A stretch of 64,000 bases of DNA, taken from the NCBI RefSeq assembly GCF_004365175.1, contig NZ_SOCE01000001.1, forward strand, positions 3,913,403 through 3,977,402. The letters run 5' to 3'. This DNA is from Kribbella voronezhensis. Lineage in GTDB: Bacteria; Actinomycetota; Actinomycetes; Propionibacteriales; Kribbellaceae. A program made the position numbers and the translations under genes. Below the pieces are notes generated by a model. That model saw only the letters and a list, made by a program, of their open reading frames with translations. It was not told the DNA's origin and made no database searches. Positions 1 to 64,000 of the stretch are shown piece by piece (position 1 is the first letter of the stretch; every line of letters starts with the position of its first letter).

Positions 1-294
1 GAGCGTGCCGGGGTCGCACGGGGTGGGGACGGGGGCGGGGTCGAGCAGGCTGGTGGGGCCGGGCGGATTGGGTGCCGGGTGATCGCGGTGGCGCCGGGGG
101 TTGTGGATACCGCCATGCAGGGGGAGATCCGGGCCGTGGACGAGCAGGCGTTTCCGGCTGTTGGGCGCTTTCGCGAGCTCAAGGAGTCGGGGGCTCTGGT
201 CAGCCCCGAGGATGCAGCGCGCGGTATCTGGTCGCTGTTCGAGCGGGAGTTGCCGAACGGCTCGGTGCTGGACCTTCGCAAGCTGCCTGACTGA
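1..294 (+). CDS. Short-chain dehydrogenase/reductase, 3' end only
   Basis: The frame is open from the window edge to the TGA at 292-294, so the start lies outside. The readable core 'RVIAVAPGVVDTAMQ' is the segment after the catalytic Tyr-Lys in SDR enzymes, where the PG motif follows beta-strand 6; the later 'SPEDAARGIW' is the usual C-terminal helix. This tail pattern is typical of sepiapterin-reductase-like SDRs that use NAD(P)H. The first 26 codons are unusually Gly-rich and match SDR structure poorly, so a frameshift near the edge is possible. A strong hairpin follows 22 bp after the stop. Confidence 0.7.
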   Translation, partial: ERAGVARGGDGGGVEQAGGAGRIGCRVIAVAPGVVDTAMQGEIRAVDEQAFPAVGRFRELKESGALVSPEDAARGIWSLFERELPNGSVLDLRKLPD

Positions 295-315
295 TCACCT
301 GGCCGGACGCCGAAA

Positions 316-347
316 CGCCCGGGCCCGGCTGGGACCGGGTCCGGGCG
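316..347 (+). terminator. Rho-independent-type hairpin after the SDR gene
   Basis: A 13-bp stem (316-328 with 335-347) contains one G-T wobble and closes a 6-nt loop. It starts 22 bp after the SDR stop. There is no U tract, as is usual for high-GC actinobacterial terminators. Confidence 0.75.
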
Positions 348-546
348 ATCGGGGTGGCTGGGCGCCGGATGCGCCGAGCCGGAGTGCGCTGGAGCCAAAG
401 GACCAGGTCCTGTGGGTAAAAGGTGAAGCGGCACCGGGAAGGAGTGAGGCTTACTTCCCGATGCCGCTTCGATGGTGCTACCGGTTCAATCGCCCCACCG
501 AGGCGACTGGTCTCCGGTGTCCTGCATCACTGACCAGGGAGAGAGG

Positions 547-1131
547 TCAGTTGTTCACGGAGTCCAGCTCGCAGGTCTGCAGCTGGTCGACCGAGTTGCC
601 GGCCTGGTTGAAGCCGAGCAGCCCGGTGATGTCCGAAACCGGCACCTGAGCGCCAACGGCGTTCACCGGAACGTCGTTGTGGCAGACCTGGAACGGGCCG
701 ACCGCGTTGTCGGAGACGGAGATCAGGCCGCCCTCGGCGCGGTACCACTTGTGGGTGTTGTTCTTCGAGTTCATCTCACAGGTCTTCACCGCGGTGGCCG
801 TGTTGCCGGCCTGGTTGAAGCCGATGATCGCGGTGATGTCCTTGACCGGAACCTGGGCACCGACCGCGTTGACCGGGATGAAGTTGTGGCAGGCCTGCAG
901 CGGGCCGATGGAGTTGCCGTCCAGCGCGACGAGCGAGCCGTCGTGGTGCGCGGCGTACCACTTGGTGCCGCCGTGGCCGTAGCCCTTGCTCGCCAGCGAA
1001 GCCGCGTCGGCGAGGCCGGCGTTGTTGGCCGTCGGGTTGTCGAGCATGTTCGCCGACACAACGGTGGCCAGGCCCAGCGTGGCAACGGTCGCCACTGCCG
1101 CTGCAGCGGCGATCTTGCGTGTTACCTGCAT
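547..1131 (-). CDS. Secreted two-repeat protein, chaplin-like
   Basis: 194 residues. An N-terminal signal peptide (basic MQVTRK, Ala/Val-rich core, likely cleavage after VSA at residue 27) directs export. The mature part is two tandem repeats of about 65 residues (57-122 and 128-192), each opening with KWY and carrying the core 'VPVNAVGAQVPV' followed by 'GFNQAGN'. Each repeat has two cysteines with identical spacing (C81/C118 and C150/C187), suggesting one disulfide per repeat. Hydrophobic beta-prone segments with paired cysteines recall chaplins, the amyloid-forming surface proteins of streptomycetes, but it is not a canonical chaplin. ATG at 1129-1131 is preceded by GAAAGGAAA at a good distance. 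Exact function unknown. Confidence 0.85.
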   Translation of the reverse strand: MQVTRKIAAAAAVATVATLGLATVVSANMLDNPTANNAGLADAASLASKGYGHGGTKWYAAHHDGSLVALDGNSIGPLQACHNFIPVNAVGAQVPVKDITAIIGFNQAGNTATAVKTCEMNSKNNTHKWYRAEGGLISVSDNAVGPFQVCHNDVPVNAVGAQVPVSDITGLLGFNQAGNSVDQLQTCELDSVNN

Positions 1132-1608
1132 TATGCGAGGTTTCCTTTCGGGTTTGACGGATTCGTCTTAGTGGTAACGACACCTGGTGGCCGCGGTTAC
1201 ACATTTCTTCGGCAAGTTTTTCGCTACGGCGTGATTCAGGCGGAGACATAGCTGCCCGATGATGAGATCGCTGACTCGGCAACAACGTGCCTCTGACCAG
1301 GCAACTTGCGGTAGTGGACGCGTCAGGCAAGTCGTTGCCATAGGCCCGTAACCGATCGGGAACTTCGTCGTTGTCTGTGCGCGGGTGACGGATGACCCGG
1401 GTGTGGCGAAGGTAATTTCGGCGGTCTCGGTGGTCGCCGAACGGGTATTACCACGGTGCATCGGAATGTCGACGCAATACTGCCGGAGTTTCGCGCCTTG
1501 TTTTTTCGGGGCAAGGCGCCGGCCTGGCAACACGGACCCGCTGCCGCGCGCATCGGCAGCGGTGGGAGACCCGGGCACCCCATGGGAGCCCGGGTTCTTC
1601 CTTTTCCC
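1132..1608. other. Intergenic stretch without a credible gene
   Basis: This 477-bp gap separates two minus-strand genes. It should hold the promoter of the secreted repeat protein, in the locally AT-richer part around 1190-1220. At its far end is the hairpin at 1569-1595. Several open frames cross it on both strands, but none has a start, a Shine-Dalgarno sequence and a protein-like composition together. Confidence 0.6.
1569..1595. terminator. Hairpin downstream of the DMT exporter gene
   Basis: A perfect 8-bp stem ACCCGGGC/GCCCGGGT (1569-1576 with 1588-1595) encloses an 11-nt loop. It begins 13 bp past the minus-strand stop at 1609. The T-rich flank lies on the plus-strand side, so the direction of action is not certain. 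Confidence 0.6.
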
Positions 1609-2607
1609 CTACTTCTGGCTGAGCTCGACCTCGGTGGGAGCTTCAGCTGGTACCTCGGGCGTGGTGCGGCGGCGTTCGGCCGTGACGACCAGGGCGACAC
1701 CGAGGACCACGACGACACCGCCGAGCATGATCTTGGTGGTGACGTGCTCGTCGAGGATCAGCCAGCCGAGGAAGACGGCGACCACCGGGTTCACATAGGC
1801 ATAGGTGCCGACGAGTGAGATCGGGGCGTTCGCGAGCAGGTACGAGTAGGCGCTGTAGGCGAGCAACGACCCGAAGACGATCAGGTAGCCGAGCGCGAGC
1901 CAGCCCGAGGTGTCGATCGCGCCGAGGTGGAGCCGTCCCGGCTCTCCTCTTAGTACGCCGATCAGCACCATCGCCGTGCCGCCGATGGCCATCTCGTAGA
2001 CAGTCGCGACCAGCGGATCCTTCGGGAGTCCGAGACGCGGGGAGAAGCGCGAGCCGACGGCCCAGCTGATCGTGCCGAGGACCAGGATCGCCACGGACCA
2101 CGGCTTCGCGCTGGTGTCGCCGCCGGACAGCGACAGCAGCGCGGCGCCGGCGAAGCCGATCAGTACGCCGAGCCAGGTCAGCGGGCGCGGCCGCTCGCCG
2201 CCCCCGACGCGCAGCAACATCAGCCAGAGCGGGACCGCGGCGACCAACAGGGCGGCGAGGCCGGACGGCACGGTCTGCTCGGCGATCGCGACGGCGCCGT
2301 TGCCGAAGGCAAGTAACAGCAGACCGACCACGGCGGAGCCGGCCAGTTCGCGGGCGCTGACGCGCAGTCGGGTGACACCGGACTTGAGGGCGAGGAACGC
2401 GGACAGCAGTACGGCGGCGAACAGGAAGCGCGCGGACATGCCGAGCATCGGCGGGATGTGCGCGTCGACCACGATCCGGATCGCCAGATAGGTCGAGCCC
2501 CAGACCACGTAGACCACCGCGAGCGCCGACCAGATCATCGCCGCCGACGCGCTCCGGGTCCCGGTCTCGGGCAGTACGGCGGGGGCGGAAGCGGCGGCCA
2601 TCGGCAT
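1609..2607 (-). CDS. DMT-superfamily EamA transporter
   Basis: 332 residues with about ten hydrophobic segments in two homologous halves, as in EamA-domain exporters such as YedA. The first half opens with 'VVYVVWGSTYLAIRIV', the usual EamA signature; the second contains 'PISLVGTYAYVNPVVAVFLG', the equivalent helix pair. It should act in the cytoplasmic membrane as an exporter of metabolites or amino acids; the substrate cannot be read from sequence. ATG at 2607 is used here, but the ATG two codons later (2601) lies at a better distance from GAGAGG. The gene stands alone, between a long upstream gap and a hairpin. Confidence 0.85.
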   Translation of the reverse strand: MPMAAASAPAVLPETGTRSASAAMIWSALAVVYVVWGSTYLAIRIVVDAHIPPMLGMSARFLFAAVLLSAFLALKSGVTRLRVSARELAGSAVVGLLLLAFGNGAVAIAEQTVPSGLAALLVAAVPLWLMLLRVGGGERPRPLTWLGVLIGFAGAALLSLSGGDTSAKPWSVAILVLGTISWAVGSRFSPRLGLPKDPLVATVYEMAIGGTAMVLIGVLRGEPGRLHLGAIDTSGWLALGYLIVFGSLLAYSAYSYLLANAPISLVGTYAYVNPVVAVFLGWLILDEHVTTKIMLGGVVVVLGVALVVTAERRRTTPEVPAEAPTEVELSQK

Positions 2608-3092
2608 CCTCTCGGCGTGTCATGGGTGTAATGCACTGACGATGCTGACACTAATCGGCTGCTGATCGACCCACAAGCGGATATCCGGCCACCGAACCCA
2701 CCAGATCCCCGCCACGAAGCTGCGAAGAGAAGAAAGGAAGACGGATGGGAGAGGGCGGCGAGGGGGCGTGTTGCTGAGGGTGGCGGGCGAGGGACGGGTG
2801 GTGATCGGCTCCGGCAGAAGACCAGTTTTCGGGTGGTCGGGTCGGGGTGAGCACAGGGATCGGTACGAAGCTGTGACGCAACTCGCACGAATGACCGTGG
2901 TGGTGTTACACGTGGGTGATTCGAGCGTGCGGCGGGGTCCTGATAGGACCACTGGTTGGACTGGTGTCTCACCGTAGGACGGCTTTGCGTACCGGCGTAC
3001 AAGTCGGCGTCCAGACAGTTAGCGGATCAGCAACCTCATCGGTACGGTGTCCGGCAAGATGGGCAGTGATACCAGTGAGGAGGTTCACTGCC
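2608..3092. other. Divergent intergenic region between DMT exporter and bkd operon
   Basis: This 485-bp gap must hold the promoters of both the minus-strand exporter and the plus-strand bkd genes. I see no Lrp/AsnC-type regulator gene, which often sits here in other actinomycetes. The open frames crossing it are low-complexity Arg/Pro/Ser translations and look non-coding. No clear -35/-10 pair was identified. Confidence 0.55.
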
Positions 3093-3221
3093 ATGCGGTG
3101 TGCATCAATCCTGGATCCACGCGGTCCTAACCCTCGAAGCCTCACCCGGCTGGATGGGCCGGGACCCGTGCAACGTTGCGGTCGCGGCGATCCCGCGCTC
3201 GAACCCGAGGAGTGCATGTGA
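3093..3221 (+). CDS. Short leader ORF overlapping the bkd E1alpha start
   Basis: 42 codons from ATG at 3093, preceded by a strong GAGGAGG (3077-3083) at 9 nt. The ORF ends ATG-TGA, and that stop (3219-3221) overlaps the GTG start of the next gene (3218-3220), a geometry that allows translational coupling. The predicted peptide is rich in Arg, Pro and Gly and has no run of Leu, Ile or Val, so classic branched-chain amino acid attenuation is not supported. It may be a real leader peptide or only a ribosome-loading site. I do not recognise the peptide. Confidence 0.4.
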   Translation: MRCASILDPRGPNPRSLTRLDGPGPVQRCGRGDPALEPEECM

Positions 3222-4381
3222 GTGAGTCGGTGCCGGGCCTTGCCCCGGAAGTGTTCGCGCCCGTGGAGGCGCCGGTCAGTCCGTCCCAGGCCTCCGAGGA
3301 GGTCGAGTTCGTCCAGCTGCTGACGCCCGAAGGTGAGCGCATCGAGCATCCGGACTACTCGTTCGACCTCGACGACGAGGCGATCAAGGGGTTCTACCGG
3401 GACATGACCCTGGTCCGCCGGATCGACACCGAGGCGACTGCGCTGCAGCGTCAGGGTGAGCTCGGCATCTGGGCCTCGCTGCTCGGCCAGGAGGCCGCGC
3501 AGATCGGCTCCGGCCGCGCCCTGAACAAGAAGGACATGGTCTTCCCGACGTACCGCGAGCACGGTGTCGCCTGGTGCCAGGGGGTCGACCCGCTGAACCT
3601 GCTCGGCCTGTTCCGTGGCGTCGACCAAGGCGCCTGGGACCCGCGGGACAACAACTTCCACCTGTACACGATCGTGATCGGCGCCCAGACGCTGCACGCG
3701 ACGGGGTATGCGATGGGGCAGCAGCGCGACCACGCGGTCGGCGACGCCGACAACGGCGAGGCGACGATCGCGTACTTCGGCGACGGCGCCAGCAGCCAGG
3801 GTGACGTGAACGAGGCCTTCATCTATGCCTCGGTGTTCAACGCGCCGGTCGTCTTCTTCTGCCAGAACAACCAGTGGGCCATCTCGGAGCCGATCGACCG
3901 GCAGACCCGGATCCCGCTGTACCAGCGCGCCGCCGGCTTCGGGTTCCCCGGCGTCCGCGTCGACGGGAACGACGTGCTCGCGACGTACGCCGTCACGCAG
4001 CAGGCACTCAAGCGCGCCCGGGAGGGCAGCGGCCCGACCCTGGTCGAGGCCTACACCTATCGGATGGGGGCGCACACCACCTCCGACGACCCGACGAAGT
4101 ACCGGCTGTCCGAGGACCTGGAGTACTGGAAGCTGAAGGACCCGATCGAGCGGGTGAAGGCGTACCTGGCCCGCTCCGCCGGGGTGGACCACGACTTCTT
4201 CGACGAGATCGAGGCCGAGGCCGACCAGATCGCCGCCAAGCTGCGCGAGGGCTGCCTGTCGATGCCCGACCCGACGCTGACGGACTTCTTCCAGCACGCG
4301 TACGTCGAGCAGACCCCGCAGTTGGTGGAGCAGCAGGCGCAGTACGCCGCCTATGCCGCCTCGTTCGAAGGGGAACACTGA
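3218..4381 (+). CDS. bkdA: Branched-chain 2-oxo acid dehydrogenase E1 alpha
   Basis: 387 residues from GTG 3218, chosen because GAGGAG lies 5 nt upstream. This is the thiamine-diphosphate-binding alpha chain of E1, which decarboxylates branched-chain 2-oxo acids made from Val, Leu and Ile. The ThDP motif starts at 'YFGDGASSQGD' and ends with 'CQNNQWAIS', the GDG...NN pattern; 'YREHGVAWCQG' and 'TYRMGAHTTSDDP' are also typical of this family. It leads an operon with E1beta and E2. No E3 (dihydrolipoyl dehydrogenase) gene follows, so E3 must be encoded elsewhere. A pyruvate dehydrogenase role is less likely but not excluded. Confidence 0.93.
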   Translation: MSESVPGLAPEVFAPVEAPVSPSQASEEVEFVQLLTPEGERIEHPDYSFDLDDEAIKGFYRDMTLVRRIDTEATALQRQGELGIWASLLGQEAAQIGSGRALNKKDMVFPTYREHGVAWCQGVDPLNLLGLFRGVDQGAWDPRDNNFHLYTIVIGAQTLHATGYAMGQQRDHAVGDADNGEATIAYFGDGASSQGDVNEAFIYASVFNAPVVFFCQNNQWAISEPIDRQTRIPLYQRAAGFGFPGVRVDGNDVLATYAVTQQALKRAREGSGPTLVEAYTYRMGAHTTSDDPTKYRLSEDLEYWKLKDPIERVKAYLARSAGVDHDFFDEIEAEADQIAAKLREGCLSMPDPTLTDFFQHAYVEQTPQLVEQQAQYAAYAASFEGEH

Positions 4382-4382
4382 G

Positions 4383-5360
4383 ATGGCGAAGATCAGCCTC
4401 GGCAAGGGCATCAACATGGGCCTGCGGGCCGCCATGGAGAAGGACCCGAAGGTCGTCATCATGGGTGAGGACATCGGCAAGCTCGGCGGCGTCTTCCGGG
4501 TCACCGAAGGTCTGCAGAAGGACTTCGGCGAGGACCGGGTGATCGACACCCCGCTGGCCGAGTCCGGCATCATCGGTACCGCGGTCGGCCTGGCGCTGCG
4601 CGGCTACCGGCCGGTCTGCGAGATCCAGTTCGACGGGTTCGTCTTCCCGGCGTACGACCAGATCATCAACCAGGTCGCCAAGATGCACTACCGGTCGATG
4701 GGCAAGCTGAAGATGCCGATCGTGATCCGGATCCCGTTCGGCGGCGGCATCGGCGCGGTCGAGCACCACTCCGAGTCGCCGGAGACGCTGTTCGCGCATG
4801 TGGCGGGCCTCAAGGTCGTCGCCTGCAGCGATCCGGTCGACGCGTACTGGATGATCCAGCAGGCGATCGCCTCCGACGACCCAGTGGTGTTCTTCGAGCC
4901 GAAGCGCCGGTACCACGAGAAGGCCGAGCTCGACGAGAGCGCCGACCCGGGGTACCCGCTGTACAAGGCGCGGGTGGTTCGCGAGGGCACCGACGCGACG
5001 CTGTTCTGCTACGGCCCGATGGTGAAGACGGCGCTGCAGGCGGCCGAGGCGGCGGTCGAGGACGGCCGCAACCTGGAGGTCGTCGACCTGCGCTCGATCT
5101 CGCCGCTGGACCTGTCGACGATCTTCGAGTCGGTGAAGAAGACCCGGCGCGCGGTCGTCGTGCACGAGGCGCCGTTGTCGCTCGGGCCCGGTTCCGAACT
5201 GGCCGCGCGGGTGACCGAGGAGTGCTTCTACCACCTCGAGGCGCCCGTACTGCGGGTCGCCGGGTACGACACTCCCTATCCGCCGTCGCGGATGGAGGAG
5301 GAGTACCTGCCCGACCTGGACCGGGTGCTCGACGGTGTCGACCGGGTGATGGAGTACTGA
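4383..5360 (+). CDS. bkdB: Branched-chain 2-oxo acid dehydrogenase E1 beta
   Basis: 325 residues, the transketolase-like beta chain that completes the heterotetrameric E1 with the preceding gene. Family features include 'VVIMGEDIGKLGGVF', 'DTPLAESGIIGTAVGLAL' and the 'GAVEHHSESPE' loop. ATG 4383 is one base after the E1alpha stop, with GAAGGGGA upstream; the two products are made in equal amounts by tight coupling. The C-terminal half is the transketolase C domain ('VVDLRSISPLDLSTI', 'VVVHEAP'). Length is normal for the family. Confidence 0.95.
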   Translation: MAKISLGKGINMGLRAAMEKDPKVVIMGEDIGKLGGVFRVTEGLQKDFGEDRVIDTPLAESGIIGTAVGLALRGYRPVCEIQFDGFVFPAYDQIINQVAKMHYRSMGKLKMPIVIRIPFGGGIGAVEHHSESPETLFAHVAGLKVVACSDPVDAYWMIQQAIASDDPVVFFEPKRRYHEKAELDESADPGYPLYKARVVREGTDATLFCYGPMVKTALQAAEAAVEDGRNLEVVDLRSISPLDLSTIFESVKKTRRAVVVHEAPLSLGPGSELAARVTEECFYHLEAPVLRVAGYDTPYPPSRMEEEYLPDLDRVLDGVDRVMEY

Positions 5361-6850
5361 TGGGCATCCAGCAGTTCCGCCTCCCGGATGTGGGAGAAGG
5401 CCTGGTCGAGGCCGAGATCGTCAGCTGGAAGGTCAAGGTCGGCGACACGGTCAAGCTGAACGACACGATCGTCGAGATCGAGACGGCCAAGTCGCTGGTC
5501 GAGTTGCCGGTCCCGTACGCCGGTGTCGTCACCGAACTCCTCGTGCCCGAAGGCGAGACGGTCGACGTCGGCACGCCGATCATCTCCGTGCAGACGGCCG
5601 ACGCGACCCCGGGCGATCTCGCTCCGGCGCCTACTGGCACCGGTGCCGAGGACATGGTCCCGTCGATCCCCGACGGCGACGAGATCGAAGCCGGCAAGAT
5701 CGGCGGCGCCGCTCCCGGCGGACGCACGGCGGTCCTCGTCGGCTACGGCCCGAAGACCACCGAGGCGAAGCGCCGCCCGCGCAAGGGCGGGGCTCCTACG
5801 TCGCCCGACGCTGCTGCTCCTTCGTCGCACGCTGCTGTCAGTGCGGTGGCGCCGCAAGCATCGCCCGCAGGTGCCGCGCCTGGCTCGGCTTCGCCGTCCG
5901 CCGGCGCCGCAGCGCCCTCCGCTGGTGTCGCGCCGGCATCCCCCTCGCCTTCGGTTGCCGAAGGCAACCGTGGATCCGTGCATGTGCTGGCGAAGCCGCC
6001 GGTGCGGAAGTTGGCCAAGGATCTGGGGATCGATCTGGGGGCGGTGACCGCGACCGGGCGGGGTGGGGTGATCACTCGGGCTGATGTCGAGAACCACACG
6101 GCTGCCGCGCAGGCGGACGTAGTACCGGCTGCTGCTCCTGTGGTCAGTGCGCAGGGTGATACCCGGATTCCGATCAAGGGTGTGCAGAAGGTGATGGCAC
6201 AGGCGATGGTGAGCAGTGCGTTCACCGCGCCTCACGTGACCGAGTGGATCACCGTCGACGTCAGCGCCACGATGGAGCTGGTCGACCGGCTCAAGCAGGA
6301 CAAGGCGTTCCGGGATCTTCGGGTCTCGCCGCTGCTGATCCTGGCGAAGGCGGTCACGCTGGCAGCACGCCGTACGCCGATCATCAATGCGGCGTGGGAC
6401 GAGGCTGCCCAGGAGATCGTGCTCAAGGGTTCGGTCAACCTCGGCATCGCCGCGGCCACCCCGCGCGGGCTGATCGTGCCGAACATCAAGGGCGCCGAGT
6501 CGCTCACCCTGCCCGAGCTGTGCGCGGCGCTGAACAACCTGGTCGCCGTGGCCCGTGAGGGCAAGACCCAGCCGGCCGACCAGGCCGGTGGGTCGTTCAC
6601 GATCACCAACGTCGGCGTGTTCGGCGTCGACGCCGGTACGCCGATCATCAACCCGGGTGAGGCCGCGATCCTCGCCTTCGGCGCGGTCCGCAAGCAGCCG
6701 TGGGTGGTGAACGACGAGATCGTGCCCCGCTGGATCACCACGCTGGCGCTGTCCTTCGACCACCGCCTGATCGACGGCGAGAAGGGTTCCACCTTCCTCG
6801 CCGACGTGGCCGGCATCCTCGAGGACCCCGCCCGCGCACTGATGTTCTGA
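5360..6850 (+). CDS. bkdC: Branched-chain 2-oxo acid dehydrogenase E2 (lipoyl acyltransferase)
   Basis: 496 residues; ATG 5360 overlaps the E1beta stop by one base, with GGAG just upstream. Domains in order: one lipoyl domain (about 1-80, lipoylated Lys in 'EIETAKSLVELP'), a long Ala/Pro/Ser linker (about 125-205), the peripheral-subunit-binding domain ('VRKLAKDLGIDLGAV'), and the catalytic acyltransferase domain ending in 'SFDHRLIDGEKG', which carries the active-site His-Asp motif. It moves the acyl group from lipoamide to CoA. The linker DNA (5781-5846) contains two TCCTnCGTC words resembling the dispersed repeat found later in the window. Confidence 0.94.
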   Translation: MGIQQFRLPDVGEGLVEAEIVSWKVKVGDTVKLNDTIVEIETAKSLVELPVPYAGVVTELLVPEGETVDVGTPIISVQTADATPGDLAPAPTGTGAEDMVPSIPDGDEIEAGKIGGAAPGGRTAVLVGYGPKTTEAKRRPRKGGAPTSPDAAAPSSHAAVSAVAPQASPAGAAPGSASPSAGAAAPSAGVAPASPSPSVAEGNRGSVHVLAKPPVRKLAKDLGIDLGAVTATGRGGVITRADVENHTAAAQADVVPAAAPVVSAQGDTRIPIKGVQKVMAQAMVSSAFTAPHVTEWITVDVSATMELVDRLKQDKAFRDLRVSPLLILAKAVTLAARRTPIINAAWDEAAQEIVLKGSVNLGIAAATPRGLIVPNIKGAESLTLPELCAALNNLVAVAREGKTQPADQAGGSFTITNVGVFGVDAGTPIINPGEAAILAFGAVRKQPWVVNDEIVPRWITTLALSFDHRLIDGEKGSTFLADVAGILEDPARALMF

Positions 6851-6868
6851 CGTAGTACTGCGACCACC

Positions 6869-6899
6869 AGCAGCCCCGGACCTGTCGTCCGGGGCTGCT
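6869..6899 (+). terminator. Terminator of the bkd operon
   Basis: A perfect 12-bp stem AGCAGCCCCGGA/TCCGGGGCTGCT (6869-6880 with 6888-6899) with a 7-nt loop begins 18 bp after the E2 stop and is followed by a T/G-rich run. Confidence 0.85.
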
Positions 6900-6962
6900 G
6901 TGGTTGGTCCACCCCTAGGAACTCGGTGGTGGTTGCGCCCCCGCTCGGTGGAGGGTGGTGGG

Positions 6963-7796
6963 GTGACGGTCTTGCTGGCGGTGCTCGGTGCGGCTGTGCT
7001 GCACGCGGCGTGGAACGCGATGGCGCACGGCGTACCGGATCGACTCGGCGGGTTCGCCCTGCTCGGGTTGTCCTCAGGGGTGTGCGCGCTGGTCGCGATC
7101 GCGATCACCGGGCTGCCACCGGCGGAGGCGTGGCCGTACATCCTCGCCTCGGTGGTGCTGCATCTCGTGTACTACGGCGGCCTGGTCATGTCGTACAACC
7201 TCGGTCAGTTCAGCCAGGTCTACCCGTTGGCGCGCGGTACGTCGCCGTGGGTGGTTGCCGTCGTCGCGGTCGTGCTGCTCAACCAGCACCTGGTGCCGCT
7301 GGAGTTGGCCGGCGTACTGCTCATCTCGGCCGGCCTGATCGCACTCGTCTTCATCGGCGGCCGCCCGACCCGGCACCAGTCGCCTGCTTTGCTCGCCGCC
7401 TTCGGCACCGGCCTGCTGATCGCGGCCTACACGGTGGTCGACGGGGTCGCCGTCCGCAAGGTCCCGCTCGCGTCGTACATGGGCTGGACCTTCACCCTCC
7501 AGAACGCCGTCCTCATCCTGTTCGTCCTCTGGCGCCGAGGCCTCGGCTTCCTCCGGGTAGAAAAGCGCTACCTGTACGCCGGCCTCGGCGGTGGCCTCGT
7601 CTCACTCGCCGCCTACAGCCTCGTCCTGTGGGCCCAGACCCGCGGAGCCCTCGCCGCCATCGCAGCCCTCCGCGAAACCAGCATCATCTTCGGCGCCATC
7701 ATCGGCGCCCTCTTCTTCGGCGAACGCTTCGGCCCCAAACGAGCCCTCGCCGCCACCGTCGTAGTAGCCGGCATAACCCTCATCACCCTCGCCTGA
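6963..7796 (+). CDS. EamA-like DMT transporter
   Basis: 277 residues from GTG 6963, with GGAGGG upstream. About ten hydrophobic segments cover almost the whole chain; 'VLHAAWNAMAHG' at the start and 'YPLARGTSPWVVAVVAVVLL' are typical of EamA-like exporters related to the 4-amino-4-deoxy-arabinose and multidrug DMT proteins. Membrane-located; substrate unknown. It is separated from bkd by the terminator and converges on the serine hydrolase gene, leaving only 22 bp between the two stops. It is only distantly similar to the exporter at 1609-2607. Confidence 0.83.
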   Translation: MTVLLAVLGAAVLHAAWNAMAHGVPDRLGGFALLGLSSGVCALVAIAITGLPPAEAWPYILASVVLHLVYYGGLVMSYNLGQFSQVYPLARGTSPWVVAVVAVVLLNQHLVPLELAGVLLISAGLIALVFIGGRPTRHQSPALLAAFGTGLLIAAYTVVDGVAVRKVPLASYMGWTFTLQNAVLILFVLWRRGLGFLRVEKRYLYAGLGGGLVSLAAYSLVLWAQTRGALAAIAALRETSIIFGAIIGALFFGERFGPKRALAATVVVAGITLITLA

Positions 7797-7818
7797 CAAC
7801 AGCCCCGGGCGGAGGTTG

Positions 7819-9165
7819 CTAACGATGTTGGCCGAAGGCCAGGGGTTGGCGGGTGCAGAGGTAGGTGGCCCAGTGGAGGGTGATGGGGGTGTTGGTGGAG
7901 TCGCGGGTGATGCGGAGGAGTTCGCCGGTTTCGCGGCCGGAGACTGTGCGGTAGAGGTCGGGGGAGATGCGTTCGAAGACCGCGGGCGCCTTGTGGGCGG
8001 GCGCTCCTGGGGCGGCGGCTTCGAGGCGGCCTTCGCGGACCGAGAAGACGAAGGGCTGGCCCTCGGTGAACCAGGTGCCGAGGACGCCGGTGAGTTCGTC
8101 GGGGACCGAGGTGCCGGGGATCCACGGCGTGGGTGGGAGCGGGTCGTCGTCGAGCACCTTGATCGCGAGATCGGTGGCGAGGCCGGCCGGGTCGGGGGCC
8201 GAGGTGGTGTTCATGAGCGCGATCCCCGCGGTACCGGACGGGCGGTGGACGAAGCTGCCGGTGATGTGACCGGGCATCCCGCCGGTGTGGCCGACGAAGA
8301 CGCGTTCGCCGAGGCGGAGCAGCATGAAACCCAGACCGAAGCCGAGTTGCCAGCGGTCCACGTCCGCCATGATCTGTGGCTGGCACATCTCGTCGAGGGT
8401 GTCCTTGGAGAGCACCTCGTCGACCGGGTCGGCGATGAACGCCATCCACTTCGCCAGGTCCTCGGCGGTCGAAGCGAGCCCGCCGCAGGCGGCCATCGCG
8501 CCGAGGTCGAGCAGCGGCTCCCGCACGGGCACATCGGAGAACGGCGGAACGTAGTACCCGGTGGCGGACGGCCCGCCGTCCATGCCGACCGTCGTACGGC
8601 GCATCTCGAGCGGCTGCAGGATCCGCGCCTGGACCGACTCGTACCACGATCGACCGTCGACGCGAGCGAGGATCTCGCCGAGCAGCGAGTAGACCAGGTT
8701 CGAGTAGTGGAACCGGTGGTGCGGCTTGCCGATCCGCTCGGCTTCGTTCCAGCCCGCGACCAGTTGCTCACGGTCCGGGAACTCCATCTGGTCCCAGACG
8801 TCGCCGACGGGTTCGCGCTGCATCCCGCTGACGTGGCTGAGCATCTGCCGGATGGTGATCCCCGCGTGCTTGCTCTCGGGCACGAACTGCTCGAGCCGGT
8901 CGTCGAGGCTGAGCTTGCCCTCGTCGCGCAGCGCCATGATCGCGACCGCGGTGAAAGTCTTGCTGTGCGAGGCGATCAGGTACTGCGTATCCGCGGTCGG
9001 CGCCACTCCCGGCGTCTCGAGATCGGCCGAACCGGCACCGCCGGACCAGGCCAGACCACCTTCCCGGACGACGGCGCCCACCAGACCGGGCACGCGGTGT
9101 TTGCTCTGGCGCTCGGTGAGGATCCGGCTCAGATCGGACTGGGTCTTGGCGGCGATCTCGGTCAC
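7819..9165 (-). CDS. Serine hydrolase, class C beta-lactamase/DD-peptidase family
   Basis: 448 residues. The three catalytic motifs of the beta-lactamase-related family are present: SHSK ('LIASHSKTF', about residue 65, nucleophile Ser and Lys), YSN ('FHYSNLVYSLLG') and HTG ('VGHTGGMPGH', in place of KTG). No signal peptide, so probably cytoplasmic, acting on esters, peptides or amides rather than as a secreted beta-lactamase. A C-terminal beta-rich domain follows from about 330. GTG 9165 is the first start consistent with family length; its Shine-Dalgarno sequence is weak. A 20-bp palindrome sits 15 bp upstream. A relative is encoded at 33856-35244. Confidence 0.85.
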   Translation of the reverse strand: MTEIAAKTQSDLSRILTERQSKHRVPGLVGAVVREGGLAWSGGAGSADLETPGVAPTADTQYLIASHSKTFTAVAIMALRDEGKLSLDDRLEQFVPESKHAGITIRQMLSHVSGMQREPVGDVWDQMEFPDREQLVAGWNEAERIGKPHHRFHYSNLVYSLLGEILARVDGRSWYESVQARILQPLEMRRTTVGMDGGPSATGYYVPPFSDVPVREPLLDLGAMAACGGLASTAEDLAKWMAFIADPVDEVLSKDTLDEMCQPQIMADVDRWQLGFGLGFMLLRLGERVFVGHTGGMPGHITGSFVHRPSGTAGIALMNTTSAPDPAGLATDLAIKVLDDDPLPPTPWIPGTSVPDELTGVLGTWFTEGQPFVFSVREGRLEAAAPGAPAHKAPAVFERISPDLYRTVSGRETGELLRITRDSTNTPITLHWATYLCTRQPLAFGQHR

Positions 9166-9179
9166 CCGGCCGACAGTAA

Positions 9180-9199
9180 TGCACGGACCCGTCCGTGCA
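9180..9199. promoter_or_regulatory. 20-bp palindromic operator candidate
   Basis: TGCACGGAC-CC-GTCCGTGCA has perfect 9-bp arms. It lies between the divergent hydrolase (start 9165) and AfsR-like gene (start 9296), close enough to the hydrolase start to block transcription or initiation. Such palindromes usually bind dimeric TetR or similar regulators; which protein binds is unknown. Confidence 0.5.
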
Positions 9200-9295
9200 C
9201 GAAGGTGTTGTCGTGCTTGCCGCATCCGGGCATCCCGATCGCGGAGATGACAAAAGACAGGGGAGATGGGTCGGGTGGTGTGGGAGGCTTGAGGG

Positions 9296-12200
9296 GTGCG
9301 CATAGCGGTGCTTGGGCCTCTCGCGATGTGGGCGGCCGACGGTAACCCGCTGGACGTCCGCGGACTCCGGCTGCGCGGCCTGCTCGCGCGGCTGGCGCTG
9401 GACGCGGGGCGCCCGGTCGGGATCGACACCCTGGTCGACGGGTTGTGGGGCAGTGAGGCGCCGAGCGCCAACGCCCTGCAGTCGCTGGTGTCGCGGCTGC
9501 GGGCGAGCCTGCCGGTCACCGAGTCGAGCATCTCGGTGCAGTCCGGGCCGGCCGGTTACATGCTGACGATTCCGCCGGACTCCGTCGACGCGCTGCAGTT
9601 CGAAGACCTTGTACTCCGCGGTCGCCGCCTGCTCACCAGCGACCCGGCGCAGGCGAAGGCCCTGCTCACGCAGGCCGAGCGCCTCTGGCGTGGCGACGCG
9701 CTCACGGATCTGCGCGACCTGCCCTTCGCCGGGATCGAGGCCGACCGTCTCGCCGAGCTGCGACTGGGCGCGGCCGAGGATCTCGCCGAGGCCGCCGTGA
9801 CCAGCGGGCACGCGCGCGACGTGATCGCGGAGTTGGAGCGCCTCGCCCTCGCCCAGCCCCTGCGCGAACGCCTGCACGAACTGCTGATGAGAGCCCTGTA
9901 CGCCGATGGGCGCCAAGCAGAAGCCCTGTCGGCGTACGAGCGGGTCCGGACGACGCTCGCTGACGAGCTGGGTGCTGATCCGGGCACCAGGCTGCGCGAG
10001 CTGCATGTCGCAGTACTGCGTGGGGACGTGATCGACCCGGCCGCCGTCGTCGCCGTGCCGACCCCGGTGCAGTCGGCGCCGAAGAGCAACCTGCGCACTC
10101 CACTGACCAGTTTCGTGGGCAGGTCCGGCGATGTCGCCGAGCTGACCAGACTGCTCACCAACGGCACGCGGCTCGTCACCATGGTCGGTCCTGGTGGCGC
10201 CGGCAAGACCCGGCTGGCGACCGAGACCGGTCGCTCGTTGCTGGAACGTGGCAGCGACGGGATCTGGTTCGTCGAGCTCGCTCCGCTCGGCGATGCGGCC
10301 GATGTCGCGCCGGCGATGCTGAGCGCGCTGGGCGCGAGCGAGTACGTCGACAGCATCAAGACCTCGCTGACTCCGACTCACCTGCCCGCCAGCCGGGCCG
10401 CCACCGAGCGGCTGGTCGAAGTCATCGCCGATCGGCGCGTGCTGCTGGTGCTGGACAACTGCGAACACCTGGTTCAGGAAGTTGCCGGGCTGGTCGATTC
10501 GTTGCTGGCCGTCTGTCCGCGGCTCCGGGTGCTGACGACCAGCCGTGAGCCGCTCAGCATTCCGGGCGAGCATTTGCACCAGGTCGGTCCACTCGGGTTG
10601 CCGCCGGAGGACAGCGAGACCGACGCGTACCCGTCGATCCAGCTGTTCGTCGACCGTGCCCGCGCAGTACGGCCGGACTTCGCCGTCACCGACGAGAACC
10701 GGAAGGCGATCGCGGAGATCTGCCGCCGCCTGGACGGGATGCCGCTGGCGATCGAGCTGGCTGCGGCCCGGTTGCGTGCGCTGACTCCGGAGCTGATCGT
10801 CGAGCGGCTCGCGGACCGGTTCAGGTTGCTGACGAGTGGTTCCAGAACGGCCCTGCCACGGCACCAGACCCTGCGGGCCGTGGTCGAGTGGAGCTGGGAC
10901 CTGCTGGACTGCGACGAACAGGCCGTCGCCCGTCGGTTGGCCCGCTTCTCCGGCGGCGCCACGCTCGAAGCGGCCGAGCAGGTCTGCAGCGGACCAGGCA
11001 TACCGCCCGAAGCGGTGCTCGGTGTGCTCGCGTCCCTCGTCGACAAGTCGCTGGTCGAGGCCGTCGCGGGTGAGCGCTCGGTGCGCTACCGGATGCTCGA
11101 GACAGTCAAGGCGTACGGCGCTGAGCAGCTCGCCGCGTCCGGTGAACTCGACCAGGTGCGGAAGGCGCACACGCAGTACTTCGTGGACCTGGTTCGCCAG
11201 GGGAGCAAGGAGTTGCGGACCGCTTCGCAACTGCAGTGGATCGCCAGGTTCGACGCCGACAACGAGAACCTGCTCGACGCACTCCGGACCGCGGTAGACC
11301 TCGGTGACGCGGACACGGCGGTCGGTCTCGTCTCTGTTCTCGGTGAGTACTGGAACATGCGGGGGCGACCGGCCGAGGCGGTCACCTGGTTCGAGGCGGC
11401 GCTGGAAGTGCCGGGCCCGAGCGACCCGCTGGTCCGGGCCTACACGCTGATGATGTACGCCATCGGCACCTTGTCGTCCGGTGGCGATGTGGCGGTCTCG
11501 TTTCCCAAAGCCATCCGCGGGCTCGCCCGCGTCCGGTTGCTCGCCCGTCGGCATCCGGCCGTCAACGAAGCCGGCGTCGGACGTTTCACCAACGCGATCT
11601 GGGCCGCGATCCGCCGCGACAAGGCGGGCTGCTTCCGGGAACTCGACGAGGCCCGGACCCACGACGATCCGTGGACCCGGAACATGGCCGTGATGATGTC
11701 GGCGATGTTCCGCGAGAACGAGGGCCAGGTGGACCAGATGGCGGCCGACCTGACGACCGCGCTGGCCGGTTTCCGGGCGCTGGGCGACCGGTGGGGTACC
11801 TCCCTGGCACTGCGCGGCCTGGCCAGCCACCAGGGCACGCTCGGCAACTACCGGGAGGCGGTCGACTCCCTCGAGGAGGCGCTGCGGCTCACCAACGAGC
11901 TCGGTACCACCGAGGGGCTTTCCCAGCTCCTCGGCCAGCGCGCGATGTACCGGCTCGAGCTCGGTGAGGAGGAGCGAGCCGTCCAGGACCTGCAGCAGTC
12001 GCGGCAGTTGGCCGAGGAGACCGGCAGCCGTGGCGGAGAAGGCATCGCGCTGCTCGGGACGGCCGTGATCGCCCGGCGCGCGGGCCGGCTGGACGAGGCG
12101 CTGGAGCTGGCGCGGGCGGCGTACGGGACGCTCGATCTCCAGGCCGAGCGGATGGCTCCGCACGGGCAGGCGATGATGCTCGGCCAGCTGACCCGGATCC

Positions 12201-12541
12201 AGGTCGCCCGCGGCGCCCTCGCGGGGGCGCGCGAGTACGGCCGGCAGGCGGTCGAGCTCGCGTTCGGCACCGAGGACATGCCGCTGGCCGCCGGGATCCT
12301 CGAGTCCTGGGCCGAGGTCGAACTGCTGGCCGGCGATGCCGCGCAGGGTGCCCGGACGTTCGGGATCGCCGGGAAGCTGCGCGGCCTGCGGGCCGTCGGC
12401 GACTCCGACGTCCGCCGGTGCCAGGAGCGGCTCCGCGAGGCGCTCGGAGCCGACGGGTTCGAGGCGGCCTACGAAGCCGGCGCCGCGCTGACCCGCACAG
12501 AAGCTTTGGCCGAGCTCCGGGCCCGGATCGCGCCGGCCTGA
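9296..12541 (+). CDS. AfsR/SARP-type regulator with BTAD, NB-ARC and TPR-like regions
   Basis: 1081 residues. N-terminal winged-helix domain of OmpR type (about 1-90), bacterial transcriptional activation domain (about 95-245, ending in 'ELGADPGTRLRELHVAVL'), NTPase of STAND/NB-ARC type (about 265-560) with Walker A 'MVGPGGAGKTRL', Walker B-like 'VLLVLDNCEH' and 'MPLAIELAAARLRAL', then a long helical repeat region to the end. Such proteins activate metabolic or antibiotic genes after ATP-dependent switching. GTG 9296 has GGAGG about 10 nt upstream. It is divergent from the serine hydrolase, its most likely local target. The stop is one base from the convergent TetR stop. The GC-rich strand gives a long spurious antisense frame here. 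Confidence 0.92.
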   Translation: MRIAVLGPLAMWAADGNPLDVRGLRLRGLLARLALDAGRPVGIDTLVDGLWGSEAPSANALQSLVSRLRASLPVTESSISVQSGPAGYMLTIPPDSVDALQFEDLVLRGRRLLTSDPAQAKALLTQAERLWRGDALTDLRDLPFAGIEADRLAELRLGAAEDLAEAAVTSGHARDVIAELERLALAQPLRERLHELLMRALYADGRQAEALSAYERVRTTLADELGADPGTRLRELHVAVLRGDVIDPAAVVAVPTPVQSAPKSNLRTPLTSFVGRSGDVAELTRLLTNGTRLVTMVGPGGAGKTRLATETGRSLLERGSDGIWFVELAPLGDAADVAPAMLSALGASEYVDSIKTSLTPTHLPASRAATERLVEVIADRRVLLVLDNCEHLVQEVAGLVDSLLAVCPRLRVLTTSREPLSIPGEHLHQVGPLGLPPEDSETDAYPSIQLFVDRARAVRPDFAVTDENRKAIAEICRRLDGMPLAIELAAARLRALTPELIVERLADRFRLLTSGSRTALPRHQTLRAVVEWSWDLLDCDEQAVARRLARFSGGATLEAAEQVCSGPGIPPEAVLGVLASLVDKSLVEAVAGERSVRYRMLETVKAYGAEQLAASGELDQVRKAHTQYFVDLVRQGSKELRTASQLQWIARFDADNENLLDALRTAVDLGDADTAVGLVSVLGEYWNMRGRPAEAVTWFEAALEVPGPSDPLVRAYTLMMYAIGTLSSGGDVAVSFPKAIRGLARVRLLARRHPAVNEAGVGRFTNAIWAAIRRDKAGCFRELDEARTHDDPWTRNMAVMMSAMFRENEGQVDQMAADLTTALAGFRALGDRWGTSLALRGLASHQGTLGNYREAVDSLEEALRLTNELGTTEGLSQLLGQRAMYRLELGEEERAVQDLQQSRQLAEETGSRGGEGIALLGTAVIARRAGRLDEALELARAAYGTLDLQAERMAPHGQAMMLGQLTRIQVARGALAGAREYGRQAVELAFGTEDMPLAAGILESWAEVELLAGDAAQGARTFGIAGKLRGLRAVGDSDVRRCQERLREALGADGFEAAYEAGAALTRTEALAELRARIAPA

Positions 12542-12542
12542 G

Positions 12543-13169
12543 TCAGCTCACCATCAACGACACGGCCAGGTCGCGGAGCGCCTCGGAGATCTTCGCCTCC
12601 GGTGGCCGCGGGTCGGCGAGCATCCAGTCGTAGACGACGCTGTTGACAGCGCCGATGAAGCACAGCCCGATGAACCGGAAGTCCTTCGGCTCGATCTCCT
12701 GCCGCGCGACCGCGGTCTCGCCGATCTGCACGACGCTGGAGATCAGCAACTCGCGGAAGGCGATCCGCTGCTCCTCGACCGCCGGGCTGATCCCGACCAC
12801 TTCGACGAACGAGATCCGGGCCCGGCGCGGATCGGCCATGATGGTCTGCAGATAGCCGTCCACGGCCGCCACGATCCGCTCCCGGACCGGAGCGTCGGCG
12901 GTCGCGGCCAGCGCCTCACTCGTACTACGGACGCCCACCTCGATGAGCTCCGCGTGCACCGCGAGCAGCACGGCCTCCTTGTTCTGGAACTCGTGGTAGA
13001 AGTGCCGCGTTGACACTTTCGCCTGTGCACACAGGCGTTCCACCGAGGTCGCGGGGTAGCCTTCGGTCCCGAACAGCTCCAGCGCGGCGTCCAGCAGACG
13101 CTCCCGTCGTGCCGCCTTCCACTCGTCGACCGAGCGCCCGGAATAACGGCGTACGGAGGGTTCGCTCAT
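12543..13169 (-). CDS. TetR-family regulator
   Basis: 208 residues. The N-terminal helix-turn-helix reads 'TSVERLCAQAKVSTRHFYHE' (about 40-60), the canonical TetR recognition region; the ligand-binding part is all-helical and unassigned. ATG 13169 lies after a normal leader. About 60 bp upstream is a half-conserved TTACCGACCGGT palindrome, a frequent actinobacterial TetR operator type, so autoregulation is likely. The neighbours (AfsR-like gene convergent, VOC gene 350 bp away) do not reveal its effector. Confidence 0.88.
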   Translation of the reverse strand: MSEPSVRRYSGRSVDEWKAARRERLLDAALELFGTEGYPATSVERLCAQAKVSTRHFYHEFQNKEAVLLAVHAELIEVGVRSTSEALAATADAPVRERIVAAVDGYLQTIMADPRRARISFVEVVGISPAVEEQRIAFRELLISSVVQIGETAVARQEIEPKDFRFIGLCFIGAVNSVVYDWMLADPRPPEAKISEALRDLAVSLMVS

Positions 13170-13230
13170 TGCACCTCTTGTCGATACCCCGTGCCTGAAC
13201 TCTCGTCATCTTAGCCAGCTCGGCTCTAAA

Positions 13231-13246
13231 TTACCGACCGGTTAAC
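13231..13246. promoter_or_regulatory. TetR operator candidate
   Basis: TTACCGACCGGTTAAC matches the left half of the common TetR-type operator TTACCGACCGGTCGGTAA. The right half has diverged. It sits 62 bp upstream of the TetR start, in the only locally AT-rich stretch, which fits an autoregulated promoter. Confidence 0.45.
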
Positions 13247-13296
13247 ATGCGAAAATAACGCCTTTCGCTTGCTGTGGAAGAGATTGAGGCCGTTCG

Positions 13297-13314
13297 ACCC
13301 ACGCCGCCGCCTAC
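13297..13314 (+). repeat. Left arm of inverted repeat around the VOC gene
   Basis: ACCCACGCCGCCGCCTAC is repeated in inverted orientation at 13907-13924 with 17 of 18 bases matching. The arms enclose the VOC gene. Confidence 0.5.
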
Positions 13315-13516
13315 GACCGCTCCTCCGTCGCCCGCTCAGTGGTGAGGTGGCCGGGCGGAGTGCGGTGGTCGGCGCCACCGCCTCGCACTCGACATCGCGG
13401 CAACTTTTCGTTGCTCTCAGCAATGAACTGCTCAGGTCCACCGACTGGCCAGACGACATCCGGGTGTGTTTGATGCTCCTATGGATGATCCGACAGGTGA
13501 GCCACGAAGGACATCG

Positions 13517-13867
13517 ATGGACGCGCCGCGCTTGACCCACGTGAGGGTGAACGTGCGATCTCTCGTCCAGGCGATCGAATGGTACGAGGAGCTGCTCGGC
13601 GTTTCGGCCGAGGGTCATTGGCCGCGAGATGCCCCGACCTATGCGCATTTCACCCTCGGTCCGACGCAGTTCGCTCTTGGGGAGTACGAGCCGGCGCCGG
13701 CGGTTGGTGCACGGTTCAACTTCGAGGTCGACGACGTCGACGAGTGGTGGGCACGCCTGCGACTGAAAGCTGAAGTGATCGAGCCGCTTCAAGATACGCC
13801 GTACGGCAGCCGCAAATTCACCATTTGCGATCCGGACGGCAACGAACTCGGCTTCGTTCAGTCATAG
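13517..13867 (+). CDS. Small VOC (glyoxalase/bleomycin-resistance) family protein
   Basis: 116 residues from ATG 13517, with GAAGGA 6 nt upstream; upstream in-frame starts lack such a site. It begins 'LTHVRVNVRSLVQAIEWYEE' and ends 'FTICDPDGNELGFVQS', the paired beta-alpha-beta-beta-beta module of VOC proteins, with the C-terminal Glu ('NELGF') of the metal site. Such single-domain proteins act as metal-dependent lyases, isomerases or drug-binding resistance proteins; no specific substrate can be given. It is isolated from neighbours and flanked by an 18-bp inverted repeat. Confidence 0.82.
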   Translation: MDAPRLTHVRVNVRSLVQAIEWYEELLGVSAEGHWPRDAPTYAHFTLGPTQFALGEYEPAPAVGARFNFEVDDVDEWWARLRLKAEVIEPLQDTPYGSRKFTICDPDGNELGFVQS

Positions 13868-13906
13868 TTCCGAATGCGCGTTCGCCAGGACCCGCCGACG
13901 GCGCCC

Positions 13907-13924
13907 GTAGGTGGCGGCGTGGGT
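13907..13924 (-). repeat. Right arm of inverted repeat around the VOC gene
   Basis: Inverse of 13297-13314 with one mismatch. It also forms a smaller local hairpin, GTAGGTG with CACCTAC about 22 nt downstream, between the convergent VOC and ABC permease genes, where it may act as a terminator. Confidence 0.5.
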
Positions 13925-13966
13925 TGCGCGGCCGGCACCTACAGGCGCTCTTGTTTACAAGGGTTT

Positions 13967-14785
13967 TCAGGTACGGCGGCGGTAAGCGCGGATCGCCAGC
14001 GGCGCGAATACCGCGATCAGGCCGACCATCCAGGCCAGCGTGATCAGCAGCGGCTTCTGGATCGGGCCGCCGAGCATCAGGCCGCGCATGACGTCGACCA
14101 GGTGGGCGACCGGGTTGATCTTGACCCAGGACTGCAGGAAGCCGGGCAGCGTGCCGGTCTGGACGAAGATGTTGCTGCCGAAGGTGAGCGGGAACATCAC
14201 CAGGAACGCGATGCCCTGCACACCCTGCGCGGTCTTCAGTTTCAGTCCCAGCCAGACCCAGATCCAGCACAGCGAGAGGGCGAAGAGCAGCACCACGAGG
14301 CAGGCGAGCAGCCCGTTGCCGACGCCGTTCTCGAACCGGAAGCCCAGGATGAAGCCTGTGGTCATCAAGATCACGATCGACAGCGTGTACCGGACCGCGT
14401 CGCCCAGCACCGCGCCGATCAGCGGCGCCACCCTGGCGATCGGCAGGCTGCGGAACCGGTCGAAGACGCCCTTGGCGAAGTCGTCGTTCAGCCCGACGCC
14501 GGTACCCATGGTCGAGAAGACCACCGTCTGGACCAGCAGACCCGGCAACAGATACGGCAGGTAGTCGTGCCAGGTGCCGCCGTTCGCGATGGCACCGCCG
14601 AAGACGAACAGGAACAGCAGCAGGAAGATGATCGGCTGGAACGTCACGTCCGCCAGCGCTTCGGGGTTCTGCTTGATCCGGACGATGTTGCGCCAGGCGA
14701 GCGTCAGGCTCTGCTCGATCCAGGCGAACGGCCTGCTCCGGTGGGCGGCGTGCGCCGCGACAGGTTCCAGCGTGGCGGTGCTCAT
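13967..14785 (-). CDS. drrB: ABC-2 type exporter permease, DrrB-like
   Basis: 272 residues with six hydrophobic segments of the ABC-2 type ('FQPIIFLLLFLFVFGGAI', 'YLPYLLPGLLVQTVVF'). The DrrB family exports drugs or lipids together with a DrrA ATPase. ATG 14785 overlaps the ATPase stop by 4 bp (ATGA), so both subunits are translationally coupled. The substrate is unknown; DrrAB pairs are common for both antibiotics and surface lipids. It converges with the VOC gene. Confidence 0.88.
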   Translation of the reverse strand: MSTATLEPVAAHAAHRSRPFAWIEQSLTLAWRNIVRIKQNPEALADVTFQPIIFLLLFLFVFGGAIANGGTWHDYLPYLLPGLLVQTVVFSTMGTGVGLNDDFAKGVFDRFRSLPIARVAPLIGAVLGDAVRYTLSIVILMTTGFILGFRFENGVGNGLLACLVVLLFALSLCWIWVWLGLKLKTAQGVQGIAFLVMFPLTFGSNIFVQTGTLPGFLQSWVKINPVAHLVDVMRGLMLGGPIQKPLLITLAWMVGLIAVFAPLAIRAYRRRT

Positions 14786-15765
14786 CGGCCCGCTCCTTCC
14801 AGTACTGCGGTGTCTTGGACGGCGGCGTGGCCGACCAGCGCGAGGAAGACCTCGTCCAGGCTCGGCAGCCGCAGGGACAGTTCGGTGACGGCGATGCCGG
14901 CCTCGTCGAGCCGGCGGACCACGATGGGCATCGAGGTACCGTCCGGCACCGGAGCGCTGACCACCGCGTTCACCACGTCGACTGTCGGCCGTACGCCGAC
15001 GGCCTCGGCGACGATGGCGGCGACCCGCTCCAGGTGGCCGGGCTCGGCCGGCCGTACGTCGAGGGTCTGCCGACCGGCCTGGGCCTTCAGTTCGGCCGGA
15101 CGGCCCGAGGCCACCACCCTGCCCTTGTCGAAGACCATCAGCGAGTCGGCCAGCGCGTCGGCCTCTTCCAGGTACTGCGTGGTCAGCAGCACCGTGGTGC
15201 CGTCGAGGACCAGGTTGCGGATGGTCTCCCACACCCCGTTGCGGGCGTGCGGGTCGAGACCGGTGGTGGGCTCGTCGAGGTACAGGATGCTCGGGTTGCC
15301 GACGAGGCTGGCGGCCAGGTCGAGCCGGCGCCGCATACCGCCGGAGTACGTCTTGGCGATCCGGTCGCCGGCCTCGCTGAGTTCGAACCGCTCGAGCAGT
15401 TCGGTCGCCCGCAGCTTGGCCTGTGCCCGGGGCATTCCGAGCAGCCGGCCGATCATGACCAGGTTGCGGTGACCTGACATGTCCTCGTCGACCGACGCGT
15501 ACTGGCCCGTCAGGCCGATGATCTCGCGGACCCGGGGCGCCTCGCGGACGACGTCGAACCCGCCGACCGTCGCGTGCCCGGCATCCGGCCGCAGCAACGT
15601 GCCGAGGATCCGGACCGCCGTGGTCTTGCCGGCGCCGTTCGGGCCGAGGACGCCGAGGACGGTGCCGGTCGGCACGGTCAGGTCCACGCCGGCCAGCGCG
15701 GTGGTGGTGCCGAATTTCTTGACCAGACCTTCGGCCGAGATGGCGACCTGGTTCGTTGTGGACAT
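14782..15765 (-). CDS. drrA: ABC exporter ATPase, DrrA-like
   Basis: 327 residues. Walker A 'GPNGAGKTTAVRIL', signature 'YSGGMRRRLDLAASL' and Walker B 'ILYLDEPTTGLDP' are complete. The C-terminal extension of about 100 residues ('LDVRPAEPGHLERVAAIVAE', 'LPSLDEVFLALVGHAA') is the DrrA-type regulatory domain. It powers export through the DrrB-like permease with which it overlaps. ATG 15765 has a GGAGG-type site (cctcc on the plus strand). No regulator is adjacent. Confidence 0.92.
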   Translation of the reverse strand: MSTTNQVAISAEGLVKKFGTTTALAGVDLTVPTGTVLGVLGPNGAGKTTAVRILGTLLRPDAGHATVGGFDVVREAPRVREIIGLTGQYASVDEDMSGHRNLVMIGRLLGMPRAQAKLRATELLERFELSEAGDRIAKTYSGGMRRRLDLAASLVGNPSILYLDEPTTGLDPHARNGVWETIRNLVLDGTTVLLTTQYLEEADALADSLMVFDKGRVVASGRPAELKAQAGRQTLDVRPAEPGHLERVAAIVAEAVGVRPTVDVVNAVVSAPVPDGTSMPIVVRRLDEAGIAVTELSLRLPSLDEVFLALVGHAAVQDTAVLEGAGR

Positions 15766-15847
15766 CGGTTCCTCCCAGATGACTGTTTCCGGGACAACCG
15801 TGCTCCTGGTCGCTGGTACCGCTCTGTCACTCGGCTGAGAGCGCGTA

Positions 15848-15868
15848 TCAGCCGGTGCCAGCGGCTGA
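15848..15868 (-). terminator. Hairpin after the GntR-MFS pair
   Basis: A perfect 7-bp stem TCAGCCG/CGGCTGA with a 7-nt loop lies 2 bp past the MFS stop codon and before the drrA leader. Confidence 0.6.
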
Positions 15869-15870
15869 CA

Positions 15871-17187
15871 TCAACTCGTCAGCGGGACGACCTGGTTGGC
15901 GCGCAGCGCCTCGTAGACCTCAGGGTTGTACCTGGCCAGCGTCGCGCGGGCGCGGCGCCGGTACCGCAGGATCTGCACCGTCCCGAGACCCCACAACACG
16001 TACTGGAACGTCAGCGCCCACTTGAAGTCGCCGATGCCTTGCGGAGCGCCACCGGACGACGCGTCCAGCAGTACGCCGACCATGCCGATGCAGATCAGCG
16101 TGGCGATGAACCCGCCGGTGTTGACCATCCCGTTGGCCGCGCCGAACCTGGTCGCCGGGTTGAACGTCCGCGCATAGTCCAGCCCGAGCATCGATCCGGG
16201 ACCACCAGCGGCCTGTACGACGATCAGCAGGAGCAGCACAGGCATCGGGGCACGCCCGGGCCAGAGCAGTACTACGGTCCACATCGTCACGGAGCCCGCG
16301 ATCACCGCCAGCACGATCCACGAGCGATAGAAGGGGAACTTCGCGGCGTACCGGCCGACCAGGGGGCCGTAGCAGAGGCCGGCCAGGACGGGCAGGATCA
16401 GCATGGAGGCCGCTGTCGTCGGCGCGAGCCCCTCGCCGCGGACCAGGAACGGGTAGCCCCAGAGCAGTCCGAAGGTGCTCCCGGAGAAGCTGGTGGTGAA
16501 GTGGGTCCAGAGTCCGAGTCGGGTGCCCGGCTCCTTCCAGGCCCGGCGCAGGTTCCGGCGAACCTCGGTGAGCGATTGCTTCGTCCGGTGCAGCGGCTCG
16601 TCGTACGGGCTGTTGCGGAGCAGGAAGATGACGGCCAGGCCGGTGACCAGGCTCAGTACGCTCGCGCCGGCGAAGGTGGCGGTCCAGCCGAACGCGTTGA
16701 ACGCAGCGGCCATCGGTACGGTCGACACGATCGCGCCGATACCACCGAGCATTCCGGTCGCCTGCGACATCACCGGCTGGCGAAGCGCCGGGAACCACGA
16801 CATCACGACACGCAGGACGCTGATGAAGACGAGCGCGTCGCCGACGCCCAGTACTGCGCGAGCGGCGAGCGCGGCTGGGTAGGAATCGACCAGGCTGAAG
16901 GCGGACTGCGCGACGAAGAGCAGGCCGGATGCGGCGATCAGCAGCCGCCTGGAGCCGTAGCGGTCCAGCAGGATGCCGACTGGGACCTGCATGGCGGCGT
17001 ACACGGTCAACTGGACGACTGTGAAGCTGGCGAGGGCGGACGCGGAGATGTGGAACCGCTCGGCCGCTTGCAGGCCGGCGACGCTCATGGAGCCGCGGTG
17101 CAGGACGGTGACGAGGTAGGTGAAGACAGCGGTCGCCCACACCGCCCAGGCCCGCCGACCGCCCAGGGGGAAGAGGAGCTCGGTCAC
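15871..17187 (-). CDS. MFS transporter
   Basis: 438 residues, 12 predicted membrane helices. The loop motif 'GILLDRYGSRRLLIAASGLL' between helices 2 and 3 is the MFS signature A. The N-terminus ('YLVTVLHRGSMSVAGLQAAE') resembles the ACS/NNP-like MFS uptake carriers. GTG 17187 overlaps the stop of the GntR gene by 4 bp, so regulator and transporter are made together. An FCD-type GntR partner suggests an organic acid or sugar acid as substrate, which is inference. Confidence 0.87.
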   Translation of the reverse strand: MTELLFPLGGRRAWAVWATAVFTYLVTVLHRGSMSVAGLQAAERFHISASALASFTVVQLTVYAAMQVPVGILLDRYGSRRLLIAASGLLFVAQSAFSLVDSYPAALAARAVLGVGDALVFISVLRVVMSWFPALRQPVMSQATGMLGGIGAIVSTVPMAAAFNAFGWTATFAGASVLSLVTGLAVIFLLRNSPYDEPLHRTKQSLTEVRRNLRRAWKEPGTRLGLWTHFTTSFSGSTFGLLWGYPFLVRGEGLAPTTAASMLILPVLAGLCYGPLVGRYAAKFPFYRSWIVLAVIAGSVTMWTVVLLWPGRAPMPVLLLLIVVQAAGGPGSMLGLDYARTFNPATRFGAANGMVNTGGFIATLICIGMVGVLLDASSGGAPQGIGDFKWALTFQYVLWGLGTVQILRYRRRARATLARYNPEVYEALRANQVVPLTS

Positions 17188-17915
17188 TGCACGCCCCGCA
17201 GATCTGTCGCGGCGACGTGGATGTGGGCGATGACGAGCTCGCGGAACCGCTTGGCGCTGTTCCCGCAGAGGGCGTCGATCATCTCCTGGTGCGCGGCGAC
17301 GGACTTGTCCATCCGGGCCGGCTGCACCTCGATCCCCGGGACGCCCATCCGGACCTGGCGATCGCGGAGGCTGTTGTAGAGCTTGGCGAGGATCTGGTTG
17401 CCGGCGGCACCGACGATGGCCTCGTGGAAGGCCCGGTCGGCCTCCAGGAAGCTCTTCGCGTCGCCGGCCTTCTTGTGCTTGCGCATCTCCTGGACCAGCG
17501 GGACCAGCTTGTCGACCAGTTGCTTGCGTCGCGGCCAGACCTTGGCGGCGGCGTGCGTCTCGATCAACTCGCGCGCTTCGAGGACGTCGTTGATCTCCTG
17601 CGGCAGGACCGGCAGGACCAGCGCGCCCTTCTTCGGGTACAGCTTGACCAGGCCGGACTCTTCCAGGCGCAACAGGGCCTCGCGTACCGGCGTACGGGAG
17701 ACTCCGACTGCTGTCGCCAGCTCTCCTTCGGTCAGCAACTCGCCGCCGGGGTAGACCCGGTCGAGGATCGCTGCCTTGACATACGCGTAGACGCGCTCCG
17801 CTGCCGGGATCCGCTCGGCCGCCGGACCCTCCTCGGCGACGATCCGCGCGATCTCGGTCGTCTCGTCCCCCAGCACCACCCTCGCCGGCTCTTGCTCCGG
17901 CACCCCGCTACTCAA
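17184..17915 (-). CDS. GntR-family regulator, FCD subfamily
   Basis: 243 residues. The winged helix reads 'GELATAVGVSRTPVREALLR' (about 65-85), the classic GntR recognition helix, followed by 'LEESGLVKLYPKKGALV'. The C-terminal FCD domain has the metal/ligand residues in 'FLEADRAFHEAIVGAAGN' and a late His ('VAAHQEMIDAL'). TTG 17915 follows GAGGGTGAGAG; the GTG four codons later is an alternative. It is the first gene of an operon with the overlapping MFS gene and probably controls it from the AT-rich operator region upstream. Confidence 0.9.
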   Translation of the reverse strand: MSSGVPEQEPARVVLGDETTEIARIVAEEGPAAERIPAAERVYAYVKAAILDRVYPGGELLTEGELATAVGVSRTPVREALLRLEESGLVKLYPKKGALVLPVLPQEINDVLEARELIETHAAAKVWPRRKQLVDKLVPLVQEMRKHKKAGDAKSFLEADRAFHEAIVGAAGNQILAKLYNSLRDRQVRMGVPGIEVQPARMDKSVAAHQEMIDALCGNSAKRFRELVIAHIHVAATDLRGVQ

Positions 17916-17944
17916 CTCTCACCCTCACTCATACATCTCGTATC

Positions 17945-17968
17945 TGTGTTGTATCTATCTTACACACA
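17945..17968. promoter_or_regulatory. AT-rich operator/promoter candidate for the GntR gene
   Basis: The window 17935-17968 is sharply AT-richer than its surroundings. It holds inverted repeats TGTGT (17945-17949) with ACACA (17964-17968) and TGTA with TACA inside, plus two GTATCT direct repeats. FCD-type GntR proteins bind short TnGT...ACnA palindromes, so this is the likely autoregulatory site. Confidence 0.45.
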
Positions 17969-18077
17969 TCAGGATGACGGCTCCGGCTGGTCCATTCGGT
18001 CACGTTTCCGAGCCGCTCGCCGTCAGTGAGGAGCGAACGAGCCCTGAGGGCAGGACTCCCGACCTGAAAGAGCAGTC

Positions 18078-20255
18078 ATGACCAGACATCGAACCTCCGG
18101 AGCGCCGCCGAGCCCTTCCACCGCGGGTACCTTCGCCCGCACCTACGCGCGGGTCGTGGCCGGCCGCCGGACCAAATGGGCCGTCCTCGTGCTCTGGGTG
18201 CTACTCATCGGCGTCGGCGGATCACTGGCGGCGAAGCTCGGCGACGTCCAGAACAACGAGGCGGAGACCTGGTTGCCGACGAACGCGCAGGCGACCAGGG
18301 CGGTGAAGATCGCCGAGGACTACTTCCAGGACAAGGGGCGGGTCGGCGCGGTCGTCGTCTACGCCCGCGAGGACGGCCTCACCGACGTCGACCTCGCCAA
18401 GGTGAACGCCGACCGGCAGAGGTTCGTGGCGAACTCGCTCGCGGCTGCCGACGTACCCCCGGTGACCGTCGCCGCCGATCGGAAGGCCGCGTTCCTCAGC
18501 GTCCCCGTCAAGTCGGACCAGAGCGACAACAGCGTCCTCGGCGACGGGGTGAAGCGCCTGCGCGACGCCGCCGGTCAGGACGCGCCGGCCGGTCTCGACG
18601 TCAAGATCGCGGGCCAGGCCGGAAACATCGCCGACTTCATCGATGTGTACTCCGGTATGGACGGTGCGCTGATGGCCGCCACGCTCGGACTCGTCGCCGT
18701 CTTCCTGCTGTTCACCTATCGCAGCCCGATCCTCTGGCTGATCCCGCTGCTGTCGGTCGGCCTGGCGAGTCAGGTCGCGAGCGCAGTGGTCTATCTGCTG
18801 GCCAAACATGCGGGCCTGACCGTCAATGGCCAGAGCGCCTATGTGCTGGTCGTTCTCGTGCTGGGAGTCGGTACGGACTACGCGCTGCTGCTGATCGCGC
18901 GCTACCGCGAGGAACTGCATCGACAGGAGGACCGGCACGAGGCGATGGAGTACGCGCTGCGCCGCTGCCTGCCCGCCATCACGGCGTCCGCGGCGACGGT
19001 CGGGATTGCCACGATCTGCCTGGTGTTCGGCTCGATGAATTCCACTCGGGGCCTAGGCCCGGTGGTTGCGCTCGGCGTGGTCATCGTCTACTTCGCGATG
19101 ACCACTCTGCTGCCGGCCTTCCTGGTGGTCCTTGGGCGCTGGGTGTTCTGGCCGTTCACCCCGCGCTACTCGGCGGATCACGTGGACTCGAGCGCCGAGA
19201 AGGAGCACGGCTTCTGGGCTCGCGTCTCCGGCTTCGTCGGGCGCCGGCCACGGCCGATCTGGATCGGGGCGACGCTGGTGCTGGTGGCACTGGCATTCGG
19301 AGCGATGTCGCTGTCCACCGGGCAGACCCAGGCAGAGCAGTTCACCAAGAAGGTCGATTCGGTGGCGGGCCAGGACCTGATCGCCCGGCATTTCCCGGCC
19401 GGCTCCTCCGCGCCCGCCGACGTCTACGTCAAGGACGGTGGCGCGACGGCGGCACTCGCCGTGGTCCAGCAGGTGCCTGGCATCACCAGCGCCTCGACCA
19501 TCGCCACCAAGAACGGCTGGACCCGGATCGAGGCCGTTCTGAAGGACGCCCCGGACACCCAGGCCGCCCGCTCGACCGTCGAGCACCTCCGTACGGCGCT
19601 CGCAAGCAACCAGGGTGAGGCAAAGTCGGCGGTGGTCGGCGGCCAGACGGCGGTCGCCCTCGACACCTCCGATGCCCAGAGCGAGGAGGAGAAGCTCCTC
19701 ATCCCGCTGATCCTGGCGGTGGTGCTGATCATGTTGATCATCCTGCTCCGGGCGTTGACGGCGCCGCTCGTACTGCTCTTGTCGGTGGTGCTCTCCTACA
19801 CCGCGGCCGTGGGATCGGCCGCCCTGCTCTTCCACGCCGTCGGACATCCGAGGATCGACCGCGGGCTGCTGCTCTTCGGCTTCCTGTTCCTGGTCGCCCT
19901 CGGCGTGGACTACACGATCTTCTTGATGACCCGGGCTCGCGAGGAGGTCGGCAAGCGTGGTCACCGCGACGGCGTCCTCACCAGCCTCACCGTCACCGGT
20001 GGGGTGATCACCTCGGCGGGATTGGTGCTGGCGGCAACCTTCAGCGTGCTGGCAGCGATCCCGACGGTCGCCTCCCTGCAGCAGGGGCTGCTGGTCGCGG
20101 TCGGCATCCTGCTGGACACCTTCATCGTGCGCAGCCTCCTGATCCCGGCGCTCGCGCTGGAACTCGGTCCGAGGTTCTGGCGCCCCGGCCACCCCGAACG
20201 CGCGAAGGCGGATCGCTCCATCGTCTCGCCCGCGGAACCGGCGCGGCTGGGCTGA
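18078..20255 (+). CDS. MMPL-family RND-like exporter
   Basis: 725 residues. Two halves, each with a large extracytoplasmic domain followed by a helix bundle. The first bundle contains 'GVGTDYALLLIARYREEL' and the second 'GVDYTIFLMTRAREEVG', the conserved Asp-Tyr motifs of MMPL proteins that carry the proton. MMPL proteins export lipids or hydrophobic compounds across the membrane. It is divergent from the GntR gene and may share its control region. No co-transcribed partner is visible; the next gene downstream is broken. Confidence 0.92.
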   Translation: MTRHRTSGAPPSPSTAGTFARTYARVVAGRRTKWAVLVLWVLLIGVGGSLAAKLGDVQNNEAETWLPTNAQATRAVKIAEDYFQDKGRVGAVVVYAREDGLTDVDLAKVNADRQRFVANSLAAADVPPVTVAADRKAAFLSVPVKSDQSDNSVLGDGVKRLRDAAGQDAPAGLDVKIAGQAGNIADFIDVYSGMDGALMAATLGLVAVFLLFTYRSPILWLIPLLSVGLASQVASAVVYLLAKHAGLTVNGQSAYVLVVLVLGVGTDYALLLIARYREELHRQEDRHEAMEYALRRCLPAITASAATVGIATICLVFGSMNSTRGLGPVVALGVVIVYFAMTTLLPAFLVVLGRWVFWPFTPRYSADHVDSSAEKEHGFWARVSGFVGRRPRPIWIGATLVLVALAFGAMSLSTGQTQAEQFTKKVDSVAGQDLIARHFPAGSSAPADVYVKDGGATAALAVVQQVPGITSASTIATKNGWTRIEAVLKDAPDTQAARSTVEHLRTALASNQGEAKSAVVGGQTAVALDTSDAQSEEEKLLIPLILAVVLIMLIILLRALTAPLVLLLSVVLSYTAAVGSAALLFHAVGHPRIDRGLLLFGFLFLVALGVDYTIFLMTRAREEVGKRGHRDGVLTSLTVTGGVITSAGLVLAATFSVLAAIPTVASLQQGLLVAVGILLDTFIVRSLLIPALALELGPRFWRPGHPERAKADRSIVSPAEPARLG

Positions 20256-20310
20256 TGCAGGAGTCACAGGTGGCGGGTCATGGGGGCGACAGTTCGAGCG
20301 AGGAGAAGCC

Positions 20311-20744
20311 ATGAAGTTGCCCATCCTGGTGACCGGCGGCACGGGCACCCTGGGACGACTGGTCGCGCGGCTGAGCGACGCGGGCGCGCGGAAGTCCGCG
20401 TGCTCAGGGCCAGATCACCAGTTACAAGGTGACGCCAGGCTCGACCGATGACGACACCGAAATGCCGGCCGGCGCTCGGGGTGGTGGAGGCGTCCGGCCG
20501 GCGCCGGCGGGCGCTGGACGAGCCGGCCGGACGGGTGCCGGATCTGGTCGGGCCGGAGGAGACCGACGCGGTCGCGATGATCCGGGTTATCTCGAGGCGG
20601 TTCACCAGGGCGCTCGCGTGGTACCGGTGTGGATGCCGGGATCGGGAAGATTCGCTCCGGCGGGTTGCTGCCTCGAGGACCGGTGGGTTCCTACACCACA
20701 GGCCGGTCAGCTGGCAGCAGTTCCTGGCGAGAAGGCTCGGCTGA
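20311..20744 (+). pseudogene. Decayed NmrA-like NAD(P)-binding gene
   Basis: The start is intact: GAGGAG then ATG 20311 and 'MKLPILVTGGTGTLGRLVAR', the Rossmann glycine motif of NmrA-like SDRs. Homology then breaks: after 'DAGA' the expected 'EVRVLRA' continues in another frame. The C-terminal parts are found in different frames: 'YLEAVHQGARVVPVWMPG' in one and 'SWQQFLARRLG' (family ending) in another, closing at the TGA 20742-20744. Family members have about 250 residues (750 bp); only 434 bp remain, so an internal deletion of roughly 300 bp plus at least two frameshifts is indicated. Confidence 0.75.
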
Positions 20745-20751
20745 CAGTGGG

Positions 20752-20873
20752 TGTGGACAACGGGTGTCAACAGGCGAGCTGCGCCTGGATCGGCTGCTGA
20801 CTCCACAACTTGTCCACCTGTGGAGCCCGCTTGTCCACGGGTTATCCACAGGGCCTTCCACAGCTGTGGGCAA
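20752..20873. promoter_or_regulatory. Cluster of DnaA-box-like sites
   Basis: Five 9-mers match the DnaA box in 122 bp: TGTGGACAA (20752-20760, exact reverse of TTGTCCACA), TTGTCCACC (20810-20818), TTGTCCACG (20831-20839), TTATCCACA (20842-20850, exact) and TGTGGGCAA (20865-20873, 8 of 9). No AT-rich unwinding element and no dnaA or dnaN gene is near, so this is not an ordinary oriC. It lies upstream of the subtilase gene. Confidence 0.6.
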
Positions 20874-21027
20874 GGGGTTGGCGGCGGAGTGTGACAGTGG
20901 GGACTGTGGGTAGTGGGGAATGCAGGGTTTCCCGTGTCTTGGGTGGCCAGGAGTCGTTGGGGTCACTAACCGTCCTAGAGTCGGCCGGAGCGTTTCCGTT
21001 CACTCGCTGTCGCCCCGAGGAGAGAGT

Positions 21028-22485
21028 GTGTCCCGAACCTTTGGTATCCGCCGGCTGAGTGCCGGACTGGCCGTCGCCGCGTTGGCGATCACCACGGCCG
21101 GCGCTGCAACCGCCGCACAGGCGTCGCCGTACGCGGCGGCCGGCGCGACCACTGCAGCCGCCGAGCCTGGTGTGCTGATGAACTACGTGGTGAACACGAA
21201 GGCCAGTCCGGGGCATGTGCGAAAGGTCGTTGCCGCGGTCAAGGCCGCCGGTGGCACCGTGGTGCAGGCGTACGACGAGATCGGCGTAGTGGTCGCCCAG
21301 TCGACCAACCCCGACTTCCGTACCGACGTACGGGCCGGCCGCAACGGTCGCGAGGTCCAGTCGGTCGGGGCCACCCGGACCGCCGCCGTCAGCGAGGGCC
21401 CGGTCGGCTCCGCTGCCGCCAAGCTCACCTCGGCCAAGGGGATGATGGCCGGCCAGGCCGCGCCGGTCGCCGACCCGCGCGAGGCCGAGCAGTGGGACAT
21501 GAAGCAGATCAAGGCCGACCAGGCGCACGAGGTCACCGACGGTTCGCGCCGGGTGCTGGTCGGGATCAACGACAGCGGTGTGGACGACACGCACCCGGAC
21601 CTGGCGCCGAACTTCGACGCCCGCGACTCGGTGAACTGCATCAACAACGGCGTACCCGACACCACGGCCGGCGCCTGGCGGCCGACCACCAGCCCGCACG
21701 GCACGCACGTGGCCGGCACCGTGGCCGCCGCCCGGAACGGCATCGGCATCGTCGGGGTCGCGCCGGGCGTCCGGATCGCCTCGGTGAAGGTCGTGAACGA
21801 CGACGGGTTCATCTACCCGGAGTACGCGATCTGCGGTTGGATCTGGGCCGCCGAGCACCACATGGACGTGACCAACCACAGCTACTACATCGACCCGTGG
21901 GAATTCTGGTGCAAGGACAACGGCGACCAGGGCGCCGTCCAGGAGTCGGTACGGCGTGCTGTCGCGTTCGCCACCAAGAAGGGCGTGTTGTCCGTCGCGG
22001 CGGCCGGTAACTCGAACTACGACCTGGCCAACAAGACCACCGACAACGGCAGCCCGGACGACAGCACTCCGGCACCGCGCCAGATCGACAACAGCTGCCT
22101 CGACCTGCCGACCGAACTGCCCGGCGTGATCACGGTCGCCAGCACCACTCAGACGAGGGCGCGGAGCAGCTTCTCCAACTTCGGCCTGAACAAGATCGAC
22201 GTCGCGGCTCCTGGTAGCGGCATCCTGTCCACCCTTCCGGGCGGCGGCTACGGCACCATGAGCGGTACTTCGATGGCGTCGCCGCACGTCACCGGCGTGG
22301 CAGCCCTGATGAAGTCGGCCCACCCGTGGTGGACCCCGCGCGACCTCGAGAAGGCCCTCCGCAAGGAAGCCGACGACACCGCGTGCCCGACCACCCCGGA
22401 CGCCCGCTGCACCGGCACCACCGCCAACAACGCCTTCTTCGGCGAAGGCATCGCAGACGCCCTCGACGCAGTACACCGCCCCTGA
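21028..22485 (+). CDS. Secreted subtilisin-like serine protease (S8)
   Basis: 485 residues from GTG 21028, with GAGGAGAG 4 nt upstream. A signal peptide (about 1-35, ending near AQAS) is followed by a propeptide of about 120 residues that resembles an I9 inhibitor-type fold. The catalytic triad is complete: Asp in 'INDSGVDDTHPDL', His in 'SPHGTHVAGT', Ser in 'SGTSMASPHVTG'; the oxyanion Asn is in 'AAAGNSNYD'. It should be exported and self-processed, acting on extracellular proteins. Cys residues in the catalytic domain may form disulfides. The leader contains the DnaA-box cluster, and a strong hairpin follows the stop. Confidence 0.94.
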   Translation: MSRTFGIRRLSAGLAVAALAITTAGAATAAQASPYAAAGATTAAAEPGVLMNYVVNTKASPGHVRKVVAAVKAAGGTVVQAYDEIGVVVAQSTNPDFRTDVRAGRNGREVQSVGATRTAAVSEGPVGSAAAKLTSAKGMMAGQAAPVADPREAEQWDMKQIKADQAHEVTDGSRRVLVGINDSGVDDTHPDLAPNFDARDSVNCINNGVPDTTAGAWRPTTSPHGTHVAGTVAAARNGIGIVGVAPGVRIASVKVVNDDGFIYPEYAICGWIWAAEHHMDVTNHSYYIDPWEFWCKDNGDQGAVQESVRRAVAFATKKGVLSVAAAGNSNYDLANKTTDNGSPDDSTPAPRQIDNSCLDLPTELPGVITVASTTQTRARSSFSNFGLNKIDVAAPGSGILSTLPGGGYGTMSGTSMASPHVTGVAALMKSAHPWWTPRDLEKALRKEADDTACPTTPDARCTGTTANNAFFGEGIADALDAVHRP

Positions 22486-22488
22486 ACA

Positions 22489-22524
22489 GAGCCAGGGGAT
22501 CCTCCGCCCAGGACCCCCTGGCTC
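22489..22524 (+). terminator. Terminator of the subtilase gene
   Basis: A 15-bp stem (22489-22503 with 22510-22524) with one mismatch and a 6-nt loop starts 3 bp after the stop codon. Confidence 0.85.
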
Positions 22525-22550
22525 CTACCCCGCCGAAGTACACGGCAAGC

Positions 22551-22584
22551 CTGTAGCCCCGAGTTGGAAGGCTCGGGGCTACAG
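22551..22584 (-). terminator. Terminator of the tandem DinB genes
   Basis: A perfect 13-bp stem CTGTAGCCCCGAG/CTCGGGGCTACAG with an 8-nt loop lies 7 bp beyond the minus-strand stop at 22592, back to back with the subtilase terminator. Confidence 0.85.
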
Positions 22585-22591
22585 GTCGGTG

Positions 22592-23095
22592 TCAGCCGGT
22601 TCTGCCGTCGAGGAGCTCTCGGAGGATGTCGAGGTGGCCCAGGTGGCGGGCTGTTTCCTCGATCATGTGGCAGAGGATGAATCGCACTGACGCCTGGGCC
22701 CCTGTGGGGTCCGGTGCGCGTTGTACGTCGTCGAGGGAGAAGCGGGCGACGATCTCGTTCGATCGAGCGCATTCCTCTTCGTACTCGTCCAGCAGGCGGG
22801 CCAGCGGGACGCCGTCCACCATCATCTCCTCGTTCCGCGGACCGCCTTCGGTCCACGGTGTCTGGCCGGTGTCCGGGACGCCGAGCAGGTCCTCGTGGAA
22901 CCAGGAGTACTCGATCCAGCGCATGTGCGACACGATCCCCGCGATCGTCATCAACGGCGAGGTCGGCAGCAGTTTGCGGTAGGCGTCAGCTTCGCTCAGC
23001 CCTTCGCACTTGCCGCGGACGAGCGACCGCTGCAGATCGAGCCAGCCGATCAGCTGGGTCCGCTCGTCGCCGGTCAGCGGTGGCCGGCCCGTCAC
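22592..23095 (-). CDS. DinB/DUF664-family protein, second copy
   Basis: 167 residues from GTG 23095, which overlaps the preceding stop by 4 bp (GTGA). DinB-fold four-helix proteins carry a three-His metal site; here 'HMRWIEYSW' and 'CHMIEETARHLGHLD' supply the His residues. The protein matches its upstream neighbour along its whole length (identical runs include 'RKLLPTSPLM', 'GVPDTGQTPWTE' and 'ECARSNE'), so the pair arose by tandem duplication. In actinomycetes relatives are mycothiol- or bacillithiol-linked transferases, but a specific reaction cannot be assigned. Confidence 0.86.
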   Translation of the reverse strand: MTGRPPLTGDERTQLIGWLDLQRSLVRGKCEGLSEADAYRKLLPTSPLMTIAGIVSHMRWIEYSWFHEDLLGVPDTGQTPWTEGGPRNEEMMVDGVPLARLLDEYEEECARSNEIVARFSLDDVQRAPDPTGAQASVRFILCHMIEETARHLGHLDILRELLDGRTG

Positions 23096-23622
23096 TCGGG
23101 CGCCTTGGTGTAGCTGGTCGTACCGTCCAGCAGTTCGCGGATGATGTCGAGGTGACCCAGATGCCGCGCGGTCTCCTCGATCATGTGGCACAGGATGTAC
23201 CGCAACGAGGCGGCTTCCCCCTTGGCGACGTACGGGCCCTTCTCCACCTCGTCCAGCGACAACCCGGCGATCGTCTCGTTCGACCGGGCGCACTCGGCGT
23301 CGTACTCGTCCAGCAACTGAGCCAGCGGTACGTCGTCGACGAACATCTCCGCGTCGGGATGCCCGTCCTCGGTCCACGGGGTCTGGCCGGTGTCCGGCAC
23401 GCCCATCAGGTTGAGCTGGAACCAGGAGTACTCGTTCCAGCGCAGGTGGGCCACCAGGCCCGCCATCGTCATCAGCGGCGAGGTCGGAAGCAACTTGCGA
23501 TGCGCGTCTTCCTCGCCGAGGCCTGCGCACTTCATCCGGACGAAGGATCGCTGCAGATCCAGCCAGCCGGTCAGTTGGGTCCGCTCGTCAGAGGTCAGCG
23601 GCGGACGGGAAACAACAGTCAT
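23092..23622 (-). CDS. DinB/DUF664-family protein, first copy
   Basis: 176 residues from ATG 23622, preceded by TTGGAG. It opens with 'RPPLTSDERTQLTGWLDLQR' and ends with the His-rich helix 'CHMIEETARHLGHLD'. The likely metal-binding His set is the same as in the second copy, encoded by the next overlapping gene. Co-translation suggests equal amounts or a heterodimer; many DinB proteins are dimers. The family includes thiol-dependent S-transferases and proteins of unknown function. Confidence 0.87.
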   Translation of the reverse strand: MTVVSRPPLTSDERTQLTGWLDLQRSFVRMKCAGLGEEDAHRKLLPTSPLMTMAGLVAHLRWNEYSWFQLNLMGVPDTGQTPWTEDGHPDAEMFVDDVPLAQLLDEYDAECARSNETIAGLSLDEVEKGPYVAKGEAASLRYILCHMIEETARHLGHLDIIRELLDGTTSYTKAPE

Positions 23623-23764
23623 TCAAAGCTCCAAGAAAGAAAGGAGCTGCCCGGGATCTCAGTCGCGGGTGCGACGGGCAGGCAGCACGACGGGAACACT
23701 CGACATCGCGCTCACCTCCCTTCCGTCGCTCGACCGCAACCTTAGCGAAGCCGGGATCGAACAC

Positions 23765-25297
23765 CTACTGATTTAGCAGGCGTGCCTTCACCTCGTTCTT
23801 GAGCACCTTGCCCACCTTGGACCGGGGCAGGTCGTCCCAGACCACGACCTGCTTGGGCGTCTTCACCCCACCGAGCCGGCTCTTGACGAAGTTCCGTACT
23901 TCGGACTCGGTCACGGTCAGCCCCGGATGCAGTTGCAGTACGGCGGTCACCCGCTCGCCCCACTTCTCGTCGGGCATCCCGACGACAGCGCAGTCGCGAA
24001 CGGCCGGGTAGGCCATCAGCGCCTGCTCGACCTCGGCCGAGTAGACGTTGAATCCGCCGGTGATGATCATGTCTTTCGCTCGATCCACTAGGTAGAGGTA
24101 GTTGAACTCGTCGAGGAACCCGATGTCCCCCGTGTGATGCCAGCCGTACTGCGAGGAAGCCGCCGTCGCCTCCGGGTCCCGGTAGTAGCCGGCCATCACC
24201 AGCGACCCGCGGACCACGATCTCGCCGCGTTCGCCGCGATCGGCCAGCCGCCCGTCGTCGGTCATGATCGCGACCTGGGTGAGCGGACTCGGCCGGCCCG
24301 CGGAGGTGAACCGCTCGACCGCCATCGAGCCGTCGGCGTGGAAGTGGTCGGCCGGCGCCATCGTCGAGATCATCATGGGCGCCTCGCTCTGACCGAACAG
24401 TTGCGCCATCACCGGCCCGATCCGCCTCAGCGCCTCTTCCAGCCGCGCCGCCGACATCGGCGCGGCGCCGTACCAGAAGCACTGCAGGGAGCTCAGCTCC
24501 GTTGTGGGCAAGGCGTCGTGCGACAGCAGCATGTAGATGAGCGTCGGCGGCAAGAAGGTATGGGTGACCCCATGCCGTTCGATCAACGCCAGGAAGTCGC
24601 CCAGATCGGGCGTGGGCATGATCACCACCTCGCCGCCGAGGGCGAGGATCGGGAAGCACAGAACGCCGGCCGCATGCGTCAACGGAGCAAGCGCGAGGTA
24701 CACCGGCCGCCCCTCGAACGGGTAGCTCATCAAGGTGATCGCCGACATCGTCTCCAGGTTCCGCCCGGTCAGCATCACCCCCTTCGGCCGGCCGGTGGTC
24801 CCGCCGGTGCCCACCAGGATCGCGAGGTCGTCGAGGTCCGGCGCCTCCCACGGATCAGCCGGTACGCCGTCCAGCCAGTCGACCAAGCTCATTGCTCCCG
24901 GCAACGAGTCGTCCAGGCAGATCACCGTGGTCAGCTTCGGCAGCTCCGGCAGGATCCGTTCGACCAGCGGGAGGAACGCGCGCTGGAAGATCAGGCAGGA
25001 GCAGTCGAAGGAGTCCAGCAGTTCGCGGTTCTCCGCCGCCTCGTTGCGGGGGTTGATCGGGCACCAGATCGCGCCGGCCCGGGAGATGCCGAACACACAG
25101 GCGAACGAGATCGGGTTGTTCGCCGACAGGATGGCGACCTTGTCGCCCGGTGAGATCCCGGACTTGTGCAGGGCACGGGCCACCTGGTGGGAGAACTCCT
25201 GGACCTCGGCATAGCTGAGACTGGCCCCGGTCATGGTCAGGCAGGGCTCGTCCGGTCCGAGCGAGGCGCCCTTGTCGAGGTAGTCGAACAACCGCAC
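23765..25297 (-). CDS. Acyl-CoA synthetase (AMP-forming)
   Basis: 510 residues. GTG 25297 is chosen because GGGAG lies 6 nt upstream; a TTG four codons earlier is possible. Adenylate-forming motifs are complete: 'VGTGGTTGRPKGVMLT' (P-loop), 'GWHHTGDIGFLDE' (ribose-binding Asp), 'DRAKDMIITGGFNVYSAEVE' and the catalytic Lys in 'PRSKVGKVLKNEVK'. It activates a carboxylic acid as the CoA thioester, most likely a fatty or aromatic acid. A terminator-like hairpin separates it from the upstream dehydrogenase pair, so expression may be only partly shared. Confidence 0.92.
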   Translation of the reverse strand: MRLFDYLDKGASLGPDEPCLTMTGASLSYAEVQEFSHQVARALHKSGISPGDKVAILSANNPISFACVFGISRAGAIWCPINPRNEAAENRELLDSFDCSCLIFQRAFLPLVERILPELPKLTTVICLDDSLPGAMSLVDWLDGVPADPWEAPDLDDLAILVGTGGTTGRPKGVMLTGRNLETMSAITLMSYPFEGRPVYLALAPLTHAAGVLCFPILALGGEVVIMPTPDLGDFLALIERHGVTHTFLPPTLIYMLLSHDALPTTELSSLQCFWYGAAPMSAARLEEALRRIGPVMAQLFGQSEAPMMISTMAPADHFHADGSMAVERFTSAGRPSPLTQVAIMTDDGRLADRGERGEIVVRGSLVMAGYYRDPEATAASSQYGWHHTGDIGFLDEFNYLYLVDRAKDMIITGGFNVYSAEVEQALMAYPAVRDCAVVGMPDEKWGERVTAVLQLHPGLTVTESEVRNFVKSRLGGVKTPKQVVVWDDLPRSKVGKVLKNEVKARLLNQ

Positions 25298-25345
25298 GCC
25301 AGCTCCCAAACGCGATTCCCCAGTCCCGGCAGGTGGATCCAGGTG

Positions 25346-25389
25346 CAGGTGCGGGAGTGCCCGGGGGGTGGGTAGAACTCCCGCACCTG
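25346..25389 (-). terminator. Terminator after the dehydrogenase pair
   Basis: A perfect 13-bp stem CAGGTGCGGGAGT/ACTCCCGCACCTG with an 18-nt loop lies 57 bp after the stop at 25446 and 49 bp before the acyl-CoA synthetase start, so it probably limits read-through. Confidence 0.75.
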
Positions 25390-25445
25390 GTCCTGGTGTC
25401 CCGCGCCGGGTACGCCTCGTCCTCTGGCGACCCCGGCGCGGGCGA

Positions 25446-26564
25446 TCAGTGGTGCACGGTCACGACCGGCTCGAGTACCAGCCCGAAGCTTCGTAGTACG
25501 CCGAGTAGTTCGCGGTGCCCGAAGGCCTGGCAGGCCGACGCGAGTCCGGCGCGACGCGGCGGCTGCTGGAGCAACGAGTACGCCGCGTACGCCTGGAGTG
25601 CGCCGGTTTGCTTGTAGTTGCTGTTGCCGTGGATGACACAGTGCGCCCGCCCGAGCGGCCCCGAGGCGTGGACGGAATCGAGCGAGGTGTTGATCCGCGG
25701 GTTCTCGCGGGGTGGCATGCTCGCCTGGACCGAGGCGGCGACCTCACCGAGCGCGGCGTCCTGCTGGTCGACGGGGAGCGTCTTGATCTGGCTCTCCACC
25801 ATCTTCACCGCCTCGACGACGCCCTGCATGACGGTCCGGTCGAAGACGCCGCCGGCCACCTTGACGTTGGCCACCCGGGGGTCGTGCCTGAACCACACCG
25901 GGTGGCTCGTCCCACCCCAGGGCAGCGCGAGGGCACTCGCATGCTGTCCCGGGACGTTCACCTCGAAAGTGGTCAGCGGATCCCACTTCACGAGTTCGTT
26001 CTGTTCGAGGTAGTGCCAGTCCGCCTTCAGAATGGTGAAGATCGTCTGGGTCGACGCGTACGTCGGGAAGCCCTTCCAGAGCACCAGGATGTCGAGCGTG
26101 TCGAGCCCCGGTGTCTCCAGGCAGATGTTCGCCGCGATCTCGCCGGTCGTGTACATCTGGGCGACACCCGGCGACAGCAACAGGCCTTGCGCGGCGAACT
26201 TGTCGCTCCAGTTCTTCTCCGCCTCCAGCATCCAGTCCTGCTCGCCGGTGGTGTCCAGGTAATGGCAGCCGGCCGCCAGCGACGCCTCGACCACCTCGGG
26301 CCCGTACTTCACGAACGGGCCGACCATGTTGCTCACCACCTTGGCGCCGCTGAACAGCTCGGTGAGTGCGGAGACGTCGTGCTCGACCTCCACCACCTCG
26401 TGGTCGACGGTCTCGATGCCGGGGACCTTGTCGAGGACCTCCTGGACCCGGGCCTTGTCCCGTCCCGCCGCGATGAAGGGGACGTTGTACTCGCGCAGGT
26501 ACTCGCAGACGAGCCGGCCGGTGTACCCGGAGGCGCCGTACACGACGACCGGTTTGTCGCCCAT
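25446..26564 (-). CDS. Saccharopine dehydrogenase-like NADP-binding protein
   Basis: 372 residues. The N-terminus 'VVVYGASGYTGRLVCEYLRE' is a Rossmann motif of the saccharopine dehydrogenase/trans-acting enoyl reductase family; 'NMVGPFVKYGPEVVEASLAAG' and 'HYLDTTGEQDWM' are further family motifs. Mycobacterial relatives reduce polyketide enoyl groups, while others act on small substrates; the actual reaction is unknown here. ATG 26564 shares its first base with the stop of the SDR gene (TGATG); a GTG one codon earlier is possible. Same operon as the SDR gene. Confidence 0.87.
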   Translation of the reverse strand: MGDKPVVVYGASGYTGRLVCEYLREYNVPFIAAGRDKARVQEVLDKVPGIETVDHEVVEVEHDVSALTELFSGAKVVSNMVGPFVKYGPEVVEASLAAGCHYLDTTGEQDWMLEAEKNWSDKFAAQGLLLSPGVAQMYTTGEIAANICLETPGLDTLDILVLWKGFPTYASTQTIFTILKADWHYLEQNELVKWDPLTTFEVNVPGQHASALALPWGGTSHPVWFRHDPRVANVKVAGGVFDRTVMQGVVEAVKMVESQIKTLPVDQQDAALGEVAASVQASMPPRENPRINTSLDSVHASGPLGRAHCVIHGNSNYKQTGALQAYAAYSLLQQPPRRAGLASACQAFGHRELLGVLRSFGLVLEPVVTVHH

Positions 26565-27361
26565 CACATGCCCATTCCGCCGTCGACCGGCAGGCCCGCG
26601 CCGGTGATGAACTTGGCGGCGTCGGAGGCCAGGAACACGACCGCGTCGGCCATGTCGCCGACCTCGCCGAGGCGCCCGAGTGGGGTCAGGCCGATCACGT
26701 CACCGACCGCGGCCTCGGCCGACGGCCAGAGCCCTAGCGTGACCATGTCCGCGGCCAGCTTCATGCCCATCTCGGTCGGCACCAGGCCGGGGTACACACA
26801 GTTGACGCGTACGCCGTACCCGAGCTTGCCGGACTCCATCGCGGCGACCCGGGTCAACCGGTCCACCGCCGACTTGGTCGCGGAGTACCCGGCGATGCCC
26901 GGGAACGGGATCGTCGCCGCCACGCTGGAGATGTTGACCACCGAGCCACCGGACCCCGCCGGTCCACCCGGGCGCATCGCCCGGAACGCGTGCTTCAGGC
27001 CGAGCGCGGTGCCCAGCACGTTGATCTCCAGCATGGTGCGGACGTCGGCGGGATCGAGGTCGACGACCAGACCGGACAGTTCGACGCCGGCGTTGTTGAC
27101 CAGGATGTCCAGACCGCCGAGCTCAGCGATGGTGGCGGTGACGGCCGCCTCCCAGTTCGCGTCGTCGGTGACATCCAGTGGCACGAAGGCGGCGGTGGCG
27201 CCCGAGTCCTTCAGGCTGTCCGCGGTCGCCTTGCCGAGATCTTCCTGGATGTCTGCGATCACCACCGAGGCACCGGCCTTCGCCAGCGCCTCGGCCATCC
27301 CCTGACCGAGGCCGCGCCCGCCCCCGGTCACCAGCGCCTTGCGCCCGGTCAGGTCGTACAT
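26564..27361 (-). CDS. SDR-family oxidoreductase
   Basis: 265 residues. A classical SDR: cofactor motif 'VTGGGRGLGQGMAEAL', 'NNAGV', catalytic Ser in 'VNISSVAATIPFPG' and Tyr-Lys in 'YSATKSAVDR', and C-terminal 'FITGAGLPVDGGMGM'. The acidic 'ADIQ' after strand 2 favours NAD(H) as cofactor. It probably oxidises an alcohol made in the pathway of the following genes. It is the first gene of a minus-strand operon divergent from a TetR gene; the intervening region carries two operator repeats. Confidence 0.93.
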   Translation of the reverse strand: MYDLTGRKALVTGGGRGLGQGMAEALAKAGASVVIADIQEDLGKATADSLKDSGATAAFVPLDVTDDANWEAAVTATIAELGGLDILVNNAGVELSGLVVDLDPADVRTMLEINVLGTALGLKHAFRAMRPGGPAGSGGSVVNISSVAATIPFPGIAGYSATKSAVDRLTRVAAMESGKLGYGVRVNCVYPGLVPTEMGMKLAADMVTLGLWPSAEAAVGDVIGLTPLGRLGEVGDMADAVVFLASDAAKFITGAGLPVDGGMGM

Positions 27362-27441
27362 GCACTTCTCCTCCCGCTGCGGGGTGCCCGATCACCGATG
27401 AGGTGCGGTGACCGGGCGATGCTGACAGCGTTGTGGACTTC

Positions 27442-27479
27442 TGGACAGTCGTCAAGAGTTCCTTGGACAACTGTCAAGA
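27442..27479. promoter_or_regulatory. Twin direct-repeat operator between SDR operon and TetR gene
   Basis: Two 16-bp copies, TGGACAGTCGTCAAGA (27442-27457) and TGGACAACTGTCAAGA (27464-27479), share 13 of 16 bases and are spaced exactly 22 bp apart, two helical turns. Each contains a small palindrome of type GAC(N4)GTC. The position, 80 to 120 bp from both divergent starts, fits cooperative binding by the TetR product. Confidence 0.65.
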
Positions 27480-27564
27480 AAACGTCCGGCCGGGGTACAG
27501 TCGGAGGACTACCTCCGGCGCCGCCCCGATCGTGGTCGCCGCCGGGACCCCAGGAGGCCTGATC

Positions 27565-28185
27565 GTGACCGAGGTGACGGACCGCATCTCGCGCCGGCAG
27601 GTGGACAAGTTCGCGGAGCGCCGCTCCCAACTCGCCACCTCGGCGCTGCGAACGCTGTCCCAGCTCGGCTACGCCCGCACCAGCCTGCGCGAGATCGCGC
27701 AGAACTCGGAGTTCTCGCACGGCGTACTGCACTACTACTTCCGCGACAAGGTCGAGCTGATCATGTACTGCGTCAAGCAGTACAAGGCCGAGTGCGTCAC
27801 CCGCTACGACCAGATCGTCGCGACGGCCGAGGACGCCGACCAACTCAAGGTCGACTTCGGCGCGGCCCTGGCCGTCACCTGCGAAGAAGACGCCACCATG
27901 CACCGCCTCTGGTACGACCTCCGCAACCAGTCCCTCTTCGAGGAGTCCTTCCGCGAGGACACCCTGGAAATCGACAAGTCGCTGGAACAGATGATCTGGC
28001 GCATCGTCACCACGTACGCCGACCTGGCCGGCCGCGACCTCTCAGTCACCCCCGCCACGGCTTACGGCCTCCTCGACGGCCTCTTCCAGCAAGCCCTCTT
28101 CCGCCACCTCGCCGGCGACGAAACCGCCCTCCCGACCCTCCGCACCGCCACCGAACAAACCCTCCCCAAGTTCTTGCTCAGCTGA
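27565..28185 (+). CDS. TetR-family regulator of the divergent dehydrogenase operon
   Basis: 206 residues from GTG 27565, chosen because a perfect AGGAGG lies 7 nt upstream. The HTH reads 'TSLREIAQNSEFSHGVLHYY' (about 35-55) followed by 'FRDKVELI', the canonical TetR ending. The C-terminal helical domain resembles BetI-type ligand pockets ('MHRLWYDLRNQSLFEESFRE'). It is divergent from the SDR/saccharopine dehydrogenase-like genes and almost certainly represses them and itself through the twin operator. Likely effector: an acyl-CoA or pathway substrate, which is inference. Confidence 0.9.
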   Translation: MTEVTDRISRRQVDKFAERRSQLATSALRTLSQLGYARTSLREIAQNSEFSHGVLHYYFRDKVELIMYCVKQYKAECVTRYDQIVATAEDADQLKVDFGAALAVTCEEDATMHRLWYDLRNQSLFEESFREDTLEIDKSLEQMIWRIVTTYADLAGRDLSVTPATAYGLLDGLFQQALFRHLAGDETALPTLRTATEQTLPKFLLS

Positions 28186-28194
28186 CAACGACCC

Positions 28195-28268
28195 CGCCCA
28201 CGCGACCTCCTACGTCGGCCGCTCCCCACCCCCCAGCTCCGGCTCCTCCGTCGCCCTCCGCTGCCTCG
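28195..28268 (+). repeat. Twin-hairpin dispersed repeat, copy 1
   Basis: About 72-bp element that begins 10 bp after the TetR stop. It runs from CGCCCACGCG to GCTGCCTCG with a central CACCCCCCAGCTCCGG. Two small hairpins share the loop word TCCTnCGTC; here the second stem is GGC/GCC. Four more copies are at 28981, 35766, 39349 and 39548. Confidence 0.8.
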
Positions 28269-28315
28269 CTCAGGGTCCGCCGGTCACCCAACGATCTGCC
28301 GATCTTCACGCGTGC

Positions 28316-28646
28316 CGAGACATCGACACATCCGGCCTCTCGCCGTCCACTTTGTGCTGCTGGCTTCGGACCGGTGCGCTGGACCCCCGGGGAGCCAAAC
28401 CGTCCAGGTGACGCGACGATGACTTTCGCCTGCCTGGTCGAGACCCACATGCTGCGTCAGTTGCGGCTTGCTGGGCTCTCGTTGCAAGCCATTCGGGATG
28501 CCGCGGTCAGGCTGCGAACGGACGCCGGCAGACCGCACCCACTCGCCTGGCGTCGGATCGCGCATGACGGGCGAGACCTGCTGATGGAGATTGCCGCCGA
28601 AGGGCGGGACGCGGGTCGAAGACACCGAGTGGATCGAGTGGGCTGA
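28316..28646 (+). pseudogene. Antitoxin remnant (DUF433-like), frameshifted
   Basis: The first part, in one frame from about 28316, reads 'RDIDTSGLSPSTLCCWLRTG', a MerR-like HTH seen at the start of DUF433-type antitoxins. The next part is in another frame from 28419: 'FACLVETHMLRQLRLAGLSL' and 'HPLAWRRIAHDGRDLLMEIA', the C-terminal core of the same antitoxins. The frame change near 28405 breaks the gene, and the 3' end runs out of frame into the toxin remnant. In intact modules the antitoxin precedes and controls a PIN-like toxin, as here. Confidence 0.6.
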
Positions 28647-28902
28647 TCGCGAGCAGCTCGTCGTATTGACAGAGGATGACGCGATTCGCCGGCGACCGCT
28701 GGAACGGGCCGCCTTGGGGGAGTCCGGTCTGCGGGTGTTCTGCCTGACCAATGCGAATCTCACGAAGGCGGAGCAAGTCGCGAGATTCGAGCGCTGGCCG
28801 GCGATTCTGCGGAAATGCCGGACGGCAGGCCCGTTCGTTGGTGGCGTCTACGCGGACCGCCTAAAGGATCTGCCGTTTGATCGACCTTGCACTCAGCACT
28901 AG
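28591..28902 (+). pseudogene. PIN-like toxin remnant without N-terminus
   Basis: 'RVEDTEWIEWADREQLVVLT' followed by 'EDDAIRRRPLERAALGESGL' and 'RVFCLTNANLTKAEQVARFE' is the C-terminal two-thirds of a PIN-like toxin with the conserved acidic 'T(E/K)DD' and 'Arg-rich' segment. An in-frame stop lies just upstream of 28591, and the first 35-40 residues, which hold the first catalytic Asp of the PIN site, are absent. A deletion that joined the antitoxin 3' end to this gene explains both losses. A TTG at 28591 could start a fragment, but no good ribosome site is seen. Confidence 0.6.
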
Positions 28903-28980
28903 TTGCCCTCGGCTACTACCTGTCCACCGGACACACGCACCCGGGATGTCTACCCGGCTGCGGCGCATTGGGCACCTGGG

Positions 28981-29053
28981 CGAGGCAGCGAAGGGCGACG
29001 GAGGAGCCCGGAGCTGGGGGGTGCGGAGTGGCGACGTAGGAGCCGCGTGGGCG
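28981..29053 (-). repeat. Twin-hairpin dispersed repeat, copy 2
   Basis: Minus-oriented copy that starts 3 bp after the paaK stop codon (TAA 29057-29059). Its second stem is GGGC/GCCC, different in sequence from copy 1 but still paired, with the same TCCTnCGTC loop. Copies 1 and 2 face each other across the toxin-antitoxin remnant. Confidence 0.8.
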
Positions 29054-29056
29054 GGG

Positions 29057-30370
29057 TTACCTGTTTCGTTGGTCGTTGATGCGTTTTGCTTTGCCGAGGG
29101 AGCGTTCCAGGGCGTGGGGTTGCAGGATCTCGACCCTGGCGGTGATGCCGATGCGCCTTTTGATGAGGTGGGTGAGGGCGTTCGCGGCGGGAGAGTGGTC
29201 GGTGAGGCCGGGGGCGGCTTCTACCTGGACGGTCAGTTCGTCGAGGCGGTTCGGGCGGGTGAGGGTGCAGAGGTAGTGGGGTGTGAGGCCTTCGACGGTG
29301 AGGATGAGTTCTTCGATCTGGGTCGGGAAGACGTTGACGCCGCGGATGATCATCAGGTCGTCGGTGCGGCCGGTGATCTTCTCCATTCGGCGCATGCCGG
29401 GGCGGGCCGTGCCGGGGAGGAGTCTGGTGAGGTCGCGGGTGCGGTACCGCAGTACTGGGAAGGCCTCCTTCGTCAACGTGGTGAAGACGAGTTCGCCCTC
29501 GGAGCCGTCCGGCAGTACCTCGCCGGTGACGGGATCGATGATCTCCGGGTAGAAGTGGTCCTCCCAGATGTGCAGGCCGTCCTTGGTTTCGACGCATTCC
29601 TGCGCGACGCCGGGCCCCATCACCTCGGAAAGCCCGTAGATGTCGACCGCGTGCATGCCGGTCCGTGACTCCACCTCGGTCCGCATCTGCTCGGTCCACG
29701 GTTCGGCGCCGAAGATCCCCACCCGCAAGGAGGTCTCGCGAGGATCGATGCCGCGGGCAATCATCTCGTCCATGATCGCGAGGAAGTACGAGGGCGTCAC
29801 CATGATGATCTGGGCGCCGAAGTCGCGGATCAGGTCGACTTGGCGTTCCGTCATCCCGCCGGAGACCGGGACGACCGTGCAGCCGAGCCGCTCGGCGCCG
29901 TAGTGCGCACCGAGCCCACCGGTGAAGAGCCCATATCCGTAAGCGACATGGCACACGTCTCCGGCGCGGCCACCGGCGGCGCGGATCGATCGGGCGATCA
30001 GGTCGGCCCAGTTGTCGATGTCGGCCCGCGTGTACCCGACGACGGTCGGGCGCCCCGTCGTACCGGAGGACGCGTGCACCCGGACGACGTCGGTACGAGG
30101 GACGGCGAACATGCCGAACGGGTAGTTCTCCCGCAGGTCGTGCTTCGACGTGAACGGCAGGCGGCTCAGGTCCGCGAGCGACTTCAGCTCATCGGGGACG
30201 AAACCCACGCCGTCCAGCGCCGCGCGATAGTGCGGGACATTCTCGTACGCCGTGCGCACGGTCGCCTGGAGTCCGGCGAGCTGCCGCGCCCGGAGCTCGT
30301 CCACGGACAGCCGTTCACCGGCGTCCTGGAGCTCCACCGGACACGCCTCACCGAGGAACCGATCGGTCAT
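29057..30370 (-). CDS. paaK: Phenylacetate-CoA ligase
   Basis: 437 residues, normal length. The adenylation signature 'VHASSGTTGRPTVVGYT' and the family-specific 'IYGLSEVMGPGVAQEC', 'HIWEDHFYPEIIDP' and 'ITGRTDDLMIIRGVNVFP' identify PaaK. It forms phenylacetyl-CoA from phenylacetate, CoA and ATP, the first step of aerobic phenylacetate catabolism. ATG 30370 has GGGAGG 6 nt upstream. It is the last gene of a minus-strand group with thiolase and PaaI. The epoxidase genes paaABCDE are not in the window. Confidence 0.94.
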   Translation of the reverse strand: MTDRFLGEACPVELQDAGERLSVDELRARQLAGLQATVRTAYENVPHYRAALDGVGFVPDELKSLADLSRLPFTSKHDLRENYPFGMFAVPRTDVVRVHASSGTTGRPTVVGYTRADIDNWADLIARSIRAAGGRAGDVCHVAYGYGLFTGGLGAHYGAERLGCTVVPVSGGMTERQVDLIRDFGAQIIMVTPSYFLAIMDEMIARGIDPRETSLRVGIFGAEPWTEQMRTEVESRTGMHAVDIYGLSEVMGPGVAQECVETKDGLHIWEDHFYPEIIDPVTGEVLPDGSEGELVFTTLTKEAFPVLRYRTRDLTRLLPGTARPGMRRMEKITGRTDDLMIIRGVNVFPTQIEELILTVEGLTPHYLCTLTRPNRLDELTVQVEAAPGLTDHSPAANALTHLIKRRIGITARVEILQPHALERSLGKAKRINDQRNR

Positions 30371-30409
30371 CCCAACCTCCCTAGAGCCCCAGTATTCCCC
30401 TGGGCAGCA

Positions 30410-31615
30410 CTACGGCCGTGCGAGCAGGGTCGCGATGCCCTGGCCTACCCCGATACACATCGTGGACAACGCGTACTCGGCGTCGCGGTGGCGAAGCTCG
30501 AGAGCGGCTGTCAGTGCGAGGCGGGCGCCGGACATACCCAGGGGGTGTCCCAGGGCGATGGCGCCGCCGTTCGGGTTGACGTGCTCAGCGTCGTCGGGAA
30601 GGCCGAGTTCGCGCAGGACCGCGAGGGACTGGGCCGCGAACGCCTCGTTCAGCTCGATCACGCCGAGGTCGGACAACGCGACGCCGGTGCGGGCAAGAAG
30701 CTTGCGGGTGGCCGGAACCGGCCCGATCCCCATGATGCGAGGCGGTACGCCGGCCGCGGCGGTGCCCACGATCCGCGCGAGCGGCGTGACGCCGAGCCGC
30801 GAGACGGCGTCGCCACTCATCACCAGCAGAGCAGCGGCACCGTCGTTCACACCCGACGCGTTGCCGGCCGTCACCGTGCCGGGCGAACGGAACGGCGTCT
30901 TCAAACCGGCCAGCGCCTCGAGCGACGTCTCCCGCGGGTGCTCGTCGACCTCGACGGTCGTCACCGCGCCCCGCTTGCCGCGGACGGATACCGCAACGAT
31001 CTCCTCCGCGAGACGCCCGTTGGCCTGCGCCTTCGCGGCCCGCTGCTGACTGCGCACCGCGAACAGGTCCTGGTCTTCGCGGGAGATGCCGAAGTCAGCA
31101 GCTACGCTCTCCGCCGTCTCCGGCATCGAGTCGATCCCGTACTGCTTCTCCAGCAGGGGATTGACGAACCGCCAGCCGATCGTGGTGTCGAAGATCTCCG
31201 CCTGCCGGGAGAACGCGGTAGTTGCCTTCGGCATCACAAAAGGTGCCCTGGACATCGATTCGACGCCACCGGCCAGCACGATCTCGTTGTCTCCGGCAAT
31301 GATCGACCGGGCCGCCGAGGCCACCGCGTCGAGGCCGGAGCCACAGAGCCGGTTGATCGTCGTACCGGGTACGTCGGTAGGCAGGCCGGCCAGGAGCAGT
31401 GCCATCCGGGCGACGTTGCGGTTGTCCTCGCCCGCCTGGTTGGCGCAGCCGAGGATCACGTCGTCGATCGACGCCGGGTCGAGCGCGCTGTGCCGGGCGA
31501 GCAACGACGAGATCGCGTGCGCCGCGAGGTCGTCCGGGCGGACCGCGGCGAGCGCGCCGCCGTACCGGCCGATCGGGGTGCGAACACCGTCGACGAGGTA
31601 GGCCTCACGCGCCAT
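30410..31615 (-). CDS. paaJ: 3-oxoadipyl-CoA-type thiolase
   Basis: 401 residues. The nucleophilic Cys is in 'TTINRLCGSGLDAV', the second Cys in 'STMCIGVGQG' and the His in 'GGAIALGHPLGMSGAR', all in place. The segment 'ILGCANQAGEDNRNVARMAL' is characteristic of beta-ketoadipyl-CoA thiolases (PcaF/PaaJ), which cleave 3-oxoadipyl-CoA into succinyl-CoA and acetyl-CoA at the end of the phenylacetate and beta-ketoadipate routes. ATG 31615 lies inside the paaI 3' end (11-bp overlap). A general fatty acid thiolase is less likely. Confidence 0.9.
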   Translation of the reverse strand: MAREAYLVDGVRTPIGRYGGALAAVRPDDLAAHAISSLLARHSALDPASIDDVILGCANQAGEDNRNVARMALLLAGLPTDVPGTTINRLCGSGLDAVASAARSIIAGDNEIVLAGGVESMSRAPFVMPKATTAFSRQAEIFDTTIGWRFVNPLLEKQYGIDSMPETAESVAADFGISREDQDLFAVRSQQRAAKAQANGRLAEEIVAVSVRGKRGAVTTVEVDEHPRETSLEALAGLKTPFRSPGTVTAGNASGVNDGAAALLVMSGDAVSRLGVTPLARIVGTAAAGVPPRIMGIGPVPATRKLLARTGVALSDLGVIELNEAFAAQSLAVLRELGLPDDAEHVNPNGGAIALGHPLGMSGARLALTAALELRHRDAEYALSTMCIGVGQGIATLLARP

Positions 31616-32039
31616 CGTGACTCTCCTTCAGAACTGTTCCGGACAATTGTCGGCTGCGACCGCGGAACTCGGCGATCAGGTCGTCGCCGCGGCGGACCGT
31701 GACGTCGTAGATCCCGTTCCGCCCGTACGACGCCCGCTCGCGCGCCTCGGCGACCAGGAGATCCCCGCGCCGAGCCGGTGCGACGAAGACGATGTCGGCC
31801 GCTTGTGCGACGGTGACCTGGTTGCGGGAGTTGCAGGCGAACGCGAACGCCGAGTCGGCCAGCGTGAAGACGAAGCCGCCGTGCGCGATCCCGTGCCCGT
31901 TCACCATGTCGTCGCGCACCGGCATCTCCAGCACTGCGAACCCTTCACCGACCCGGACCAGGCGCATGCCGAGGGAGGCGCTGGCGCTGTCGTCGGCCCA
32001 CATCGCCGCGGCAACGGCCGCGGCCAGGTCCTCGCTCAT
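31605..32039 (-). CDS. paaI: PaaI-type hotdog thioesterase
   Basis: 144 residues from ATG 32039 with GGTGGA upstream; a TTG four codons earlier is possible. The hotdog-fold motif 'GHGIAHGGFVFTLADSAFAF' with its Asp is diagnostic of PaaI, which hydrolyses stalled ring-hydroxylated phenylacetyl-CoA to free CoA during phenylacetate breakdown. It begins the minus-strand paa group and overlaps the thiolase start. Inside its 3' end, GACAATTGTC (31642-31651) is a palindrome that resembles the operator core at 27467. Confidence 0.9.
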   Translation of the reverse strand: MSEDLAAAVAAAMWADDSASASLGMRLVRVGEGFAVLEMPVRDDMVNGHGIAHGGFVFTLADSAFAFACNSRNQVTVAQAADIVFVAPARRGDLLVAEARERASYGRNGIYDVTVRRGDDLIAEFRGRSRQLSGTVLKESHDGA

Positions 32040-32177
32040 CCGTCCACCCAAACTGAGTCCACTGCAGAGGGTTGTGACACTCTATCGGCGATCTGGCCAT
32101 TGACTGTAACATCACCTCTGAGACCCGGCCTACGCTGTTCGGTAGCAGCAGGCAGTTCCCGACCCTGGAGCGCGCAG

Positions 32178-33863
32178 ATGACCACCGCACCGACCCGTAC
32201 CGATTGGCTCGCCGCGCACCGTGAGCGCCTGGACGGAGCTCTCGCCGCGATCCGCAGCCGGGGCTACTTCTCCGCGTTCCCGGAGTCGCCGAGCCCGCGC
32301 GTGTACGGCGAGACGGCGGCCGAGGACGGCAAAGCGGCCTTCGAGGCACACCGCGGTACGGCGTACCCGGTCGAGACGCCGGGATCGAACGGCACGGTCA
32401 GCACCGAGGAGTCGCCGTACGGGATCCCGCTGGACGTCCAGTATCCGCGGACCGTCGAGGACGGCCTGGACGAGCTGCTCGCGGCGGCGCAGAAGGGTAT
32501 GAGCGACTGGCGTAAGGGCGGCATCGAGACCCGTGTCGGCGTGACGCTGGAGATTCTCGATCGGCTGCACAAGCGCGTCTTCGAGCTGGCCAACGCGGTT
32601 CAGCACACGAGTGGCCAGGCTTTCGTCATGGCGTTCCAGGCCGGCGGCGCGCACGCGCTGGACCGGGCGCTGGAGGCGATCGCCTACGCGTACGAGGAGA
32701 TGAGCCGCTACCCGGCCGAGGCGGTCTGGGAGAAGCCGGCCAAGGGTGACCCGATCCGCTTGGAGAAGAACTTCACCGTCGTCGGCCGCGGCGTCGCGCT
32801 GGTCATCGGCTGCAACACGTTCCCGACCTGGAACTCCTGGCCCGGCCTGTTCGCCTCGCTGGTCACCGGCAACGCGGTGGTCGTGAAGCCGCACCCGCTG
32901 GCCGTGCTGCCGCTCGCGATCACCGTCGACGTCTGCCGCGAGGTCCTCGCCGAGGCCGGTTTCGACCCGAACCTGGTCACCCTGGCCGTTGAGCACACCG
33001 GTGACGGCCTGGCCAAGCCGCTCGCGCTCCGCCCCGAGGTGAAGATCATCGACTTCACCGGCGGCAGCGAATTCGGCGAGTGGCTGGAGCAGAACGCGAC
33101 CCAGGCCGAGGTGTTCACCGAGAAGGCCGGCGTCAACGCCGTGCTGATCGACTCGACCGACTCGTTCAAGGCGCTCTGCAACAACCTGGCCTTCACGCTG
33201 TCCCTGTACTCCGGCCAGATGTGCACCACCACGCAGAACCTGTTCGTCCCGACCGGTGGCATCGAGACGGACGAGGGCCACAAGTCGTTCGACGAGGTCG
33301 GTGCCGGGATCGCGAACTCGATCGGCAAGCTGCTCGGCGACGACGCCCGCGCGGTCGAACTGCTCGGCGGCATCGTCAACAGCGCCGTCGTCAGCCGGCT
33401 CGAACTGGCGCCGGAGTACGGGCAGGTCGTGCTGGAGTCGCGCGCGATCAAGCACCCGGCGTACGAGGACGCGGTGGTCCGTACGCCGTTGCTGGTCGCG
33501 ATCGAGTCCAAGGACGAGGAGGTGTACGGGCGCGAGTGCTTCGGGCCGGTCTCGTTCCTGGTCCGTACTGCGGACACCGACGAGTCGATCGAGCTGTTCC
33601 GCAAGACCGTCGACGAGGGCGGCGCGATGACTGCCGGGGTGTACTCGACTGACGCGGCCGTGCTGGAGAAGGTGCGCGATGCGGCGCTCGAGGTCGGGGT
33701 GGCGTTGTCGGAGAACCTGACCGGCCAGGTCTTCGTCAATCAATCGGCTGCTTTCAGCGACTTCCACGGCACCGGAGCGAATCCGGCCGCCAACGCGACG
33801 TACACCGATGGTGCTTACGTTGCGAGTCGCTTCCGCGTCATTCAGTCTAGGCGTCATGTCTGA
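32178..33863 (+). CDS. paaN: Phenylacetate degradation aldehyde dehydrogenase PaaN
   Basis: 561 residues from ATG 32178 with GGAG 7 nt upstream. An aldehyde dehydrogenase-fold protein: NAD-binding region 'VALVIGCNTFPTWNSWPGLF', 'IIDFTGGSEFGEWL', and Cys in the 'YSGQMCTTTQNLFVP' loop. The long N-terminal extension ('ERLDGALAAIRSRGYFSAFP') is typical of PaaN rather than of classic ALDHs. PaaN oxidises an aldehyde after ring opening in the phenylacetate pathway. It is divergent from paaI, and its 3' end overlaps the following serine hydrolase gene by 8 bp. Confidence 0.92.
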   Translation: MTTAPTRTDWLAAHRERLDGALAAIRSRGYFSAFPESPSPRVYGETAAEDGKAAFEAHRGTAYPVETPGSNGTVSTEESPYGIPLDVQYPRTVEDGLDELLAAAQKGMSDWRKGGIETRVGVTLEILDRLHKRVFELANAVQHTSGQAFVMAFQAGGAHALDRALEAIAYAYEEMSRYPAEAVWEKPAKGDPIRLEKNFTVVGRGVALVIGCNTFPTWNSWPGLFASLVTGNAVVVKPHPLAVLPLAITVDVCREVLAEAGFDPNLVTLAVEHTGDGLAKPLALRPEVKIIDFTGGSEFGEWLEQNATQAEVFTEKAGVNAVLIDSTDSFKALCNNLAFTLSLYSGQMCTTTQNLFVPTGGIETDEGHKSFDEVGAGIANSIGKLLGDDARAVELLGGIVNSAVVSRLELAPEYGQVVLESRAIKHPAYEDAVVRTPLLVAIESKDEEVYGRECFGPVSFLVRTADTDESIELFRKTVDEGGAMTAGVYSTDAAVLEKVRDAALEVGVALSENLTGQVFVNQSAAFSDFHGTGANPAANATYTDGAYVASRFRVIQSRRHV

Positions 33864-35244
33864 CGCCCTGGATTCCGAGAACCTGCGAGAAGCGCTCGCG
33901 TACTACGACAGCTGGCTGGCATTCAACCAGCGCTACCAGCGGATCCCCGGGGTCCAGGCGGCGGTGTACGCCGGCGAGGCGGTCGCGCTCTCCTCGGCGT
34001 ACGGGCTCGCGGATGTCGAGCAAGGCGTGGAGCTGACGTCGGAGCACCTGTTCCGGATCGCTTCGCACTCGAAGACGTTCACCGCGACCGCGGTGCTGCA
34101 ATTGGTCGAGCAGGGTCGGCTGCGGCTCGACGACAAGGCTGGGTTGCACGTCACCGAGCTGGTCGGGACGCGACTCGGTGAGCTGACCCTGCGCGAGTTG
34201 CTGGCCCACGCCGGCGGCATCACGCGGGACAGCGGAGACGCCGGCTGGTGGCAGCTGGTGAAGGCGTTCCCGGATCGCGAGGAACTGCTCGCCGTACTGC
34301 GTGACGACGCGTCCGCGGTGATCGACGACAACGACCGGTTCAAGTACTCCAACATCGGCTACGGCCTGCTCGGACTCGTGATCGAGGCGGCCAGCGGTAC
34401 GTCGTACAACAACTACGTCCAGACCGCGATCGTGGACAAGCTCGGGCTCTCCGGGCTGGGCCCGGAGCTGGATGCAGCGCGGAGTGCGGAGTACGCGGCG
34501 GGGTACAGCGCGTACAGCTACGCCGACCACCGGGTGCCGATCGACCATGTGGACACCCGGGCGCTGGCGTCCGCGACCGGGTTCTTCGGCAGCGCGGGCG
34601 ATCTCGTCACGTACTTTTCGGCGCATTTCCCTGGCGACGACCGGTTGCTGACGGACAAGTCGAAACGGGAGATGCAGCACCCGCTCTGGCAGACCAGCGA
34701 GGAGGACTGGCCGCGGTACGGGCTCGGTCTGCAGGTGTCGAAGGTGGGCAAGCGGAAACTGTTCGGCCACGGCGGTGGCTACCCGGGCCACATCACCCGG
34801 TCCCTCGCCGACGGCGAGCAGCGGATCGCGGTGTCGGTACTGACGAACGCGATAGACGGGCCTGCCGGGCAACTCGCCGAGGGCTTCTTCAAGCTGCTCG
34901 ACCTGGCCGGCTCGAAGGAGCGCGGGACGGAGCCGGGGCTGGAACGCTTCACCGGCCGGTTCGCGAACCTCTGGACGGTGTACGACTTCGCCGTACTCGG
35001 CGGCCGTCTCTATGTGCTCGACCCGACGTCGCCCGACCCGGCGGCCGAACCGCAGACACTGGAGGTCGACGGCGACGAACTGCGCGTCACTGGCGGTTCG
35101 GGGTACGGCTCGTACGGCGAGTCGTACCGCTTCAACTTCGGTCCGGACGGTCAGGTCGAGTCGGTTCGCGGGTCAGGCGGACTGCTGTCGCAGCCGATCG
35201 ACCGTTTCACCCTTCCCGATCGGGTGCGTACCGTGCAGGCATGA
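33856..35244 (+). CDS. Serine hydrolase, beta-lactamase-related family
   Basis: 462 residues. SxxK in 'RIASHSKTFTATAVL', YxN in 'FKYSNIGYGLLG' and HGG in 'LFGHGGGYPGHITRS' give the full catalytic set. No signal peptide. Related to the protein at 7819-9165 in all motifs, with a similar C-terminal beta domain. ATG 33856 lies within the paaN 3' end, so it is translated with paaN. Physiological substrate unknown; its place in the paaN unit may be fortuitous. Confidence 0.87.
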   Translation: MSDALDSENLREALAYYDSWLAFNQRYQRIPGVQAAVYAGEAVALSSAYGLADVEQGVELTSEHLFRIASHSKTFTATAVLQLVEQGRLRLDDKAGLHVTELVGTRLGELTLRELLAHAGGITRDSGDAGWWQLVKAFPDREELLAVLRDDASAVIDDNDRFKYSNIGYGLLGLVIEAASGTSYNNYVQTAIVDKLGLSGLGPELDAARSAEYAAGYSAYSYADHRVPIDHVDTRALASATGFFGSAGDLVTYFSAHFPGDDRLLTDKSKREMQHPLWQTSEEDWPRYGLGLQVSKVGKRKLFGHGGGYPGHITRSLADGEQRIAVSVLTNAIDGPAGQLAEGFFKLLDLAGSKERGTEPGLERFTGRFANLWTVYDFAVLGGRLYVLDPTSPDPAAEPQTLEVDGDELRVTGGSGYGSYGESYRFNFGPDGQVESVRGSGGLLSQPIDRFTLPDRVRTVQA

Positions 35245-35759
35245 CGATCCACGGGGAACACCCCTTCCTCCCGCCGGAATCGGAGCGAAGCCCGGTACGC
35301 CGGTTGCGCGGCCGACTGCCGTCGCCGGTCGGCCTCTGGACCACCTCGGACGACGGCAAGCGCGCCGGGCTGACCGTGTCGTCGATGCTGATCGCCGACG
35401 GTGAGCCCGGTCTCGTGATCGGGCTCATCGACCCGGACTCCGACCTGTGGGAAACGTTGCGCTCGGCAAGGACCGCCGTCGTCAGCCTGCTCGGCGCCGG
35501 CCACCAGCAACTCGCGGACGCCTTCGGTTACGTCGCCCCCGCGCCAGGCGGCCCGTTCCGGATGATCGACTGGACCGACACCGACTGGGGACCGGCCCCC
35601 GTCGGCGTCACCACCTGGGCCGGCTGTCGCCTGGTGGACCCCGACCCCGCCGAGGTCGGCTGGTCCCTCCAGGTCCACCTGGAAATCGCCCACGTAGAAC
35701 TCCAACCCGACGACCTCCCACCCCTCATCCACCGCCGCGGCCGCTACACAGTCCTGTAG
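35241..35759 (+). CDS. Flavin reductase-like FMN-binding protein
   Basis: 172 residues; ATG 35241 overlaps the preceding stop by 4 bp (ATGA). 'RLPSPVGLWTT', 'GLTVSSMLIADGEPGLVIGL' and 'TAVVSLLGAGHQQLADAFG' follow the split-barrel FMN-binding pattern of flavin reductase-domain proteins, which use NAD(P)H to reduce FMN or act as flavin-dependent oxidoreductases. It closes a three-gene unit (paaN, serine hydrolase, this gene) and is followed within 7 bp by a dispersed repeat. Confidence 0.8.
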   Translation: MTIHGEHPFLPPESERSPVRRLRGRLPSPVGLWTTSDDGKRAGLTVSSMLIADGEPGLVIGLIDPDSDLWETLRSARTAVVSLLGAGHQQLADAFGYVAPAPGGPFRMIDWTDTDWGPAPVGVTTWAGCRLVDPDPAEVGWSLQVHLEIAHVELQPDDLPPLIHRRGRYTVL

Positions 35760-35765
35760 AACTCC

Positions 35766-35836
35766 CGCCCACGCGACCTCCTCCGTCGGCCCTCCCCTAG
35801 CTACGGCGCTCCTTCGTCGTACCTCCCGCTGCCTGG
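35766..35836 (+). repeat. Twin-hairpin dispersed repeat, copy 3
   Basis: Starts 6 bp after the flavin reductase-like stop, same orientation as the gene. It lacks the CACCCCCC run in the middle but keeps AGCTACGG and both TCCTnCGTC loops. Its stems are less perfect than in copies 4 and 5, so it may be an older copy. Confidence 0.75.
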
Positions 35837-35885
35837 CTCTGGGCTTGCCCCGTGGGGTGGACACCGGGGGCAAGCCACTCCGGGA

Positions 35886-36641
35886 TCAGCGGAGGGCAGC
35901 CAGTTGGTCGAGGGCGATCATCAGGTCTCGATCGCGGCCGACGGCCACCATGCGCTCATAGGTGGCGTCCTCGGCGGCGTTCTGGTGCATCACGTTCAGC
36001 TGGAGCGTCAGCCGTTCCGCGATCAGGTCGAGGATCTCGTCAGTGGTGCCTTGCCAGCCGTACTCGCGGAGAAAGTCGGCAAGTCGAGGCAGGCGCGAGT
36101 CGAAGTCAGTGAAGCCTTCGGCGGCCACGACATGGGAGGCATGCAACGGCGTCCAGGAGAACGCGACCCAGGCGACGTCCAGCTCCAGGCGTACCGGACC
36201 GGCCATGTCCCAGTCGACGAAGCCGACCAGGCCATCGACGTTCCATACCGCGTTGTACGGCGCGGCGTCGTTGTGCGCGAGGATCATGCCCGGCTGCCAG
36301 CCTTGTCCTTCGCGCCAGCAGGCATCGTCCGGTGGAACGAAGTCGGCGACGGCTGCGTGATAGCGGCGGAGCCAGCGCGCAACATCGGTCAACGCCGATG
36401 AGCTGTGGGTCCACGCAGGCCACGGCCGGGCGTTCCCCACCGTTTGCCCAGCCAGAAAGCTGACCATCTCGCGGCCGTCTGCGTCCACACCCAGCGGACG
36501 CGGTGCTCCCGAGAAGCCGGCAGCCTCCAGATGAGCCAACAACGCATGGACCGACGGTGTCCACGCCCCCGCGGTACGCCGTACGACGCCGTCCACCAAC
36601 GAGGCTCCACCGTCGAACCCACCATCCAGCCGTTCACCCAT
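35886..36641 (-). CDS. Aminoglycoside phosphotransferase-like kinase
   Basis: 251 residues from ATG 36641, with GGGGAGG 9 nt upstream; the ATG three codons earlier has no spacing to that site. The catalytic loop 'LAHNDAAPYNAV' and the Asp of 'GLVGFVDWDMAGPVRLELDV' are the Brenner and DFG-like motifs of the APH fold. 'TDVARWLRRYH' is also typical. It should phosphorylate a small molecule with ATP; although the fold confers aminoglycoside or macrolide resistance in some bacteria, many chromosomal members have other, unknown substrates. Confidence 0.84.
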   Translation of the reverse strand: MGERLDGGFDGGASLVDGVVRRTAGAWTPSVHALLAHLEAAGFSGAPRPLGVDADGREMVSFLAGQTVGNARPWPAWTHSSSALTDVARWLRRYHAAVADFVPPDDACWREGQGWQPGMILAHNDAAPYNAVWNVDGLVGFVDWDMAGPVRLELDVAWVAFSWTPLHASHVVAAEGFTDFDSRLPRLADFLREYGWQGTTDEILDLIAERLTLQLNVMHQNAAEDATYERMVAVGRDRDLMIALDQLAALR

Positions 36642-36704
36642 AGCGTCCATCCTCCCCGAACGCCTCCGCAGACAGCCCGAGGTCATCCCGCAGGTGATGC
36701 CCGG

Positions 36705-37127
36705 TCAACGGTTTGGGGAGTCGGGTGATTGGTTGGTGGTGTGGTCTCGGGCCTTGCGGTGGAGCAGTTGCGTGAGGGGGAGGGTGATGTAGGCGAGGAA
36801 GGCGGCGAGCAGGATGCCCCACCAGAAGTGGATGACGGCGAAGTAGATGCCGGCGAGGATCCAGGCGGTCAGCTGGACTCGTAGTACGAGAAGGTATTCG
36901 AGGTTGAGGAGTGGATCTGGCGGCCGAGTCGAGGCGTCGGTCGGGAAGGCGCCTCGTTGCCTGAGCCGGAAGAGCACGATGACGCGGGTGGTCCAAGTCA
37001 GGACGAAGGCAGCTTGGAGGACGGCGGCCGGCCAGACTCCGATCATCGCTGTCAGGACGGTCGTGGCGACCAGCACGGCGAGGGGGATCAGAGCGGCGAT
37101 GAGTTGCCCGCGGAAGCTCTTGGGCAT
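36705..37127 (-). CDS. Small multi-pass membrane protein, unknown
   Basis: 140 residues from ATG 37127 with AGGAGGT 5 nt upstream. Four hydrophobic segments: 'LIAALIPLAVLVATTVLTAM', then one around 'VLQAAFVLTWTTRVIVLF', one at 'AWILAGIYFAVIHFWWGIL' and one at 'AAFLAYITLPLTQLL'. No motif I recognise. It stands alone between an APH-like gene and a DksA/TraR-like gene on the same strand. The strong ribosome site supports it as a real gene. Confidence 0.7.
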   Translation of the reverse strand: MPKSFRGQLIAALIPLAVLVATTVLTAMIGVWPAAVLQAAFVLTWTTRVIVLFRLRQRGAFPTDASTRPPDPLLNLEYLLVLRVQLTAWILAGIYFAVIHFWWGILLAAFLAYITLPLTQLLHRKARDHTTNQSPDSPNR

Positions 37128-37312
37128 CTGACCTCCTGACAGCCGGCGAACGAGACCATTCCCACCAGTCGCACGACCGATGCACGCGCGGCTGTCGGAG
37201 TGGCTGTCCCGACGGACAGGAGATAGTGGACGGAGCCTAGTGCACTTGAGCGCTGCGAGTGGCGTGCGTACGGCGTACTGGAGGTGCACTACCTGTCGGT
37301 CGGGACGCCTTG

Positions 37313-37660
37313 CTAGGCGTGCTGGGCTGATGCGCAGGTGGTGCAGGTGCGGGCTACTGGGCGAGCCTCGAGGCGGTCGGCGGCGATCGGGCGGCCGCAA
37401 AGCTCGCAGGTTGTGTAGGTGCCGGATGCCACGCGTGCGAGCGCGGCGTCGATCTCTGTCAGGTGTTGACGGGCCTGCTCGGCCAGCGCGCCGAGTTGGG
37501 AGCGTTCGAAGGCGATCGTCGAACCTTCGGGATCGTGTTCGTCGTCCGCGTTGCTGTCGCGGGATGCGGCGACGACCGCGTCGAAGTCGTCGCTCAGGTT
37601 GGCCAAGCGGTCCAACGTCTTCTGCCGCTCACGCTCGAGACGGGTCCGCGGATCGTCCAT
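37313..37660 (-). CDS. DksA/TraR-type C4 zinc finger protein
   Basis: 115 residues. An N-terminal helical hairpin ('LERERQKTLDRLANL', 'LGALAEQARQHLTEIDAAL') is followed by a four-Cys zinc finger: C85, C88, C106 and C109 in 'CELCGRPIAADRLEARPVAR' and 'TCTTC'. The 'VASGTYTTCELCGRPI' segment is typical of the family. DksA-like proteins enter the secondary channel of RNA polymerase; in actinomycetes they are mostly uncharacterised. Acidic residues near the hairpin tip ('ADDEHDPEGS') fit that model. Confidence 0.88.
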   Translation of the reverse strand: MDDPRTRLERERQKTLDRLANLSDDFDAVVAASRDSNADDEHDPEGSTIAFERSQLGALAEQARQHLTEIDAALARVASGTYTTCELCGRPIAADRLEARPVARTCTTCASAQHA

Positions 37661-37733
37661 CCACCCATTCTGGCTCGGCGAACGCGAGATGGTCGCCGGG
37701 GGTGGTGGCTCCCGGCCGCCCTGAACCTCGCGG

Positions 37734-38279
37734 CTACTCGCTGATGTCCCGGATCAGCTTGGCCGGTACGCCGGCGGCGAGGGTGTTCGGGGGTACGTCG
37801 TGGGTGACGACTGCTCCTGCGGCGACGACCGAGTTCTCGCCGACGGTGACGCCCTGGAGGATCATCGCGCCGGCGCCGATCCAGACGTTGCGTTCGATCC
37901 GGATCGGCGCGGCCGTGATGCCGTCGAAGCGGGACGCCGGAGGGACCGGGTGGCCGGAGGTGATCAGGCTGACGCCGGGTCCGATCATCACATCGTCCCC
38001 GATCTCGATGCCGCCGATGTCGTTGAGCTGGCAGCGTTGGTTGATGAAGACCTTGCGGCCGACGCGGATGTTGATCCCGTGGTCGCAGTACAGGGGCGGG
38101 ATGAGGTTGAAGGTCTCGTCGACGGGCTGCCCGGTCAGTTCACTCCAGACCGAGCGGATCGCCTCGCGGTCGTCGTACGAGAGTGTGTTGAGCCGCTCGG
38201 TCAGCCGGATCGCCCGCTCGACCCGCTCGCGGATGCCGTGTACCTCCGTCACGCCCTCTTCGGTCCAGAGCTTGGCCAT
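37734..38279 (-). CDS. Maltose/galactoside O-acetyltransferase-like (LbH hexapeptide) enzyme
   Basis: 181 residues from ATG 38279 with GAGGAG 6 nt upstream. The C-terminal left-handed beta-helix shows hexapeptide repeats ('INIRVGRKVFINQRCQLNDI', 'VWIGAGAMILQGVTVGENSV') and the catalytic His in 'LITSGHPVPPA', as in LacA/Maa/NodL enzymes that acetylate sugars with acetyl-CoA. The N-terminal 'RLTERLNTLSYDDREAIRSV' is the Mac domain. It is divergent from a LysR regulator, whose operator lies between them. Confidence 0.91.
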   Translation of the reverse strand: MAKLWTEEGVTEVHGIRERVERAIRLTERLNTLSYDDREAIRSVWSELTGQPVDETFNLIPPLYCDHGINIRVGRKVFINQRCQLNDIGGIEIGDDVMIGPGVSLITSGHPVPPASRFDGITAAPIRIERNVWIGAGAMILQGVTVGENSVVAAGAVVTHDVPPNTLAAGVPAKLIRDISE

Positions 38280-38361
38280 GTCGTCTCCTCGTCGTCGCTC
38301 GGGTGACTGATGCAACAGGGGATGAGCGGGCCCGCACAAACAACGGTCGGGGCGGCGTGCC

Positions 38362-38376
38362 ACAACTCTTGGTTGT
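38362..38376. promoter_or_regulatory. LysR operator candidate
   Basis: ACAAC-TCTTG-GTTGT is a perfect 5-bp inverted repeat with a 5-nt spacer. It sits 14 bp before the LysR GTG and about 83 bp from the acetyltransferase ATG, the usual place for an autoregulatory LysR site controlling both genes. Confidence 0.55.
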
Positions 38377-38389
38377 CTAAGGTGATCAG

Positions 38390-39334
38390 GTGGATCTCGA
38401 GGCCGTCCGGACGTTCGCGGCGGTCGTCGACACCGGTCAGTTCCAGGCTGCTGCCGACGAACTCGGCATCACCCAACAAGCCGTCTCCAAGCGGATCGCC
38501 GGCCTGGAACGCGTGCTCGGCGTACTCCTGCTCGTCCGATCGGCACGCGGTACGAGCCTGAGCATCGACGGGCAGGCGTTCCTCCCACACGCCCGCGAAC
38601 TCCTTCGGGTCGCCGACCGCGCGCTCACCTCGGTCCTCCCCGGCCGGCGCGCACTCCGCATCGACGTCCTCAACCGTCGCGCCGCCACCGCAGCCGCCCT
38701 GCACGCCTTCCACCAGGCCGATCCCGGCGTCGACCTCGACGTGGTGACCCTGCCCGATGCCGATGTCGACGCCGCCGTGGTCGCGGTAGCCGCCGGAACC
38801 ATCGACGCGACCTTCCGCGCTATCACCGATCCGCGGCGCCAACTCACCGCTCCCGTCACGGCATGCCGGGTCATCGACGACCCTCACCAACTTCTCGTCG
38901 GCCCCCGCCACCCGCTCGCGGAGGCAACCAGCCTCACCCTCGCCGACCTCACGCCGTACCGGATCTGGATGCCCGGCATGATGCCCGGCTCCGAGTGGCG
39001 CCTGTACTACGAGGAGCTCGCGCGCGCGTTCACGCTCGCGATCGACACGGGCGGCCCGAGCTTCGGCGTCGAAGTTCTCCTCGACGAACTCGCCGGATCC
39101 GCCGACCTCGCCACCTTCGTCGGCGAGGGCACCCGCTACTTCTGGCCGGAGTCGTACGACCTCCGCCGCATCCCGATCGTCAACCCCACGCCGGTCTATC
39201 CGCACTCGATCATCTGGCGCGAAGACAACCCACACCCGGCACTCGCAGCCTTCCTCCATCACCTGCGTTCCACCCGCACCAGCCCCGCGAGCCAGATCTG
39301 GGTCCCTCCGTGGGCAGAGAGCGTGAGGAGCTAG
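38390..39334 (+). CDS. LysR-family regulator
   Basis: 314 residues from GTG 38390 with AAGGTG upstream. The winged-helix 'DLEAVRTFAAVVDTGQFQAA' followed by 'ELGITQQAVSKRIAGLERVL' is the canonical LysR HTH. The periplasmic-binding-like effector domain fills the rest. It is divergent from the acetyltransferase, which is its likely target, with a palindrome in between. Effector unknown. A dispersed repeat starts 14 bp after the stop. Confidence 0.93.
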   Translation: MDLEAVRTFAAVVDTGQFQAAADELGITQQAVSKRIAGLERVLGVLLLVRSARGTSLSIDGQAFLPHARELLRVADRALTSVLPGRRALRIDVLNRRAATAAALHAFHQADPGVDLDVVTLPDADVDAAVVAVAAGTIDATFRAITDPRRQLTAPVTACRVIDDPHQLLVGPRHPLAEATSLTLADLTPYRIWMPGMMPGSEWRLYYEELARAFTLAIDTGGPSFGVEVLLDELAGSADLATFVGEGTRYFWPESYDLRRIPIVNPTPVYPHSIIWREDNPHPALAAFLHHLRSTRTSPASQIWVPPWAESVRS

Positions 39335-39348
39335 TACTACGGGCAGTC

Positions 39349-39425
39349 CGCCCACGCGGCTCCTTCGTCGCCGCTCCCCACCCCCCAGCTACGGCGCTCC
39401 TACGTCACGCCTACCGCTGCCTTTG
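39349..39425 (+). repeat. Twin-hairpin dispersed repeat, copy 4
   Basis: The clearest copy. Hairpin 1: GCGGC (39356-39360), loop TCCTTCGTC, GCCGC (39370-39374). Hairpin 2: GGCGC (39393-39397), loop TCCTACGTC, ACGCC (39407-39411). Between them is CTCCCCACCCCCCAGCTA. It begins 14 bp past the LysR stop in the same orientation. Confidence 0.85.
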
Positions 39426-39547
39426 TTCGAGGAAGAGTTCGCTCACGGTGGAGTCCTGCGCTGTGTCGTGCTGAGCGCTCGCAGTTGGCGAGAGAATGGC
39501 GACCTTCGCTCCGTCGGTCGTGCTGATAGGAGCAATTGCACTCATGT

Positions 39548-39623
39548 CGAGGCAGCGAAAGGCGCGACGCAGGAGCGCCGTAGCTGGGGGGTGGGGAGCG
39601 CCGACGCAGGAGGCGCGTGGGCG
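39548..39623 (-). repeat. Twin-hairpin dispersed repeat, copy 5
   Basis: Minus-oriented copy facing copy 4 with about 120 bp between them. On the minus strand hairpin 1 is GCGCC/GGCGC and hairpin 2 GGCGC/GCGCC, both with TCCTGCGTC loops. Compared with copy 4, stem 1 changed on both sides, keeping the pairing. It is not next to a minus-strand stop codon and lies in the leader of the alcohol dehydrogenase gene. Confidence 0.82.
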
Positions 39624-39653
39624 GCAGTCGTTGAAAGATCTAAAGTGCTTGGC

Positions 39654-40685
39654 ATGAAAGCGACGACTATCCATGCCCCCTTCGATGTGCGGCTCAGTGA
39701 CGTTCCGGATCCGGTGATCGAGAAGCCCACCGATGCTGTGGTGAAGATTGTTGCCGGGTGCATCTGTGGGTCCGATCTGTGGTCGTACCGCGGGGAGAAC
39801 AAGATCACTCCGGGGAGCCGGATCGGGCACGAGTATGTCGGGATCGTGCAGGAGGTCGGGTCGGAGGTGCGGACGGTGAAGCCGGGTGATTTCGTCGTCA
39901 CGCCGTTCGTCGCGAGTGATGGGACGTGTCCGAACTGCAAGGCCGGGCTGCAGTCGGTGTGCCAGAACATCGTGGGGATCGGCAGCAAGGGGGCGGACGG
40001 CGGCCAGGGTGAGTACGCGAAGGTGCCGTGGGCAGATGGCACGCTGGTCGCGACGCCCGAAGTACCGGACGATGCGCTGGTTCCGTCGTTGCTGACGTTG
40101 TCCGACGTGATGGGGACCGGTTGGCATGCGGCTCGTTCGGCGCGGGTCAAGGCCGGCGACACCGTCGTGGTGGTCGGCGACGGCGCTGTTGGATTGTGTG
40201 GGGTTCTCGCCGCTGCCCGGATGGGTGCAGAGCGGGTCGTCGCGCTGTCGCGGCACGAGTCGCGGCAGAAGCTCGCGCGCGAGTTCGGCGCGACGCACAT
40301 CATCGCCGAGCGCGGGGACGAGGCGAAGGCCGCAGTACTGGAACTGACCGACGGGGTCGGAGCGGACGCCGTACTGGAATGTGTCGGCACCGACCAGTCC
40401 TTCAAGACCGCGTTCGACGTCGCCCGGCCGGGCGCGACCGTCGGGTTCGTCGGCGTACCGCACGGTGTGGAGGTGCCGATCCGGACGATGTTCAGCCGGA
40501 ACGTCGGGTTGGCGGGCGGCGTCGCTCCGGCGCGTCAGTACCTGCCCGAGCTGATGGCGGACGTACTGTCGGGAGCGATCAACCCCGGTCTTGTCTTCGA
40601 TGCGGAGCTGCCGCTGAAAGCGGTTGCCGAGGGCTACCAGGCGATGCACGAGCGACGCAGTATCAAGGTTCTGCTGCGTCCGTGA
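39654..40685 (+). CDS. Zinc-dependent alcohol dehydrogenase (MDR family)
   Basis: 343 residues from ATG 39654. Catalytic zinc ligands: Cys in 'AGCICGSDLWSY' and His-Glu in 'RIGHEYVGIVQEVG'. The structural zinc lobe is partly kept: 'DGTCPNCKAGLQSVC' has three Cys with the usual spacing. The Rossmann motif is 'VVVVGDGAVGLCGVLAA'. It should oxidise an alcohol or reduce an aldehyde with NAD(P). The leader contains repeat copy 5, and no clear ribosome site is visible, so a leaderless or weakly translated start is possible. Confidence 0.88.
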   Translation: MKATTIHAPFDVRLSDVPDPVIEKPTDAVVKIVAGCICGSDLWSYRGENKITPGSRIGHEYVGIVQEVGSEVRTVKPGDFVVTPFVASDGTCPNCKAGLQSVCQNIVGIGSKGADGGQGEYAKVPWADGTLVATPEVPDDALVPSLLTLSDVMGTGWHAARSARVKAGDTVVVVGDGAVGLCGVLAAARMGAERVVALSRHESRQKLAREFGATHIIAERGDEAKAAVLELTDGVGADAVLECVGTDQSFKTAFDVARPGATVGFVGVPHGVEVPIRTMFSRNVGLAGGVAPARQYLPELMADVLSGAINPGLVFDAELPLKAVAEGYQAMHERRSIKVLLRP

Positions 40686-40693
40686 GGATGTCG

Positions 40694-40709
40694 TGCCCGT
40701 CGGCGGGCA
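40694..40709 (+). terminator. Small hairpin after the alcohol dehydrogenase gene
   Basis: TGCCCG-TCGG-CGGGCA, a 6-bp stem with a tetraloop, lies 8 bp after the stop. Short, so a weak terminator at best. Confidence 0.45.
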
Positions 40710-40751
40710 TTGACTTCAGGCTGTGAACGGCCTCAACAATTGCGCACATTA

Positions 40752-40796
40752 AGGTGTCACATCTGCACAACGTGCGTGTGTAGAACGTTGACACCT
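40752..40796. promoter_or_regulatory. Nested inverted repeats before the sugar ABC operon
   Basis: AGGTGTCA (40752-40759) and TGACACCT (40789-40796) are perfect 8-bp arms; inside lie CAACGT (40768-40773) and ACGTTG (40785-40790). They are 86-130 bp upstream of the binding-protein start. Sugar-responsive LacI or DeoR proteins bind similar palindromes, but no such regulator gene is adjacent. Confidence 0.45.
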
Positions 40797-40881
40797 GCCC
40801 GCACGCGTGCCCAGAGTTGGCCCGTCAAGGGGGCATTCATGATGTCCAGACAGCTCCATGAGCTGATCGGAGAGTGAAAAA

Positions 40882-42162
40882 ATGCGTGGTGGTTTGAGCA
40901 AGACCTTCGCGGTCATGGGTGCCGTGGGTCTTCTCGCGGTCAGTGCCTGCGGTAACAGCAACGACAACTCCGGTGGGGGCGGCTCGTCGGCCAGCAAGGA
41001 CGTCACCGTCTTCACCTGGTGGGCAGACGGCGGCGAGAAGGCCGGACTGGACGGTCTGGTCTCGACGTTCAACACCGAGTGCAAGGACTACAAGTTCGTC
41101 AACTCCGCCGTCGCGGGTGGCGCCGGTTCGAACGCCAAGCAGGTGCTGGCGAACGACCTGGCCGCCAAGAAGCCGCCGTCGACCTTCCAGGCGCACGCCG
41201 GCGCCGAGCTGGGCGACTACATCAAGAACGGCCAGGTCGACGACGTCAGCGACCTGTACAAGGAGTTCGGCCTGGACCAGGCCTTCCCGAAGAGCCTGCT
41301 GGACAACCTGACCGTCGACGGCAAGATCTACTCGGTGCCGGCCAACGTCCACCGCGCCAACGTCGTCTGGGCCAACCCGACGGTGCTGAAGAAGGCCGGC
41401 CTCGACGCCACCAAGGCACCGGCCACGGTCGACGCCTGGATCGCCGACCTGGAGAAGCTGAAGGCGGCCGGAGTCAAGGCTCCGCTGGCCACCTCCAAGG
41501 GCTTCGCCCAGGAGATGGTGATGGAGGTCGTGCTGCTCGCCGAGCTCGGTCCGGACAAGTTCACCGGCCTGTGGAAGGGCGAGACCGACGCCAACGGCGC
41601 CGACGTGACAGCCGCGCTGACGAAGTACCAGAAGCTGCTGAGCTACAGCAATGTCGACCGCGACGCTATCGACTGGCCGGACGCGCTGGGCTACGTCAAC
41701 AAGGGCCAGGCCGGCTACACGGTGATGGGTGACTGGGTCGCCGCGCAGCAGTTGGCCGACAAGGTGCCGGACTCGGCGTACACCTACTGGCCGGCGCCGG
41801 GCACCGCGGGGAACTTCCAGTTCCTGGCGGACTCGTTCACGCTGCCGACCGGTGGTCAGGACCCCGATGGTGCGAAGTGCTGGCTGAAGGTGGTCGGTAG
41901 CGCGGACGGCCAGAAGGCCTTCAACACCAAGAAGGGCTCGATCCCGGCCCGTTCCGACGCGGTGCCGACGGACTACCCGAAGTACCAGCAGTCCGCGATG
42001 GCCGACTGGAAGTCGAACAAGATCGTGCCGTCCTGTGCGCACGGCGCTGCCTGCAGCCTCGGTCAGAACGACAGCATCCTGTCCGCGATCAGCCAGTTCA
42101 GTGGCAAGCCGGACGTCGCGACGCTGCAGAAGGCCCTGGCGACCGCGATCAAGTCGTCCTGA
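40882..42162 (+). CDS. Sugar ABC transporter substrate-binding lipoprotein
   Basis: 426 residues. The lipobox 'LLAVSACGN' places the lipid-modified Cys at 23, after a basic-hydrophobic signal; a Gly/Ser linker follows. The rest is a family 1 extracellular sugar-binding fold ('VTVFTWWADGGEKAGLDGLV', 'VPANVHRANVVWAN', 'YTVMGDWVAAQQLADKVPDS'). It captures an oligosaccharide or sugar outside the membrane and hands it to the two permeases encoded next. The stretch before the first permease contains a large stem-loop. Confidence 0.93.
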   Translation: MRGGLSKTFAVMGAVGLLAVSACGNSNDNSGGGGSSASKDVTVFTWWADGGEKAGLDGLVSTFNTECKDYKFVNSAVAGGAGSNAKQVLANDLAAKKPPSTFQAHAGAELGDYIKNGQVDDVSDLYKEFGLDQAFPKSLLDNLTVDGKIYSVPANVHRANVVWANPTVLKKAGLDATKAPATVDAWIADLEKLKAAGVKAPLATSKGFAQEMVMEVVLLAELGPDKFTGLWKGETDANGADVTAALTKYQKLLSYSNVDRDAIDWPDALGYVNKGQAGYTVMGDWVAAQQLADKVPDSAYTYWPAPGTAGNFQFLADSFTLPTGGQDPDGAKCWLKVVGSADGQKAFNTKKGSIPARSDAVPTDYPKYQQSAMADWKSNKIVPSCAHGAACSLGQNDSILSAISQFSGKPDVATLQKALATAIKSS

Positions 42163-42187
42163 CCCGCGTTGTCCTCACCGGTTGCTG

Positions 42188-42235
42188 GTGGTTCGTCTTG
42201 CCGCCGGCACTCAACCTAGCCACAAGACAAACCAC
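42188..42235 (+). terminator. Stem-loop between binding protein and permease genes
   Basis: A 13-bp stem (42188-42200 with 42223-42235) with one mismatch and a 22-nt loop. In this position it probably stops part of the transcripts or protects the upstream mRNA, giving excess binding protein over permease. Confidence 0.7.
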
Positions 42236-42255
42236 AGAGATCTGGAGTCCTGAGC

Positions 42256-43155
42256 ATGCATGGAAGGATCCGTACCTGGGGTCCGGGTGCGTTGGTGCTG
42301 CTGCCGACGGTGTTGTTGCTCGGGTACTTCGTCTACGGGTTGATCGCCTGGACCTTCAACACCTCGTTGACGGACAAGCACAACGCCCGCCCGGTCCCGA
42401 CGAAACACGTCGGGTTCGAGAACTACGTCAACCTGTTCGGTGAGGACCGGTTCCTCAACTCGCTGAAGAACCTCGGCGTGCTCACGGTGGCGTTCATCGT
42501 GGGCACGCTGATCTTCGGCGTGCTGTGGGCACTGCTGCTGGAGAAGGGGGTCACCGGCGAGGGTGTGTTCCGGTCGATCTTCCTGTTCCCGATGGCCGTG
42601 TCGATGATCGCGTCCGGCGTCGTCTGGGGCTGGTTGCTGAACCCGTCCCAGGGCGACGACGCGCGCGGCCTGAACCGGCTGTTCGCCCTGCTGCACCTGA
42701 ATTTCCTGGAGAATCCCTGGTGGACCGCCGGCAGCAGATGGACGACGATGGCGTCCATCGCGCTCCCCGCGGTCTGGCAGCTGTCGGGGTACATCATGGC
42801 GCTGTTCCTCGCCGGTTTCCGCGGGATCCCGCCGGAGCTTCGCGAGGCGGCGCGGGTGGACGGCGCGTCGGAGTTCAAGCTGTACCGGTACGTGCTGTTC
42901 CCGCAGTTGTCCCCGATCGCGTTGTCGGCGCTGATCATCCTCGGGCACATGTCGCTGAAACTGTTCGACCTGATCTACGCGATCACCGGGCCGAACCAGT
43001 TCCGCACCGAGGTGCCTTCCGTCTACATGTGGAACACCTTGCTGCGCAGCGATATGGCCAAGGCGGCGGGTATCGCGATCGTGCTGCTCGCGGTCGTCGC
43101 CGTCCTCGTCATTCCCTATGTCGCCTACACCGTCCGGCAGGAGAGCGAAGAATGA
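42256..43155 (+). CDS. Sugar ABC transporter permease, MalF type
   Basis: 299 residues, six hydrophobic segments. The EAA loop that contacts the ATPase reads 'ELREAARVDGASEFKLYRYV'. It forms the membrane pore with the next gene product. ATG 42256 follows CCTGAGC with weak ribosome site. The stop overlaps the start of the second permease by 4 bp. Confidence 0.92.
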   Translation: MHGRIRTWGPGALVLLPTVLLLGYFVYGLIAWTFNTSLTDKHNARPVPTKHVGFENYVNLFGEDRFLNSLKNLGVLTVAFIVGTLIFGVLWALLLEKGVTGEGVFRSIFLFPMAVSMIASGVVWGWLLNPSQGDDARGLNRLFALLHLNFLENPWWTAGSRWTTMASIALPAVWQLSGYIMALFLAGFRGIPPELREAARVDGASEFKLYRYVLFPQLSPIALSALIILGHMSLKLFDLIYAITGPNQFRTEVPSVYMWNTLLRSDMAKAAGIAIVLLAVVAVLVIPYVAYTVRQESEE

Positions 43156-44057
43156 CCGTCGTGGAGGCATCGGCTGCCACCGGTAAGGCCGCAGCGGCGA
43201 TCAGCCGGAAGCCGCAGCGCAGTACGATCAGCGACGGATCGACCAGGAAGAGCCGGACCGTTCGGTATGTCCTGCTGCTGTTGTTCCTGCTCTTCGTCCT
43301 GACGCCCGTGTACGTCGTACTCATCACCAGCTTCAAGACCTCCAGCGACACCACCGCCGCCGCGCAGTGGTCGTTGCCGCAGACCTGGACCCTGGAGCCC
43401 TGGCGCAAGGCCTGGGACGTCCTGCAGCCGTACATGGTCCGCTCGCTCTCCCTGGCGGTGCCGGCCGCGATCATCGCGTCGATGATCGGTTCGGCGAACG
43501 GGTTCGTGCTGGCCCGCTGGCGGTTCCCCGGGGCGAACCTGGTGTTCGCGTTCATCCTGTTCGGGATGTTCATCCCCTACCAGGCGGTGATGCTGCCGCT
43601 GCGGCAGACCTACCAGGACCTGGACGTCACCCGCGGCATCCCGACCCTGCTGATCACGCACGTGATCTACGGTCTGCCGATCTGCACGCTGATCTTCCGC
43701 AACTACTACGCGACCGTGGTGCCGAACGAGATCATCGAGTCGGCCCGGGTCGACGGCGCCGGCCTGATCCAGACCTACGCGCGGATCATCCTGCCGATCT
43801 CGATCTCCGGCTTCGTGGTCACCCTGATCTGGCAGTTCACCTCGGTCTGGAACGACTTCCTGTTCGCCCTGTTCCTCACCCAGCAGAACAACGGCCCGGT
43901 CACCCTCGGACTGGCGGCGCTGGCAGGTGGCCAGAAGGTGGACTACGCGGCCTCGATGGCCGGTGCCCTGATCACCTCGTTCCCGACCCTGCTGGTCTAC
44001 ATCCTGCTCGGTCGCTGGTTCATCGGCGGCCTGATGGCAGGCGCCCTCAAGGGCTGA
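43152..44057 (+). CDS. Sugar ABC transporter permease, MalG type
   Basis: 301 residues from ATG 43152 (ATGA overlap). A longer polar N-terminus precedes six membrane segments; the EAA loop is 'EIIESARVDGAGLIQTYARI'. It pairs with the MalF-type subunit. No ATPase gene follows; like many actinobacterial carbohydrate importers it probably uses a shared MsiK-type ATPase encoded elsewhere. A perfect 12-bp hairpin terminates the operon. Confidence 0.92.
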   Translation: MTVVEASAATGKAAAAISRKPQRSTISDGSTRKSRTVRYVLLLLFLLFVLTPVYVVLITSFKTSSDTTAAAQWSLPQTWTLEPWRKAWDVLQPYMVRSLSLAVPAAIIASMIGSANGFVLARWRFPGANLVFAFILFGMFIPYQAVMLPLRQTYQDLDVTRGIPTLLITHVIYGLPICTLIFRNYYATVVPNEIIESARVDGAGLIQTYARIILPISISGFVVTLIWQFTSVWNDFLFALFLTQQNNGPVTLGLAALAGGQKVDYAASMAGALITSFPTLLVYILLGRWFIGGLMAGALKG

Positions 44058-44074
44058 CCCCCGTACTACGGCCT

Positions 44075-44110
44075 CGCGGCTCGCGCGCACTCCGGTGAGC
44101 GCGAGCCGCG
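44075..44110 (+). terminator. Terminator of the sugar ABC operon
   Basis: A perfect 12-bp stem CGCGGCTCGCGC/GCGCGAGCCGCG (44075-44086 with 44099-44110) with a 12-nt loop, 17 bp after the last permease stop. Confidence 0.85.
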
Positions 44111-44225
44111 CGTCGTACTGGATTCACCTGCAGTGCGTGCGTCGTCACGGCGTGTCGAGACCTTCATCCACAGGACGCGCGCACGGCCCTGCGGGCAGGT
44201 GCTCATCAGCGGTAATCTCGCCAGG

Positions 44226-45869
44226 GTGACCAAGTCACGAGGCCGGGACGGACGCGGCAGCCACCTGCGGCTGGTCGACTCCAGTCCGGGCTCCACCCCA
44301 GCGCAGCCGCCGGTGGGTGTCGTGGGGACAGACCTCGACACCACGCCGAGCGTTGCCGTGCTGGAAACCTTGCTGGAAACGCTGCAACTCGACCTTGCTG
44401 CGGCCCCGCCCGCGCTGCATCCGGTGATCGCGGAGGCCTCGGTCGCCCGGTCCGCCGCGTTGCTCGCCGACCAGCTCTGGCCGGCCGGGCAGCCCGACGA
44501 GATCGGGGAGGTCGAGCGGTTCTTCTGGGCCGATGCCGCTCGCGTGCTCGGTGAGCGGCGGGACCTGGAATCCTTTGTCCTGTTGACGAGTCTGGCTCGA
44601 ACGGTCGGTCCGGCCGGGCGGTTGCCGCTGCAGCGAGCGCACCTGTCGCGCGGGCGTACGCAGTACGGGGTCCCTGATTGGGTCTCCCGGATCGCGGGGT
44701 TCCGGCTGACGAGTGCGATCGTGTCCGAGGACGTCAGCGGGGACGGGCTCAGCGTCGTGCTCGACTACGACGACGACCAGCATCCGCACACCGTGGTGGT
44801 TTTCGTCGACAACAATCAGGGCGCCATCGCGAAGGATGTCTTCGTCGGGCCCCCGGTTGATCGCGTCGTCGAGGCGTATCAACGTGGCGGCCGGGTCACC
44901 GTGCGCACCGTCCGGCCGGCAACGGCCGCCGGGATCATCCTGCAAGCGCTCGGGGAGACACACGATCACGACGACCCGCCGGTGACCGAGGACTTCGAGT
45001 TCTTCTCGGGTCTTCTCGTGAACCGGCTGACCCAGTTGCCGGAACGGCCGATCCGGCCGCCGGTGCGGCCGCAACTGTCCGGGCGGCAGCGTGATCAGCT
45101 GGTGACGGAGTTCCTCGACTCCGGTTATGCGAGCGGTCTGCCCGACGACGCGGCCGATATCGCGCGGCTGTGGATCGACCACGCTGTGGACCGGACGGTG
45201 GGCGGCCCGCTGCGGGTGAGCGCCGTCCTGGTCGAGCTGTTCCTTTCGTACTGGCTGCCGCGCAAGGTGCTTGCCGACAGCACCTACTTCGCCGCGGTCC
45301 CGAGGGTGGTGAAGGCGTGGCTCGAGTTCGCGGGGGAGCGGACGGCGCTGGATCTGGCCACCGTCGAGGAAGCCCTCGACGCGGTCGACGTATGGACCCC
45401 TGCTCTCGAGGCGGCGGCGCTGGCCGAGCCGATCGGCTCCCGCACCGGCGAGCGCGTGTTCCTGGATGACACGAGTGACGATCTCGAGGACGCCTACCGC
45501 ACGCTGGCCGGCCTCGGCGCGCCACCGCAACCGGACCTCCGCGGCCTGGACAAGTCCCAGGCCGCCACCTTGACCGTTCTCGCCCCGCACGCCTGGCTGC
45601 TGGCCGGCGAGACCCTCGGCACCGACTACGCCGCCGAGGCCTACGAGATCGCCGACCGCCTCGTCCGCGACGCCCCCGACCTGCTCACCAAGGCCCGTCT
45701 CTCCACCTGGCCCCGAGCCATCGTCTGGCTGCTGGCCCACCGCCACCGCCTGGTCGGCCCCGGCGAGCCCCTCACCCCCCTCGCCCTCGCCTCCGAGCTC
45801 TCCTCCTCCCCACCCACCCTCCGCAAAACCGCCAAGCTCCTCACAGACACGCTGATCCTGCCCCGCTGA
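44226..45869 (+). CDS. Uncharacterised actinobacterial protein, 547 residues
   Basis: I do not recognise the family. GTG 44226 is chosen because protein-like sequence begins there ('VTKSRGRDGRGSHLRLVDSS'); frames before it look non-coding, and no clear Shine-Dalgarno is seen. The chain is acidic, without signal peptide or membrane segments. Mid-region 'DDDQHPHTVVVFVDNNQGAI' is a beta-strand motif; the C-terminal 'LTPLALASELSSSPPTLRKT' resembles a helix-turn-helix. Related proteins with a SEC-C or plasmid-like context exist, but no function is assigned. It is followed by tandem repeats that start inside the stop region. Confidence 0.6.
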   Translation: MTKSRGRDGRGSHLRLVDSSPGSTPAQPPVGVVGTDLDTTPSVAVLETLLETLQLDLAAAPPALHPVIAEASVARSAALLADQLWPAGQPDEIGEVERFFWADAARVLGERRDLESFVLLTSLARTVGPAGRLPLQRAHLSRGRTQYGVPDWVSRIAGFRLTSAIVSEDVSGDGLSVVLDYDDDQHPHTVVVFVDNNQGAIAKDVFVGPPVDRVVEAYQRGGRVTVRTVRPATAAGIILQALGETHDHDDPPVTEDFEFFSGLLVNRLTQLPERPIRPPVRPQLSGRQRDQLVTEFLDSGYASGLPDDAADIARLWIDHAVDRTVGGPLRVSAVLVELFLSYWLPRKVLADSTYFAAVPRVVKAWLEFAGERTALDLATVEEALDAVDVWTPALEAAALAEPIGSRTGERVFLDDTSDDLEDAYRTLAGLGAPPQPDLRGLDKSQAATLTVLAPHAWLLAGETLGTDYAAEAYEIADRLVRDAPDLLTKARLSTWPRAIVWLLAHRHRLVGPGEPLTPLALASELSSSPPTLRKTAKLLTDTLILPR

Positions 45870-45976
45870 GTAAAGCGAAGGCGTAGGGGCCCGCTGCCTG
45901 AAGAGCGAAAGGGCGGAAAGGTCGAGTAGCCGGGCTGTACCGCTGAGTGAAGAGCGAAGGGGAAGAAGGCGGGCTG
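45863..45976 (+). repeat. Three imperfect tandem repeats after the 547-residue gene
   Basis: Units at 45863-45896, 45897-45939 and 45940-45976 share CTGA, AGCGAA, GGG and an end in CCGCTG or CGGGCTG. The first unit includes the stop codon (45867-45869). The second and third share GAAGAGCGAA. The remaining gap to the next start has no other feature. Confidence 0.6.
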
Positions 45977-46039
45977 CCGCGCTGACTCAGCAGGTGGGCG
46001 GGCTTCGGGGGCGGTTGGGGTGGGACGGACAATGGGGGC

Positions 46040-47824
46040 ATGCATGTGCGCGCGCCGGAGCTCAAGGGTCGGGGATGGTTGAACACCGGGGGACGGGAGC
46101 TCAAGCTCGCCGACTTCCGCGGACGCTTTTTGTTGCTCGATTTCTGGACTTTTTGCTGTGTGAACTGTCTGCATGTGCTGGACGAGTTGCGGCCGTTGGA
46201 GGAGAAGTACGGCGATGCGCTGGTGATCGTCGGCGTGCATTCGCCGAAGTTCGCGCATGAAGGGGAAGAGGCGGCCGTCAAGGCGGCGGTGGAGCGGTAC
46301 GAGGTGGGGCATCCCGTGCTGGACGACCCCGAGCTGGTGACCTGGCAGAACTACACCGCTCGGGCCTGGCCGACGCTGGTGCTGGTGGATCCGAACGGGT
46401 ACATCGTCGCGCAGTACTCCGGTGAGGGGCACGAGCACGCGCTGGACGCCCAGCTGGCCGAGTTGATCGCCGAGCACGAGGAGGCCGGCACGCTCACCCG
46501 GGGCAAATCGCCGTACGTCGCGCCGGAGCCCGAGCCGACCGAACTGCGGTTCCCGGCCAAGGTGGTTGCTTATGGCAATGGGTTCTTGGTGGCCGACGCG
46601 GGGAACCACAGCATCGTCGAGCTGGCGGACGATGCGACGACGGTGGTGAGGCGGTTCGGGACCAAGCGGCGCGGATTCGCCGATGGACCTGCCGACGAAG
46701 CATCCTTCTCCGAGCCGAACGGACTGACCGTACTTCCCGACGAGATCGCGGCGGAGGTCGGTTATGACGTGGTGGTCGCCGACACCGTGAACCACGCGCT
46801 CCGCGGGATCAACCTGAGCACCGGCGAAACCCGCACGCTCGTGGGCACTGGCAAGCAGTGGATGGACGGCGACGGCACCGGCGTACTGAGTTCGCCGTGG
46901 GATGTCGCCTGGTGGCAGGACAAGATCTGGATCGCGATGGCCGGTGTCCACCAGCTGTGGACGTTCGACCCGTTCACCGGGACGACCGAAGTGGCCGCCG
47001 GTACGACGAACGAAGGTCTCCGCGACGGCGCGAAGGAGCAGGCCTGGTTCGCTCAGACCAGCGGCCTCGCGGTCGACGGCGACCGGCTGTGGCTCGCGGA
47101 CTCCGAGATCTCGGCCCTGCGCTGGGTGGACACCGAGGTACACACTGCCGTCGGAACCGGCTTGTTCGACTTCGGCCTGCGTGACGGCAAGGCCGAGGAG
47201 GCGTTGCTCCAGCACCCGCTCGGCGTGACGGTCCTCCCGGACGGGTCGATCGCGATCGCCGACACGTACAACGGCGCCGTACGCCGGTACGATCCGCGCG
47301 CCGGCCTGGTGGAGACGATGGCGACCGGGCTCGCCGAGCCGAGCGGAGCTGTTGTCTCAGGCAACGAACTGCTGGTGGTGGAATCGACCGCGCACCGGCT
47401 GACCCGGATCCCGCTGGGTGCGTCGGCGAAGCCGGACGAGTTCTCCACAAGGACCCAGCGGCCGCCGATGGAGATCGCGGCCGGCGAGGTGACGCTGGAG
47501 GTGGTGTTCTCGCCGCCGCCGGGGCAGAAGCTCGACGATCGGTACGGGCCGTCCACCCGGCTCCTGGTGTCGTCGACGCCGGAGGCGCTGCTGAAGGAGG
47601 GCGCGGGCGACACGACCGACCTGGTCCGTCGCCTGGTGATCGACGAGCGCGTGGGCGACGGGGTGCTGCACGTCGCAGTACAGGCCGCTTCTTGTGACGA
47701 CTCGGCCGAGGTGGAGTTCCCGGCCTGCCATCTGCACCGTCAGGACTGGGGCGTACCAGTGCGAGTGACGACCGAAGCCGCCACTCGCATAGAGCTAGTG
47801 CTCTCAGGAGCCGCTAGAAGCTGA
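46040..47824 (+). CDS. Thioredoxin-like protein fused to NHL repeats (NHLRC2-like)
   Basis: 594 residues. The N-terminal thioredoxin fold (1-140) has the redox motif 'FWTFCCVNCLHVLDEL' (CCxxC type, like NHLRC2). It is followed by NHL beta-propeller repeats, visible as 'VADAGNHSIVELADD', 'VVADTVNHALRGIN', 'IADTYNGAVRRYD' and related strands to about 460, then a C-terminal beta domain. No signal peptide, so cytoplasmic. The combination suggests a thiol-disulfide function with a propeller for protein binding. ATG 46040 is the first start before the fold; no strong ribosome site is seen. Confidence 0.88.
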   Translation: MHVRAPELKGRGWLNTGGRELKLADFRGRFLLLDFWTFCCVNCLHVLDELRPLEEKYGDALVIVGVHSPKFAHEGEEAAVKAAVERYEVGHPVLDDPELVTWQNYTARAWPTLVLVDPNGYIVAQYSGEGHEHALDAQLAELIAEHEEAGTLTRGKSPYVAPEPEPTELRFPAKVVAYGNGFLVADAGNHSIVELADDATTVVRRFGTKRRGFADGPADEASFSEPNGLTVLPDEIAAEVGYDVVVADTVNHALRGINLSTGETRTLVGTGKQWMDGDGTGVLSSPWDVAWWQDKIWIAMAGVHQLWTFDPFTGTTEVAAGTTNEGLRDGAKEQAWFAQTSGLAVDGDRLWLADSEISALRWVDTEVHTAVGTGLFDFGLRDGKAEEALLQHPLGVTVLPDGSIAIADTYNGAVRRYDPRAGLVETMATGLAEPSGAVVSGNELLVVESTAHRLTRIPLGASAKPDEFSTRTQRPPMEIAAGEVTLEVVFSPPPGQKLDDRYGPSTRLLVSSTPEALLKEGAGDTTDLVRRLVIDERVGDGVLHVAVQAASCDDSAEVEFPACHLHRQDWGVPVRVTTEAATRIELVLSGAARS

Positions 47825-47914
47825 GCTGCGAAGGCTGGTGGTGCTGCCCTCTGTCTTTCCTTGCAAAGTCTAATTTAGTGCTTTTGTGCTCGCTCAGCGG
47901 AGTTATCCACAAGG

Positions 47915-48163
47915 CTATTCGGTGATGTCCCGGTGGTGTTCCTCGACGACGCGGTATTCCTCTTCGACCGCGGGGTCGATGGCTTCGGTCGGGACGCGGC
48001 GGCGCCGGTTCGTGATGTAGAACGACAGGGCGATCCCAGCCAGGCCGGCGAGCATCAGGATGTACCCGACCGCGGTCAGGTTGACGGCGTCCCAGGAGTC
48101 GCGGACGGCGAACGCGAAGATGGCGCCCACCACCATCAAGAAGATCCCCACACCGATGCTCAT
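47915..48163 (-). CDS. Small DUF6458-type membrane protein
   Basis: 82 residues from ATG 48163 with GAGGAGGG 7 nt upstream. 'MSIGVGIFLMVVGAIFAFAV' is the signature start of this two-helix actinobacterial family; the second helix is 'LTAVGYILMLAGLAGIALSF', and a charged tail of about 30 residues follows. Family function is unknown; it lies in the cytoplasmic membrane. The longer frame upstream of the ATG is not coding-like. Confidence 0.82.
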   Translation of the reverse strand: MSIGVGIFLMVVGAIFAFAVRDSWDAVNLTAVGYILMLAGLAGIALSFYITNRRRRVPTEAIDPAVEEEYRVVEEHHRDITE

Positions 48164-48314
48164 ACCCGAGCCCTCCTCGAGAAGATTCAGACACTTAGAC
48201 GCTACGCCCGTCACAGCACCGAGGTCCATCACCTACGTGTGTCGATGGTCACCGACGGCAACGGGCCGGGCTGCTACGACCTCCACGTACCCGCGCGTAA
48301 ACCCGCATAGCGGG

Positions 48315-49091
48315 TCAGTTGGAGCGGAGGGCTACATCGCCGCTGACTGTGGTGGCGGTGATCTTGTGGTTCGCCGACGCGTTGCTGGTGAGGTTGTTGT
48401 CGACCTCGCCGCTCCTGGTGTCCGTCTGGATCTGGTAGTCGCCGGCCGGGGCTTCGACGGTGATGTCGCCGCTGGTGTCCTCGGCCTTGACGTCGGTGGC
48501 CTCGTCGAGGGCGATCGTCAGGTCACCGGAGACGGTCTTCGCGTTCACAGGACCGGCCTTGAGGTGCTCGGCGTGCAGGTCACCCGAGCTCGCGTCGAAA
48601 TCGAGCTTTCCCGACAGGCCGTCGATCACCGCGTCGCCGGAGGCGAGGGTGAGCTTGACGTCGCCGCTGACGTCTTCGAGTTCGACCTTGCCGGAGTTCG
48701 AACTCGCGTTCACTCCGCTGACGCCGGCGATCGAGAGGTCGCCGCTGCCGTGCTCGCCGGTCACCTTCGTACCGCGCGGGACGGTCACCTCGAAGTCGAC
48801 GTGGCACTGCCAGCCGCAGTCGTTGGTCAGCCGGAGCGTCTCGCCGTCGACCTTGTACGCATCACCGTGCTTCACCAGCCAGTAGGAGCGCTTCTCCTTG
48901 ATGGTGGTCTTGTCGCTGTCACCGACCTTGATGGTGATGTCGGCATTCGCGGAGTCGAGCCTGACCTCCGAGATCCTGCTGGTCACCTCGTGCTGGTCGC
49001 TGGAGTCCTTGTCGCCGACCATCCAGAGCGTGCAAACCGCGCCCGCCGCCACGAGCAACGCACCCACCTGCCGGGTGTCAGCCATCGCCAT
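48315..49091 (-). CDS. DUF4097-family beta-strand repeat protein
   Basis: 258 residues. An N-terminal hydrophobic anchor ('VGALLVAAGAVCTLWMVG') is followed by a right-handed beta-solenoid-like series with Ser/Gly-Asp turns ('HGSGDLSIAGVSG', 'SNSGKVELEDVSGDVKLTL', 'ASSGDLHAEHLKAG', 'DTSGDITVEAPAG'), the DUF4097 pattern. Probably a membrane-anchored outer-face protein, possibly an anti-sigma or envelope-stress associated factor, but no function is established. ATG 49091 and the ATG two codons later are both possible. Confidence 0.85.
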   Translation of the reverse strand: MAMADTRQVGALLVAAGAVCTLWMVGDKDSSDQHEVTSRISEVRLDSANADITIKVGDSDKTTIKEKRSYWLVKHGDAYKVDGETLRLTNDCGWQCHVDFEVTVPRGTKVTGEHGSGDLSIAGVSGVNASSNSGKVELEDVSGDVKLTLASGDAVIDGLSGKLDFDASSGDLHAEHLKAGPVNAKTVSGDLTIALDEATDVKAEDTSGDITVEAPAGDYQIQTDTRSGEVDNNLTSNASANHKITATTVSGDVALRSN

Positions 49092-49214
49092 CCGCCTCTT
49101 CTCGTCCCTGCCTCAGCGTGTCGCTCGACAGTAGGTCCGGGACGCCGGCAGCCGGATCAGGCACAACCCTCAGAACCGCCCTGACCCCGACCCCAGAAAC
49201 AACCTGGGTGGGCC

Positions 49215-50507
49215 TCAGGACTTGTAGTCGCCGCGGGATACTGCGGCCGGGAGGTCGTTGCCCAGGGCGCCGAAGAAGGTGCGGGCCCAGAGGTCGGTGC
49301 CGTGCCAGTACGGGCCGTCGTCGCCGGGGAGCGACTTCGGTGCTACACCTCGCTTGAGCGCCTGGCGGCATTCCGCACACAGCGGCAGAGTCACCGTAGT
49401 GCCGTCGGACTCCACCTGCGTCGGACGGCCGGAAGCCCTTCCGTGCAAGGGATTGAAGGCACACAGCGCCTGTACTACGGGAGGCTTGCGCCCCTCCGCG
49501 AGAGCCTTCGCGATCTCCAGTTCGCGCCGGCCTTGGTCGAGCAGCACCATCGCACCCACGACGTCGACCAGATCGCGCGATGCGTCCAGTACTCGCCCGG
49601 CCGCGTCGTGTGCGTCAAGAGCCAACTGCTGATGGCGTAGCCCGTCACCGGCCACGGTCGGCAGAGCGGCCAGTTCCGAACCGAGGTCGGTCAGTTCCGC
49701 CGTCGTCTCCCGGGTCAGCCGACGGCGACGTTCCGCGGCCACCGTCGCGGCGACATGCGGCGGAATGCTGAACGGCTTCTCCCGACGCGGTGCACCGGCC
49801 CCACCACCGCGCCGCCGCAACCCGATCCACAACCCGAGCGCGACGAGAATCGCCAACACCGCGACAACGATGCCCAAGGCAACCAAACCGCCAGAGACGC
49901 CGTCGCTGGAGGAGTCGTCGCTCGGCCTGGTTCCGGTCCCCTCCGGCTTGGGCGTGGCGGCCGGCAGCGGCGGCCCGGCCAACAGCTCATAGAACCGAGC
50001 CAGTACTTCGGTCGGCCCCGCGTCGTACCCGGTGTCGTCCAGCGCCCGGTCCCGGGCCGCGTTCAGGATCTTCCAGTCGAGAGTCGGGACGTCCCTGACC
50101 TCGAACCACGGGAAGCGCCCGCCGCCGTCGACCACGACGTACAGGCCGGGTTTGCGCAGCGCGTCCGTCACCAGCGTGATGACGTTGCGTTCCTTGCCCT
50201 GGAACGCGTCGCTCGGGCTCAGCGGCAACACGATCGTGTACACCGGATAGCCGAGCGCCTTCGCCTTCGTCCGGACCTCACCGACCATCTTCGCGGACAG
50301 CGCCGGCGCATACACCGGATCGATGTACACCGGATCCTTCACCAGCGCGGCAGCGATCTCTCGAGCGCGCTCAGCCGGCGTCTCTTCTGCATGGCTTGGC
50401 GCTGTCTGACTCAGAGAGCTATCGACGGGGGTCGCCAGCGCCGGGGCAGGCAGAGCGAGGGCACCGAGGAGGAGCATGCCGGCAACGAGGCCGAGGCGGG
50501 GCTTCAT
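49215..50507 (-). CDS. Membrane-anchored protein of a three-gene set, third gene
   Basis: 430 residues from ATG 50507 (ATGA overlap with the preceding gene). Signal peptide 1-26 ('MKPRLGLVAGMLLLGALALP'), an outer domain with 'DPVYIDPVYAPALSAKM', 'YPVYTIVLPLSPSD' and 'KPGLYVVVDGGGRFP', one membrane helix ('LVALGIVVAVLAILVALGLW'), then a cytoplasmic part with a helical region and a likely zinc ribbon: 'CAFNPLHGRAS' and 'LPLCAECRQAL'. Type I topology. No known function; the outer domain is shared by all three gene products. Confidence 0.72.
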   Translation of the reverse strand: MKPRLGLVAGMLLLGALALPAPALATPVDSSLSQTAPSHAEETPAERAREIAAALVKDPVYIDPVYAPALSAKMVGEVRTKAKALGYPVYTIVLPLSPSDAFQGKERNVITLVTDALRKPGLYVVVDGGGRFPWFEVRDVPTLDWKILNAARDRALDDTGYDAGPTEVLARFYELLAGPPLPAATPKPEGTGTRPSDDSSSDGVSGGLVALGIVVAVLAILVALGLWIGLRRRGGGAGAPRREKPFSIPPHVAATVAAERRRRLTRETTAELTDLGSELAALPTVAGDGLRHQQLALDAHDAAGRVLDASRDLVDVVGAMVLLDQGRRELEIAKALAEGRKPPVVQALCAFNPLHGRASGRPTQVESDGTTVTLPLCAECRQALKRGVAPKSLPGDDGPYWHGTDLWARTFFGALGNDLPAAVSRGDYKS

Positions 50508-51175
50508 GACTGTCCTTCGCGTCGTCGGGCGACCAGGGCCGCCAGGCCTAGGACCGGCAGGGCGAGGATTGCTCCGCCCAGCAGGCCGAGGGTGAATCCA
50601 CCGAGTCCGTTGCCGATCGCTTTGGCCGGTGTGAACGGCTCCGGTTCGTACGTCGGTTCCGGCTCGTCTGGCAACGGTGTCGTGCGGGCCGCACGTGGTT
50701 GGTAACTGTCGTCCACCTCGACCTCCTCCAGGTAGGCGGCGACCTCGTCGGCAGCAGTCGCCTTGGATGAGGTGGCGTAGGTGGTCCGCGGACTGCGTAC
50801 TGCGATCAGGTGGGCCGCGCCGCTCGTCGAGTGCTGGTCGAGGACCAGGTAGAGACCGGGCTTGCCGTTGGCCACCGCGAGCCAGCCGGCGAGTTGGACG
50901 ACGTCCTCCTTCTCCGGGAACCACGGGCCGGTCGGCAGAGCCGCGGCGTACACCGGGACCGGCGCCCTCGCGATCAGTGCCGCCACCTGCCGCACTGACT
51001 CCGCCTCGAACCCTTCCGACCCGGCGAACAACGGATCGACGTACACCCGATTCGTCTTCCAGGCAGCGACGGCCGCCGTCACTCGCGGATCGGACCGGAA
51101 GTCGGCGTGGGCAGGCGTGGTGGTGGTCAGTACGACGAGCAGGCCGGCCGCCAGAGCCAGCAGGAGCCGCCTCAT
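50504..51175 (-). CDS. Membrane-anchored protein of a three-gene set, middle gene
   Basis: 223 residues. Signal peptide ('RRLLLALAAGLLVVLTTTTP'), outer domain with 'NRVYVDPLFAGSEGF', 'VPVYAAALPTGPWFP' and 'KPGLYLVLDQHSTSG', a Pro/Glu-rich stalk, one C-terminal membrane helix ('GGFTLGLLGGAILALPVLGL') and only a short basic tail. It thus lacks the cytoplasmic zinc-ribbon part of its two neighbours. It overlaps both neighbours by 4 bp (ATGA at each end), so all three are translationally coupled. Confidence 0.72.
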   Translation of the reverse strand: MRRLLLALAAGLLVVLTTTTPAHADFRSDPRVTAAVAAWKTNRVYVDPLFAGSEGFEAESVRQVAALIARAPVPVYAAALPTGPWFPEKEDVVQLAGWLAVANGKPGLYLVLDQHSTSGAAHLIAVRSPRTTYATSSKATAADEVAAYLEEVEVDDSYQPRAARTTPLPDEPEPTYEPEPFTPAKAIGNGLGGFTLGLLGGAILALPVLGLAALVARRREGQS

Positions 51176-52464
51176 CGGCCGACCCCGTAGACGCGCTCGA
51201 CGCGGTCCGCCAGATCGTCTTCGAGTGCACCGAATCCGGTCGCCAGCAGCGGCTCTTGTTTCGGATCGAGAGTCCAGTACGGAACGGCCTTGCGATCAAG
51301 CCCGAGCAACCCGGACTTCTTCCACAACCGGAACCCGCGCGGGGTCTCACCCCGAGCCAGAATCCGGGCGCAGGCAGGACAAGTCGGTACTTCGGTATCT
51401 TCGGTCCAGGCGGCCTGGACACTGCCCGGCTGATGAGTCGGGTCGAAGAAGCAAGGCGGCTGGACCTCCTTGCCACCGGCAGCCTGTTGAGCCTGCCGAG
51501 CGAGTACCAGCGCACCTGCGGTCGCCGCGAGATCCTCCGGGGCCGCACTCCGAAGCGCCCGCGCGGCGGCCAACCTCTCCGCAGCGTCGTCCCGCTGATC
51601 CAGCAGCTCAGGCAGCTTCACCTTCGCCCGGGCCCGGTCCGACGCCGTGATCCGAGCCTCCAGACTTCGTACTGCGCGATCCGCCTTCGCAATCCATCGA
51701 TCCGCCTGCAGCTGAACCGAGGTGATGCGGGCCGGCGTTCCAGCCTTGCTCGAGCTGGTCTTCGCCTGCGTCGACCTGGGCCGGCGTTTCGTGGACGGTC
51801 GCCGTCGTTGGTGCCGCAATGTCAGACCGATCACCAGCAGGAAGCCGGCCAGCCCACCGGCTCCCATGCCGATGAAGACGGACAGATCTTCCTTGTCCGT
51901 GGTCGAGGGGCCGGAGTCGTCCTCGTCCGCCGGTTCCAGGTCACCGGCCGGTACGTCGGGCAGCGGGCGGCCGTCGTACGCCGTCGCCGCTTGCTGGATG
52001 GTCCGGACGATGCCCGGCGCGGGCCGGGTGGTGACGAGCTTGTGGTCCCACTTGTCGTCCAGCTGGACCCGGGTGAGGCTGCGCCCTTTCAGTCCACCCG
52101 GCCGGATCAAGGTCTCCTCGCCCGACCAGTAGTCGCCGGTGACCGTCCAGACCAGGTACAACCCGGGCTGCCCGACGCGTGCCTGCAGCAACGTCGGCAG
52201 GTCGAGATCACCCGACCTCGTGAGGGGCGTCCGCGGCAGCAGCGCGACGTACACCGGGAAGTTCACCGTCCGGGTCGCTGCGCGGATGCGGTCCAGCTCG
52301 GCCTGCGGGAAGCTCGGCCGCATCGCCGGATAGAGGTAGAGGTGATCGGTCCGCCAGGCCGCGGCGATCTGATCCGGTAGTTCCGGCGGAGCGGCCGCGG
52401 CGGGGACGGGGAAGAAGAAGGCGAGCGCGGCCAGTGGCACCAGGCGCAGGAGTCGGGCGGACAT
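51172..52464 (-). CDS. Membrane-anchored protein of a three-gene set, first gene
   Basis: 430 residues from ATG 52464. Signal peptide ('LLRLVPLAALAFFFPVPAAA'), outer domain with 'DHLYLYPAMRPSFPQ', 'FPVYVALLPRTP' and 'QPGLYLVWTVTG', one membrane helix ('IGMGAGGLAGFLLVIGLTL'), a basic then helical cytoplasmic region with coiled-coil character ('LPELLDQRDDAAERLAAARA') and a zinc ribbon-like 'CFFDPTHQPGS'/'TCPACARIL'. Same architecture as the third gene. The family is unknown to me; TPM-domain proteins are a possible distant relation. Confidence 0.72.
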   Translation of the reverse strand: MSARLLRLVPLAALAFFFPVPAAAAPPELPDQIAAAWRTDHLYLYPAMRPSFPQAELDRIRAATRTVNFPVYVALLPRTPLTRSGDLDLPTLLQARVGQPGLYLVWTVTGDYWSGEETLIRPGGLKGRSLTRVQLDDKWDHKLVTTRPAPGIVRTIQQAATAYDGRPLPDVPAGDLEPADEDDSGPSTTDKEDLSVFIGMGAGGLAGFLLVIGLTLRHQRRRPSTKRRPRSTQAKTSSSKAGTPARITSVQLQADRWIAKADRAVRSLEARITASDRARAKVKLPELLDQRDDAAERLAAARALRSAAPEDLAATAGALVLARQAQQAAGGKEVQPPCFFDPTHQPGSVQAAWTEDTEVPTCPACARILARGETPRGFRLWKKSGLLGLDRKAVPYWTLDPKQEPLLATGFGALEDDLADRVERVYGVGR

Positions 52465-52644
52465 CGGAGTCAGCGTACGGCGCGGCGGAGCCGGACGAGA
52501 TGCTGCCTGCGGAGTTCGACGACGAGGGGACACGCCTTCGTTGACGCTGTCCCGGTCGCCGGGGTTCCGGACGAAGCGCGGCCCTGGCCTGGACAGGGGA
52601 GACCAAGCCAGGGGCGCGCATCGCACGGGCAGAAACGTTCCTTC

Positions 52645-52671
52645 ATCTGCCCTGCGCTCACCAGGGCAGAT
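52645..52671. terminator. Stem-loop 1 of a three-hairpin array
   Basis: A perfect 9-bp stem ATCTGCCCT/AGGGCAGAT with a 9-nt loop in the gap between the three-gene set and the acyl-CoA dehydrogenase gene. Confidence 0.55.
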
Positions 52672-52672
52672 C

Positions 52673-52695
52673 GCGGGGCAGATCAGCTGCCCCGC
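52673..52695. terminator. Stem-loop 2 of a three-hairpin array
   Basis: A perfect 9-bp stem GCGGGGCAG/CTGCCCCGC with a 5-nt loop ATCAG, only 1 bp from stem-loop 1. It shares the GGGCAG word with stem-loop 1. Confidence 0.6.
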
Positions 52696-52702
52696 TACCG
52701 GG

Positions 52703-52739
52703 CCTCCGACTCGGCCCGCGCAAGCGGCCGAGCCGGAGG
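52703..52739 (-). terminator. Terminator of the acyl-CoA dehydrogenase gene (stem-loop 3)
   Basis: A 14-bp stem with one mismatch (52703-52716 with 52726-52739) and a 9-nt loop, 18 bp beyond the minus-strand stop at 52758. Confidence 0.75.
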
Positions 52740-52757
52740 TGCTTCATCGGCGACCGG

Positions 52758-54617
52758 TCAGAAGGCGGACTCGGGCAGGTCCATCACGTCGAGGTCGGTC
52801 AGCTCGGCCTTGATCCGCTCGGCGCGGACGGTCGGCATCGTGGACCGGACGAACCACTGCGCGGCCGCGAGCTTGCCGGCGTAGAAGTCCTGGTCCGCGG
52901 GCGACAGTTCGCCGCCCAGCTTCTCCAGTGCGACCTCGGCCTGCCGCAGCATCAGCCAGGAGCAGACCACGTCGCCGAGCACGTACAGCAGCCGGGAGGT
53001 GTTCAGGCCGACCTTGTAGACGTTGCGCGGGTCGCCGTTCTCCGCCTGCGGGTTGCTCGACATCAGCGCCTGGCCCATCACGCCGAGGATCTTCTGGGTG
53101 TCCTCCAGGCCCTTGGCGAGCAGTCCGCGCTCCTCCTTCAGCCGGCCGTTGCCGGCCTCGGAGGCGACGAACTCCTGGATCTGCTCGGCGAGGTGGCCGA
53201 GCGCCTTGCCCTGGTCCTTGATGATCTTGCGGAAGAACAGGTCCTGGCCCTGGATCGCCGTGGTGCCTTCGTACAGGGTGTCGATCTTGGCGTCGCGGAC
53301 GTACTGCTCGATCGGGTAGTCCTGCAGGAAGCCCGAGCCGCCGAAGGTCTGCAGCGACTCGGTGCCGAGCAGGGTCCACGACTTCTCGGAGCCGTAGCCC
53401 TTCACCAGCGGGAGCAGCAGATCGTTGACCCGCTCTGCCTCGAGATCGTGCTCCCCGGCGTACCGGGCCTGCTCGGCGCGATCCTGGTACGTCGCGGTGA
53501 ACAGCACCAGGGCACGCAGCGCCTCGGAGTACGACTTCTGCGTCATCAGCGAGCGGCGGACGTCGGGGTGGTGGGTGATCGTGACGCGCGGGGCGTCCTT
53601 CGCCGGGTTGGTCAGGTCGGCGCCCTGGACCCGCTCCTTGGCGTACTCGAGTGCGTTCAGGTAGCCGGTCGACAGGGTCGCGATCGCCTTCGTGCCGACC
53701 ATCATCCGCGCGTACTCGATCACCTGGAACATCTGCGCGATGCCGTCGTGCACCTCGCCGAGCAGGTAGCCCTTGGCCGGGATCGTCTCGCCGAAGGTGA
53801 TCTCGCAGGTGGTGGACACCTTGATGCCCATCTTCTTCTCGACGTTCGTGACGAAGGCGCCGTTGCGCTCCCCGGTCAGCTCGCCGGTTTCCAGATCGAA
53901 GTCGTACTTCGGTACGACGAACAGGCTGAGCCCCTTCGTGCCGGGGCCGCCGACGCCCTCGATGCCCTGCGGGCGGGCCAGCACCAGGTGCACGATGTTC
54001 TCGGTCATGTCGTGGTCGCCCGAGGTGATGAACCGCTTGACGCCCTCGATGTGCCAGGTGCCGTCGTCCTGCAGGGTGGCCTTGGTCCGGCCCGCGCCGA
54101 CGTCGGAGCCGGCGTCCGGCTCGGTCAGCACCATCGTCGCGCCCCAACCGCGGTCGATCATGTGCTGGGCGATCAACTTGTCCCGCTCGGTGCCGTTGCG
54201 CCACAGCACATGGGCGAAGTTCGGCCCGGCGGCGTAGATGTGGATGGCCGGGTTCGCGCCCAGGACCATCTCGGCGGCGGCCCAGCGCAGCGACGGCGGG
54301 GTCGGCTGGCCACCGAGCTCCGGCGGCAGCTCGAGCTTGTACCACTCGGCGTCCATGTAGGCCTGGTAGCCCTTCTTGAACGCCTCGGGCATGGTCACCG
54401 AGTGCGTCTCCGGGTCGAACACCGGCGGGTTGCGGTCGGAGTCCTCGAAGGACGCGGCCAGCTCGTTCTTCGCCAGCCGGTCGATCTCGCCGAGCACCTC
54501 ACGCGCGGTGTCGACGTCCATGTCGGCGTACGGCCCCTGTCCGAGCACCTCGCCACGGCCCAGGACCTCGAGCAGATTGAACTCGATGTCCCGCAGATTC
54601 GACTTGTAGTGGCTCAC
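52758..54617 (-). CDS. Acyl-CoA dehydrogenase, long (FadE-type with C-terminal extension)
   Basis: 619 residues from GTG 54617 with GGGGAAA upstream. N-terminal Arg-rich helix domain, FAD-binding middle ('[16 protein letters not shown]', '[18 protein letters not shown]') and a C-terminal part with the catalytic Glu in '[19 protein letters not shown]'. The extra 100 residues are the 'acetyl-CoA dehydrogenase C-terminal-like' region found in long bacterial FadE proteins. It oxidises acyl-CoA to enoyl-CoA, passing electrons to ETF. Two operator-like 16-mers lie 26 bp upstream of the GTG, and a terminator follows. Confidence 0.93.
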
Positions 54618-54642
54618 GCGGTTTCCCCTGCCTCTTCGCTGC

Positions 54643-54681
54643 ATATACTCACGAGTAACTTAAGTATATACCCGCCAGTAA
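54643..54681. promoter_or_regulatory. Twin operator before the acyl-CoA dehydrogenase gene
   Basis: Two 16-mers, ATATACTCACGAGTAA (54643-54658) and ATATACCCGCCAGTAA (54666-54681), share 13 of 16 bases and are 23 bp apart. Each is a TAC...GTA imperfect palindrome (the first is exact: TACTC-AC-GAGTA). On the minus strand they read TTACTSGYGRGTATAT. The region is markedly AT-rich and lies between two divergent genes, so it likely binds a fatty-acid-responsive TetR-type repressor. Confidence 0.65.
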
Positions 54682-54708
54682 CAGACGCAAAGGGAGTTGG
54701 CTGGGGCA

Positions 54709-55236
54709 ATGACTGTGAAGCTCGTCTACGAGACGCACTCGACGACCGTCGACAACGAGCGGGGCGTGGCGACCGGGTGGTTGCCGGGGGAGTTGTCGGA
54801 GGAGGGGAAACGTCATTCGGTGGAGCTGGGGCAACGGCGATCGGACGTCGACGCGATCTTCAGCTCGGACCTGCGCCGCGCGGTACAGACCGTCGAGCTC
54901 GCCTTCGAAGGACGGGATGTCCCGCGCTTCCAGGACTGGCGCCTGCGCGAATGCAACTACGGCGACCTCAACGGCGCCCCGAGGGAACGCCTCGAACCAC
55001 GCCGCCGGTACGTCGATCACCCGTTCCCCGGCGGTGGCCAGAGCTACCGCCAGGTCCTCGCCCTCACCCAGTCCTTCGTCTCCGACCTCAAGACCCTGTA
55101 CGACGGTCGCACGGTCCTCGTCGTCGCCCACTCGGCCAACCGCTGGTCCCTCCAGCACCTCCTCCACGGCACCCCGCTCGAAGACCTCGTCGACGCCCCC
55201 TTCGACTGGCAGCCCGGCTGGGAGTACGAGGTCTGA
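54709..55236 (+). CDS. Histidine phosphatase superfamily (phosphoglycerate mutase-like)
   Basis: 175 residues from ATG 54709; GGGAG lies about 13 nt upstream. The fold is seen in 'KLVYETHSTTVDNERGVATG', 'IFSSDLRRAVQTVELAFEG', 'LRECNYGDLNG' and 'VLVVAHSANRWSLQHL'. The usual N-terminal RHG is replaced by THS (nucleophile His kept, the preceding Arg changed), and the late His of 'AHSANR' is present. Small cytoplasmic phosphatase of unknown substrate; the changed first motif may alter specificity. It is divergent from the acyl-CoA dehydrogenase. Confidence 0.82.
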   Translation: MTVKLVYETHSTTVDNERGVATGWLPGELSEEGKRHSVELGQRRSDVDAIFSSDLRRAVQTVELAFEGRDVPRFQDWRLRECNYGDLNGAPRERLEPRRRYVDHPFPGGGQSYRQVLALTQSFVSDLKTLYDGRTVLVVAHSANRWSLQHLLHGTPLEDLVDAPFDWQPGWEYEV

Positions 55237-55327
55237 AAACGTCGGCCGGGTCGCCGCGATGGAAGTTTTAGACCAAGATGAGAACTGGTGAGGGAGGAAA
55301 GTTACGGGGGCTGATCCGAGGAGAGCT

Positions 55328-56617
55328 ATGAGCAGCACCGCACGGGTTGAGGTCCGGGTGGACCGGCGGTCGTTGGTGGCCGGGACGGTCGGCAACTTCG
55401 TCGAGTGGTACGAGTTCGGCGCCTACGGCTTCTTCGCGACCGTGATCGCGGCGAACTTCTTCAGCAGTACTTCGACCAGTGACGCCGAGAGCCTGATCAA
55501 GACCTACGCCTCGTTCGCGCTGGCCTTCTTCTTCCGCCCGATCGGCGCGGCCGTCTTCGGGCGCCTCGGTGACCGGATCGGCCGGCGGCCGACCCTGATC
55601 CTCGTCCTGTTGCTGATGACCGGCTCGACCACGCTCATCGGCGTACTCCCGACGTACGCGACCGTCGGTGCCGCGGCGCCCTGGTTGCTCACGCTGGTCC
55701 GCGCGCTCCAAGGGCTGTCCGCAGGTGGTGAGTTCGGCGGTGCGGTCTCGATCATGACCGAGTTCGCCCCGAAGACGAAACGCGGCCTGTACGGCGCCTG
55801 GCAGTCCTTCACCGTCGCGCTCGGGCTGCTCGCGGGTGCCGGGCTGGCCGCCGTCCTCGCGACGACCCTCAGCAAGGATGCGCTCTCCGACTGGGGTTGG
55901 CGCGTGCCGTTCCTGCTCGCGCTCCCGCTGGGCCTGGTGGCGCTGTGGTTGCGCCTGCGGTTGGCGGAGACGCCCAACTTCGACCGGGTCAAGGAAGAGC
56001 TACGAGAGCCCGCCGACAAGGCCGAGGTGGCCAAGGCGATCGCGCTCGGGATCGGCCGGCTGATGGGCTGGTCGGCGGCCGGCTACACCTTCTTGGTGGT
56101 GATGCCGTCCTACCTGCAGGCGACCTTGCATGCGACGTTCCAGCAGGCGCTGGTGGCGACGGTGCTGGCGAACCTCGGCTTCGCGGTGTCGATCATGCCG
56201 GCGGGCTGGCTGAGCGACCGGATCGGTCGCCGCCCGGTGATGGTGACCGGCGCCGCACTGGTCGTGGTACTGGCGTTCCCGTTGATGAATCTCCTGCAGG
56301 ACAAGGGGAGTTCGACTGCGGCGAAGGGGGCCGCGGTGTTCGTGGCCGGCCTGGTCGTCGGGCTGATGGCCGGACCGGGTCCGGCGATGCTGGCCGAGAT
56401 GTTCCCGACCCGGGCGCGCTACACCGGCCTGGGGCTGGCCTACTCGCTGTCGAACGCGGTCTTCTCCGGCAGCGCCGGGCTGATCATCACCGAGTTGATC
56501 AAGCGGACGCACAACGTCGACATTCCGGCGTACTACGTGGCGGTCACCTCTGCCGTCAGCGTGCTCGCCTTGCTCACGCTGCGCGGCGACGACCATCGAC
56601 GAGAGCTGCGGGACTGA
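55328..56617 (+). CDS. MFS transporter, metabolite:H+ symporter (MHS) family
   Basis: 429 residues, 12 predicted helices. The MHS signature is clear: 'GNFVEWYEFGAYGFFATVIA' near the start, 'RLGDRIGRRPTLILVLLLMT' after helix 2, and 'VRALQGLSAGGEFGGAVSIM'. Relatives (KgtP, ProP-like) take up dicarboxylates, 2-oxoglutarate or osmoprotectants with protons. It is followed 3 bp later by anmK, so the two may be co-transcribed, although their products do not obviously share a substrate. Confidence 0.9.
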   Translation: MSSTARVEVRVDRRSLVAGTVGNFVEWYEFGAYGFFATVIAANFFSSTSTSDAESLIKTYASFALAFFFRPIGAAVFGRLGDRIGRRPTLILVLLLMTGSTTLIGVLPTYATVGAAAPWLLTLVRALQGLSAGGEFGGAVSIMTEFAPKTKRGLYGAWQSFTVALGLLAGAGLAAVLATTLSKDALSDWGWRVPFLLALPLGLVALWLRLRLAETPNFDRVKEELREPADKAEVAKAIALGIGRLMGWSAAGYTFLVVMPSYLQATLHATFQQALVATVLANLGFAVSIMPAGWLSDRIGRRPVMVTGAALVVVLAFPLMNLLQDKGSSTAAKGAAVFVAGLVVGLMAGPGPAMLAEMFPTRARYTGLGLAYSLSNAVFSGSAGLIITELIKRTHNVDIPAYYVAVTSAVSVLALLTLRGDDHRRELRD

Positions 56618-56620
56618 GGT

Positions 56621-57784
56621 ATGCGCGTCATCGGATTGATGTCGGGGACGTCGTACGACGCGATCGACGCGGCAGCAGCAGATCTCCGGTTGGAGGGCGA
56701 CACGATCGTCCTCACCCCATTGGGTTTGCTGAGCCGGCCCTATCCGGACCACCTGCGCCGGGAGCTGGCGGGGTCGTTGCCGCCAGCAACCACGTCACTG
56801 GAGCAGGTCTGCCGGCTGGACACCGGCATTGGACAGGCCTTCGCCGCGGCGGCCGGACAAGCGGTCGAGCAACTCTGCGGCGGTCACGCCGATCTGATCG
56901 TCTCCCACGGCCAGACCGTCTTCCACTGGGTCGACGGCGACCAGGTCCGCGGCACGCTCCAACTCGGCCAGCCGGCCTGGATCGCCGAAGCGACGGGCAG
57001 CACCGTCGTCTCGGACCTGCGCTCGCGAGACGTCGCGGCCGGTGGCCAGGGCGCACCGCTGGTCAGCATCATCGACGTCCTCTGGCTGCGCGGGCGCCCC
57101 GGGACGCCGGTCGCGCTCAACCTCGGCGGGATCGCCAACATCACCGTGATCCGCGACGAGCCGATCGCCTTCGACACCGGGCCGGCCAACGCGCTCGCCG
57201 ACGCTGTCGTCCAGGAACTCACGGGCGGCCGGGCGAGCTTCGACGCGGACGGAGTCATGGCCGGCCGCGGCACTATCCACCCCGAGTTGTTCGAGCGACT
57301 CCTGGTCGAGCCGTACTACGGCCGGCCGGCACCCAAGAGCACCGGCAAGGAGCTGTTCCATCTCGGCTACCTGGCGCACGCGATGGACGGCCTGCCCGAG
57401 ATCGCGCCGGACGATCTGGTCGCCACCGTGACCGCGTTGACCGCCCGGACCGTCGCCGATGCGGTGCACGCGTACGGCGGGACGGAGGTGATCGCAGCCG
57501 GTGGTGGGATCCGCAATCCGGCCCTGATGCACCGGCTCGCGGAGGAGTTGGGTGACGGCGTTCCACTCCGAAGTACGGACGAACTCGGGTTGCCTTCGGT
57601 CGCCAAGGAGGCGTACGCGTTCGCAGTACTGGGGTTTCTGACGGTGAACGGGCTGGGCGGGACCGTGCCGAGTTGCACGGGCGCGCGGCACGCGAGTTTG
57701 CTCGGGTCGATCACGCCCGGTGTGGGCCCGATGCCGCTGCAGTCGCCGCCCGCGGTGGCACCGGTGAAGTTGCGATTGAACTGA
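56621..57784 (+). CDS. anmK: Anhydro-N-acetylmuramic acid kinase
   Basis: 387 residues, normal length. 'VIGLMSGTSYDAIDAAAADL' is the N-terminal phosphate loop of AnmK, 'VALNLGGIANITVI' and 'FDTGPANALADAVV' the following ATPase motifs, and 'VIAAGGGIRNPALM' the late glycine loop. The enzyme converts 1,6-anhydro-MurNAc, released by lytic transglycosylases, to MurNAc 6-phosphate in cell wall recycling. No MurQ or amidase gene is adjacent. Confidence 0.95.
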   Translation: MRVIGLMSGTSYDAIDAAAADLRLEGDTIVLTPLGLLSRPYPDHLRRELAGSLPPATTSLEQVCRLDTGIGQAFAAAAGQAVEQLCGGHADLIVSHGQTVFHWVDGDQVRGTLQLGQPAWIAEATGSTVVSDLRSRDVAAGGQGAPLVSIIDVLWLRGRPGTPVALNLGGIANITVIRDEPIAFDTGPANALADAVVQELTGGRASFDADGVMAGRGTIHPELFERLLVEPYYGRPAPKSTGKELFHLGYLAHAMDGLPEIAPDDLVATVTALTARTVADAVHAYGGTEVIAAGGGIRNPALMHRLAEELGDGVPLRSTDELGLPSVAKEAYAFAVLGFLTVNGLGGTVPSCTGARHASLLGSITPGVGPMPLQSPPAVAPVKLRLN

Positions 57785-57810
57785 ACCCAGCGGCATGTGA
57801 CGATCCAGCG

Positions 57811-58701
57811 GTGATCACCGCCAAGGAAGTCCAGGTCGACGGCCGTCCCGCGCTGCTGACAGTCCCCACCGACGAGCCCGTCCGAGCCGGGGTCGTCGCG
57901 CTGCACGGGTCCGGCAACTCGTCGTACCGGCAGGTGATCTTCGAGCATCTCGCCAACACGCTCGCACCGCTCGGGGTTGCCGTCCTCAGCTTCGAACGGG
58001 AACCCTGGCCGCGCGACGACGTCGACATCCCGTACGACGTCCAAGCGGCGGGCGCGGTCGCGGCGTACCAGGTGCTCAAGTCGTACTACGACGTGCCGAC
58101 CGGCTTCTGGGGAGTGAGCCAGGGAACGTGGATCGCGGCGCTGGCGGCCCAACGGCTGCCGGAAACCGCGTTCATGCTGCTGCTCGGCTGCTCCGGAGTC
58201 AGCCCGGCCGAGCAGATGCGGCACGCCACGATCGAGTCCGTCCGGCGGGCCGGGTACGACGAGGCCGCGGTCGCCGGAGCCGTGGAGATCCGCGACCAGG
58301 TGGCGGACCTGCTGCGCGGCAAGATCGATCGCGCGCCGGTGGACGAGCTGCTGCGGCGGCAGGCGGACCAGCCGTGGTTCGACCTGGCCGGCATCCCCGT
58401 GGACCTGGGCGACGAGCTGCCGCTGTGGCACGAGATCGACTTCGCCTCCGAGCCCCTCTATGCGACGGTCACCTGCCCCGTGCTGCTGATCCACGGTGAA
58501 GACGAGGCGAACCTGCCCGTCCCCGAGACGCTGGAAGTCTGGCGCCGGGCCGCGGCGGCGTCGGGCAACACCCAGATCGAGAGCGTCCGCATCCCCGGGG
58601 TCGGGCACTGGCCGGGGTCACCCGATCGCTCGCTGGAAGGGATCAGCGCCGACTACACGGCGATCCTGCGCGACTGGACCTCGAGATTCCTTACTCGTTG
58701 A
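57811..58701 (+). CDS. Alpha/beta hydrolase
   Basis: 296 residues from GTG 57811, 26 bp after anmK; no clear Shine-Dalgarno, so it may be translated by coupling. Nucleophile elbow 'GFWGVSQGTWIAALA' (Ser), catalytic acid in the 'VLLIHGEDEANLPV' loop and His in 'IPGVGHWPGSP'. The fold and 'GVVALHGSGNSSYRQVIFEH' resemble dienelactone hydrolase and acyl-CoA thioesterase relatives. Substrate unknown. Its 3' end overlaps the convergent kinase gene by 11 bp. Confidence 0.86.
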   Translation: MITAKEVQVDGRPALLTVPTDEPVRAGVVALHGSGNSSYRQVIFEHLANTLAPLGVAVLSFEREPWPRDDVDIPYDVQAAGAVAAYQVLKSYYDVPTGFWGVSQGTWIAALAAQRLPETAFMLLLGCSGVSPAEQMRHATIESVRRAGYDEAAVAGAVEIRDQVADLLRGKIDRAPVDELLRRQADQPWFDLAGIPVDLGDELPLWHEIDFASEPLYATVTCPVLLIHGEDEANLPVPETLEVWRRAAAASGNTQIESVRIPGVGHWPGSPDRSLEGISADYTAILRDWTSRFLTR

Positions 58702-59182
58702 CCCAGGCAAGGATCTTGCGAGCCGATTCCTCCGGCGTACCGTCGCCGGCGACCGAGCGGGGGACCAGCTTGCGGATCTCGGCGGCGTCGGCGAGCGCCT
58801 CGGCGATCTGCTCCTCGGACCACCCGCGCGCAGCGAGTCGCTGCCGGCGTACGGCGTCCGGGCAGTCCAAATGCAGCCAGCGGCCCTCGGGCAGCTGGCG
58901 CGGGACGCCCGGTGTCAACAGCAGCATGGGAGTGCCGGACCGCCGGACCAGTTCGGTGATCCGCAACCAGAGCGCGTTGTACGCCGGCCAGTTGGCCGCC
59001 GCGGCCGAGGTGGCGATGTCGACGCCGAGCACCCGGCCCTCGGCATCCAGCAGCTCGTCCATGTCCATCACGACCAGCTGGCCCTCGCCGACGGACGTGG
59101 ACCGGCGCAGCCGCAGCAATTCGGGCACGACGGTCGACTTGCCCGCGCCGGGCGCTCCGGTCACCACGAACAACCTCGACAC
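58691..59182 (-). CDS. P-loop kinase-like protein
   Basis: 163 residues from ATG 59182. 'LFVVTGAPGAGKSTVVPELL' is a Walker A motif of the small-molecule kinase type; 'VVMDMDELL' is the Walker B-like strand and 'RQRLAARGW' the LID Arg region. Such proteins phosphorylate nucleosides, shikimate or antibiotics, or act as AAA-type ATPases; no substrate can be read. It is divergent from the MerR/clamp gene and overlaps the alpha/beta hydrolase gene at its end. Confidence 0.82.
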   Translation of the reverse strand: MSRLFVVTGAPGAGKSTVVPELLRLRRSTSVGEGQLVVMDMDELLDAEGRVLGVDIATSAAAANWPAYNALWLRITELVRRSGTPMLLLTPGVPRQLPEGRWLHLDCPDAVRRQRLAARGWSEEQIAEALADAAEIRKLVPRSVAGDGTPEESARKILAWVNE

Positions 59183-59231
59183 GGTCCTATTTTCACCTCC
59201 GACCGCGACTCGGGCAGCTCCAGCTCGGGAG

Positions 59232-59252
59232 TTGACCTTCGACTTGGTCGAA
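59232..59252 (+). promoter_or_regulatory. MerR-type promoter/operator before the MerR gene
   Basis: TTGACC (59232-59237) is a -35 hexamer followed by TTCGAC-TTG-GTCGAA, a perfect inverted repeat with a 3-nt spacer, ending 18 bp before the ATG. MerR proteins bind such palindromes in the promoter spacer, which fits autoactivation. Confidence 0.65.
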
Positions 59253-59269
59253 GTCTCAGGATCGGCGGC

Positions 59270-60334
59270 ATGACAGACGAGCTGCTGACCATCAGTACCT
59301 TCGCGCGGCGGGTCGGGCTGACGCCGAGCGCCCTGCGGTTCTACGACGACTGCGGACTGCTTCGCCCGGCCGAGGTGGACGACCAGAACGGCTACCGGTA
59401 CTACTCACCGGAGCAGGAGCAGCGCGCTGTGTTGCTGCGGGATCTGCGAGAGATCGACCTGCCACTGGCCGACGTACGCGTCGTCCTGGACGAGGAGCCT
59501 GCGCAGGGGGCAGCCGTGGTGCGGGCGCATCTGCGGACGGTCGAGGGTCGCGCGGACACGGCTCGGCGGGCGGGCGCGCGGATCCTGGCGATGCTGCCGG
59601 CGGTGCCGTACGAATGCGCGGTGACGTTGGGCGGAGCGGAGCTGGCCAGTGCGATCCGGCAGGTTTCCGCGGCCGCGGCACCGACCGATGAGATTCCGGC
59701 GCTGGCCTGCGTACTGGTCGAACTCGGTGAGGACGAGGTCACGCTGGTCGCCAGCGACCGGTACCGGTTGTCGGTGCGCAAGCTGCAGTCGCTCGGCTTC
59801 CGGGGCAACGCCCGCAGCCTGCTGGTGAAGGCGACGGAGCTGGTCGAGCTGGGGCGTTGGGCGGCCGCGGCGGAGAAGGTGACGATCGAGGCGGGCCCTG
59901 GCGGGTCGGCAAGCGTGCGGACCGCTGAAGAGTCGCGGGAGGTCGGGGTGGTCGAGGACGACTTCCCGGCGTACCAGGGGATTCTGGACGGGCTGGCGAC
60001 GCCGGTCTGCCGGGTGGTGGTGGACCGGCTGCGGCTGCTCGAGCTGCTGACCGGCGAGATCGTTGCCCTGGACATCAAACCCGGCCGGTTGACGGTGGGT
60101 GAGGTCGGCGAGAACGGTGCAGCCATCGCGCCGAGCACGGGTGAGCTCGAGGTGGTCGGGGTCGGAGAGGTGCGGGTCGGGTTCACGGCGGCAGTCTTGG
60201 CGGCCGCGCTGAGTGTGAGCGTCGGACCGGACGTCCTGCTGGAGATCTCCGAGCCGGCCACTCCCGTCGTCGTCCGCTCAGCTGACCAGGGCACCTTCAC
60301 CACCTTGGTCATGCCTGCTCGTCTCGACGGGTGA
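59270..60334 (+). CDS. MerR-type regulator fused to a DNA polymerase III beta clamp-like domain
   Basis: 354 residues from ATG 59270. The N-terminal MerR HTH ('LTISTFARRVGLTPSALRFY' then 'CGLLRPAEVDDQNGYRYYSP', about 5-60) binds the upstream palindrome. From about 118 on the chain follows DnaN: 'EVTLVASDRYRLSVRKL' matches the clamp domain motif 'LVATDGHRLAV', 'DFPAYQGILDG' the 'FPDYRRVLP' segment, and 'VVVRSADQGTFTTLVMPARL' the C-terminal beta strands. It is therefore a MerR regulator whose ligand or oligomerisation domain derives from a sliding clamp. The partner MFS gene overlaps by 4 bp. Confidence 0.82.
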   Translation: MTDELLTISTFARRVGLTPSALRFYDDCGLLRPAEVDDQNGYRYYSPEQEQRAVLLRDLREIDLPLADVRVVLDEEPAQGAAVVRAHLRTVEGRADTARRAGARILAMLPAVPYECAVTLGGAELASAIRQVSAAAAPTDEIPALACVLVELGEDEVTLVASDRYRLSVRKLQSLGFRGNARSLLVKATELVELGRWAAAAEKVTIEAGPGGSASVRTAEESREVGVVEDDFPAYQGILDGLATPVCRVVVDRLRLLELLTGEIVALDIKPGRLTVGEVGENGAAIAPSTGELEVVGVGEVRVGFTAAVLAAALSVSVGPDVLLEISEPATPVVVRSADQGTFTTLVMPARLDG

Positions 60335-61509
60335 CGCGCGGCTACTACGGCTGGCTCGCAGGCGCGTCGCTCTCGGCCTTTGGCGACACCGCGTTGTTCT
60401 TCGCACTGGGCTGGGCGGCGTCGGGCATCGGCCCGCACGCCGCCGGCCTGGTGCTGACCGCGTACACCTTGCCGCGCGCAGTCCTGCTGATCCTCGGCGG
60501 TGTCCTCGGTGACCGCCACGGCCCTCGCCAAGTGCTATTGGCCAGCCACTGCCTGCTCGCCGTACTGACTTTCGCCCTTGCCTACGCGACCCACCTCACC
60601 GGTACTACGGTGGCGCTGCTCCTGGCGACTGCAGCGATCATCGGCACTGTAGACGCCTTCGCGCTCCCAGCAGCCGGTTCGTTCCCACGTCTCTTCGCCG
60701 GTGACGACGAACTGCCCCGAGCGATGGCGCTGAAAACGTCCACCCAGCAGTTGGTCACCCTAGTCGCAGGACCGGCAGGCGGTGCGTTGGTCGCCTTCGC
60801 CGGCCTGGTGGGCGCGCTGGTCGTCGACGGCTTCACCTTCGCGGTCGCTTTCGCCGTACTGCTGGCGATCCGCCCGCCCAACCAACCTCCCGAACCACAG
60901 GCTCAGCGGTCGGTGCTGGCGGAGGCCATGGACGGGCTGCGGCTCGCCTGGTCGGACCGCGTACTACGGGCGCTCTTGCTGACCGTTGCGCTCGCCGGCG
61001 CCTCGGTGCTGCCAGTGACTTCGTTGTGCGTGCCGCTATTGGCGCGCGCTCACCACTGGGCCCCTTCGCAAGCCGGCGTCATCGTCGGAGCAACAGTGGC
61101 GGGCGGCTTGGCGGTTGCCTTACTGGTAGCCCGAGTCGGCACGTACGTCTCGCTGGGCGCGGGTGCCGCTGCTGGATGCTTGGTTGCCGCCGCGGGGCTC
61201 TGTGGGCTGGCTGTGGCGCCTTCGGTGCCGTTGGCGGTCGGGTCCGCGGTGGTGCAAGGCGTGGGAGTCGGACTCTTCGGTGCTCATCTGTCGCCGTTGT
61301 TCGTGGCGAGTACGCCGCGCTCGCACCTGAGTCGCCTGCAGTCGGTGCTGGTGCTGATGCAGACGCTTCCGCTGATCGTGTCCAACAACTTGCTCGGGGC
61401 GGTTGCAGGGGTCAGCCCGCGGCTCGCAGTACTGCTGTGTGCGGCTGGGCTGGCCGGAGCAGGGGCCTGTTCGGCCACGCTGCGAACTGCTCGGACTGCC
61501 GTGATCTGA
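60331..61509 (+). CDS. MFS exporter of the MerR-regulated unit
   Basis: 392 residues from GTG 60331 (GTGA overlap with the MerR stop). 'LSAFGDTALFFALGWAASGI' and 'LGGVLGDRHGPRQVLLASHC' are the first helices and signature A of drug-type MFS exporters. Twelve helices predicted; many Ala/Leu/Val. Coupling with a MerR activator suggests an inducible efflux pump responding to a small hydrophobic compound. Confidence 0.9.
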   Translation: MTRGYYGWLAGASLSAFGDTALFFALGWAASGIGPHAAGLVLTAYTLPRAVLLILGGVLGDRHGPRQVLLASHCLLAVLTFALAYATHLTGTTVALLLATAAIIGTVDAFALPAAGSFPRLFAGDDELPRAMALKTSTQQLVTLVAGPAGGALVAFAGLVGALVVDGFTFAVAFAVLLAIRPPNQPPEPQAQRSVLAEAMDGLRLAWSDRVLRALLLTVALAGASVLPVTSLCVPLLARAHHWAPSQAGVIVGATVAGGLAVALLVARVGTYVSLGAGAAAGCLVAAAGLCGLAVAPSVPLAVGSAVVQGVGVGLFGAHLSPLFVASTPRSHLSRLQSVLVLMQTLPLIVSNNLLGAVAGVSPRLAVLLCAAGLAGAGACSATLRTARTAVI

Positions 61510-61595
61510 GCTGATAGGGGTACCTTGAGGGGATCGGAGGGGTGGACGTTCACTGTCGAGCGCCTTGGAGTCTCCGGTCTGACGAGGCGATATCG

Positions 61596-61955
61596 ATGTC
61601 GATTCCGCTGTACCTACCGTCGTCCCGCCCCCTGTCGCGTTCGCGGAACCCAGCGAGCCCGGACGGCCCCGTTGCCGCCGGGCGCCTGACCGGAGTGGGT
61701 GAGCCGGTCCGGCGTACGCCGTCGGACATCACCTTGGCGGTGATCTTCGCCGAACTGACCGCGGCGCGCGCCGCCAACCAGGCCGAACGCGGTACGCCAC
61801 GGCTGGGCAGTGCGGGCGGCCCGCGCGCAGACCGCCTCCTGGTCAGCCTGGAGACCTGCGTGCACGCGCTCGAGGACCGCAACCTCCCGATCCCGCCGAC
61901 GCTCAGAGACGAACTGCGCCTCCGCCGCGCCCTGTACCCGACGCCCAGGCGCTAG
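61596..61955 (+). CDS. Small conserved-looking hypothetical protein
   Basis: 119 residues from ATG 61596 with CGAGG about 9 nt upstream; an alternative upstream start would add 18 residues with no ribosome site. Pro/Arg-rich N-terminus, then 'SDITLAVIFAELTAARAANQ' and 'LLVSLETCVHALEDRNLPIP', an amphipathic helical part. No recognised family, signal or membrane segment. Likely a real gene, as composition is protein-like and it fits the gap between the MFS gene and the convergent TetR gene. Confidence 0.5.
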   Translation: MSIPLYLPSSRPLSRSRNPASPDGPVAAGRLTGVGEPVRRTPSDITLAVIFAELTAARAANQAERGTPRLGSAGGPRADRLLVSLETCVHALEDRNLPIPPTLRDELRLRRALYPTPRR

Positions 61956-62006
61956 GACGCGGCGGTCCGCCCCACGACGCCGTGGACGGACGGACAGCGC
62001 GGTGAG

Positions 62007-62606
62007 TCAGGATCGCGGCGACTCCGGTAGATATGGCGAGAGCAGCAGATCCAGCTGGTCCCGCAGGAAGTCGGTGAGGCTGCCCCAGCCGTTCACGGCC
62101 CAGACCTGCAGGGCGCCGTTGAAACAGACCAGGGTCAGCCGCGCCAGGGCCGGCACGTCCACGTCGGGCTTGAGCTCGCCCGCCTGCTGAGCGGCTGCCA
62201 GCAACCGGGTCGAGCTGTCGACGATCGCGGCCGAGTGTGCGAGGGCGTGGTTGCGGAACTCGGGATCGGCGACATCCAGCTGGACGAAGCCGAGTCCGTT
62301 GCCGAGCTCCTCGCGATGCTTGATGTGGGCAACGCTGGACAGGGCGAAGTCGCGCAAAGCCGCCAGTGGTGAGGTGTTCCGGGCCTCGGCCTCCTGGACC
62401 GCGCGCAGGACCACGTGGGGCGACCGCGCCGCCGAGGCCAGCAGGAGCCCGCGCTTGGACCCGAACCGCTGCATCAGGGTCGGTGGAGCGAGCCCGACGC
62501 GCGCGCCGACGGCCGCGAGGGTGAGCTTGGCGGGGCCGAGCTCGGCCAGCACCTGGCGGGTCGCGTCCAGGATCGCGTCGTCACTGATCAGACGGGGTCT
62601 GGCCAC
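62007..62606 (-). CDS. TetR-family regulator
   Basis: 199 residues from GTG 62606. The HTH reads 'LTLAAVGARVGLAPPTLMQR' followed by 'FGSKRGLLL' (about 28-55). C-terminal helical ligand domain with 'NGALQVWAVNGWGSLTDFLR', as in TetR subfamilies that respond to small hydrophobic ligands. A palindrome 22 bp upstream of the start suggests autoregulation; the divergent membrane protein at 62785 is the most likely other target. Confidence 0.88.
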   Translation of the reverse strand: MARPRLISDDAILDATRQVLAELGPAKLTLAAVGARVGLAPPTLMQRFGSKRGLLLASAARSPHVVLRAVQEAEARNTSPLAALRDFALSSVAHIKHREELGNGLGFVQLDVADPEFRNHALAHSAAIVDSSTRLLAAAQQAGELKPDVDVPALARLTLVCFNGALQVWAVNGWGSLTDFLRDQLDLLLSPYLPESPRS

Positions 62607-62628
62607 GGCACCCCCACTCCCGATTTGT

Positions 62629-62640
62629 GAACGGCCATTC
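62629..62640. promoter_or_regulatory. TetR operator candidate
   Basis: GAACGGCCATTC is a near-perfect 12-bp palindrome (only one base pair fails) lying between the TetR start and the divergent membrane protein gene. A second palindrome, GTTAAC, follows immediately. Confidence 0.5.
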
Positions 62641-62784
62641 GTTAACTCGGCCGAGAGTAACAGATCTTTGTCCGATCAGTTATTCCTTCACGACGGGTGG
62701 ACGGCGAGGTGCGCCTCGCTAAGGTCTGTTCCGGTCGGCCCTCCGCCACGGGCCGAACTTGTCGTACCAACGGGGAGCTCCACC

Positions 62785-64000
62785 ATGCGTTTCGCCCGCG
62801 TCGTCCTCGGCCTGTTGCTGGCCCTGGCCGGCTTGCTGATCACGATCGCCGGTGCCGTCGCCGCCTTCTGGCTGGTCGGCCCGGACGACACCGTCGACAC
62901 CGGTGAACACCGGCTGACCGGCAAAGGTCTCGCGGTGATGACCGCGCCGGACCTGCTCGACCGGCACGGTCCGACGCTGCACGTGACGGCGACGTCGGCC
63001 AAGCCGGTCTTCGTCGGGATCGGCCAGGACCTCGACGTGGCCAGCTACCTCGCCAGCTCGCAGTACTCGCGGGTGGTCCGGCTGAGCCTGCCGCCGAAGT
63101 TCGAGACCCAGGAGATGACGGGCGGCCTGCGCCCGCTCACCCCGCCGGCCGGGCTGGACTGGTGGACGGTGAAGGCCAGCGGTGCGGGTAAGCAGTCGAT
63201 CAGCTGGCCGATCGCCGACGGCGCGTACGACGTGGTCGCGATGAACGCCGACGGTACGCCGGGGACCGAGGTCGGGCTGACCCTCGGCGTGCAGCTGGCC
63301 GGGTTGTTCGGGACCTGCCTGCTGATCTTCGGGGCCGGGCTGGTGCTGCTGGTGGTCGGGCTGATGCTGCTGTTCTTCCGGCGGCGGCGTCCCCCGGTGC
63401 CGCTTCCCGCCGTGGCGGTGGTCAAGCCGCTGCCCGAGTTCGTGACGGCGAGCGCTTCGTCGGGGCCCTCTTCGCCGTCGAACCACGCGCCCTCGAACCA
63501 TGCGCCGGCGTACCAGTCGCCGACGTACAAGGGCCCGGCTCGCCGGGTCGCCGGTACGGCGGTGTTGTTGCTGGTGGCAACTGGTTGTGTCGCGGTGCCG
63601 GTGAAGAACACCAGCGCGTCGACGAGCCGTCCGGCGGTCACGGTGGCCGATGGCCAGGCCGTCGTCGCGCGGTACAACGAGCTGAACAACCAGGCCAACC
63701 AGGCCCGCGACCCGAAGCGGTCGGAGGCGATCGAGGGCAACCCGACACTGGCGATGACCCGGGCGGGGTACCAGATCAGCCGCATCACCGACCCGGCCGG
63801 CAAGAACCTGATCAAGCCGTTCACCTACGTCAAACCGAAGATCGGCGCGCCGCAGTTCAGCTCGTACCCGATGCGGTTCGTGGTCGACTCCGGCGTCTCC
63901 AACGATCCGAACAGCCGCCAGCTCGGCGTGTGGCAACGGCAGAACGCCGGTACGCCGTGGGTGCTGACGCACTCGGTCTACCCGGCGTCGACGATGCCGC
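62785..64000 (+). CDS. Large membrane/secreted protein with internal lipobox-like site, 3' end outside window
   Basis: ATG 62785 with GGGGAG 7 nt upstream; open to the window edge (405 codons seen). First module: signal-anchor ('VVLGLLLALAGLLITIAGAV'), an outer domain, a second membrane helix ('GTCLLIFGAGLVLLVVGLML') and a basic/Pro-rich cytoplasmic segment with two SNHAP repeats. Second module opens with 'VAGTAVLLLVATGCVAVPVK', a third hydrophobic segment that ends like a lipobox, then 'ARYNELNNQANQARDPKRSE', a domain seen in actinobacterial lipoproteins. I do not recognise the complete architecture; fusion of a membrane protein with a lipoprotein is the best reading. Confidence 0.7.
   Translation, partial: MRFARVVLGLLLALAGLLITIAGAVAAFWLVGPDDTVDTGEHRLTGKGLAVMTAPDLLDRHGPTLHVTATSAKPVFVGIGQDLDVASYLASSQYSRVVRLSLPPKFETQEMTGGLRPLTPPAGLDWWTVKASGAGKQSISWPIADGAYDVVAMNADGTPGTEVGLTLGVQLAGLFGTCLLIFGAGLVLLVVGLMLLFFRRRRPPVPLPAVAVVKPLPEFVTASASSGPSSPSNHAPSNHAPAYQSPTYKGPARRVAGTAVLLLVATGCVAVPVKNTSASTSRPAVTVADGQAVVARYNELNNQANQARDPKRSEAIEGNPTLAMTRAGYQISRITDPAGKNLIKPFTYVKPKIGAPQFSSYPMRFVVDSGVSNDPNSRQLGVWQRQNAGTPWVLTHSVYPASTMP

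Follow-up and report, generated by a model that had tools for sequence, protein, structure and literature searches.

This analysis indicated that a 122-bp stretch, situated at positions 20752-20873 of the window (the whole 64-kb stretch of DNA that was analysed, C1:3,913,403-3,977,402 of its own genome, G000, of 8.03 Mb), probably functions as a DnaA element of an already known type, formed by a box cluster that is itself real and conserved. We favour, with slightly more belief than doubt, the reading that this cluster is a conserved, oriC-like decoy located outside oriC, which would bind DnaA and restrain initiation in the manner of datA and of the clusters of Streptomyces and Bacillus subtilis. 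The boxes, their geometry, their conservation throughout the genus, their position relative to dnaA and their retention through changes of neighbour and of direction were observed directly. From the sequence, we infer that DnaA binds the cluster, with a strength comparable with, or greater than, that of its binding at oriC, and an effect on the timing of initiation would be expected by analogy with known systems.

The original prediction had counted five 9-mers with at least 8 of 9 matches to the DnaA-box consensus (hereafter near-boxes) within 122 bp, two of them exact, and a new 9-mer scan gave exactly the same count at 20752-20873 (Table 1). When the 64-kb window was simulated 30 times with a first-order Markov model, no cluster exceeded two near-boxes, the highest number reached. 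At least three near-boxes per 122 bp were found at four places in 882,404 sampled bases of G000, and five only here; this sample (about 11% of the genome) was made up of the window, 40 stretches of 20 kb each and two shorter ones around listed boxes, and since these last two were picked for such boxes, the sampled background can only look richer. The genome-wide count proposed with the original prediction thus refuted, for the fraction sampled, the occurrence of comparable clusters at many random places. The exact pattern TTRTCCACA occurred 106 times in the entire genome, vs 33 times for a reversed control, and was enriched around dnaA, with 23 occurrences within 300 kb vs 8.0 expected (among the 79 matches listed on C1). 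Among the 100 matches listed, at least four pairs of exact boxes lay within 122 bp of each other, including the cluster in the window and one pair upstream of dnaA. The GC content of the 140 bp around the cluster was 62%, vs 68% for the window. No direct or inverted repeats of at least 12 bp were reported in 20500-21100, and a repeat-based reading of the cluster was rejected on this basis.

The core of the cluster is a three-box module, TCCACAN6TCCACAN(2-3)TGTGGR, at a place that we call locus B. Along one strand, box III is followed after 3 bp by box II, and the latter after 2-3 bp by an inverted box I, boxes II and III being in tandem and 12 bp apart. Box II is weak in the window (6/9) and reaches 7-9/9 in most congeners, and a TTGTCCAC(G/C) box recurs in many of them 11 bp before TTATCCACA. 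When three-box arrangements were scored over 27 positions, with gaps of 2-6 bp allowed between boxes I and II, the best score was 21-26 of 27 in 37 of the 38 genomes of the genus and was reached by none of 200 shuffles in each of these 37, while in the remaining genome, G051, it was matched by 99 of 200 shuffles. The exact pattern is missing at locus B in seven of the 38 genomes, and its presence there in the others is partly by construction, since it was derived from these very sequences; the independent evidence therefore lies in its rarity elsewhere and in its place in other genera. Similarly, the conservation profile was anchored on the pattern, so that the hexamers are conserved by construction and only positions outside them count as evidence: the flanking G, T and GG beside the hexamers were present in 100% of the 28 sequences profiled.

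Table 1. Position of the DnaA boxes, the three-box module, the flanking genes and the other conserved elements in the window.
Feature	Position	Strand	Basis or remark
DnaA box TTGTCCACA, exact	20752..20760	(-)	Box scan; box also in G024
DnaA box TTGTCCACC, 8/9	20810..20818	(+)	Box scan; also in G024
DnaA box TTGTCCACG, 8/9	20831..20839	(+)	Box scan
Core box III TTATCCACA, exact, inside GTTATCCACAGG	20842..20850	(+)	Box scan, congener comparison
Core box II CCTTCCACA	20854..20862	(+)	12 bp between the starts of boxes III and II
Core box I TTGCCCACA, 8/9	20865..20873	(-)	Faces boxes II and III
Three-box module, locus B	20842..20873		Exact pattern here in 31/38 genomes of the genus
Secreted S8 (subtilase) protease, ancestral right neighbour	21028..22485, start GTG 21028	(+)	Pfam PF00082, E 5.4e-56
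GntR/FCD-family regulator, ancestral left neighbour	17184..17915	(-)	Pfam PF00392+PF07729
MFS transporter downstream of the GntR regulator	15871..17187	(-)	Pfam PF07690
Lineage-specific insert between GntR promoter and cluster	17976..20751		blastn breakpoints; absent from sister genome G024
MMPL-family transporter within the insert	18078..20255	(+)	Pfam PF03176
Conserved non-box motif TGCAGGGTTTCCCGTG / TGCAGGGTTTCCC(C/G)TG between cluster and protease promoter	20921..20936		Alignment of 19 loci
Possible -10 TAGAGT of the protease promoter	20976..20981	(+)	Conserved CTAGAGTC in the 19-locus alignment
GntR-side motif GTATCTGTGTTGTATCTATCTTAC, GTATCTCTGTTGTATCTATCTTAC-like, strongly conserved in the genus	17940..17963		Beyond the insert from the cluster

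The module was indeed rare. It was found once or twice per genome in all 38 genomes of the genus (7.4-9.7 Mb), with 69 copies in total, and its reversed-control pattern was found in none of them. Thirty-one copies are at locus B, 37 were assigned to a sister locus (37 of the 38 genomes), and a single one, in G051, lies at neither. Assignment to the sister locus was made by place and sequence. The locus was read in 12 genomes, in eight of which the module matched and its surroundings were well conserved. Its gene context was established directly in G000 and by tblastn in four other genomes, the assignment being by sequence for the rest; in G000, it is a divergent promoter between an Lrp/AsnC regulator and a PLP enzyme of Cys/Met metabolism, 164 kb from dnaA. 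The looser tandem pair TCCACAN6TCCACA gave 4-6 matches per genome, vs 0-5 for the reversed control, in eight genomes (seven single-contig ones and G000). In all eight, both loci were among these matches and shared one side of dnaA, with 151-181 kb between dnaA and the sister locus. Near-forms of the module scoring at least 21 in G000, searched for in the stretches of the 882,404-base sample and in three chosen ones, were all located at C1:3.61-3.93 Mb, around dnaA.

As the original prediction stated, neither dnaA nor dnaN is next to the cluster. The only DnaA-domain match in G000 is at C1:3,675,368-3,675,853, about 258 kb away, and the distance between locus B and dnaA was 229-291 kb in all 11 genomes, out of 13 examined, that carry both on one contig, a constancy which may be plain synteny (conserved gene order). 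Such a distance means that the cluster is not the origin. That it marks an origin, either secondary or relocated, may be suggested by the oriC-type arrangement of its boxes, but is extremely improbable in our view: in G000, dnaA has flanks with boxes of their own, including an exact tandem pair. The stated lack of an AT-rich unwinding region was also borne out, since no 50-bp stretch below 54% GC was found in 20251-21300. GC skew in the window was weak, with a sign that flickered around zero from 16 to 36 kb, a positive mean both to the left (+0.038) and to the right (+0.010) of the cluster, and no cumulative minimum at the cluster; being weak, it has by itself little weight against an origin, and in the 20-kb samples of G000 it was too noisy to locate one. 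Adjacency to dnaA/dnaN, an AT-rich unwinding element and a GC-skew switch, the usual marks of oriC, were thus all lacking at the cluster, and a relocated origin was rejected on dnaA position, GC skew and GC content.

Conservation of the locus, the comparison with related species suggested together with the original prediction, was evaluated in the genus. The ancestral layout consists of the MFS and GntR regulator genes (leftward), the box cluster and the S8 protease gene (rightward), the boxes being in a divergent intergenic region. In most congeners, 60-190 bp separate them from the GntR start. An ortholog of the GntR regulator was found in 38 of 38 genomes (G000 included), with the co-oriented protease to its right in every one (71-100% identity). 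The interval between the two genes contained two or more near-boxes, with at most one mismatch, in 37 genomes and three or more in 28; G051 has both genes and no near-box between them. A comparison based purely on DNA similarity recovered the region in 19 of 39 genomes (its own and 18 of 24 congeners) and in none of the 14 from other genera of the order, while among 77 genomes of the order the GntR ortholog was found in 25 of 25 of the genus and in two of the 52 others, at 33-43% identity.

The neighbours of the cluster had been described as a decayed gene on one side and a secreted protease on the other. The protease stands, and so does a decayed, non-coding stretch to the left, which is, however, not part of the ancestral setting. 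Alignment of the window with G024 (blastn) covers 17856-17975 and resumes at 20752, the very first base of the first box, and the 2.78 kb in between is an insert absent from G024, which contains the MMPL gene and, at its end, the short decayed stretch; the latter showed weak similarity (best E 0.006) to an intact NAD-binding gene of G019 and G042. In G000, the cluster has thus stayed with the protease and been parted from GntR by the insert, whereas in G019 and G042 it has stayed with GntR, another gene being present between it and the protease. These three cases indicate that the cluster was retained whichever neighbour was lost. Moreover, the direction of the boxes is reversed in G006, G039, G043 and G044, with the exact pattern inverted in three of these. 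On a tree of GntR proteins from 34 of the 38 genomes (G001, G014, G021 and G051, with partial or mis-started proteins, being left aside), the reversed state or the insertions required 2 changes (bootstrap range 1-2); the reversed state may have had a single origin. Since nearly all genomes of the genus keep the cluster despite changes of neighbour, it probably helps to control the time at which the chromosome is copied.

Both conserved loci are nevertheless in divergent promoters of a regulator and an enzyme, which makes a transcriptional role the main rival of the decoy reading and agrees with the regulation of a nearby gene, another suggestion of the original prediction. DnaA would then act as a transcription factor, its boxes tying expression of the GntR/MFS pair, of the protease, or of both to the DnaA level or to the replication cycle. 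We regard this as possible, though rather doubtful. The short distance to the GntR start is in line with it, as is the same layout at the sister locus in G000, where the Lrp/AsnC regulator diverges from the PLP enzyme, and none of the 37 box-bearing genomes has its boxes parted from both genes. By contrast, although the boxes are usually beside both GntR and the protease, they are separated from one of them in three of the 38 genomes (from GntR in G000, from the protease in G019 and G042) and reversed in four. Furthermore, the GntR-side motif persists in a recognizable form in G051, together with both genes but with no boxes, and the module is mainly located at oriC in other genera. This motif, beside the GntR start, is likely a GntR operator or promoter. 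On the other side, the motif at 20921-20936 is near-palindromic in many congeners and partly kept where the direction of the boxes changes, and TAGAGT is a possible -10 element of the protease promoter.

The proximity of a GntR gene also raises the question of whether the boxes are a non-DnaA element altogether, for example GntR operators that resemble DnaA boxes, and TTGTCCACGA may, in our opinion, be read as a loose FCD-type operator. This explanation appears very unlikely, as the module recurs at the Lrp-regulator locus and also, in other genera, close to dnaA, two settings that imply no GntR, and as it is a different motif that is conserved on the GntR side, also in G051.

Outside the genus, the module pattern was found in 121 of 296 genomes of the class (G000 included), usually in one copy, while the reversed control gave 0 among the matches listed. 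The position of dnaA was looked up for 80 of the other 120 pattern-bearing genomes, which allowed 83 of 84 copies to be placed (the search gave no dnaA for G211). As many as 69 of these 83 copies were within 3 kb of the DnaA domain, which identifies the module as one of oriC type. The other 14 were located 11-172 kb from dnaA (seven), on another contig (four), or in G354, G092 and G326 (three). In G354, dnaA is at the start of the contig and the copy 85 bp before its end, which places the latter at oriC if this contig is circular; those of G092 and G326 appear alike to it. The genus studied here shares the pattern TCCACAN6TCCACAN(2-3)TGTGGR with the oriC module of other Actinomycetes, and differs from them in that its exact form was found at two loci outside oriC and once elsewhere in G051; upstream of dnaA, G000 has a variant of the module with TTCACA as box I.

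Several separate observations were made during this survey. The module was away from dnaA, or on another contig, at loci L173-L182 (family f20, 10 genomes), L183 (G064) and L184 (G075); G064 and G075 belong to the same order as G000, and f20 is another family. At L173, L174, L178, L179, L183 and L184, it was near genes for a cyclophilin, a rhomboid protein, CrgA and/or a PASTA kinase (called by Pfam for L178 and L183, by eye for L173, L174, L179 and L184), and the distance to dnaA was 20-169 kb in the four of those loci with both on one contig. G000 itself has a CrgA-like open reading frame followed, about 130 bp further on, by a weaker box cluster at C1:3,610,979 (L110, about 15,979). Possibly, the crgA locus harbours a DnaA cluster that is old among actinobacteria, and our literature search on DnaA boxes with crgA found no paper. 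G325 carries the module a second time (L186, C20:492239, locus 2740), just upstream of a dnaB helicase open reading frame, which matched Pfam DnaB/DnaB_C with an internal LAGLIDADG match, possibly an intein. Two convergent box pairs side by side were observed at G004:C1:7416551-7416588 and G023:C1:2855445-2855482, about 520-530 kb from dnaA on its other side (in G004, across the contig start), and are another candidate DnaA site. Finally, G013 and G012 had extra DnaA-domain-like matches at many positions, in open frames recurring at 373, 277 and 314 aa, which are perhaps ATPases of repeated mobile elements.

Smulczyk-Krawczyszyn reportedly described, in 2006, oriC-proximal DnaA-box clusters of S. 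coelicolor, D78 and others, and Okumura is said to have described those of B. subtilis (DBCs) in 2012. As with the S. coelicolor clusters, the boxes studied here belong to an actinomycete and lie outside oriC on the origin-proximal chromosome, but none of the 27 genomes of the one-genus group f22/g30, which we take to be Streptomyces, had the three-box pattern. Like the DBCs, of which that organism has several, the present cluster is outside the origin. It resembles E. coli datA in being a non-coding cluster at a conserved distance from dnaA (11 of 11 genomes), and differs from datA, with its IHF site, in that its core is a compact 32-bp module. The sequence features of such elements were found at the cluster: several near-consensus boxes, clustered in non-coding DNA, outside oriC, in an origin-proximal and conserved position. 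Excerpts of reviews credit the origin-proximal clusters of S. coelicolor and of B. subtilis with the repression of untimely initiation (PMC5742627, PMC4585315); removal of six clusters leads to early initiation in B. subtilis, the effect of single clusters being doubted (PMC5295017). In the same excerpts, datA acts together with an IHF site to stimulate the hydrolysis of DnaA-ATP (PMC5742627), and it is a non-coding box cluster near oriC whose relative distance is conserved across strains (PMC4585315).

A different function would be that of the E. coli DARS elements, the cluster reactivating ADP-DnaA instead of acting as a sink. According to an excerpt of PMC5742627, DARS1 and DARS2 have a box I opposite boxes II and III, with equal spacing in both. 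Our box scan of E. coli MG1655, where they were located via the bioD-uvrB and rppH-mutH intergenic regions, gave, for both, a gap of 5 bp between boxes I and II and one of 3 bp between boxes II and III. Box order and the II-III spacing (12 bp apart) are thus shared with the module, with box I opposite tandem boxes II and III, but the I-II gap is 2-3 bp here vs 5 bp in both DARS, which led us not to file the module as a DARS. Its presence mainly at oriC in many Actinomycetes also fits poorly with an architecture specific to DARS, and membership was rejected on these two grounds. A DARS-like element appears unlikely to us, more so than a transcriptional one.

The favoured reading, that of a decoy restraining initiation, corresponds to the datA-like titration put forward by the original prediction. 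It is a predicted function, favoured by conservation throughout the genus, by the position relative to dnaA, by retention despite changes of neighbour and direction, and by the oriC-type arrangement of the boxes. From a mechanistic point of view, locus B would be copied soon after initiation, as would the sister locus at about 164 kb from dnaA, and their doubling would add DnaA sites just after firing. These extra sites may draw DnaA from oriC or alter the nucleotide that it carries, either of which would restrain untimely re-initiation. A broader proposal, which we put forward with considerable doubt, is that the three-box DnaA module is a portable unit of Actinomycetes, kept at oriC by many of them and present in its exact form, in this genus, at two fixed, origin-proximal loci outside oriC on one arm, where it would control the DnaA cycle, possibly via a DARS-like nucleotide exchange that goes beyond passive titration.

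In the excerpts of the literature searched on DnaA-box clusters, no description was found of this box grammar, nor of its two-copy, one-arm distribution. To our knowledge, sites outside oriC that control initiation are known from few bacteria and, in actinomycetes, only from the Streptomyces clusters. The existence in this genus of two short, conserved and precisely defined elements would offer a direct test of whether such clusters set the timing of initiation, and a box grammar common to oriC and extra-oriC sites can be searched for in any genome.
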